Positions 1-34,623 of a stretch of DNA of 34,623 nt are shown piece after piece. The DNA is from an uncultured Rhizobiaceae group bacterium (GTDB lineage Bacteria > Pseudomonadota > Alphaproteobacteria > Rhizobiales > Rhizobiaceae). The position numbers and the translations under genes are program-made. Location: NCBI GenBank assembly GCA_938030595.1, contig CALHIB010000036.1, positions 1 to 34,623 on the forward strand, given 5' to 3'. Every line of letters starts with the position of its first letter. Position 1 is the stretch's first letter. Under the pieces are notes generated by a model. That model saw only the letters and a program-made list of their open reading frames with translations. It was not told the DNA's origin and did no database searches.

Positions 1-818
1 GCATTTTTCTCATGTTCACGAATGCGCACACCCATTGAACGAATGCCTCGCAAAGTAAGATAAGTATCATCAGGACTTGCACAGCACCCCATGATGCCAT
101 GGTGCCTGTGAAGTTGCTTCCAGCAACGCTCATTGGCAGAAACAGAACCCAAAACTAGATCTGAGTGACCTGCAGGATATTTGGTGAGTGCATGAATCGA
201 AATATCAACACCGTAGTCCAAAGACTTGAAATACAACGGAGTTGCCCAAGTATTATCGATCATGACAATTGCATTACGCTCATGCGCAGCCTTGCAGATG
301 GCTGGAATATCCTGAACTTCAAACGTATTTGAGCCAGGCGACTCCGTGAATATTACCGATGTATTATCCTTGATAAGTTCTGAAATACCTGCGCCAATCA
401 GCGGATCATAATATTCGACTTCAACGCCCATGCGTACAAGTACATCGTCGCAAAACTCGCGAGTAGGGCCATAGCAACTATCCAGAACAAGAATATGGTC
501 GCCACCACTGACGAAAGCCAAAAGCGGCACTGTGATAGCTGCAAGACCAGAAGGTACAAGTACCGTTCCTGCAGAGCCTTCCATTTCGTCAAGGACTTCG
601 CAAAGTGCATCGGTCGTTGGCGTGCCGCGAGTGCCATAAGTGTACTTCTGCGTTCTGTTACGCATGGTCTCATAGTTTGGGTAAAGCACGGTTGATGCAT
701 GGACAACAGGTGGGTTCACAAACCCATGATAGGCGTCGGGGTGATTCCCCGTATGGGTGAGTTGAGTATCAGGCTGATAGGTTTTTACTTCCAGTTTATC
801 AGCATCAGTTTTGCTCAT
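1..818 (-). CDS. metC: cystathionine beta-lyase, 5' part (cut by window edge)
   Basis: PLP-dependent Cys/Met-metabolism enzyme expected to cleave cystathionine to homocysteine, pyruvate and ammonia. It is absent from the ORF track because its stop lies outside the window. Read from ATG at 818-816, the frame is open for 272 codons to the edge. It begins MSKTDADKLEVKTYQPDTQL and continues through the family segments TRGTPTTDAL, VPSGLAAIT, DNTWATPLYFKSLD and the PLP-lysine motif HALTKYPAGHSDLVLGS. The ATG is preceded by an AGGGAA ribosome binding site. The family is normally about 390-400 residues, so roughly the last third is missing. It is divergent from aapJ. Other trans-sulfuration enzymes of the same fold (MetB, methionine gamma-lyase) cannot be fully excluded, but the motifs favour MetC. 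Confidence 0.88.
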   Translation of the reverse strand, partial: MSKTDADKLEVKTYQPDTQLTHTGNHPDAYHGFVNPPVVHASTVLYPNYETMRNRTQKYTYGTRGTPTTDALCEVLDEMEGSAGTVLVPSGLAAITVPLLAFVSGGDHILVLDSCYGPTREFCDDVLVRMGVEVEYYDPLIGAGISELIKDNTSVIFTESPGSNTFEVQDIPAICKAAHERNAIVMIDNTWATPLYFKSLDYGVDISIHALTKYPAGHSDLVLGSVSANERCWKQLHRHHGIMGCCASPDDTYLTLRGIRSMGVRIREHEKN

Positions 819-1167
819 TGCGATTTTCCCTGTTTAAATTAATAACTTGATAAAGCTACCAAAGACAGAAAATAGTGCAATTCGCAATTATTTCGTGATT
901 AATTTCTAAAATACGAGCGCGGATTATGGTTTTTTTAACAAAAACCGAAGTTTGTCCCGCAATTTGCCAGTTTTAGCTGGGTGCAGAAAAATTTACCCTT
1001 GACGTAAACGCCACAATGCAATTTTATGTGCAACATTGGTTTTGGGGGAGAATTCTATTCTGTAGAATGAGTTTGAAATTCAAACTTGGAACGAAACCAA
1101 CTTAATTGCCCACAGCAAAACTTGCTGCGGGAGGAAACTAAATGGGTAACAGAAAAGGCTGTTTTCT
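819..1167. promoter_or_regulatory. metC-aapJ divergent intergenic region with structured aapJ leader
   Basis: This 349-base gap holds the promoters of metC (-) and aapJ (+). Facing aapJ there is a sigma70-like pair, TTGACG at 999-1004 and TTTTAT at 1022-1027, with 17 bases between them. Downstream are three inverted repeats: ATTCTA/TAGAAT (1052-1057, 1063-1068); a 17-base palindrome with arms AGTTTGAA/TTCAAACT around one base (1070-1086), which could be an operator; and a 9-bp stem with one mismatch (1109-1117 with 1123-1131) that partly covers a GGGAGGA ribosome binding site. The regulator is not identifiable from sequence. Confidence 0.4.
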
Positions 1168-1171
1168 ATGA
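1142..1171 (+). CDS. putative 9-codon leader peptide coupled to aapJ
   Basis: A short ORF encodes MGNRKGCFL and ends in TGA. It has a strong Shine-Dalgarno sequence (GGGAGGA, 1129-1135) seven bases before its ATG. Its stop codon overlaps the aapJ start as ATGA (1168-1171). aapJ itself has only a weaker AAAAGG upstream, so translation of this ORF could feed ribosomes to aapJ. The ribosome binding site is partly paired in the hairpin 1109-1131. That it is translated is inference; the overlap and the ribosome binding site are read directly from the sequence. Confidence 0.4.
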   Translation: MGNRKGCFL

Positions 1172-2184
1172 AAAAAACTATCGTATCTACGCTAGGCGTA
1201 GTTGCATTGAGCGTATCTGCACTTAGTGCATCTGCTGCAACTCTTGATGATGTAAAAGCTAAAGGCTTTGTACAGTGTGGCGTGAGCCAGGGTCTTCCTG
1301 GTTTCTCTAACCCAGACTCTGCTGGTAACTGGACAGGCATCGACGTTGATCTTTGTCGTGGTGTTGCTGCTGCAGTATTCGGCGATGCAACAAAAGTGAA
1401 ATACACACCATTGTCAGCTAAAGAGCGCTTCACAGCACTTCAGTCTGGTGAGATTGATGTTCTTTCACGTAACACAACTTGGACTGCAACTCGTGACACA
1501 ACTTTGGGTCTTAACTTTGCTGGCGTAAACTACTACGACGGTCAAGGCTTCATGGTTCGTAACGATCTCGGTGTTAAGTCTGCTCTTGAGCTTTCAGGTG
1601 CATCTGTTTGTACAAACACTGGTACAACAACAGAACTTAACGTTGCTGATTACTTTGCTGCTAATAAGCTAGAGTATGAAATTGTTGCATTCGAAAAAGC
1701 TGACGAAGTTGTAGCTGCATATGACGCTGGCCGTTGTGACGTTTACACAACTGACCAATCAGGTCTTTATGCTCAACGTCTAAAGCTTACAAATCCTGCT
1801 GACCACACAGTTCTTCCGGAAATCATTTCCAAAGAGCCTCTAGGTCCAGTTGTACGCCAGGGTGATGATCAGTGGTTCAACCTTGTTAAGTGGACACACT
1901 TTGCAATGGTAAACGCTGAAGAGCTTGGTATTACATCTGCAAATGCTGATGAAATGAAAAACTCAGACAACCCTGCTATCAAGCGTGTTCTTGGTACAGA
2001 AGGTGAATTCGGTGCAGCACTAGGTGTCGGCAATGACTGGGCATACAACATCATCAAGCAAGTTGGTAACTACGCGGAAACATTCAACCGCAACGTAGGT
2101 CCAGACACACCGCTAGCGATTTCTCGCGGTACGAACGATCTATGGTCAAAAGGTGGTCTACAGTACGCACCACCAATCCGCTAA
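1168..2184 (+). CDS. aapJ: general L-amino acid ABC transporter, periplasmic binding protein
   Basis: Periplasmic substrate-binding component of the AapJQMP (BztABCD-type) broad-specificity L-amino-acid importer. The 338-residue product starts with a signal peptide (MKKTIVSTLGVVALSVSALSAS, cleavage near ASA-A) and continues with family segments such as GFVQCGVSQGLPGFS, DVDLCRGVAAAVFGD, LSRNTTWTATRDT and NVGPDTPL. Length and motifs match rhizobial AapJ. It is the first gene of the operon. It is followed by its own rho-independent terminator, which fits the usual excess of binding protein over membrane parts. The base composition at third positions (many GCT, GTT, ACA codons) resembles a highly expressed gene; that is inference. 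Confidence 0.95.
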   Translation: MKKTIVSTLGVVALSVSALSASAATLDDVKAKGFVQCGVSQGLPGFSNPDSAGNWTGIDVDLCRGVAAAVFGDATKVKYTPLSAKERFTALQSGEIDVLSRNTTWTATRDTTLGLNFAGVNYYDGQGFMVRNDLGVKSALELSGASVCTNTGTTTELNVADYFAANKLEYEIVAFEKADEVVAAYDAGRCDVYTTDQSGLYAQRLKLTNPADHTVLPEIISKEPLGPVVRQGDDQWFNLVKWTHFAMVNAEELGITSANADEMKNSDNPAIKRVLGTEGEFGAALGVGNDWAYNIIKQVGNYAETFNRNVGPDTPLAISRGTNDLWSKGGLQYAPPIR

Positions 2185-2200
2185 GGATTTGATACATATT

Positions 2201-2232
2201 CAGGGCCAGTCATTTGACTGGCCCTGTTTTTT
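2201..2232 (+). terminator. intra-operon rho-independent terminator after aapJ
   Basis: Perfect 11-bp stem CAGGGCCAGTC/GACTGGCCCTG with an ATTT loop, followed by a run of six T. It lies 16 bases after the aapJ stop and 93 bases before aapQ. It probably lets only part of the transcription continue into aapQMP. Confidence 0.9.
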
Positions 2233-2324
2233 ATATGCGGCATTAGACCGTAAATTCTAAAAAGTATTTTCGCATTTCGTAGAACGCTATAAAGCAGTTC
2301 CGTTTATGCAACAGGTGAGGGAAA

Positions 2325-3521
2325 ATGGCTGTAACCGATACACCGCAAGGTCACGAGAAGCCCAAGGTAAAGCTTCTTAACGATCCGAAATTCAGATCAA
2401 TTATTTTTCAGGGGCTTCTAATCCTCATATTGGCTTGGCTTGTATGGAGCATGATTGATAATGCTGCAACAAACCTGCAAAAAGCAGGTATCGCCTCAGG
2501 GTTTGGGTTTTTAAGCACAGCTTCAGGCTTTGGTCTCAATTTTTCACCCTTCATTGAATACACTTCCAGTTCATCTTTTCTCCAGGTTTATTGGGTCGGT
2601 TTGCAGAACACGCTGGTTCTTGCAGTAATTGGTGTTATCTTCGCGACCCTAATTGGTTTTATTATGGGCGTGGCTCGGCTTTCAAATAACTGGGTAATCA
2701 GCAAAATCGCTTATTGGTATGTGGAAGTAATGCGGAATATTCCGTTACTACTACAAATCTTTATTTGGTATAAAGGCGTACTTGCAACGCTTCCAACATC
2801 TAAAAACTCAATTGATTTAGGACTGTTCGGTTTTCTCAATACAAAAGGATTATTTGCGCCGCAATTTATTTTCGGAGAAGGCTCAGGTTTAATGGGCTGG
2901 GCTTTGTTGTTAGCAATCGTTATTACATTTGTGTTGAACGGTTGGGCAAAGAAACGCCAAATGGCAACGGGTGAACGCTTCCCGGTATTCTGGACTGGCT
3001 TAGGTCTGATTATTGGCTTGCCGCTTCTGGCATACTTAATCATGGGTCAGCCTGTATCAACGGAATATCCAACTCAGGGTAACTTCGGGCCTAGAGGCGG
3101 AATGCGTGTTATTCCGGAGTTTATCGCACTTATTTTGGCATTGTCGCTATACACTGCTGCCTTTATTGCAGAGATTGTACGAGCGGGTATCTTGGCCGTG
3201 AACCGTGGGCAGACAGAAGCGTCTTATGCGCTGGGCTTGCGTCCAGGCCAAACGCTTCGTCTAAACATTATTCCGCAGGCTCTGCGTGTAATTATTCCAC
3301 CGCTCACCAGCCAGTATTTGAATCTTACGAAGAACTCATCTTTGGCCGTTGCGATTGCTTATCCGGATTTGACAGCCGTGTTTGCAGGTACAGCATTGAA
3401 CCAGACAGGGCAGGCGGTTGAAATCATCGGCATGACCATGTTGACCTATCTTGCCATTTCGCTGGTCACTTCGTTGTTTATGAACTGGTATAACGCCAAA
3501 AACTCACTTGTAGAGCGATAG
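2325..3521 (+). CDS. aapQ: general L-amino acid ABC transporter permease
   Basis: Inner-membrane permease (398 residues) of the general amino-acid importer; it should pair with AapM. Hydrophobic segments include IIFQGLLILILAWLVWSMI near the N-terminus and NTLVLAVIGVIFATLIGFIMG, typical of the HisMQ-type permease domain. The EAA motif region that contacts the ATPase reads EASYALGLRPGQTLRLNIIPQ. A large insert between the first and later membrane segments is normal for AapQ/BztB. The ribosome binding site AGGGA lies just before the ATG. It follows the terminator and shares a transcript with aapM and aapP. Confidence 0.95.
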   Translation: MAVTDTPQGHEKPKVKLLNDPKFRSIIFQGLLILILAWLVWSMIDNAATNLQKAGIASGFGFLSTASGFGLNFSPFIEYTSSSSFLQVYWVGLQNTLVLAVIGVIFATLIGFIMGVARLSNNWVISKIAYWYVEVMRNIPLLLQIFIWYKGVLATLPTSKNSIDLGLFGFLNTKGLFAPQFIFGEGSGLMGWALLLAIVITFVLNGWAKKRQMATGERFPVFWTGLGLIIGLPLLAYLIMGQPVSTEYPTQGNFGPRGGMRVIPEFIALILALSLYTAAFIAEIVRAGILAVNRGQTEASYALGLRPGQTLRLNIIPQALRVIIPPLTSQYLNLTKNSSLAVAIAYPDLTAVFAGTALNQTGQAVEIIGMTMLTYLAISLVTSLFMNWYNAKNSLVER

Positions 3522-3530
3522 GAGAAAATC

Positions 3531-4937
3531 ATGGCTGATATAGATTCACAAACTTCCATGAACCGCGCAGAAACTGGCGCACTCAACATTGCTTATGTTC
3601 GAAGTGAGTTGGCACCTGCAATGGCTCCACCAATTAATGAGTCTGGTGTGCTTGGCTGGATGCGCAAGAACCTTTTCTCAAACATTCCAAATACAATTCT
3701 GACACTCTTTGCACTTTACATCCTGTATCTAATTATCCCTGGCATGATCCAGTGGGTGTTTACAGATGCGGTTTGGTCGGGTGAAGACCGTCTTGCTTGT
3801 GCAACAATCGCACAAGGTGGCCAGTTGGCTGATGGATGGAATGCAGCTTGTTGGCCATATGTTGGTGCTTATTTTAAGCTGTTCATCTATGGTCGTTATC
3901 CGGACGCAGAACTATGGCGTGTGAATATCGTATTGATCATGTTCTTCGTTGGCCTGGTTCCATTATTAATGCCAAACCTGCCATTCAAGCGTGAAAACCT
4001 TGTCTTTATGCTGCTTATTTTCCCGGTTGCATCGTTTGTGCTTCTTTCAGGTGGTAATCTAAACCTAAACGGCTTTTTGCTTCCTGATGCTCTTATGGCT
4101 CCTTCAGAATTCAAGTTCTGGGTCGATTTCCTAATACTTACCTTGATCATCTGTGGCGGTGTTGGCGCTTATATGAAAGCAACGGATACGGATCCGAAGC
4201 CTGCTGTTATTATTACAGCCATTACCATGGGCGTTATCGCACTTATCCTTTTCGTTATGTCTGTAGACTTCGGCCTTGAGCCGGTTGAGACAGATCGCTG
4301 GGGTGGATTTGTCATGACCCTTGTGATTGCGGTTACAGGTATTGTTGCCGCACTTCCATTGGGTATCTTGCTGGCGCTTGGTCGTCGTTCTGATATGCCT
4401 GCGGTAAGCTTGTTCTCGGTTATCTTTATCGAGTTCTGGCGTGGTGTACCGTTGATTACCGTGCTCTTCATGTCATCTGTGATGTTGCCATTGTTCTTGC
4501 CGGACGGTGTGACCTTCGACAAACTGCTGCGCGCGCTGATCGGTGTGGCACTCTTCTCATCAGCCTATATGGCGGAAGTGGTGCGTGGTGGATTACAGGC
4601 TCTACCTAAAGGTCAATACGAAGGTGCAATGGCAGTAGGCCTGAACTACTGGCAGTCGATGCGTCTCATCATTATGCCGCAAGCGTTGAAGATTGTTATT
4701 CCAGGTATCGTGAACACCTTCATTGGCCTGTTCAAGGATACAACGCTGGTGTCGATCATCGGCCTGCTTGACTTCCTCGGCATGATCAACCTTTCACACT
4801 CAGATTCAAACTGGGCAACCCCCGTGCAGGCCATGACAAGTTATGTCTTCTGCGCATTCATCTTTTTCCTCTTCTGTTTCGGTATGTCGAGATACTCGAT
4901 CTACATGGAAGACAGACTAAACACATCACATAGGTAG
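3531..4937 (+). CDS. aapM: general L-amino acid ABC transporter permease
   Basis: Second membrane subunit, 468 residues, larger than AapQ as is usual for AapM/BztC. Several hydrophobic segments precede the conserved permease domain, which starts near [21 protein letters not shown]. The EAA loop reads [20 protein letters not shown]. The gene begins 9 bases after the aapQ stop with an AGGAG ribosome binding site and ends 11 bases before aapP, so co-translation of the complex is likely. No truncation or unusual residue was seen. Confidence 0.95.
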
Positions 4938-4948
4938 GTAGAATTATC

Positions 4949-6223
4949 ATGGCTAAGGCAACAAGACCTGCAAAAATGGCTAAACCAAAATCACCGGACG
5001 ATCTGAAAAAGATTAAAGGTGTTGGCCCAAAACTCGAAGGCGTTCTAAACGGTCTGGGGATTTACTCATATGACCAAATTGCACGCTGGAAAAAAGCTGA
5101 AGTTGAATGGGTGGACGATCACCTAAACTTCAAGGGTCGCATTGATCGCGATGACTGGATTCCGCAGTGTAAGATGATGGCAAAAGCATCACCAAACAAG
5201 GCAAGTGGTGCAAAATCTGCAGCCAAGACAAGCGCTGCAAGCAAAGCAGGGGCAAAAGCTAAAACAACATCTGCTTCAACTCGTAAAGAGGCACCTAAGT
5301 CTGCTGGTGCAAAAGCGGCTCCTGCTAAATCAAAGGCTGCAAAAAAGCCAGCAACAAAAGCTGCAGCTAAAAAATCAACTGCGGTTAAAACTGCGGCACC
5401 TGTTATGGCAGCCGCAGCTGCAACTGCCGCAAGTGCAAAGCCTGCGAAAGCTAACGGCAATGGCGCAAAAAAACTTACCGTATCTGAAACCGATGTGGCG
5501 ATTGAAATCACAGACATGAACAAGTGGTATGGTGATTTCCATGTGTTGAAAGACATCAACCTCAAAGTAATGCGCGGTGAGCGTATCGTTGTTGCGGGGC
5601 CTTCAGGTTCGGGTAAATCAACAATGATCCGTTGCATCAACCGTCTGGAAGAGCATCAGCAGGGGCACATCGTCGTTGATGGTAATGAACTTACAAATGA
5701 TCTGAAAAAGATTGATGAAGTACGCCGTGAAGTAGGGATGGTGTTCCAGCACTTTAACCTCTTCCCGCATCTTACAATTCTTGAAAACTGTACATTGGCT
5801 CCAATCTGGGTTCGTAAAACGCCCAAGAAAGAAGCTGAAGAAATTGCAATGCATTTCCTTGAGAAGGTGAAAATTCCTGAGCAGGCTCTAAAATATCCTG
5901 GTCAGCTTTCTGGTGGTCAGCAGCAGCGTGTGGCGATCGCGCGTTCACTTTGTATGAACCCGCGCATCATGTTGTTTGATGAGCCAACATCAGCACTTGA
6001 TCCGGAAATGATCAAGGAAGTGCTTGAAACAATGGTAAGCTTGGCGGAAGACGGCATGACCATGATTTGTGTAACCCACGAAATGGGCTTCGCACGTCAG
6101 GTTGCAAACCGCGTTATCTTTATGGATGAAGGCCAGATCGTCGAGCAAAACGAGCCGGAAGCTTTCTTCGATAATCCGCAACATGAACGCACGAAACTAT
6201 TCCTGAGCCAAATTCTTCACTAG
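4949..6223 (+). CDS. aapP: general L-amino acid ABC transporter ATPase with N-terminal helix-hairpin-helix domain and Lys/Ala-rich linker
   Basis: The C-terminal ~245 residues are a normal AapP nucleotide-binding subunit: Walker A GPSGSGKS (217-224), Q-loop Q267, signature LSGGQ (320-324), Walker B IMLFDEP (340-346) and switch His377. The protein is 424 residues, about 165-170 longer than usual AapP. Residues ~14-72 form a helix-hairpin-helix-like module ([20 protein letters not shown], then [13 protein letters not shown]), a domain known as an appendage on other alphaproteobacterial proteins. Residues ~76-172 are a low-complexity Lys/Ala/Ser/Thr tract like histone H1 tails. The chosen ATG follows GGTAGG closely after aapM. 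The only internal in-frame ATG before the ATPase (Met153, near 5405) has no ribosome binding site. The frame is open throughout, so this reads as a true fusion. Confidence 0.93.
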
Positions 6224-6227
6224 GTTT

Positions 6228-6923
6228 ATGCATAAACTTCTTAAAAGATTGGGGCTGTTTATCGCAGCCCCTTTTTTTGTGGTGATACTATATTTAGCAG
6301 CAGCATTCATTGGCGGTATTATTCCTGCAAGCAAAAATGAAACAGTCAATTCAACTCAATCCAAAACTAAACGCATTTTTCTGACAGCAAATGCTTTGCA
6401 CGCAGATATTGCGATACCTGTTGATGATGCAATTCGTGAAAAGTTTACATTTTTACAAGATGCTGGTTTCCCATTGGATAATCCAGGTTTAGAATATTTG
6501 ATTATTGGTTGGGGATCTCGTGAGTTTTATACAAACACGGCTCAATATTCTGACATGGAATTTGGAACGATATGGCGCGCGGCGACAGGCGATGCAGCAG
6601 CTTTACATATTGCTCCTGGTGGAGACATCAGCAAGTCTGAGGGCGTTATGCCAATAATTATGACACAAGCTGGCTTTGATGAAATGATAGACTTCATGCT
6701 TGGTAGTTTGCAGTTGGCAAATCAAAAACCAGACCTAATAGAAGGCGCAACGTTTGGTTATGGGGACTTATTCTATGAGGCAAAAGGGCGTTTTAACATA
6801 TTCAATCCATGCAACGTCTGGGTCTCGCAAGCTTTGAATACGGCAGGTGTATCGGCTGGAATTTGGACACCAACTACCTATAGTTTACGGTTACATCATA
6901 AATTATATATCGAAACGAAATAA
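6228..6923 (+). CDS. DUF2459 (TIGR02117-type) membrane-anchored protein of unknown function
   Basis: A 231-residue product with one N-terminal membrane anchor (LGLFIAAPFFVVILYLAAAF) and a probably extracytoplasmic domain. It carries the family signatures HADIAIP, IGWGSREFYTNT and NPCNVWVSQALNTAG followed by WTPT. The conserved His and Cys suggest a cysteine-hydrolase-like site, but no reaction is established. It begins 4 bases after aapP, yet the aap terminator lies in its first codons, so expression needs read-through or a promoter inside aapP. An in-frame GTG at 6279 would place the start after the terminator, but it has no ribosome binding site and would lose the charged N-terminus. Confidence 0.8.
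   Translation: MHKLLKRLGLFIAAPFFVVILYLAAAFIGGIIPASKNETVNSTQSKTKRIFLTANALHADIAIPVDDAIREKFTFLQDAGFPLDNPGLEYLIIGWGSREFYTNTAQYSDMEFGTIWRAATGDAAALHIAPGGDISKSEGVMPIIMTQAGFDEMIDFMLGSLQLANQKPDLIEGATFGYGDLFYEAKGRFNIFNPCNVWVSQALNTAGVSAGIWTPTTYSLRLHHKLYIETK
6251..6278 (+). terminator. rho-independent terminator of the aap operon, inside the next ORF
   Basis: Perfect 7-bp stem GGGGCTG/CAGCCCC with a 7-base loop and seven T. It starts 27 bases after the aapP stop, the right place for the operon terminator, but also lies within codons 8-17 of the DUF2459 gene. Confidence 0.85.
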
Positions 6924-6925
6924 AC

Positions 6926-8104
6926 CTAAGGCTTCCAGCTATAAATCCAGTCCTGTTTCGCTAACAGATTTTTACCGGAAATTTTGCTTAATCCAAGATT
7001 GCGCACCATGGCGGGAATGCCAGATAAATGATAAATCTGCCCGTTTCTGCGTGCCGTTCTTACCACACGTTGAACCCTTGGCAGTCGCTTTGCTTCAAAT
7101 GCTTTAAGTGCATTTTCCTTATCATCAATTGTTGAAAGACACTGCGTAAGAACATGTGCATCCTCTATCGCTTGTGCAGCACCTTGTGCTGCAAAGGGTA
7201 GCATCGAATGAGCCGCGTCACCGATTAACGCAACGCTTCTATGAGCCATGACACGGATGTCTCGTGTTTCATATAACGGCCAGCCAGACCAGTCTGCTTC
7301 CAGCTCAAGCAGAGATTGAAAATCATCACACCAATGCGAAAAACTCTCTTGCAGTTTGGCTTTCGATATATCTTTTGCCTTAGATTGATCAGCCTCTTGC
7401 GTAACAGCCACGAGATTTAAAAATTCACCGTTACGAACCGGATAGGTAACGACATGCGCTTTTGGACCAAGCCAGCCAAATGTATTATTCATGGCGTTTG
7501 GCATTTTCACATCATTGGCCGGAACCAGCGCTCGCCATGCAATCTTGCCACTGTAAACGGCTTTAGGAAGCTCTAAAATATCATGCCGCACACGTGAATG
7601 AATACCATCAGCGCCAATCAGAATGTCACATAGGTGTTCTGAAGGTTGTGAGCCTGATTGTATCATCGCTGTCGCCCCATTTTCATGGATGGCAGCATCT
7701 ATGATTTCCGCTCCAAAGGAGATTGAAATATCGGGGTGTTGGTCACAAGCTTCAAATAGAATATTTTGTAAATCTGCACGATGGATAACAATATATGGGG
7801 CGTCATAGGTATCCTGGATATCAAACCCGAGCGGAAGACGCGAAAGCTGCTTCCCCGTCATTGCGTTCATCATGATGATCGCTTCAGGTGCAGTTCCTAA
7901 CTCAAGCAATTCATCACTCAACCCTAGTGCACTCAAAATATGAAAGGCATTGGGAGAAATTTGTATTCCGGCACCGATAGGTTGCAAGCTGGCTGTGCGT
8001 TCAAAGACATCAACCCTGTGGCCTGCCTTTGCCAGGCAAAGTGCTGCGGCTAAGCCGCCAATTCCGCCACCAGCAATAAGTATTTTGCGACGGGCAATTG
8101 TCAT
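6926..8104 (-). CDS. FAD-dependent aromatic-ring monooxygenase (salicylate hydroxylase-like)
   Basis: Class A flavoprotein monooxygenase of 392 residues. It shows the N-terminal FAD-binding GGGIGG (about 12-17) with ERTASLQPIGAGIQI, the DG motif IGADGIHSRVR, and the GD motif ALIGDAAHSMLPFAAQGAAQ. Such enzymes hydroxylate aromatic acids using NAD(P)H and oxygen. The substrate cannot be read from sequence; salicylate, 3-hydroxybenzoate and related compounds are candidates. It ends 2 bases from the convergent DUF2459 gene. The zf-CHCC gene lies just upstream on the same strand, 9 bases away, and may share its transcript. Confidence 0.9.
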   Translation of the reverse strand: MTIARRKILIAGGGIGGLAAALCLAKAGHRVDVFERTASLQPIGAGIQISPNAFHILSALGLSDELLELGTAPEAIIMMNAMTGKQLSRLPLGFDIQDTYDAPYIVIHRADLQNILFEACDQHPDISISFGAEIIDAAIHENGATAMIQSGSQPSEHLCDILIGADGIHSRVRHDILELPKAVYSGKIAWRALVPANDVKMPNAMNNTFGWLGPKAHVVTYPVRNGEFLNLVAVTQEADQSKAKDISKAKLQESFSHWCDDFQSLLELEADWSGWPLYETRDIRVMAHRSVALIGDAAHSMLPFAAQGAAQAIEDAHVLTQCLSTIDDKENALKAFEAKRLPRVQRVVRTARRNGQIYHLSGIPAMVRNLGLSKISGKNLLAKQDWIYSWKP

Positions 8105-8113
8105 GCTGTCAGA

Positions 8114-8359
8114 TTATGCTGCTTGGTCGTTGAAGGTACATCCTTCAGGGCGTGTTTCATGACCTTTTAAATCGCTTGCATGGCGATAAACTGTTGAACA
8201 ATACGGGCAGATGATTTCATTATCACTTCCCATATCCAGGAACACATGTGGATGATCATAAGGTGCATTTGCGCCGCAGCACATGAATTCCTTTACGCCA
8301 ACTTCAATGGCTTCGACACCCTGGTCATTTTGAAAATGTGCAACTGATGTTTCAGCCAT
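8114..8359 (-). CDS. zf-CHCC zinc-finger domain protein (NDUFS6-like)
   Basis: Small 81-residue protein with a C-terminal zf-CHCC domain. The likely zinc ligands are in HPHVFLDMG and IICPYCSTVY. The family is related to the complex I accessory subunit NDUFS6 and is common in alphaproteobacteria. I chose the start MAETS at 8359 rather than the track start at 8377, because AAGGA lies seven bases upstream of it; the longer form adds only MHKDII. It precedes the monooxygenase by 9 bases and is divergent from the alpha/beta hydrolase. Confidence 0.85.
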   Translation of the reverse strand: MAETSVAHFQNDQGVEAIEVGVKEFMCCGANAPYDHPHVFLDMGSDNEIICPYCSTVYRHASDLKGHETRPEGCTFNDQAA

Positions 8360-8445
8360 AATAATATCCTTATGCATTTGCTTTTACATGTAATACTCTT
8401 CTAAAAGATTGTGTAGTTTATGCAAAGAGAATTTTGAGAGACCCC

Positions 8446-9192
8446 ATGAAAATTGCCAAACTTGATGTAGCCGAGATTGCTTATCTGGATGAAGGAGAGG
8501 GGGATGCTATCCTGCTCATTCACGGGTTTGCTTCCAACGCCAAAACCAATTGGATTAGCCCCGGTTGGGTGCAATTTCTGGTGGATAGTGGTTTCCGTGT
8601 AATTGCATTGGATAACCGGGGTCATGGTGCCAGTCAGAAGTTTTATGAGGAAGCTGCCTATGCACTGAAAAACATGGCTGATGATGCAGTTGGTTTGTTG
8701 GAATATTTAAACATCAAACAAGCACATATAATGGGCTATTCTCTAGGGGCAAGAATATCTTCAACACTGGCTTCGCGCTCACCAGAACGCGTTAGCAAAC
8801 TTGTTTTGGCAGGCAATGGTTATAACATGATTGAAGGGTCGTTTGATTCATCTGAAATTCATGCAGGCCTCTCAGCAGCTAGCCTTGAGGATGTAACAAC
8901 ACAAATTGGCAAGGATTTCAGAACCTTTGCAGAGATGACTGGCAGTGATTTAAAAGCACTTGCAGCTTGCATCATGGGTGGCCGATCATACATCAAAAGG
9001 GAAGTATTCGAAAACCTGAAACCACAAACCATGGTGATAGTTGGTACAGAAGACACTGTTGCGGTGGATGGCAAAAAACTTGCAGATATCATTCCCAATG
9101 GCCACTTTGAACCTATCCCAAAACGCAATCACATGAACGCGGTTGGCGACAAGGTTTATAAGGAAAAAGTTCTGGAATTTTTGGCGAAATAG
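8446..9192 (+). CDS. alpha/beta hydrolase
   Basis: Soluble alpha/beta-hydrolase fold enzyme of 248 residues. The oxyanion-hole motif is LLIHGFAS, the nucleophile elbow is GYSLGA, the likely acid is in GTEDTVA, and the catalytic His is in RNHMNAVG. The substrate is unknown; the sequence resembles 3-oxoadipate enol-lactonase-like esterases in general layout only. The track begins at a TTG at 8434. I prefer the ATG at 8446 with GAGAG upstream, which gives the normal N-terminus MKIAKLDV. It is divergent from the zf-CHCC gene. Confidence 0.85.
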   Translation: MKIAKLDVAEIAYLDEGEGDAILLIHGFASNAKTNWISPGWVQFLVDSGFRVIALDNRGHGASQKFYEEAAYALKNMADDAVGLLEYLNIKQAHIMGYSLGARISSTLASRSPERVSKLVLAGNGYNMIEGSFDSSEIHAGLSAASLEDVTTQIGKDFRTFAEMTGSDLKALAACIMGGRSYIKREVFENLKPQTMVIVGTEDTVAVDGKKLADIIPNGHFEPIPKRNHMNAVGDKVYKEKVLEFLAK

Positions 9193-9224
9193 TACCAGTT
9201 TACAATTGTTCACCATATATTGCC

Positions 9225-9252
9225 TTGTTCTCTTGTCATCATGGCTTATATT
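9225..9252 (+). promoter_or_regulatory. candidate cysE promoter
   Basis: TTGTTC (9225-9230) and TATATT (9247-9252), 16 bases apart, lie just upstream of cysE in the gap after the hydrolase gene. Fair match to a sigma70-type promoter. Confidence 0.35.
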
Positions 9253-9280
9253 TGGAAGTCTGGTTTAAAGGAAAAAGCCC

Positions 9281-10102
9281 ATGACATCTGTTAATCTCAA
9301 GAACGAGCAAACGCCAAAAGTTGACCCGGTATGGGAAGCCATTCGTGAAGAAGCTGAGGCCGTTGTTGCTAAAGAGCCGATGATGTCTTCGTTTATTTAT
9401 AACACTATTCTAAACCAGCACTCGCTGGAAGATGCGGTTATCTTCCGTATTGCAGAACGTCTGCATAATAGGGATTTTTCTGCTGATTTGGTTCGCCAAA
9501 GTTTTCAGCAAATGATGGCTGATACCAACGAATGGTCAGAAATCTTGAGAACAGATATCGCAGCGGTCTACGATCGTGACCCTGCTTGCCATCGTTTTAT
9601 CGACCCAATCCTTTATTTCAAAGGCTTCCATGCGATACAAACACATAGACTTGCGCACTGGAATTTGAACAAGGGGCATAAAGATATCGCCCTTTACCTA
9701 CAATCGCGCTCTTCGCAAGTGTTTCAAACAGACATAAACCCTGCAGCCCAATTTGGGCGCGGTGTTTTCCTTGACCATGCGACAGGCCTTGTTGTGGGTG
9801 AAACAGCCGTGGTTGGCGATCATGTATCTATTCTGCACAGCGTAACCCTTGGTGGTACAGGCAAGGAAAAAGAGGATCGTCATCCCAAGATTGGCAATGG
9901 TGTCTTGCTCGGTGCAGGAGCTAAAATTCTAGGCAATATTAAAGTTGGTGATTGCTCCAGGGTTGCTGCGGGTTCTTTGGTTATCAAGCCGGTACCAGAC
10001 AAAGTAACAGTTGCCGGTATTCCTGCAAAAGTGGTTGGCGTGGCAGGGTGTTCAGAACCTTCACGCTCAATGAACCAAATATTGGCAGAAGATAAGAGTT
10101 AA
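9281..10102 (+). CDS. cysE: serine O-acetyltransferase
   Basis: Makes O-acetyl-L-serine from serine and acetyl-CoA, the first step of cysteine synthesis. The 273-residue product has the helical N-terminal domain and a C-terminal left-handed beta-helix of hexapeptide repeats. Active-site residues of the family are visible as Asp165-His166 (FLDHATGLVVGE) and the segment ILHSVTLGGTGK with His186. The C-terminal GIPAKVVG is typical. Length is normal. The downstream DUF3126 gene is a frequent neighbour of cysE in Rhizobiales. Confidence 0.96.
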   Translation: MTSVNLKNEQTPKVDPVWEAIREEAEAVVAKEPMMSSFIYNTILNQHSLEDAVIFRIAERLHNRDFSADLVRQSFQQMMADTNEWSEILRTDIAAVYDRDPACHRFIDPILYFKGFHAIQTHRLAHWNLNKGHKDIALYLQSRSSQVFQTDINPAAQFGRGVFLDHATGLVVGETAVVGDHVSILHSVTLGGTGKEKEDRHPKIGNGVLLGAGAKILGNIKVGDCSRVAAGSLVIKPVPDKVTVAGIPAKVVGVAGCSEPSRSMNQILAEDKS

Positions 10103-10140
10103 TTGCTTTACATGGCGTGGCAGGCAGTGCAAAAAGCAAT
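10102..10140 (+). terminator. possible hairpin after cysE
   Basis: ATTGCTTT (10102-10109) pairs perfectly with AAAGCAAT (10133-10140) across a 23-base loop just after the cysE stop. There is no T-run, so it may only be a processing or stabilising stem. Confidence 0.3.
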
Positions 10141-10169
10141 GCAACAAATCACATGCTGGAGATTGTCTC

Positions 10170-10385
10170 GTGACACCTGAAGAAATCAAAAAACTCGACG
10201 CTTATTTCAAATCTGTTTTTGGCAACGAACAATTGGCGGTCAAGCCGCGACCAAAAAAGACAGATTCTTGTGAAGTCTATAAAGGCGATGAGTTCTTGGG
10301 CGTTATTTATCTGGATGAAGATGAAGGTGAGCGCTCATTCAGTTTCTCAATGGCTATCTTGGACATTGATCTGGATTCGGTTTAA
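10170..10385 (+). CDS. DUF3126 family protein
   Basis: Small acidic soluble protein of 71 residues, MTPEEIKKLDAYFK through YLDEDEGERSFSFSMAILD, matching the DUF3126 family of alphaproteobacteria. Function is unknown. The start codon is GTG, with GGAG eight bases upstream. It lies 67 bases after cysE and is probably co-transcribed. It ends 2 bases from the convergent membrane-anchored gene. Confidence 0.85.
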   Translation: MTPEEIKKLDAYFKSVFGNEQLAVKPRPKKTDSCEVYKGDEFLGVIYLDEDEGERSFSFSMAILDIDLDSV

Positions 10386-10387
10386 TC

Positions 10388-11227
10388 TCAATTAAGCTTT
10401 ATACTTGGCTCTACAATCATTGAGTTCATTATCGCGCGAACAGATTGTTCAAGCTCAATCCAGGATGCCAAATGTTTCTGATGGAAACGATACGTTAGCA
10501 TCAGGTTTTTACCAATATGAATATCGCGTATGCAAAAAGGGGTTGTTTCTGCGATCTCTCTTACGCATCGTGTTGCAAAGGGGTAAGGACTGGAAGCTGC
10601 GTAATATAAGTCTTCATCAATAAATCCACCTTTGGCACTTAAGCCTTGTTTCACAAGCCCTGAATAGCTGCGCGTGGCTTTTCCTTCAAAAAACTGCGTA
10701 TAAATAGGACCAACCCTGCCTGACATGTCATAAGACATGTTGCGCGGTTCAATAGAGACAAATATCAGGTTTGTATTGTCTTTTGAATCATTAAAGTCTG
10801 CACTTAAGCTGTCTTTATACCCAGACAATGATGGCCAATGAAGGTAGAGATCAAGCTTCTCATGCGCACCAGAATTGCGTTGAGAGAAAAATCTTACCTT
10901 GTTTGCAGGTACGTTGAGATACTCATCACCAACAATCATTTCCAGTCCTGCTGTCGAAGAAGAATGTCCAGCTCTGGATAGGCTATCTCCAAAGAAGTGA
11001 GCTGTAGTAAACATTGCAATTGCTGCAATTAGCAGCGTTAGAGCCAGCAAAAGAATGTTTTTTAAAAGTTTTGAGCTAATTCTCTCCGGCTTTTTCTCGC
11101 TTTCCATACGTGTTTTTGCAAGGCGTTCAATATGACCAGGCATTTGTCGCTGAAAAGATGCATTGCCTGAACGTCCCGCTATAACAAGCGGGTCAGAGTA
11201 GTGGCTATTTTGACTGACACTATTCAT
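10388..11227 (-). CDS. unidentified single-pass membrane protein
   Basis: I do not recognise this family. From the start MNSVSQNSHY it is 279 residues. A hydrophilic, basic N-terminus of ~50 residues, presumably cytoplasmic, is followed by one membrane segment (ILLLALTLLIAAIAMFTT, about 57-80). A ~200-residue domain, presumably periplasmic, holds two cysteines 11 apart (RCVREIAETTPFC) that could form a disulfide. The track start at 11254 adds nine residues but has no ribosome binding site; neither start is strongly supported. It is convergent with DUF3126 and divergent from a small membrane protein. Confidence 0.65.
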   Translation of the reverse strand: MNSVSQNSHYSDPLVIAGRSGNASFQRQMPGHIERLAKTRMESEKKPERISSKLLKNILLLALTLLIAAIAMFTTAHFFGDSLSRAGHSSSTAGLEMIVGDEYLNVPANKVRFFSQRNSGAHEKLDLYLHWPSLSGYKDSLSADFNDSKDNTNLIFVSIEPRNMSYDMSGRVGPIYTQFFEGKATRSYSGLVKQGLSAKGGFIDEDLYYAASSPYPFATRCVREIAETTPFCIRDIHIGKNLMLTYRFHQKHLASWIELEQSVRAIMNSMIVEPSIKLN

Positions 11228-11320
11228 AATCTGGCAATCCAAGAAATGATTCAATTAATTTGAACGATTTGGCATGGTTATTGCTTCGTTAATTCAAAAC
11301 GGATGCACAGGCCAAATCTC

Positions 11321-11351
11321 TTGACTCTACACTCGTTTAACATGGTAAATA
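11321..11351 (+). promoter_or_regulatory. weak candidate promoter for the 11380 gene
   Basis: TTGACT (11321-11326, preceded by C as in alphaproteobacterial CTTGAC) and TAAATA (11346-11351). The spacing is 19 bases, which is long, so the call is weak. Confidence 0.25.
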
Positions 11352-11379
11352 CTAAGTAAATTTATAGGTAATGAGTTAA

Positions 11380-11688
11380 ATGATAGCTGCTTTTGTAATT
11401 GTGTTCGGTTTTGTAACTGCAGGTTTTATAGCGACAGCGTCGGCTATTTACCAAAATGCGGATGGTTCAGTTCAACTTTCCATGGGTACACCTGTAAAAA
11501 CTGCAAAAGCGTTTCTCCTTTGTATGTTTGTCGGCCCTTACGTATTGGCAAAAAACGGTTTGTTTTTATGGGCAGAAGAGAAAATAAGCTTTTCACTAAT
11601 GGGAGTTTGCTTTCTAATCGCAGTTGTGTGGAGTTTTTGCATTGGCATTGTTTCAATTCAAACACTCGTCGGGTTGGGAATTTTATAA
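11380..11688 (+). CDS. small integral membrane protein, unknown function
   Basis: 102 residues with about three hydrophobic segments: MIAAFVIVFGFVTAGFIATA, AKAFLLCMFVGPYVLAKNG and FSLMGVCFLIAVVWSFCIGI. No catalytic motif is visible. The GPYVLAKNG loop between segments looks conserved-type, but I cannot name the family with confidence. It ends 15 bases before the gamma-carbonic anhydrase gene and is probably co-transcribed with it. Confidence 0.65.
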   Translation: MIAAFVIVFGFVTAGFIATASAIYQNADGSVQLSMGTPVKTAKAFLLCMFVGPYVLAKNGLFLWAEEKISFSLMGVCFLIAVVWSFCIGIVSIQTLVGLGIL

Positions 11689-11703
11689 ACAGGGAGCATA
11701 CAT

Positions 11704-12228
11704 ATGCCAATATACGAGCTTGATGGAATAAAGCCTCAAATATCACAGGGTTTTAACTGGATTGCACCAACGGCTGTTTTGATTGGCGATATACACGTTG
11801 GTGAAAGCGTTGGCATTTGGTTTGGTAGTGTTCTTCGTGGCGATAATGAGCCAATTACCATTCACGACGACACGAATATCCAGGAAAATTGTGTGATGCA
11901 TACTGACCCTGGTTTTCCGCTCACGATTGGCAAGGGATGCACAATCGGCCACAAGGCAATGCTTCATGGCTGTACGATTGGTAATAATTCCTTGATTGGT
12001 ATGGGTGCGACAGTTCTTAATGGTGCAAAGATTGGCGAAAATTGTCTCATTGGGGCAGGCGCTCTTGTGCCTGAGGGAAAAGAAATACCAGACAATTCAC
12101 TGGTTGTTGGTATGCCTGGAAAAGTGATCAGGCAATTGGATGATAATGCTATCCAAGGTCTAAAAGCTTCTGCCCAACATTATGTAGCAAATGCCAAACG
12201 TTTTGCCTCAGGTTTGAAAGAAGTTTAA
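11704..12228 (+). CDS. gamma-carbonic anhydrase family protein (YrdA-like)
   Basis: Left-handed beta-helix protein of 174 residues in the gamma-carbonic anhydrase/PaaY/YrdA group, expected to be a trimer with metal between subunits. The three metal-binding histidines are visible in NCVMHTDPG, TIGHKAML and MLHGCTIG. The pattern RGDNEPITIHDDTNIQENC is typical. Whether it has carbonic anhydrase activity or is a thioesterase or orphan relative cannot be read from sequence. It has a GGGAG ribosome binding site before the ATG and follows the small membrane protein gene closely. Confidence 0.9.
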   Translation: MPIYELDGIKPQISQGFNWIAPTAVLIGDIHVGESVGIWFGSVLRGDNEPITIHDDTNIQENCVMHTDPGFPLTIGKGCTIGHKAMLHGCTIGNNSLIGMGATVLNGAKIGENCLIGAGALVPEGKEIPDNSLVVGMPGKVIRQLDDNAIQGLKASAQHYVANAKRFASGLKEV

Positions 12229-12230
12229 AT

Positions 12231-12265
12231 AAAAAAAGGCCGGTTTGTATAAATACAAACCGGCC
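12231..12265 (-). terminator. rho-independent terminator of the transglutaminase-like peptidase gene
   Basis: Perfect 13-bp inverted repeat GGCCGGTTTGTAT/ATACAAACCGGCC (12238-12250, 12253-12265). On the minus strand it is followed by seven T (the A-run 12231-12237 on plus). It therefore ends minus-strand transcription well. It may also stop plus-strand transcription from the carbonic anhydrase gene, but that side lacks a T-run. Confidence 0.85.
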
Positions 12266-12268
12266 AAA

Positions 12269-12317
12269 TTGATCTGGTCTGGTGGGGACGGGGGTAGGTG
12301 GGGATCGACCAGATCAA
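12269..12317. repeat. 11-bp inverted repeat with 27-base G-rich (plus) or C-rich (minus) loop
   Basis: TTGATCTGGTC (12269-12279) pairs perfectly with GACCAGATCAA (12307-12317). The loop contains GGGG, GGGGG, GG and GGGG runs on the plus strand. It lies in the 3' UTR of the minus-strand peptidase gene, just ahead of its terminator. There the loop would be C-rich and complementary to Shine-Dalgarno-like sequence. Confidence 0.6.
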
Positions 12318-12342
12318 AACCAAATTACCAACCCAAAACTTT

Positions 12343-12927
12343 TTATCCTCGACGATCTACAATCTTGGTCCAATGACCAGAGTATTTTGAAGACTGTCGT
12401 TTGAGGTACGTGTATTCCGTTTCATTCCACTGTTTGATTTTGTCACTTAGATTATCCAAGACATAATCAGCACGATCCGTTCTAACGGTTAAGACTGCGT
12501 GACCTTCGCCATTAGGTTGTAAAACAACGGTAATAAGAAGGCTTGATGCAGGCCAGCCTCTTTGCATCAACATATGTCGCTTCATCAATACGTAGTCTTC
12601 GCAATCACCAATGCTTGTTGGATAAATCCAGTGCTCTTCAATACCAAAGCCTTCCATATCGGTGACCGGTGCAATGGTAGAATTTGAGTATGTATTGACT
12701 TCCACAAGATCTTTCCAGCGCTCGCGAGTAAGCTGAGGCGCGTTGGTTTTACGCGTGTTTATTTTACAATCTGATGGATATTGCTTGCAGTAATTGTAGT
12801 GACCAATCGGCTGTGATGTTAATCCGGCCAATTGCATGTGTGCGGTATTTGCCGCTTGCGCTGTTGTTGCTGAGAATGCGGTAATTGCTACCGTCATCAA
12901 CAAAGCGTTTTTAAATTTGTTTTTCAT
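12343..12927 (-). CDS. transglutaminase-like cysteine peptidase (DUF920/peptidase C93)
   Basis: Exported 194-residue protein. The signal peptide is MKNKFKNALLMTVAITAF..., cleaved near AQA-AN. The bacterial transglutaminase-like cysteine protease triad is visible: Cys109 in IGDCEDYVLMKR, His143 in GEGHAVLTVRT and Asp158 in YVLDNLSD. The family includes LapG, a periplasmic protease that releases surface adhesins under c-di-GMP control; this copy has no linked LapD, so that role is only a possibility. The ribosome binding site GGGGAA precedes the ATG. The leader can form alternative structures (see the hairpin at 12925-12962). The PilZ gene upstream on the same strand strengthens a c-di-GMP theme. 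Confidence 0.88.
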   Translation of the reverse strand: MKNKFKNALLMTVAITAFSATTAQAANTAHMQLAGLTSQPIGHYNYCKQYPSDCKINTRKTNAPQLTRERWKDLVEVNTYSNSTIAPVTDMEGFGIEEHWIYPTSIGDCEDYVLMKRHMLMQRGWPASSLLITVVLQPNGEGHAVLTVRTDRADYVLDNLSDKIKQWNETEYTYLKRQSSKYSGHWTKIVDRRG

Positions 12928-12962
12928 TGTTTAATTCCCCGTCTGTCGAAACAATGACAGAC
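12925..12962 (-). promoter_or_regulatory. possible start-codon pseudoknot or switch in the peptidase leader
   Basis: In the minus-strand mRNA a 7-bp hairpin GTCTGTC/GACAGAC (12941-12947 with 12956-12962) sits directly before the GGGG ribosome binding site. Its loop contains ATTGTTT, which is complementary to AAACAAT at the start codon; CATTGTTT/AAACAATG is an 8-bp match. The two helices either form an H-type pseudoknot holding the ribosome binding site in its loop, or compete. Function is inference. Confidence 0.4.
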
Positions 12963-13255
12963 AGGTGTTGAGATCAAAAAAAGAAAACCACTCAACTTTA
13001 ATGAGAAGTTGAACCGCATTTAAATTGACTTTGGTTCAAGTTTTTTGAAAGTTTTATGAGAGTTTATGTAAAATTGTAACGAATATGAAATTTTATATAA
13101 AGATCAATAATTTAGCGCAGGGTTATTGATCTGTAAATTGTGGTTTGTAAAAAAAACTTAATTCAAAATCAAATACAAACGAAGGATGGCGCTCTAAAAA
13201 TAAAATTTCAACGCTAAAATAATTGTAATTATTTGAAAATTTTCTCTGACATATG
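12963..13255. other. AT-rich gene-free stretch
   Basis: The gap between the peptidase gene and the PilZ gene (12928-13290) is 363 bases. Apart from the leader structure at one end and the hairpin at the other, this strongly AT-rich part shows no convincing ORF, promoter pair or repeat. It must hold the peptidase promoter on the minus strand. Confidence 0.5.
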
Positions 13256-13283
13256 TTTCTTGCACTTAGTTAAGTGCAAGAAA
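13256..13283. terminator. perfect hairpin at the 3' end of the PilZ gene
   Basis: 13-bp inverted repeat TTTCTTGCACTTA/TAAGTGCAAGAAA around two bases, 7 bases past the PilZ stop. No long T-run follows on the minus strand, so it is a terminator-like or mRNA-protecting stem. Confidence 0.5.
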
Positions 13284-13290
13284 TCAGTAT

Positions 13291-13905
13291 CTATTGAGCG
13301 ATATAATCGCGCAAAGTATCGTGAGTTTGCAGAATGGCAAATTCAATCGCCACACCCTCATCGAAATGACGAACAACACGGCCACGCATGTTTCCTAGCC
13401 ACATCAATGTACCAATGGCTGGTCGTACAGACATTTCGATCGCAGCACCTGATAGTGACAAGTCAATGATATGAACTTCATATGTTCTTCCATCTTCAAG
13501 TTTGACTCGGGTGACGTTGCGTGTTGGAGCAATACGCTCATGGCGGCGATCTTCAGGAAGGCTCAACTCGTGTCTGTTAGCAATCCAGGTAATCTTGGCA
13601 GCAAGTTTATCGCGTTTGTGTGGTGTAGCATTGACTGACATTGCAAAACCGCCATTGAAAACGCGAAGAATTTTTCCCTCCAAGCGCCCAAGATGATCCA
13701 CATAGGCAATGATTGTCTCACCAATAGCACCCACTTGTGGTGTGATTAGTGTCGCACTGCCTGATGACATGCTTTGTATCTGGCAAGGAAATTCTCTTTT
13801 GTCCTGCATCATAAAGCGGCCAAAAAGAGTTACCTCGACGTTCTGAAATTGCATTTCAGCATCAGAAAGTTCAAGTGCACTATTTGTTTGAGCAAAACCT
13901 ACCAT
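13291..13905 (-). CDS. PilZ-domain protein (probable tandem PilZ)
   Basis: 204 residues, soluble. The C-terminal half is a good PilZ domain, with the c-di-GMP-binding RRHER (120-124) and DLSLSG (148-153). The N-terminal half (about 25-95) looks like a second, degenerate PilZ domain: GRFMMQDKREFPCQIQSMSSG keeps the general shape but lacks the full RxxxR motif. Such proteins are c-di-GMP receptors that regulate motility or surface polymers. It lies between the PAS_5 gene and the transglutaminase-like peptidase gene on the same strand. The start codon has no clear ribosome binding site. Confidence 0.87.
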   Translation of the reverse strand: MVGFAQTNSALELSDAEMQFQNVEVTLFGRFMMQDKREFPCQIQSMSSGSATLITPQVGAIGETIIAYVDHLGRLEGKILRVFNGGFAMSVNATPHKRDKLAAKITWIANRHELSLPEDRRHERIAPTRNVTRVKLEDGRTYEVHIIDLSLSGAAIEMSVRPAIGTLMWLGNMRGRVVRHFDEGVAIEFAILQTHDTLRDYIAQ

Positions 13906-14001
13906 TTAACAGCCATATATAAGATGTATCTAAGTGAACATAGTATTGTCTGATTAAGTTAAGGAATCGTTTGCGTCTTCAATTTGAACGTAGATTTTTG
14001 A

Positions 14002-14637
14002 TTATTTTTCCAGTCCACCATCCAAGACAGTCAAATGTTTGACTTTACGAGGAGCATTTTGTGTTTCTGAGGTGGGCAATTGATGGGATCTGCTTGAGAA
14101 AACAGGCAGCTCTGGTGAAAGCGAGGGTGTTTCAAACGAATTTTCAAGATCCACTGTTCGGACCGATTTAATACGGTTGTTAACAACAGGATCGATACCC
14201 ATCCAAATAGGTGTTTCAGAAGGCGCAGCTGTGCCCAAAATTCGGACAGTTTCAGAGGAGCCATTTAAGAGCGGCAATAAAAGTGTTTCATATTCAAGAA
14301 AATGATTATTTTCAGTTTCTGCAATATGAGCAATCACAATCGGTTTGGCTTGATGGTAAACCTGTTTCACAGCATCGAATATCTTCAGATTATCGGCTTC
14401 ATCCCAAAGTCCCAGATATCCAACACTTTTCAATTCCCGTCCATAAGAGCTGCACAATTTCGTTCCAGCCAAACGGAAGCTGATCGTTCTATACAGATGA
14501 TCAACTTCTAAAATAAATGTATCCCCCAAAATATCTCTAATATCGCTAGGTTCAATTTCTGTACGCTCAGGGGCTACTCTCGTACCTCTTAGATTATTCC
14601 AATAAGTGAAAATCTTTTTAGAAGTCTTGTGTCTCAT
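14002..14637 (-). CDS. PAS_5 (DUF1457) domain protein
   Basis: 211 residues. Residues ~8-150 match the alphaproteobacterial PAS_5 family: FTYWNNLRGTRVAPERTEI, ILGDTFILEV and FRLAGTKLCSSYGRELK. The rest is a Ser/Pro-rich tail ending VKHLTVLDGGLEK. No output domain is attached, so it probably acts through protein contacts; single-domain PAS proteins such as Caulobacter MopJ affect cell-cycle or stress signalling. It lies 96 bases upstream of the PilZ gene on the same strand and may be co-transcribed with it. It is divergent from the structured RNA and rhomboid region. Confidence 0.85.
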   Translation of the reverse strand: MRHKTSKKIFTYWNNLRGTRVAPERTEIEPSDIRDILGDTFILEVDHLYRTISFRLAGTKLCSSYGRELKSVGYLGLWDEADNLKIFDAVKQVYHQAKPIVIAHIAETENNHFLEYETLLLPLLNGSSETVRILGTAAPSETPIWMGIDPVVNNRIKSVRTVDLENSFETPSLSPELPVFSSRSHQLPTSETQNAPRKVKHLTVLDGGLEK

Positions 14638-14704
14638 TTAAAATACCAGCCTTATAAATTCCAACGGCCAGAACCCATATTGTCTCTTATTGTGACAAAA
14701 TGGA

Positions 14705-14717
14705 TAGGTCTGACCTA
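14705..14717. promoter_or_regulatory. possible FadR-type GntR operator
   Basis: TAGGTCTGACCTA is a perfect inverted repeat with the core GGTCTGACC, like operators of FadR-subfamily GntR regulators. It sits about 68 bases upstream of the PAS_5 start. No GntR gene is in the window, so this is a weak motif match. Confidence 0.25.
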
Positions 14718-14819
14718 ACTGAACACAAGTTTGCAAGCGCCATGCCAAACTGAATGAGGGGAGATGCGTATAAAATGCTTAGACTACGGACTACGATAAA
14801 AGTCACAGTTGTTAACCTT

Positions 14820-14990
14820 AATATTATGTTAAGCTTGCAGGAACCAAAGTTTTATGGGAATTTGGTTCAACTCCTAAGAATGCAAAAGTTAACGAGTTGA
14901 GCATTCTTCACTATGAGGTCTGGACTGAAACACTCTTTTCAGTTGGGGATTGACCAACAGCCCAAGGTTTAATGCCTTGGGCTTTTTTTT
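14820..14990 (+). ncRNA. candidate structured small RNA with own terminator
   Basis: A strong plus-strand terminator (14959-14990) has no plus-strand gene upstream, and the ~140 bases before it are rich in complementary pairs. Hairpin 1 is GAACCAAA/TTTGGTTC (14841-14848, 14861-14868). Next are two interleaved helices, CAACTC/GAGTTG (14868-14873, 14894-14899) and AAGAATGC/GCATTCTT (14876-14883, 14901-14908). Hairpin 3 is ACTGAAA/TTTCAGT around CACTCT (about 14924-14943). The 5' end is a guess, as no clear promoter was found. Rhizobiales carry several intergenic sRNA families (the ar RNAs); I cannot assign this one. Confidence 0.6.
14959..14990 (+). terminator. rho-independent terminator of the orphan RNA
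   Basis: Perfect 9-bp stem AGCCCAAGG/CCTTGGGCT with a 7-base loop and eight T. It lies 51 bases before the rhomboid start codon, so rhomboid transcription must begin after it or rely on read-through. Confidence 0.9.
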
Positions 14991-15040
14991 GCCTGATCTT
15001 CTGATAAGTATGCTCTAAATGAAAAAGAGATATAAAAACC

Positions 15041-15784
15041 ATGCACCCAGCTGTTGATGAAACTACAACGCAACAAAAACAACCCATTTTCAATCTGCAC
15101 TGGATTATTCCTGCAACGATTGGGTTGATGGTGCTTATCCATTTTTTGCGTGTTTCAGTTTTGGAAGAACAATTGAACTATAATGTTATCGTAGAGTTTG
15201 CTTTTATTCCCATTCGATACGCACATGCAGAATTACTGGAACTTTCACCCTTTGCAATCTACTGGTCGCCAGTCACATATAGCTTGTTGCATGCTGATTG
15301 GGCACATTTGATTATGAATTCATTCTGGTTACTTGCCTTTGGCGGTTTAACTGCAAGAAGGTTAGGGGCTTCAGGCTTTGTAGTCTTGTTTGTTATTGGG
15401 GCAATTGCTGGCGCAGCACTTCATTATTTTTTCCATTCAAACGATATAGCCCCCATGATAGGGGCATCAGCCTCCGTCTCGGCGTGCATGGGAGCAGCAA
15501 TGAGATTGCCTGCTTTTTCTGAAGCTTCATTTGAGGGTGATGTATCGAAAGTAAGAATAAGATCATTGATTGAAGCTCTTACAAACCGTCAGGCTCTGAC
15601 ATTCATTGGAATTTGGTTTGGTATAAATTTATTATTTGGCACAGGCGTTATTGATATTACAGGCAATGGAAATCCTATAGCCTGGGAAGCGCATATTGGA
15701 GGGTTTCTAGCCGGACTGTTATTATTCGGATTTATTGATAGATTATTTAAACGCGACGATACGTCTTCAGCTGATAGCTTCTAA
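15041..15784 (+). CDS. rhomboid family intramembrane serine protease
   Basis: 247-residue polytopic membrane protein. The rhomboid active site is visible: HLIMN with Asn93 in the second core helix, catalytic Ser143 in GASASVSACMG, and catalytic His218 in WEAHIGGFLAGLLLFG. In the usual GxSG motif the last Gly is Ala here, which occurs in functional members. It cleaves transmembrane substrates within the bilayer; the substrate is unknown. An AAAGAGA ribosome binding site precedes the ATG. The 3' end overlaps the convergent patatin gene by 18 bases. Confidence 0.9.
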   Translation: MHPAVDETTTQQKQPIFNLHWIIPATIGLMVLIHFLRVSVLEEQLNYNVIVEFAFIPIRYAHAELLELSPFAIYWSPVTYSLLHADWAHLIMNSFWLLAFGGLTARRLGASGFVVLFVIGAIAGAALHYFFHSNDIAPMIGASASVSACMGAAMRLPAFSEASFEGDVSKVRIRSLIEALTNRQALTFIGIWFGINLLFGTGVIDITGNGNPIAWEAHIGGFLAGLLLFGFIDRLFKRDDTSSADSF

Positions 15785-16834
15785 AAAACCTGCGTCTTCA
15801 AGTGAAGCTAATTGGAATTTAGTTTGCTTGTACCCCAGATCAATCGATTCACTTGCTTTATGAAAATCCGTTAAACCAATATTCTCCAGTTTTGGCCTGA
15901 TAATCACATCAGGTGGATCACCAGCCAGTCTTGAACGAATAATACGATCTTGAATAATATTAAATGCCTCAATCATAACGCCTGTAATGCCAAGTTTTTG
16001 CTTTTTGGTTGTAGTATTACTGCCAAAGCTAAACGGTAACCAGGAAGATGGTATTTCTTCCAGAGATGGCAGATTCTCGTCATGACTAGTTTTCAGAATG
16101 GAAGAAGACCTGACAACAGATGAGCGCGCAAATGTCTCGCGATCAAGATTTATTGCCATTACGATTTTTTGCTCAAATGCACGGCACGCAGAAACGGGAA
16201 CAGGATTTACCAGAGCACCGTCCACTAGATGTTTACCCATATGGGTTACGGGCGCAAAAACACCCGGCAGCGCATAAGATGCCCGAATGGCAGGTGCCAG
16301 TAATCCGTCTTCCAGCCAAACTTCGTGACCGGTATCAATTTCAGTTGCAACGGCAATAAAGCGTTTGTCCAAATCCTCGATACGGATGTCACCCAGTTCA
16401 TGATCCAACCGTTCTGCAAGGCGATTTCCTGCAATAAAACCTGATTTTCCAAGTGTAAAATCAACATATCTTAAAATCGTACGTCGTGTAATGGATCTGG
16501 CAAACTCTTCAAGCTCATCAAGTTTTCCCGCCAAATAACAACCACCAACAACGGCACCAATTGAGGTGCCGGCAATCATTGAAATCGGAATATTGGCTTC
16601 ATCAAGCGCGCGTATTACTCCAATGTGCGACCAACCTCTTGCAACGCCTCCACCAAGAGCAAGAGCGATGCCATTTTGGTTGTAGTGCTTCAAGTCACTT
16701 TTAATCAGGTGCAAATCTGGTGCGCTAGAACTAGCAGTCTCTGCATTTTCTGCTACTTCACGCACTTTATCAATCTCGCTTTTTTTAAAAAGCTGAGTAA
16801 CGGAGCCATCTTTTAATGTTTCGTTTGTACTCAT
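15767..16834 (-). CDS. patatin-like phospholipase family protein
   Basis: 355-residue acyl hydrolase of the patatin/RssA type. It shows the oxyanion-hole GGGVARG (61-67), the nucleophile GTSIG with Ser91, and the catalytic Asp205 in VDGALVNPVPV. Ser-Asp dyad enzymes of this family act on phospholipids or other acyl esters; the substrate is unknown. I start it at MSTNETL (16834), with ACAGG upstream. The track start at 16897 adds 21 residues and has no ribosome binding site. It follows the LysE-type gene by 93 bases on the same strand, so it is probably the last gene of the folE transcript. Confidence 0.88.
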   Translation of the reverse strand: MSTNETLKDGSVTQLFKKSEIDKVREVAENAETASSSAPDLHLIKSDLKHYNQNGIALALGGGVARGWSHIGVIRALDEANIPISMIAGTSIGAVVGGCYLAGKLDELEEFARSITRRTILRYVDFTLGKSGFIAGNRLAERLDHELGDIRIEDLDKRFIAVATEIDTGHEVWLEDGLLAPAIRASYALPGVFAPVTHMGKHLVDGALVNPVPVSACRAFEQKIVMAINLDRETFARSSVVRSSSILKTSHDENLPSLEEIPSSWLPFSFGSNTTTKKQKLGITGVMIEAFNIIQDRIIRSRLAGDPPDVIIRPKLENIGLTDFHKASESIDLGYKQTKFQLASLEDAGFLEAIS

Positions 16835-16927
16835 TTGATTGCCTGTCTTAATGGGTTTTATGAAGCAAATATCGTGCCACACCCCATTTTCAAACATTCT
16901 AACAAGTAATAGTTAAAACAATGACAC

Positions 16928-17527
16928 CTAGAAAAATGTGAACTGTGCAGAGATTGCCAAGACTACTACTATCACCATGGAAAGAGCCATAAATATGTTG
17001 ATCATTCGCTGGATATTTTCTGGAAGCTCAAGCTTTCGTAAGGTTGCGCCAGCATAAAGCCAGCCGAAGTGTATGGGGATCCATATGGCATTTACAATCA
17101 GGATTTTGATCAGGATCATTTGGAAGAAATAATCTGGCCAAAAGTTAAAAGTCGTAAAAAAAGTTGCGTTAACTGCATACGCCTTTGGGTTGATGGCCTG
17201 TAATAAAAGCGCATCAAAAAAACCAGGAACCCGTTCTGCTTTGATAAAGGCAATCTCGCTACCTGCAAAAGCAATTTTAAAAGCAAGATAAGATAGATAA
17301 GCAAGAGACAATCCAAGCAAGGCTTCCGGAAGGTAGGGAACAGAAAAAATTATAGTTTTTAAACCAAATATGACTGCAAGACCTACTAAAAAGTTGCCAA
17401 GCCATAGTCCCCAAAGAAATCTTTGCCCTGCAATAAAGCCAAAAGCTGAGCCAACCCCTGCAATACTTAAAACACCAGGTCCTGGTGTAATAATCAAAAG
17501 AAGTGTAGCGCCCATAAATTCAAGCAT
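16928..17527 (-). CDS. LysE family translocator
   Basis: 199-residue membrane protein with about six hydrophobic segments. The family N-terminus reads LLIITPGPGVLSIAGVGSAFG, and the mid-protein motif QAINPKAYAVNATFF is characteristic of LysE/RhtB exporters. These export amino acids or related small molecules; the substrate is not predictable. Its ATG lies 5 bases after the hisI stop, so it is probably translationally coupled to hisI. Confidence 0.88.
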   Translation of the reverse strand: MLEFMGATLLLIITPGPGVLSIAGVGSAFGFIAGQRFLWGLWLGNFLVGLAVIFGLKTIIFSVPYLPEALLGLSLAYLSYLAFKIAFAGSEIAFIKAERVPGFFDALLLQAINPKAYAVNATFFTTFNFWPDYFFQMILIKILIVNAIWIPIHFGWLYAGATLRKLELPENIQRMINIFMALSMVIVVVLAISAQFTFF

Positions 17528-17532
17528 TGAGC

Positions 17533-17940
17533 TTATTTTTCAAGAAAGATTAGTTTGGGTTGGCTATTATCATTTTCAATTTTACGGTAAAAGCAACTTT
17601 TGGCACCCGTATGACAAGCACCTTTGCCCTCAAGGCTTACTTTCAGCAAAATGGCATCTTGATCACAATCCGTGAGAATTTCCTTCACATAGAGTATGTT
17701 TCTCGAAGTTTCACCTTTTAGCCAAAGCTCTTGGCGTGATCTGCTCCAAAAATGTGATTTTCCACTCTCGATGGTTTTTTGAAGAGCTTCTGCATTCATG
17801 TGGGCAAGCATCAAGATCTCTCCCGAAGAATGTTCTTGTGCTATTGCCGTGATGAGCCCGTCCGAATTAAAACGAGGCGCTAGTACAGTACCTTGTTCAA
17901 GGTCAGACTTATTTTCAAGTGTTGGATAGATAGAAGACAT
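17533..17940 (-). CDS. hisI: phosphoribosyl-AMP cyclohydrolase
   Basis: Histidine biosynthesis enzyme that opens the adenine ring of phosphoribosyl-AMP. The monofunctional 135-residue form has the metal-binding [11 protein letters not shown] and [11 protein letters not shown] motifs and the segment [26 protein letters not shown]. The length is typical of the HisI-only form; no HisE domain is fused. It lies 37 bases after folE, an arrangement common in Rhizobiales, and is followed by the exporter gene with a 5-base gap. Confidence 0.96.
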
Positions 17941-17977
17941 TTATGGCCACCAGAGTTTTTCCTGATAGCCTTATCGT

Positions 17978-18613
17978 TTATTCCTTGCCCATACGCAACA
18001 TTGCAAAGAAATTCTGTTGCTCTGCAGGGTTGTCGTGGAATGCGCCTGTGTAGGCAGTTGTCATGGTGGTAGAACCGTGCTTTTTGATGCCACGCATAGC
18101 CATGCACATATGCTCAGCTTCAATCATGACGGCAACGCCGCGCGGCTCAAGAGCATCGGTAATCGTGTGTGCTACTTGAGCAGTCATGTTTTCTTGTGTT
18201 TGAAGGCGTTTGGCAAAAATTTCTACAGTTCGTGCAATTTTTGAAAGACCGAGCACACGTCCATCAGGCAAATAAGCAACATGCGCCTTACCGATAATCG
18301 GAACCATGTGATGCTCACAATGGGAATGGAACGGTATATCCCGAACCAGTACCATATCATCATAACCACCTACTTCTTCAAATGTGCGACCAAGTACATC
18401 TTCTGCATCAAGATCATATCCGCCGAAGAGCTCTAAATATGCCTTGGCAACACGTTTTGGTGTATCAAGCAAACCTTCACGATTAATATCTTCACCAACC
18501 CATTTTAGAAGTGTTCGAACTGCATCTTCTGCTTCTTCGCGCGATGGGCGTTCGTCTTTCGCAAGTATTTTGCGAGTTTCAACTTTTTTAAGGCTTTCGA
18601 GAATTGCATCCAT
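17978..18613 (-). CDS. folE: GTP cyclohydrolase I
   Basis: Converts GTP to 7,8-dihydroneopterin triphosphate, the entry to folate (and queuosine) synthesis. The 211-residue product shows the core segments [20 protein letters not shown] and [21 protein letters not shown], with zinc-binding Cys and His, then LQTQENMT and [13 protein letters not shown] prefer the ATG at 18613 (MDAILESL), which has a strong GAGGAG six bases upstream. The track start at 18634 adds MTKEEIG and has its own GGAG, so it remains possible. A long structured leader precedes it. Confidence 0.94.
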
Positions 18614-18634
18614 GCCTATCTCCTCTTTCGTCAT

Positions 18635-18767
18635 GCGTTAAACTCCGCGTCATTTGATCTGTTTCGGACCAGTCGCAGCCTTTAACTCTAAAAGTGTAGA
18701 GAAGAGGGCTTTGGCCGGGTTCCGGGGCTTTTGAGAATGATTTCCCTCCGGCACGGTGACCTGACAT
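18635..18767 (-). promoter_or_regulatory. long structured folE leader, candidate riboswitch
   Basis: From the candidate promoter, the folE 5' UTR would be about 130-155 bases. In RNA sense it contains GCCGG...CCGGC and GAGGG...CCCUC pairs that interleave, and a small CUCUA/UAGAG hairpin. A folate-sensing leader class (the folE motif, THF-II) is known upstream of folE in alphaproteobacteria. I cannot confirm from memory that this sequence matches its consensus. Confidence 0.4.
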
Positions 18768-18773
18768 ATTCAC

Positions 18774-18801
18774 GATATAGAGTATTTAAAAAAATGCTCA
18801 A
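18774..18801 (-). promoter_or_regulatory. candidate folE promoter
   Basis: On the minus strand, TTGAGC (18801-18796) and TATATC (18779-18774) are 16 bases apart, a good sigma70-like pair facing folE. Confidence 0.45.
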
Positions 18802-18914
18802 TAGTTTGTCGCATTAAAATATTCACTTAATTGTCGACGAAATGTTACTGAAACCTTATATTGTGACTTGAATAAGACATTATACTTTTTGTCTGAACCC
18901 CAACTGAACGAATA

Positions 18915-19370
18915 ATGAGCGATAAAATGCTGGACTCTGTCTATAATTCTAAGATCATCGAATATGCTGGAAATATCCAGAATATTGGCGAATTGGAAGA
19001 TGCGCATGCAAAATCGCGTGTTCATTCAAAATTATGCGGCTCTACAGTTGATGTTTCGCTCAAAATGGAGGCGGAAACAGTTACAGAGTTTGCTCATAAG
19101 GTGAAAGCATGCGCATTGGGGCAGGCTGCTTCTTCCATGATGGCGCGTGTCGTGGTTGGCAGTACGGCAGATGAATTACGCGAACTGCGTAATACAATGT
19201 ATAAAATGTTGAAGGAAAACGGTGAGGCACCAGCTGGAAAATTTGAGGAATTTAAATTCTTGGAGCCTGTAAAAGAATATAAAGCCCGACACGCTTCTGC
19301 GCTTTTGACATTTGACGCAGTTGTAAATTGCATAGATGAAATTGAAGCTAATCGCCAAGCAGCTCAATGA
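18915..19370 (+). CDS. IscU/NifU-like iron-sulfur cluster assembly scaffold protein (divergent)
   Basis: 151-residue protein of the NifU N-terminal/IscU fold. Two of the usual ligand positions are present: Cys41 in KLCGSTVDV and Cys66 in KACALGQAASSMMA. The third is not: the segment RHASALLTFDAV has Ser/Ala where IscU-type proteins carry Cys, and the Asp after the first Cys (CGD in IscU) is Ser. This looks like the alphaproteobacterial scaffold-like family often annotated simply as NifU-like. True scaffold activity is uncertain. It starts a packed run of plus-strand genes; yidD follows 1 base after its stop. Confidence 0.85.
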   Translation: MSDKMLDSVYNSKIIEYAGNIQNIGELEDAHAKSRVHSKLCGSTVDVSLKMEAETVTEFAHKVKACALGQAASSMMARVVVGSTADELRELRNTMYKMLKENGEAPAGKFEEFKFLEPVKEYKARHASALLTFDAVVNCIDEIEANRQAAQ

Positions 19371-19371
19371 T

Positions 19372-19710
19372 ATGTGCACTGAATCAAAACATCATAAATC
19401 AGACCTAAGTGATTCAAAAGATTCCAAGAAATCGCAAAATCGTAATTGGCAAGGTGAATGGCGCAGAACACCAGGGCGCGTAATCGGCACAAGTCTTATA
19501 CGTGCTTATCAGCTGACTTTCTCCAGCATGATTGGTTATGGTTGCAGGCATCTGCCGACGTGCTCAGAATATGGATATGAGGCTATTGCAAGATACGGAT
19601 TATTTAGAGGAAGCTGGCTCACGTTATTGCGAGTTGTAAAATGCGGGCCTTGGGGTACAAGTGGGCATGATCCTGTAGTGCCGTTAGAAAAGAAATTGAA
19701 TGAAAAATAA
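19372..19710 (+). CDS. yidD: membrane protein insertion efficiency factor
   Basis: 112-residue YidD protein: hydrophilic N-terminus, then the conserved domain RAYQLTFSSMIGYGCRHLPTCSEYGYEAI and RVVKCGPWGTSGHDPV. YidD assists insertion of inner-membrane proteins with YidC. I start it at the ATG one base after the scaffold-protein stop (19372), rather than at 19336 within that gene. It overlaps the asparaginase start by 11 bases. Confidence 0.92.
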   Translation: MCTESKHHKSDLSDSKDSKKSQNRNWQGEWRRTPGRVIGTSLIRAYQLTFSSMIGYGCRHLPTCSEYGYEAIARYGLFRGSWLTLLRVVKCGPWGTSGHDPVVPLEKKLNEK

Positions 19711-20704
19711 TCCGGTAGTTGTTGTTGAAATCACGCGCGGAAATTCTGTTGAAAGTATTCATCAGGTCGATATCGCTATTGCTGATAACGCTGGTAAAAT
19801 CACAACGACTTATGGCGATCCAGATATTCACATTTACCCCCGTTCTTCCATTAAATCATTACAAGCCTTGCCCTTGATTGAATCTGGTGCCGCAGACGCA
19901 TACGATTTTGAAGACAAACATCTCGCACTGGCTTGCGCATCACACAATGGACAACCCATGCATTTCCAAGCCGCAAGTGAAATGCTCCATAGGTCAGGAC
20001 TGGATGGTTCATGTTTGGAGTGTGGCGCACAACTGCCAAAATACCCCGAAGATCAAATGACTGCCATGCGCAGTGAAGGTGGTCTGCAGCCCATTCACAA
20101 TAATTGCTCAGGCAAGCATTCAGGCTTTTTGGCATTTGCAAAGCATACAGGGCTTAAAACGAACGGCTATATCGGGTTCGACCATCCCGTGCAAAAGGAG
20201 ATTGCAGGCGTATTGGAAGAGGTGACGGGAGCCAAGCACAGTGCTGATAATTACGGCATTGATGGTTGCTCAATCCCAACCTTTAAAATTCCACTTACGA
20301 GTCTCGCTGTTGCATATGCTAAGTTTGGAGTAGGGGAAGATGCTTCTCCGCTGCGCTCAAAATCAATGATACGTTTGCGCGATGCCTGCCTTAAACATCC
20401 GGAAATGGTGGCGGGTAACAATCGGGTTTGTACGCAGCTAATGCAAACACTGGGCAATAGAGCTTTTGTAAAGGTTGGCGCAGAGGGTGTTTATACCATG
20501 TCATTACCAGAGCTAGGTTTAGGCGTTGCAATGAAATCGCGCGATGGTTCTTTCCGTGCTGTAGAAGTAGCTGTTTCCCAGCTGGCTTGTGATTTGCTCA
20601 AGCTTGATGAGACTGACAGGGAAAAAATGAAACTGCTAACAAATCCAGTTTTGAAAAACTGGAACGGGATTGAGGTGGGTTCCGCAAGGTTCGCCAAAGA
20701 ATGA
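19700..20704 (+). CDS. L-asparaginase, Rhizobium etli (class 3, zinc-binding) type
   Basis: 334-residue enzyme of the asparaginase II/ReAV family, which hydrolyses L-asparagine to aspartate and ammonia. All residues described for R. etli ReAV appear one position later here: Ser49-x-x-Lys52 in PRSSIKSLQ, Ser81 in CASHNG, zinc ligands Cys136 and Lys139 in NNCSGKHSG, and Cys190 in IDGCSIPTF. It is unrelated to E. coli AnsA/AnsB. It overlaps yidD by 11 bases and the next gene by 4 (ATGA), so it is translationally coupled on both sides. Confidence 0.93.
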   Translation: MKNNPVVVVEITRGNSVESIHQVDIAIADNAGKITTTYGDPDIHIYPRSSIKSLQALPLIESGAADAYDFEDKHLALACASHNGQPMHFQAASEMLHRSGLDGSCLECGAQLPKYPEDQMTAMRSEGGLQPIHNNCSGKHSGFLAFAKHTGLKTNGYIGFDHPVQKEIAGVLEEVTGAKHSADNYGIDGCSIPTFKIPLTSLAVAYAKFGVGEDASPLRSKSMIRLRDACLKHPEMVAGNNRVCTQLMQTLGNRAFVKVGAEGVYTMSLPELGLGVAMKSRDGSFRAVEVAVSQLACDLLKLDETDREKMKLLTNPVLKNWNGIEVGSARFAKE

Positions 20705-21321
20705 ATTTGGTGAATAAGTTACTCAGTTCAAAATACATTGTCTGGATTTTATTATCAATTCCAGCCTTGGAATATATCCATGAGTTATTTTACCCGACAC
20801 GACATTATCCAGAGATGATGCAATATTCTGGTGAGTTATCCATTCAGTTTCTCGTATTCACTCTATGCATCACACCATTAACACTAATTTTGCGATATGC
20901 TGATTGGGGAAAGACAGTTTCTCGTTGGCTCTTGAAAAACCGGAGATATTTTGGTGTCGCAGGATTTGGTTATGCGGTTATCCATACTGTACTCTATGTA
21001 AGGCAGACTTTTGATTTGGAACTCATTTGGCTTGAAGCTTGGGAGTGGCCTCTGGGAACCGGGTGGATATGCCTGTTAATTCTACTTCCACTGGCCATGA
21101 CATCCAACCAGTGGTCAATCAATAAAATGGGCAGGGCATGGAAGCGGATGCAGCGACTGTCATACATCGCAATCATAGCAGGCTTTGCGCACTGGCTCTT
21201 GCTGGATTTCTTTATTGATAATGCAATGATCTGGATTATCCCATTAGTAATCGCAAAGCTGGTGCATTTAGGCTTTCGTGTGTATAGCAAGGGAAAGATA
21301 CGCGTACCGCAGAGCACTTAA
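20701..21321 (+). CDS. MsrQ-like ferric reductase-type heme membrane protein
   Basis: 206-residue inner-membrane protein with about six hydrophobic segments. It has the MsrQ/YedZ-like features TSNQWSINKMGRAWKRMQRLSY and candidate heme-ligand histidines His95 (AVIHTVLYV), His164 (GFAHWLL) and His189. MsrQ normally passes electrons to the periplasmic methionine sulfoxide reductase MsrP, but no msrP lies next to it. Either the partner is elsewhere or the protein serves another reductase. Its start overlaps the asparaginase stop. Confidence 0.82.
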   Translation: MNLVNKLLSSKYIVWILLSIPALEYIHELFYPTRHYPEMMQYSGELSIQFLVFTLCITPLTLILRYADWGKTVSRWLLKNRRYFGVAGFGYAVIHTVLYVRQTFDLELIWLEAWEWPLGTGWICLLILLPLAMTSNQWSINKMGRAWKRMQRLSYIAIIAGFAHWLLLDFFIDNAMIWIIPLVIAKLVHLGFRVYSKGKIRVPQST

Positions 21322-21333
21322 GGCACAAACCGC

Positions 21334-22197
21334 ATGAATTACCGACATATATACCACGCAGGCAATTTTGCTGATGTGGTGAAGCACATCATTTTAAGCC
21401 GTGTAATTTTATACATGCAGCAAAAGGAAAAAGCTTTCCGCATTCTTGATACGCATGCAGGCATTGGTCTTTATGATTTATCATCAGAAGAAGCGCAAAA
21501 AACGGGTGAGTGGAAACAAGGTATAAAGCTATTGTTAGATGCAATCAGCAAAGCACCCAAAGATGTTAAACCGCTACTGGAACCTTATGTGCAAGCCGTG
21601 ATGTCGTTTAATCCTGAAGGTGAGATTAAACAATATCCGGGGTCGCCACTCTTGTCGCGTAGACTCATGCGCAAGCAAGATCGTTTGACCGCCCTTGAAC
21701 TGCACCCGGAAGATTATCAAACGTTGCAATCTCATTTTGAAGGGGATTACCAAGCTCGCATCACACATCTGGATGGTTGGCTTGGCTTGAAATCTCACCT
21801 GCCACCCAAAGAACGCAGAGGTGTTACGCTGGTTGATCCACCGTTTGAGGTTTTTCATGAGTTCTTCAACTTGCTAAAAGGCATGAAAGAAGCCAACGCA
21901 CGCTTTGCAACTGGCACTCATATGATGTGGTACCCGATTAAAAATCGCAAAGCCTGTGATGAATTTAGAACAGAGCTCTATAAATCCAAAATACCGGCAA
22001 TCCTCGATATAAGCCTGGAAGTGCGTAAACCAAAAGGTCTCAAGGAAACTTTTGATGGAACAGGTCTGGCAATTGTAAACCCGCCTTACGCTTTGGAAAA
22101 AGAATTGAGAGTTTTAATGCCTTGGCTGAAGAATGTTTTGGAAGATAATAAGGGTTCAGGGCAGTATATGATCAACTGGATTAACAAGGCGCCCTGA
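21334..22197 (+). CDS. rlmJ: 23S rRNA (adenine(2030)-N6)-methyltransferase
   Basis: 287-residue SAM-dependent methyltransferase. The RlmJ N-terminus MNYRHIYHAGNFADVVKHII, the SAM-binding LDTHAGIGLYDL, and the N6-adenine catalytic motif DPPFE are all present. The length matches the family (about 280). It starts 12 bases after the MsrQ-like gene. It modifies 23S rRNA during assembly. Confidence 0.95.
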   Translation: MNYRHIYHAGNFADVVKHIILSRVILYMQQKEKAFRILDTHAGIGLYDLSSEEAQKTGEWKQGIKLLLDAISKAPKDVKPLLEPYVQAVMSFNPEGEIKQYPGSPLLSRRLMRKQDRLTALELHPEDYQTLQSHFEGDYQARITHLDGWLGLKSHLPPKERRGVTLVDPPFEVFHEFFNLLKGMKEANARFATGTHMMWYPIKNRKACDEFRTELYKSKIPAILDISLEVRKPKGLKETFDGTGLAIVNPPYALEKELRVLMPWLKNVLEDNKGSGQYMINWINKAP

Positions 22198-22199
22198 TT

Positions 22200-22287
22200 T
22201 TTAAGTGAGGCGGTTGCTCTTAAATCTCAAATCACTTAAATCAACTCTAAACATATTAAACTGAAACCACCCGCGTTCGTTTGCGGG
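22200..22287 (+). promoter_or_regulatory. thrS leader inverted repeats
   Basis: Between rlmJ and thrS, TTTAAGTGA (22200-22208) pairs with TCACTTAAA (22232-22240). A second stem, CCCGC/GCGGG (22270-22274, 22283-22287), carries the loop GTTCGTTT just before the ribosome binding site. The loop includes CGU, a threonine anticodon. Neither has a T-run, so they are not terminators. Confidence 0.45.
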
Positions 22288-22313
22288 ACTGGATAAAAAG
22301 GATACCGCCCAAG

Positions 22314-24290
22314 ATGGCTCAAATTTCTCTATCATTTCCTGACGGCTCAAAACGTGAATTCGAAGCAGGTGTAACCGGTCTTGAAGTAGCTGAATCAATC
22401 GCAAAATCATTAGCTAAAAAATCAGTGGCTTACGCCTTGGATGGTGAGCTTCGGGATTTGACTGATCCAATAGAAAATGATGGCGCACTGGAACTGGTTG
22501 CACGCAGCGATGAACGTGCGCTGGAGCTTATTCGCCACGACTGTGCGCACGTGCTTGCAGAGGCAGTTCAAGAGATTTGGCCTGGCACACAAGTGACCAT
22601 TGGCCCTGTGATTGAAAATGGTTTCTATTACGACTTCGCCAAGGATGAGCCGTTTACACCAGACGATCTGCCTGTGATTGAAAAGAAAATGCGTCAGATC
22701 ATTGAGCGCAATGACAAGTTCACCAAGGAAGAATGGTCTCGTGATGAGGCGAAGAAATATTTTGCTGACAAGGGCGAAGATTATAAAGTCGAGCTAATCG
22801 ACGCCATTCCGGAAGATCAGACGCTTAAAATTTATAAACAAGGCGACTGGCTAGATCTTTGTCGCGGCCCGCACATGCGATCAACCAAGGATATTGGCAC
22901 TGCGTTCAAACTCATGAGCGTTGCGGGTGCCTATTGGCGTGGTGATTCAAATAACGCCATGCTGACACGCATTTACGGAACAGCTTGGGCAGACGAAAAA
23001 CAGCTCAAGCAATATATGTTCATGCGTGAAGAAGCTGAAAAGCGCGATCACCGTAAGCTTGGCCGTGAGATGGATTTGTTTCATTTTCAGGAAGAAGGAC
23101 CAGGCGTTGTTTTTTGGCATGGCAAAGGCTGGAAGGTCTTCCAAAGTCTGGTCAATTATATGCGTCGCCGCCTTGAAGGCACCTATGAAGAAGTCAACGC
23201 GCCACAAGTGCTGGACAAGTCACTCTGGGAAACTTCTGGCCATTGGGGTTGGTATAACGAAAACATGTTTGGCGTGAAGTCTGCCCATGCCATGGTTAAT
23301 GAAGACGATGAAGAAGCCGACCAGCGCGTCTTTGCGCTCAAACCGATGAACTGCCCGGGGCACGTTCAAATCTTTAAACATGGCCTTCGATCATACCGCG
23401 AAATGCCTGTTCGATTGGCTGAATTTGGTAACGTCCACCGTTATGAACCATCAGGTGCTTTGCATGGCTTGATGCGTGTGCGTGGTTTCACTCAGGATGA
23501 TGCGCACGTCTTTTGTACCGAAGAGCAAATGCGTGATGAATGTCTGCGCATCAACGATCTGATTTTATCCGTCTACAAAGACTTTGGCTTTGAAGAGATG
23601 TCAGTGCTGCTTTCAACACGTCCTGAAAAGCGGGTTGGCAGTGATGAAAGCTGGGATAACGCAGAAGAAATCATGACGGATGTTCTCAAAACCATCGAAG
23701 AGCAATCAGGCGGCAAAATCAAAACGGGTATCAACGAAGGCGAGGGTGCGTTCTACGGCCCCAAGTTCGAATACACTTTGAAAGATGCCATCGGCCGTAC
23801 TTGGCAGTGTGGGACAACACAAGTCGACTTCAACCTGCCAGAACGCTTTGGCGCTTTTTATATCGACAGTGATAGCAACAAGAAGCAACCCGTCATGATC
23901 CACCGAGCAATCTGTGGTTCCATGGAGCGGTTCTTGGGCATCCTGATTGAGAACTTCGCAGGTCACTTCCCGCTTTGGCTAGCACCGGAACAAGTGGTTG
24001 TTGCTACCATCACAGGTGAAGTAGACGATTACGCGCATGAAGTTGTCGCCAAATTAAAGAAGGCAGGATTGCAAGCCAAGGTCGATACCCGCAACGAAAA
24101 AATCAACTACAAGGTGCGTGAGCATTCTCTTGCTAAAGTTCCGGTCATCATGGTTTGCGGCATGCGAGAAGCAGAAGAGCAAAGCGTCAACATTCGTCGA
24201 CTTGGTTCCAAAGATCAAACTTCGATGAATTTGGATGATGCGATTGCAAGTCTAGTTGAAGAAGCAACGCCACCAGATTTACGTAGCTAA
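22314..24290 (+). CDS. thrS: threonyl-tRNA synthetase
   Basis: Class II synthetase of 658 residues that charges tRNA-Thr and edits mischarged Ser. Domains in order: N-terminal TGS ([19 protein letters not shown]), editing domain with His75-x3-His79 (HDCAH), catalytic core with [18 protein letters not shown] and [23 protein letters not shown], and a C-terminal anticodon-binding domain. The track start (TTG, 22281) adds eleven residues encoded by the leader hairpin region; ATG at 22314 matches the family N-terminus, with AAAGGA upstream. Confidence 0.97.
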
Positions 24291-25041
24291 AAACATAGAT
24301 TATACATCAAGAAAGTGTCTCATCATTAGGTTGCTCAAATGGATTTTAAGCGTGATAGCTCTGATTTCTTTAATTGGAGCTATTTTTATTGCTTATGAGT
24401 TATATAAAATTTGGCGATTTTTACCATCTGAACAAAAAATACAGACGTATTATAATTCATTAAGTCTCGATCAAAATAATAGATTTGTTCGTATCAATGA
24501 ACTTCCTTCACACACTTATAAGGCAGTTTTAGCTGCTGAAAATTCAGATTATCTAAAAAATGGTAGCTCAATGGCAAACTGTACCTGGGTTTTAGTCAAG
24601 CGCGTACTTATTAACAGTTCTTCAAATTGCGATGATGGTATAATTTTATTTGTTGCCAATACTACTTTCTCAAAATTAGTTACTACAAATGCTAGATTGT
24701 CTCGGCATATTGAGAGGTTTTTACTAGCTTGGAAATTAGAAGCAGCCTTGGAGCCGCATCGGGTTTTTGAACTCCTATTAAACGAAGTATATTTTGGTTC
24801 TCGTGCTTTCGGGCTATATGCGGCATCAGAAACATATTTTAACAAACAGGCGAATGAACTTACCATCGCTGAATCCGCTCTACTAGCAGGAATATTAAAA
24901 GCGCCCACAAGGTATAATCCAATTAAAAACAAACAAATAGCAATTGAGCGACGAGATATCGTATTAAAGAAAATGGCAGATCGCGGAATGATATCCCAGA
25001 TTGAGTATAATGAAGCGGTTAGTGCTGATTTTCAAAAATAA
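24256..25041 (+). CDS. degenerate GT51 (peptidoglycan glycosyltransferase-like) membrane protein
   Basis: 261 residues with one N-terminal membrane anchor ([25 protein letters not shown]) and a GT51-like domain but no transpeptidase domain. The C-terminal half matches well: [27 protein letters not shown] and [14 protein letters not shown]. The catalytic front half does not: EDxxF is ENSDY, the GGSTITQQ segment is replaced by [13 protein letters not shown], and the RKxxE helix reads RHIER. Activity is doubtful. The gene is clearly more AT-rich than thrS. The start is uncertain: TTG at 24256 inside thrS (listed) or TTG at 24331; there is no ATG before residue 106. Confidence 0.7.
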
Positions 25042-25055
25042 AGCAAGGAACTAAT

Positions 25056-26744
25056 ATGATAGGCAGACTGCGACTGATTTCCGGTTTTATATTGTTTGTC
25101 TTTGTGCTTGGGCATTTTGTAAACCATTCTTTGGGGCTTGTGTCTCTTTCCTTAATGAATAATGCTTTAGCGTACACGGTGGATCCTTGGCGCACAGTGC
25201 CTGGTACAATCTTGATGCTTGCAAGCCTTGGAGTGCATGCCGCGCTTGCTGTTTGGGCGTTATATTCACGGCGCTCCTTGCGCATGAAGGCATGGGAATT
25301 TTTTCAACTTTTCTCTGGTTTCATGATACCAATTTTACTTGCTGCTCATGTTCTTTCCACGCGTGGCGCTTATGAAGCCTTCGGACTGAATGAAGGATAC
25401 GCCGCTCAACTTTATGTGCAGTGGATTGGTGCACCATATCGTGCCTTTATGATTTTTTCTGCACTGATATTGGTGTGGGTACATTCTTGTATTGGTTGGC
25501 ATTATTGGCTGCGCTACAAGCGATGGTATAATCAGGCATTCCCATATCTCTCGGTTTTGGCAATTTTAATTCCAACACTAGCAATCGCCGGAATAGTTTC
25601 AGCAGGATTTAAAGTGACAAGACTGGCCAAAAGTGAAAACTGGGTGGCTGGCCTTTTTAAGAAAATTAACAAACTGGGTGATGAATACCTTGCTTTCATT
25701 CTCGAAAACGAGATGGTTATTATCGGATCTGTATGTGTAGCCGTTTTGTCTGTTCTGGCAATTCACGCAGGGCGCTGGATTTGGAAGCAAAGAACAAACG
25801 TCATTAAACTTCAATATAGTGCTCTGGAACTTGATAAAAGAATAGAACTGAGAGTGCCGCGTGGGCAGACTGTTTTGGAAAACCTTCGTGAGAATCGTAT
25901 TTCGCATGCCTCTGTTTGTGGTGGGAGGGGAAGGTGCTCAACTTGCCGTATCAGAGTTGAAGGAGACGTGGAAAGTCTTGCGCCGCTAACATTGGAAGAA
26001 AAAAAGATATTGCACCGTATTAAAGCTGATCCAAATGTACGATTGGCTTGCCAGTTAAAACTGGATAAGGATATTTCAGTCAGTGCATTGTTGCGACCAA
26101 ATGTAGGTTCAAAAGAAGCTCTAAATCAATATCGTCACAAGGCTGGCGAAGAGCAGGATGTAGCAATTCTCTTTGCCGATATTCGAGGCTTTACAAAGTT
26201 GTCAGAAAGCCAATTACCTTACGACACAGCATTTTTATTAAACCGTTTTTTCGCAAGCATGGGTAAGGCTATTGAAGAATCTGGTGGACATTTGGATAAG
26301 TTCATCGGCGATGGAGTGATGGCAATTTTTGGGATCGATACATCTTTGGGTGTCGGTGCAAAACAAGCTGTGCTTGCCGCAAAGGCAATGTCTGAACGTT
26401 TGGAAACGCTCAATGAAACCCTTAGCCAAGATATAAACCAAACCTTGAAAATCGGTATTGGTATACATTGCGGAAAAGCGATTGTTGGAAACATGGGGTA
26501 TAACAAGGCTGTCAGTTTGACGGCGATTGGGGATGTGGTAAACACTGCCAGTAGATTGGAGAGCCTGACCAAAGAATTTGGCTGTCAGCTTATTGTCTCC
26601 AAAAAAACAACCGCATTTGGCAAGCTGGATTTTTCAAAGATACCTTTACACGAAGCGTCCATAAGAGGACGTGTCGGGCCAATCCAGGTTTATGCAGTAG
26701 ACGATGCATCCGCTTTAACGGTTAAAGAGTTGATACCTATTTAA
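25056..26744 (+). CDS. membrane-anchored adenylate cyclase with [2Fe-2S] ferredoxin domain
   Basis: 562 residues in three parts. Residues 1-245 form about six membrane segments containing His20, His24, His61, His98, His143 and His149, a pattern suggesting heme b as in succinate dehydrogenase membrane anchors. Residues ~255-345 are a ferredoxin domain with cysteines 288, 294, 297 and 332 (CGGRGRCSTC, later ACQL). Residues ~365-550 are a class III cyclase with metal-binding Asp375 (LFADIRGFT) and Asp419 (KFIGDGVMAIF), and Lys415 favouring ATP. It probably makes cAMP in response to redox state; sensing is inference. This architecture is known in rhizobia. It follows the GT51-like gene by 14 bases. 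Confidence 0.9.
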   Translation: MIGRLRLISGFILFVFVLGHFVNHSLGLVSLSLMNNALAYTVDPWRTVPGTILMLASLGVHAALAVWALYSRRSLRMKAWEFFQLFSGFMIPILLAAHVLSTRGAYEAFGLNEGYAAQLYVQWIGAPYRAFMIFSALILVWVHSCIGWHYWLRYKRWYNQAFPYLSVLAILIPTLAIAGIVSAGFKVTRLAKSENWVAGLFKKINKLGDEYLAFILENEMVIIGSVCVAVLSVLAIHAGRWIWKQRTNVIKLQYSALELDKRIELRVPRGQTVLENLRENRISHASVCGGRGRCSTCRIRVEGDVESLAPLTLEEKKILHRIKADPNVRLACQLKLDKDISVSALLRPNVGSKEALNQYRHKAGEEQDVAILFADIRGFTKLSESQLPYDTAFLLNRFFASMGKAIEESGGHLDKFIGDGVMAIFGIDTSLGVGAKQAVLAAKAMSERLETLNETLSQDINQTLKIGIGIHCGKAIVGNMGYNKAVSLTAIGDVVNTASRLESLTKEFGCQLIVSKKTTAFGKLDFSKIPLHEASIRGRVGPIQVYAVDDASALTVKELIPI

Positions 26745-28062
26745 ACAAACGTGGCTCTGTACCAAGCAAGCCATCAGGTACGGGGACAAGCGTGTCTGTA
26801 TAATCAGAATTAAGCGTCAGCGTTGGCCCTTCTTTGAGCCAAAGGCGGCCAGTAATAATTGCCGTATAGGCTGAATCATCTGCAATAGGTGCATCTGCAT
26901 CGACAAGCAGGATACTTCTGGACAAATACAACGTACCCAACAAATTTCGTGCGTTGTTGCTCGATATACGATGTAATCGCACATTTTTTGGTAATCGATT
27001 TAAAAAGAATGGGTTGAAATCGAAACTGTAAGGAACATTTCTGTCCTCAAAGAATAAAATACCTGCGGTCGTTCCGGTTTCTGCAGCAGCAAGATTAATT
27101 GTTGTATCTGATTGAAAATCAATGACGGAACCTTCTCCAGTTAAAAAGAAAGTTGTTTTGACGCCAGCAATTGAAGCTGTATCAGAAACAATAAACGGAC
27201 CGTCTTTAATGGTGTATATACCAGGAGAAAAGGTAACTTTTGCATTGCCAGAAATCGTCAAGCCATTGCAATAAACGCCAGGCGAAAGGGTTTCATCAGA
27301 ATTTACATTACGCGCAGTATTTTCTGGCTTGCATATAGTTACATTTGGTTGCGGACGCTTAATGAGCGGGTCCTCGATTTTTGGGCAATCCGTGATTGGC
27401 TTGGGTGTAAATGATACATTTGATCTGCGGCCAAACGTTAGCACGCCACCAGCAGAACAAATAGAACCTGCAGACATGGTTGATGAAGCATCAGCCCTTA
27501 ATCCAAATCTTGATGTTGAATTACTAAATACCGTACAGTCATTTGCCTGAACAACGGCACTATTATCAAGGTGAATACTTGATTTGGCCATCCTTTGCGG
27601 TTGCATTAAACCAACAATACAGGTCAATGACTTACCGGCCAATGCACCAGTAGCGCTCACTTCAATTGGTGTCACACGGTAATCAAATAAATGAGCCAGG
27701 AAAGGTGTCCACTTGTAACTTAAATCAATTTTTACCTGAGAATCCTTTTTTGAAGGAGTAGCGGTAATGGTTAACTCTGTTTTTTCACTGCTGAGTTTTG
27801 TGCTTTCACTAAAAACAGCATTCACATAAGCGCCTGCAACTTCTGAGATGAGCTTTTCATCAGCGCCCACAAGACCTAACTCTTTAACACTTGCAAGCGC
27901 TGCTGCATCTGCAGCCTCCTGTAGCGCTGCTCTTTGCTGGTACATTATTATGTAATCAGTAGAATAGGCACCAATCCCCAATACAAGGGGGGCAATAACG
28001 GCTACGGCAGTAACAATGTTACCATTACAATTTTTCAAAAATGATTTTACTTTAGAAAACAT
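26737..28062 (-). CDS. TadE/TadG-like pilus-associated protein
   Basis: 441 residues from ATG at 28062. The N-terminus (NGNIVTAVAVIAPLVLGIGAYSTDY, then QQRAALQEAADAAALASVK) is the TadE/G-like Flp pilus-assembly segment, one membrane helix followed by an Ala-rich helix. The rest, presumably outside the membrane, is a repetitive beta-rich region with several Cys (SLTCIVGL, NDCTVFSN, GSICSAGG, VYCNGLTISG) that reads like a beta-helix. No tad genes are adjacent. The track start (TTG, 28104) is less likely. It overlaps the convergent cyclase gene by 8 bases. Confidence 0.8.
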   Translation of the reverse strand: MFSKVKSFLKNCNGNIVTAVAVIAPLVLGIGAYSTDYIIMYQQRAALQEAADAAALASVKELGLVGADEKLISEVAGAYVNAVFSESTKLSSEKTELTITATPSKKDSQVKIDLSYKWTPFLAHLFDYRVTPIEVSATGALAGKSLTCIVGLMQPQRMAKSSIHLDNSAVVQANDCTVFSNSTSRFGLRADASSTMSAGSICSAGGVLTFGRRSNVSFTPKPITDCPKIEDPLIKRPQPNVTICKPENTARNVNSDETLSPGVYCNGLTISGNAKVTFSPGIYTIKDGPFIVSDTASIAGVKTTFFLTGEGSVIDFQSDTTINLAAAETGTTAGILFFEDRNVPYSFDFNPFFLNRLPKNVRLHRISSNNARNLLGTLYLSRSILLVDADAPIADDSAYTAIITGRLWLKEGPTLTLNSDYTDTLVPVPDGLLGTEPRLFK

Positions 28063-28185
28063 ATTCAAAACGATACGTACCAGATTAATTATTACAAATA
28101 ACAAGAGTTCTAAGTATTACTTTTGCCCTAAACTATTTACAAATACACAGTCGGCATGAATATTTTGCCTACGTAAAACTCAAAA

Positions 28186-28214
28186 TTGAATATACTCTTG
28201 ATAGAGTTTATTAA
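28186..28214 (+). promoter_or_regulatory. candidate promoter of the DUF1194 gene with inverted repeat in its spacer
   Basis: TTGAAT (28186-28191) and TATTAA (28209-28214) are 17 bases apart. The spacer contains ACTCT-TGAT-AGAGT (28194-28207), which could be a repressor site. The leader to the start codon would be about 135 bases. The rest of the 294-base gap between the two divergent genes shows nothing else. Confidence 0.4.
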
Positions 28215-28356
28215 CTTTTATCTATCTTCACTTTCGTTAGTTCACCGACAGAACATCTTATTGTGATCTGATGCAGGCATTTATTTGCTTCGCTTAATTG
28301 ACGAGTTGGAGCAAATCCATAAACTGCTTTTATCAATTTAAATTGAAAGTGCATTT

Positions 28357-29049
28357 ATGAAGAGAGTCACAACCTGCAGCTTGCTGATAAGTTTGTTACT
28401 AACCTTATCTTCCCATGCAAAAGCCTGTGAAGTAGCTCTTGCCCTGACAGTTGACATATCAGGTTCCGTTGATCGTAAAGAATACAAATTACAAATGAAT
28501 GGTCTCGCAGGCGCGCTTCGTGACCCGACGGTGGCCCAGGCTTTAGTCACTCGCAAGGCAGCGCTCATGCTGGTCCAATGGACAGGTACTTCACGGCAAG
28601 TCGTAAGTTTAAATTGGCAACGTATGACAGATTTTGACCAGGTAGAAAATTTTGCCAGTAAAATAGAAACAACGCCAAGGGAATGGCGGAACTTCTCTAC
28701 CGCGATTGGGGATGCGTTGATATTTACATCAAATAAATTTGCTGAGGTAAAAAAATGCAAGCGCAAGGTTATTGATGTTTCTGGCGATGGCTACTCAAAC
28801 GAAGGCATTGCGCCATTGGCTATTCGCGCTCAGTTGGTTGATGCAGGTTTCACAATTAATGGTCTTGCCATAGAAGGATCATCCGACAATCTGACCCAAT
28901 ATTACTTTGACCACGTCATAGCCGGTGCAAAATCATTTGTCATGACAGCAAATACATTTGATGAATACCCCAAGCGAATTAAACAAAAGCTGTTTAGAGA
29001 AGTCACGAACCAGGTTGCGAGCCAAATAACTAACAATAATAAACTGTAA
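28357..29049 (+). CDS. DUF1194 (von Willebrand A-like) exported protein
   Basis: 230 residues with a signal peptide (MKRVTTCSLLISLLLTLSSHAKA) and a vWA-like domain. The metal-ion-dependent adhesion motif reads VDISGSVDRKEY near residue 33, and VIDVSGDGYSNEG supplies a second conserved strand. It matches DUF1194, an alphaproteobacterial family without a known function; ligand or surface binding is plausible. It is divergent from the TadE/G-like gene. Confidence 0.88.
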   Translation: MKRVTTCSLLISLLLTLSSHAKACEVALALTVDISGSVDRKEYKLQMNGLAGALRDPTVAQALVTRKAALMLVQWTGTSRQVVSLNWQRMTDFDQVENFASKIETTPREWRNFSTAIGDALIFTSNKFAEVKKCKRKVIDVSGDGYSNEGIAPLAIRAQLVDAGFTINGLAIEGSSDNLTQYYFDHVIAGAKSFVMTANTFDEYPKRIKQKLFREVTNQVASQITNNNKL

Positions 29050-29121
29050 GTGTCATAATCTCTTTGATTTCACGAGCGCGTCTACTACGCTTTAACGAAA
29101 AGCACATGAGGAGTTGAGCGA

Positions 29122-30729
29122 ATGTCATTTGATTACGTGATTGTTGGTGGAGGTTCTGCCGGATGTACATTGGCTGCTCGTTTATCAGAAGACCCCAATG
29201 TCTCAGTTTGTCTTTTGGAAGCTGGAGGACAAGGCGATGGTATTCTTGTGCGAGTACCCGCAGCAATCGTTGCCATGTTACCAGGGCGCCCAAAAATAAA
29301 TAACTGGGCTTTTGAAACCGTACCACAAAAAGGTTTGAATGGACGCAAAGGTTATCAACCTCGTGGCAAGGCACTGGGTGGTTCGAGCGCTATCAATGCC
29401 ATGCTTTATATTAGGGGGCATAAGTCGGATTATGATGAATGGTCAGAATTAGGTTGTCACGGATGGTCTTGGGATGACGTCCTGCCATATTTTAAAAAGT
29501 CAGAAAATAATCAACGCGGTGCAGATGATTTGCATGGTGAGGAAGGTCCGCTCATGGTATGCGACCAACAATCGCCCAGACCTATATCCAATGCTTTTGT
29601 TGAGGCAGGGCAGGCAACGCAATTGCGCTACCGTGAAGATTTCAACACAGGTGAAACTGAAGGCATAGGTCAGTATCAAGTCACTCATTTTTATGACGAA
29701 AAACGTCGCGGTGAGCGTTGTTCTGCGGCGGCTGCCTATTTGCATCCGGTTATGGATCGTAAAAATTTAACGGTTCTAACAAAGGCGCACGCAACCAAAA
29801 TAAACTTTGAGAATAAGCGTGCAGTTAGTGTCGATTATGACAAAAACAAACAGACACATACCGTCAAAGCTAATCGGGAAGTTATCTTGTGTGGAGGCGC
29901 TTTTAATTCACCGCAACTGCTTCAACTTTCAGGTGTAGGACGCAAGCAGGATTTGCAACCGCATGGCATTAAGCTTGTTCATAAGCTTTCAGGTGTTGGC
30001 CAAAATTTACAAGACCACATCGATTTTACGCTCGCCTATAAAACAAAAGATACGGATAATATGGGGCTGGGCATCATCGGCCTTGCCTCTATTGTGAAGG
30101 ATATCTTCAAGTGGAAAAAAGATGGTACAGGAACGCTAACCTCGCCGATGGCAGAAGGGGCTGCATTTATAAAAACCAACTCCAGTTTAGACAAGCCTGA
30201 TATCCAATTGCATTTTGTAATTGGTGTCGTTGATGATCACGCTCGCAAACTTCATCTGGGATATGGGTATAGTTGTCATATTTGTGTCTTGCATCCTAAG
30301 TCACGAGGTTCTGTTAGTCTGCAAAGCAGCGACCCATTCGCGCCACCTGCAATCGATCCTAATTTCTTCTCTGAAGGCGAAGATTTGGAAGTCTTGCTCA
30401 AGGGAACTAAAATCACTCGTGAGATTATGAATACAAGTCCGCTTAAGGAATATCAGCATAAAGAGCTTTTCATCAATGAAGAGCCTAATGATGACACACT
30501 ACGCGAACATATTAGAAGTCGCGCTGATACGGTTTATCATCCCGTAGGAACCTGCAAAATGGGAACAGATGATATGGCGGTTGTTGATCCACAATTGAAA
30601 GTTTACGGACTTAAGGGATTAAGAGTCGTTGATGCGTCCATCATGCCAAATGTGATTGGTGGAAATACCAATGCTCCAACGATCATGATCGCGGAAAAAG
30701 CAGCAGACATGATAAAGGCAAGCTATTAG
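29122..30729 (+). CDS. GMC family oxidoreductase (choline/alcohol dehydrogenase-like)
   Basis: 535-residue flavoprotein. The FAD-binding N-terminus is [20 protein letters not shown] with ELEAGG-type LLEAGG; GMC signatures are [18 protein letters not shown] and [17 protein letters not shown]. The catalytic His is in [10 protein letters not shown] and the conserved Asn in [17 protein letters not shown]. It oxidises an alcohol group; choline dehydrogenase (BetA) and medium-chain alcohol dehydrogenase (AlkJ) are the closest kinds. No bet genes are adjacent, so choline is not favoured. GAGGAG precedes the ATG. It overlaps the convergent lyase gene by 4 bases. Confidence 0.92.
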
Positions 30730-31703
30730 GCGCTTTCGATCATTGTTGCTTTTTTTACCAGCATTTCTGCCTGACGCGCATTGGCATAATCAATCATGCG
30801 ACCTTCAAAGGTCACGGCACCATTACCTGCTTTCGCACCATCTTCCATAGCTTTTAAAATACCTTTGGCGCGGGTAACTTCTTCTTGCGATGGCCCCATG
30901 ATATCATTTGCAATATCAATTTGAGAAGGGTGTATTGCCCACTTGCCCTCGCAACCAAGTGCTGCTGCTCGTTTTGCAGAAGCAATGTAGCCTGCTTTAT
31001 CTGAGTAATCCCCAAAAGCTGAATCAATCGGCCTTAGACCATTGGCTCGTGCTGCCACAATCAAGGTTGAGAGTGCGTGATGATGAATATCACTAATATA
31101 CGTGTGTCGCTCACCGCTTTCATCTTCATCGCTTAAAACAGCATAATCATTATTCACACCACCAATATGCGTCGTGTGAGCATGAAGCGAGGCAGCATAA
31201 TCTCCCGCGCCAAAATGGAGAGACTCAATTCTATCACTTGCACTTGCAATCTTGGTGATGTTCTGCATCCCTAATGCCGTCTCGATCATGACTTCCATGC
31301 CAATACGGTTTTTAAAACCCATGGAAGTTTCAATCTGAGTAAGCAACATGTCAATCGCATAGACATCGCTTGCAGTACCAACTTTGGGCACTAACAAAAG
31401 ATCAAGTTTTGAACCACATCCTTCAACAACATCGACAATGTCGCGATACATATAATGTGTATCAAGCCCGTTGATGCGAACTGAAATGGATTTCTTCCCC
31501 CAGTCAATATTATTGACAGCATCAATCACATTGGCGCGCGCTTGTGCTTTATCATCGGGTGCAACCGCATCTTCAAGATCAAGAAAAACAATATCCGCGT
31601 TTGAGTTTGCTGCTTTTTCAAACATTCGCGTCTGAATACCCGGTACCGCAAGTTGGCTGCGGTTTAGTCGGGCAGGGACTTCTCTTGGTGTTGTAAAACT
31701 CAT
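30726..31703 (-). CDS. L-malyl-CoA/beta-methylmalyl-CoA lyase-like (HpcH/HpaI, CitE family)
   Basis: 325-residue CoA-ester lyase. Family segments are [32 protein letters not shown] with the metal-binding Glu, and [15 protein letters not shown]. The length and the region [24 protein letters not shown] resemble alphaproteobacterial malyl-CoA lyases (Mcl), which cleave malyl-CoA to acetyl-CoA and glyoxylate. Mcl and citramalyl-CoA-type lyases cannot be separated by eye. No serine-cycle or ethylmalonyl-CoA genes are adjacent. GGGGGAAAG precedes the ATG. Confidence 0.87.
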
Positions 31704-31730
31704 CTTTCCCCCAAAGCCAAAATCTTCAAC

Positions 31731-32588
31731 TTAGTTTGGCGTTAAAACTTCAACATCCTTGTTAAAGCCAGAACGCACTTTAAAGTCTTCGCTGTAAATC
31801 TTGTCGTTATGTTTTGCAATGGCCGTGTAATTACCTTCAGATAATACCATTGTCGGAAAGGTGCTTTTGCTTTCTTTGATAACTTCGCCACCGTCTGTCA
31901 AAATAGACCATGCAGTATCAGCCACAGCGTCGCCCCCTGTTGAGCGAACCAGTCTGAAAGTTATGATTGCTGCACGGTGCTCCAGATTAGCTTCCGTTAG
32001 CTTTCCAGGTTGAACGCGCAGGTCGGCTCTAACAGTGGCGTTGAGTTTTCCAAAGGTAGAAACAACGTGATAGGTACCAACCGGAAGAGTAGTCACTTCA
32101 CCCGCCTTGATATTACGTGCCAAAAGTTTTCTGGAACCATTATCCTGAATGGCTTGCTCATAGACGTTGAACTTTAACATGCGGGATGGAATGCGAACAT
32201 TGCCTGTAGCACTTGCCAGTAGTTTTAGGCCACCTGCATTGAGATTGATTTCTTCGCGACTTGCTTCACCACCGACTGATATTTTCTTCACAACACCAGC
32301 ATGACCATAAGCTGCGTGAATAATATATTCGCCAGGTTCAATATCAAAAGCTTTTGAACCACCTGTCGCATAAGCCAGTTCTTCAATTGTCTCTGGATTT
32401 TCAGAATTAAGCGGAAAGATGCGCCATTCCATACCGTCACGGATGATCGGGCCAGTGGAACTAAGCTTTGCTTCTAACAAGATACGTTGCTTTGCAGGTT
32501 CATCTGTTGATTGGGCAAAAGCCACAGACTGCCAGCCAAATACAGCAAAGACGAAAATAAACATTTGAGTTAGAAAAATACGATTCAT
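31731..32588 (-). CDS. exported beta-domain protein with three tandem repeats, unknown function
   Basis: 285 residues, signal peptide to about residue 25 (SVAFA-QS). I do not recognise a named family. The mature part looks like three copies of a ~75-90-residue beta domain, each with a glycine turn before the last strands: IEPGEYIIHAAYGHAG (about 88), LPVGTYHVVSTFGKLN (about 170) and LSEGNYTAIAKHNDKIY (about 250). It may be an Ig-like or carboxypeptidase-regulatory-like fold. It lies 27 bases upstream of the lyase gene on the same strand and could share its transcript. Confidence 0.75.
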   Translation of the reverse strand: MNRIFLTQMFIFVFAVFGWQSVAFAQSTDEPAKQRILLEAKLSSTGPIIRDGMEWRIFPLNSENPETIEELAYATGGSKAFDIEPGEYIIHAAYGHAGVVKKISVGGEASREEINLNAGGLKLLASATGNVRIPSRMLKFNVYEQAIQDNGSRKLLARNIKAGEVTTLPVGTYHVVSTFGKLNATVRADLRVQPGKLTEANLEHRAAIITFRLVRSTGGDAVADTAWSILTDGGEVIKESKSTFPTMVLSEGNYTAIAKHNDKIYSEDFKVRSGFNKDVEVLTPN

Positions 32589-32712
32589 TTATCTGTTAAT
32601 CTCCTATTCTTAATGCAAAGCGCAAATTTGCGTAGTTTTCAAGGCAGTAGATTGATTTACTGAAAAAACCTGCTTAATTCTGTTCTTTCATATCATCAAA
32701 GAAAGTTCATTA

Positions 32713-33321
32713 ATGTTCTATACCCCAGAAAATCGTGATCCAAGTTTAAAGTACGATCCTATCAAAGCGATTGTCGCGCCACGCCCGATAGGTTGGATAT
32801 CGACTTTGTCTCTTGATGGGGTGGCTAATTTGGCGCCTTACAGTTTTTTTAATGCAGTTGGCGGCATGCCACCTATGTTGATGTTTGCATCAGAAGGTCT
32901 CAAAGACAGCGCGCGTAATGCAGCTGATACGGGTGAGTTTGTTTTCAATTATGCAAGTAAAAATCTTTCGCAAGCCATGAATGCTTCAAGTGCAAATGCG
33001 CCATCTGGTGTAAGTGAGTTTGAACATTACGGCATCGAAAAAGCCCCTAGCAAAATCATTGCACCACCGCGCGTGGCTCAAGCTAATGCTGCCATGGAGT
33101 GCAAGGTAACCAGCGTTGTTGAAACCAATGATGTTGAAGGAAATTTGACAGGCGCTGTTATTATTATCGGTCAAGTAGTCGGGGTACATATTAACGATGA
33201 CATGCTGCGTGATGGCAGGTTTGATGTAACCCTGGCAGAACCGGTCAGTCGTTTGGGATACATGGATTTTGGTTTAACCAGCGATTTGCACGAGATGCTT
33301 CGCCCTGAATTTAAAGGGTAA
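32713..33321 (+). CDS. flavin reductase family (FMN-binding split barrel) protein
   Basis: 202 residues. Family features are APRPIGWISTLSLDGVANLAPYSFFNAVGG near the N-terminus, FVFNYASKNL, and the segment GAVIIIGQVVGVHINDDML. Members bind FMN and reduce flavin or serve other redox reactions; the partner is unknown. The ribosome binding site is weak. A shallow hairpin with a T-run follows the stop. Confidence 0.88.
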   Translation: MFYTPENRDPSLKYDPIKAIVAPRPIGWISTLSLDGVANLAPYSFFNAVGGMPPMLMFASEGLKDSARNAADTGEFVFNYASKNLSQAMNASSANAPSGVSEFEHYGIEKAPSKIIAPPRVAQANAAMECKVTSVVETNDVEGNLTGAVIIIGQVVGVHINDDMLRDGRFDVTLAEPVSRLGYMDFGLTSDLHEMLRPEFKG

Positions 33322-33324
33322 AAT

Positions 33325-33357
33325 CCTTTAAAAGTTAACAAAAGATTTTTTTCTATA
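33325..33357 (+). terminator. weak terminator after the flavin reductase gene
   Basis: An imperfect stem AATCCTTT/AAAAGATT is followed by a run of T shortly after the stop codon. The stem is weak and has a mismatch. Confidence 0.35.
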
Positions 33358-33437
33358 GTGAACCGATCGTTAATTATTACGCGCTATAACTCCTGCAAAG
33401 AGTAACGTCCAAAGTTAGTATATGGGCTGGAGTTAGT

Positions 33438-34623
33438 ATGGTAATTGAGTATTTTCTAGAGTGGGTCGAAACAGCAACTGTCGCAAAGAGAACGGAAGCT
33501 GCTTCCGCGCTTGTTCGTGCATATTTGAGAAGCGATATCTCCAATGAAGAGCGTGAAGATGTTGAGGCAGCGCTGACAACTTTGTTGGAAGACCCTGCGC
33601 CATCTGTCAGGGGGGCTTTGGCTCAGTCCTTCGGTGCTCGCAAACAAGCGCCAAGACATATTATTTCTGCGCTCGCTGCCGATACTTTAGATGTTTCCAT
33701 AATTGCGTTATCCCAATCCCCTGTCCTTCATGATATGGAGTTGATTGAGTTTATCGAAACTTCAGATGTTGATAATCAAATCGCGATTGCCTGTCGTCCG
33801 TGGTTAAGCGAGAAGCTTTTGACAAGTATTTGTAATAGTGCGCATCAAGACGCATGCATGGCTTTGATGATGAACCCTGTCGCAAACTTCACGCAAGATA
33901 ATTTACACACAATAGCCCAGCGTTTCGGCGAGATTACAGATATTCGATTGATGTTATTAGATCGACAGGATCTTGCAGCAGAATCGCGTCTTATTTTGAT
34001 TGATAAACTAGGTAGCGCATTATCCAACATGGTAGCATCCAAAGGTTGGATGCAAGAAAATAAAGTCAAGAAAGTTGTCAGTGAAGCCTGTGACAAGGCC
34101 TCAATCGAATTTGTTGCCAATGCTTCAAATGAAGACGTGACGCACCTTGTTCGCAATATGATTGAGAGCGGCAAAATTACAGTCAGCTATCTACTACGCG
34201 CAGTTTGTATGGGTAATATTACCCTGGTTGCACGTGCCTTTGCGGAGTTGAGCGGCGTTAGGTTTTCACGAGTTGAGGCAATTCTGACAAAAGACAGAAA
34301 ATCAGCCTTTAAGGCGCTTTATGATAGAGCCGGCCTGCCAATATCCGCTTTTATTATATTCCATACAGCGATTTCAACCTGGCGGCGTCTATTATCTACT
34401 GGCGTTGCAGAAAACAATGCCCGACTACCATATCTTGTAACTCGCGAAGTGCTTGAAACTTACACAGGTAGAAAAGATGAGGTCGTTGACGACCTGATAT
34501 TGTTGCTACGCAAGCTTTCTGCGGAAACGGCTCGTGAGAGTTCAAAAATCAAGGCTGCAGAAATTGCAAGTCGTGTTTCATTTGAAGATTCAGAAGTTCA
34601 AATCCAAAGTGACGTAGAAGAAG
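33438..34623 (+). CDS. DUF2336 domain protein, 5' part (cut by window edge)
   Basis: The frame opens at ATG 33438, with GGAG six bases upstream, and stays open for 395 codons to the window end, so it is missing from the ORF track. It begins MVIEYFLEWVETATVAKRTE and includes LEDPAPSVRGALAQSFG, IALSQSPVLHDMELIEFI and the later helical segment LPYLVTREVLETY. This is the all-helical, HEAT-like DUF2336 family of alphaproteobacteria. No function is established; some relatives occur with sensor domains. No membrane segment was seen. Confidence 0.85.
   Translation, partial: MVIEYFLEWVETATVAKRTEAASALVRAYLRSDISNEEREDVEAALTTLLEDPAPSVRGALAQSFGARKQAPRHIISALAADTLDVSIIALSQSPVLHDMELIEFIETSDVDNQIAIACRPWLSEKLLTSICNSAHQDACMALMMNPVANFTQDNLHTIAQRFGEITDIRLMLLDRQDLAAESRLILIDKLGSALSNMVASKGWMQENKVKKVVSEACDKASIEFVANASNEDVTHLVRNMIESGKITVSYLLRAVCMGNITLVARAFAELSGVRFSRVEAILTKDRKSAFKALYDRAGLPISAFIIFHTAISTWRRLLSTGVAENNARLPYLVTREVLETYTGRKDEVVDDLILLLRKLSAETARESSKIKAAEIASRVSFEDSEVQIQSDVEE

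Follow-up and report, generated by a model that had tools for sequence, protein, structure and literature searches.

Features of the intergenic region between the PAS_5 and rhomboid genes

The window, by which we mean the whole stretch of 34,623 nucleotides of Rhizobiaceae DNA analysed here, contains an intrinsic terminator that lies between a PAS_5 gene and a rhomboid-family gene. The features of this region and its surroundings are as follows.

12343-12927, minus strand: BTLCP/Peptidase_C93 gene, to whose family the capsule-restriction factor HvyA of Caulobacter belongs, beside the PilZ and PAS_5 genes
14002-14637, minus strand: PAS_5 gene (PF07310), upstream neighbour
14812-14832, plus strand: CtrA-like box, composed of a half site TTAACC (14812-14817) and a full site TTAA-N7-TTAA (14818-14832)
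14835-14863, plus strand: putative sigma-70-type promoter, TTGCAG (14835-14840), 17 bp, and the -10 element GAATTT (14858-14863) after TATGG
14868-14990, plus strand: candidate small RNA gene of ~123 nt, matched over its full length by covariance model R1; its 5′ end is predicted to within ~5 bases and its 3′ end lies at the T run
14868-14874, plus strand: CAACTCC, the mostly unpaired 5′ tail of the RNA, with an anti-Shine-Dalgarno-like ACUCC
14868-14873 / 14894-14899, plus strand: interleaved helix CAACTC/GAGTTG, not a conserved element
14876-14908, plus strand: hairpin SL1, stem AAGAATGC (14876-14883) / GCATTCTT (14901-14908), loop AAAAGTTAACGAGTTGA
14917-14955, plus strand: hairpin SL2, outer stem GGTC (14917-14920) / GACC (14952-14955), inner stem 14923-14930 / 14937-14944
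14959-14990, plus strand: intrinsic terminator, which is hairpin SL3, stem AGCCCAAGG/CCTTGGGCT (14959-14983) followed by eight T
15041-15784, plus strand: rhomboid-family gene (PF01694), downstream neighbour

The first-pass annotation had described an orphan terminator with eight T between a PAS_5 and a rhomboid gene, and both the terminator and its position are borne out: an independent terminator scan also detects it, no plus-strand gene ends ahead of it, PAS_5 is encoded by the minus strand, and the start of the rhomboid gene lies 50 bases downstream on the same strand as the terminator. An excess of perfect pairs had likewise been claimed for the bases in front of the terminator. With a minimum length of 6 bp, the perfect stems in 14820-14990 are, besides that of the terminator, GAACCAAA/TTTGGTTC (8 bp, 14841-14868), TCAACTC/GAGTTGA (14867-14900), AAGAATGC/GCATTCTT (14876-14908) and ACTGAAA/TTTCAGT (14924-14943). 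The excess holds for the longer stems: five have 7 bp or more, where dinucleotide shuffles yield 1.2 (1% of them reach five), and three have 8 bp or more, where shuffles yield 0.3 (none of 300 reaches three); at a cut-off of 6 bp, five stems against a shuffle mean of 4.3 are ordinary. The folding energy of 14780-15000 has a z score of -2.5. Once the terminator is removed, that of the RNA is unexceptional (z = -1.3), and the case for an RNA is therefore based on the comparison with relatives and not on energy. The longest reading frame within the RNA has 19 codons, and a check of the reading frames revealed no coding potential.

Conservation of the RNA and its three hairpins

A DNA search within the genus identified the region in six relatives, all with PAS_5 on one side and the rhomboid gene on the other, and in most of them conservation extends from ~14811 to just past the terminator. 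We built a covariance model (R1) from 11 species, which gave full-length matches in each of the 12 genomes of the genus, in all three genomes sampled from a second genus, as well as a weak match in one genome of a third (G171). Every one of these matches lies beside the same PAS_5 gene, and also beside the rhomboid gene where the contig reaches that far. Eleven of the 15 strong matches had served to build the model, so that four (G005, G012, G120 and G190) are independent of it. Relatives whose rhomboid protein is 46-52% identical carry a diverged RNA in the same intergenic region, and a set of 32 loci at greater distance, spanning 176 kb, gave 12 R1 matches, most of them weak and every one located on the plus strand of the PAS_5/rhomboid intergenic region. 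PAS_5 is the conserved neighbour in 60 of the 80 named loci. Weak R1 matches outside this region in other genomes of the family (L034 and L036-L042) were rejected; they resemble ordinary gene-end terminators and have no features in common. A plasmid DNA search gave no match.

Beyond the two close genera the RNA sequence has diverged strongly, and homology there is argued from place, box, short motifs and terminator. Judged by these features, a large part of the Rhizobiaceae keeps the RNA in the PAS_5/rhomboid region, and it probably occurs more widely in the Hyphomicrobiales, including the relatives of Bradyrhizobium. In Bradyrhizobium, Rhodopseudomonas and Afipia the box usually takes the form TTAACGTTAAATTAA; behind it come CTCCAG, a G-rich segment and then a terminator, and homology of the RNA is likely there. 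Seven loci of Bradyrhizobium and Afipia (L092, L095, L100, L103, L109, L113 and L120) display strongly conserved GGTCAT and GGGGAGGGGTGGGGAT before the terminator in the same intergenic region, which suggests that they encode a related RNA whose G-rich part is longer. Upstream of the rhomboid gene of an Afifella genome (L094), three tandem terminator-like repeats (CCGGCGGCAAGAAAGCCGGCGG-T type) stand behind the RNA, and the rhomboid gene of G003 (L017) has one internal TGA in its reading frame.

Looking for covariation in the same intergenic region of relatives had been proposed in the first-pass annotation, and SL1, SL2 and the terminator indeed carry many compensatory changes, which argues for selection at the RNA level. 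In a 15-species alignment that was fitted to the covariance model, 93.1% of the cells in the three hairpins pair, and 23 of 30 pairs display changes on both sides. In SL1, 92.9% of cells are paired, with both-side changes in six of eight pairs; in SL2, whose internal loop carries GGGG (14945-14948), the outer stem is 93.3% and the inner stem 85% paired, and all eight inner pairs have changed on both sides; the terminator hairpin SL3 is 99.3% paired, with both-side changes in 8 of 10 pairs among the relatives. The covariation score of this alignment is 0.533, against 0.266 in shuffled alignments; sliding the structure along the sequence gives 0.174 at the most. An unfitted MAFFT alignment of 11 species shows the same trend, SL1 included. 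Taken together, the dedicated RNA ending at the terminator that had been postulated from the window holds up, being conserved in every relative of the genus and covarying in three helices. It displays three of the features expected of a bacterial intergenic sRNA gene, namely an intrinsic terminator of its own, no open reading frame, and covariation.

The same annotation had pointed out two helices in a-b-a′-b′ order and had taken them as either a pseudoknot or a two-state switch, in which CAACTC/GAGTTG would form against AAGAATGC/GCATTCTT. Both helices exist in the window, and AAGAATGC/GCATTCTT is real and conserved, but CAACTC/GAGTTG is not kept. Although perfect in six of the seven closest species (the window and all but one of its six closest relatives), the helix is disrupted in G002, G003, G004, G005, G010 and the second genus, and over 15 species it pairs in 68.3% of cells, no better than the 67.9% of shuffled columns. 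Each strand can also be conserved without the other, as in G003, where GTTAACGAGTTGAGC is kept and its partner is gone, and in G002, where CACTCC is kept and GAGTTG is gone. In addition, if all pairs formed, a single base would join the two 3′ strands, which would probably be sterically tight. The conservation of both interleaved helices that characterises an H-type pseudoknot is thus not found; the pseudoknot or switch is unsupported, since CAACTC/GAGTTG pairs as shuffled columns do, and we consider it very unlikely. The CAACTC and GAGTTG strands are more readily understood as two conserved motifs, separate from each other and unpaired. We also tried pairing the 5′ tail over a long range with GGGGATTG and rejected this (85.4% paired against 85.5% in shuffles), leaving a conserved sequence and not a shown pairing.

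The CtrA-like box, the putative promoter and alternative readings of the locus

In S. meliloti, the CtrA consensus is TAA-N7-TTAAC (PMC3616915). An exact TTAA-N7-TTAA occurs a single time in the 34.6-kb window, which by itself is not above chance; it is the place and the conservation of the box that exceed chance. The box is aligned in all seven closest species and recurs in the same intergenic region, mostly as GTTAAGGTTAAC-N6-GTTTACG-TTG, in Aminobacter, Mesorhizobium, Hoeflea, Nitratireductor, Salaquimonas and further Rhizobiaceae. Among the 60 named loci that have both PAS_5 and rhomboid as neighbours, 33 intergenic regions contain TTAA[CG][CG]TTAA, against one match in 360 kb of flanks. 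The conserved upstream TTAA-N7-TTAA, or a close variant of it, that marks members of the CtrA regulon is present, reduced to the half site in G003 and G004, which have also lost the ACTCC tail.

The box is followed by the putative sigma-70-type promoter. A consensus promoter scan did not report 14835-14863; the alignment of relatives shows TTG and then, at a similar distance, TATGG or, in many others, GTGGCAT. Extrapolating from this conserved -10 region, ~17 bp past the TTG hexamer, the RNA would start near 14868. The 8-bp hairpin GAACCAAA/TTTGGTTC, which the first-pass annotation had counted as part of the RNA region, is a perfect stem at 14841-14868 in the window, but it is not kept in the seven-species alignment and overlaps the putative -10 region. 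Because the promoter carries the CtrA-like box, the RNA is probably made under the control of CtrA, a regulator of the cell cycle. In many genomes (L157, L161, L154, L136 and others), the element TTAACCTTAAC-N6-GTTTAC-GTTG is found at a second place, before unrelated short membrane-protein genes (MRYIL..WGWYFLS and others), and the pattern occurs in 79 of the family's 109 genera. This element and the box of the RNA probably belong to a shared CtrA-type promoter class; as the same class of box also precedes an unrelated membrane-protein gene, it marks a promoter class and not this RNA, which fits a shared regulator.

On its other side, the PAS_5 gene adjoins a PilZ gene and the BTLCP/Peptidase_C93 gene. 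In S. meliloti, CtrA sites are reported for SMc00998 (BTLCP, the hvyA ortholog) and SMc00999 (PilZ-like), and G1-phase expression is reported for SMc00998 (PMC4241560, PMC4414408). Their adjacent locus numbers and their families suggest that these genes represent the same cluster as that of the window. A weak CtrA-like site in the window (13008-13023), ~80 bp upstream of the BTLCP gene, is not above chance.

Given this setting, the locus might be mainly a DNA element, a CtrA-like region that controls the divergent PAS_5 gene and whose downstream sequence is a passive transcript. The box does sit between divergent genes, and the CtrA sites of Sinorhizobium reported near PilZ and BTLCP genes of seemingly the same cluster (PMC4414408, PMC4241560) speak for it. 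Yet the compensatory changes in SL1, SL2 and the terminator indicate RNA-level selection, and the terminator together with the conserved spacing from TTG to the -10 region points to the plus strand, which makes this reading very unlikely. Somewhat less improbable, but still unlikely, is a cis-acting leader of the rhomboid gene, a riboswitch or attenuator whose terminator would be opened by a signal. For it speaks the rhomboid gene itself, which in the window is 50 bases downstream on the same strand and in the relatives is the constant neighbour. Against it, upstream pairing of the terminator's 5′ arm is not significantly above shuffles in any of the 15 species, the proposed two-state helix is not kept, and the distance from terminator to gene differs widely among relatives. 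The alternative antiterminator pairing that a riboswitch or attenuator would keep in its relatives was not found in the 15 species. With no antiterminator evident and so variable a distance to the gene, we favour a free RNA over a rhomboid leader.

Proposed action and comparison with known small RNAs

We consider it likely that the locus encodes a free-standing, trans-acting small regulatory RNA, probably controlled by CtrA and pairing with mRNAs via its 5′ ACUCC. What the analysis shows is conservation, synteny, covariation, the conserved box, the lack of an evident antiterminator and the presence of an Hfq gene; transcription, the start site, CtrA binding, action in trans and the seed are all features that we infer from the DNA. 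ACTCC is kept in the seven closest species, and 24 representative RNAs from different lineages contain 12 copies against 1.7 in shuffles (reached in none of 300). The 5′ tail is predicted to be unpaired in most, not all, species; in G009 and G001 it is predicted to pair with the GGGG motif. This counts against our reading, as do the reduced box and lost tail of G003 and G004, the box class before an unrelated gene and the divergence of the RNA outside the two close genera. Anti-Shine-Dalgarno motifs occur in several rhizobial RNAs (PMC3927594), and 11 of the 12 genomes carry an Hfq gene. In the mechanism we propose, the CtrA-linked promoter would drive the synthesis of a ~123-nt RNA with three hairpins and its own terminator, whose exposed 5′ ACUCC tail, perhaps together with the SL1 loop, would pair with the ribosome-binding sites of target mRNAs. 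Hfq would bind the U-rich end of the RNA, and the outcome would be translational control of mRNAs in trans.

None of the 4227 Rfam families matches the RNA at gathering score. Relaxed thresholds gave nothing credible (the best sub-threshold hit is Hrs12, with 28.3 bits against 70), and the same place in the loci of 20 relatives is also without a family match. The first-pass annotation had directed the Rfam search to the rhizobial ar families in particular, and the RNA belongs to none in Rfam. It resembles these families (e.g., ar14, RF02344) in being a short, terminator-ended intergenic alphaproteobacterial RNA, but ar14 was matched elsewhere in L068 and not at the PAS_5/rhomboid RNA. Among the papers searched, none assigns an sRNA to the interval between PAS_5 and rhomboid, although an RNA-seq table may list it as a nameless transcript. 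We regard the RNA as the member of a small RNA family that is new but of a known kind, and at the DNA level its predicted link to CtrA is well supported. Few sRNAs are tied to CtrA, and the CcnA paper left open whether rhizobia have their own (PMC8959179). The RNA is a concrete candidate for one: it is conserved, its boundaries, a structure model and a predicted regulator can be given, and it occurs in genera that can be cultured (Aminobacter, Mesorhizobium, Hoeflea and perhaps Bradyrhizobium). It also illustrates that an sRNA can be traced by place and promoter once its sequence has drifted beyond Rfam-style models.

Among the characterised RNAs of S. meliloti, EcpR1 (SmelC291) is likewise trans-encoded and widely conserved in the Rhizobiales, and it has hairpins as well as an unpaired motif that is conserved, but it lies downstream of divK-pleD and has two stem-loop domains and the loop motif UCCGCCGCAUCU (PMC4414408); the RNA described here has PAS_5 and rhomboid as neighbours, and UCCGCCGCAUCU is absent from 14868-14990. 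GspR (SmelC775) is also an sRNA with three predicted stem-loops and bears on the cell cycle, but it is flanked by SMc03844/SMc03845, and its homologs are described only in Sinorhizobium/Ensifer (PMC5928217). SmelC023 and SmelC289 have neighbours other than PAS_5 and rhomboid (PMC4414408, PMC5928217, PMC3927594).

CcnA of Caulobacter crescentus is a non-coding RNA whose presumed activator is CtrA and whose promoter region holds a predicted CtrA site; its authors sought a counterpart in S. meliloti without clearly detecting one (PMC8959179). By description it is set apart from our RNA, being 182 nt long, located at the replication origin and acting via a CCCC loop (PMC8959179), whereas the RNA of the window is ~123 nt long, lies between PAS_5 and rhomboid and has ACUCC and GGGG as its conserved motifs; CCCC (loop A of CcnA) is absent from 14868-14990. 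It is tempting to speculate, if on rather long odds, that the RNA is an order-wide, fast-evolving, CtrA-controlled sRNA that feeds back on cell-cycle or envelope mRNAs, the Hyphomicrobiales counterpart of CcnA, kept beside a PAS_5/PilZ/BTLCP cluster that itself looks CtrA-linked. By analogy, CcnA is the closest known system in logic.
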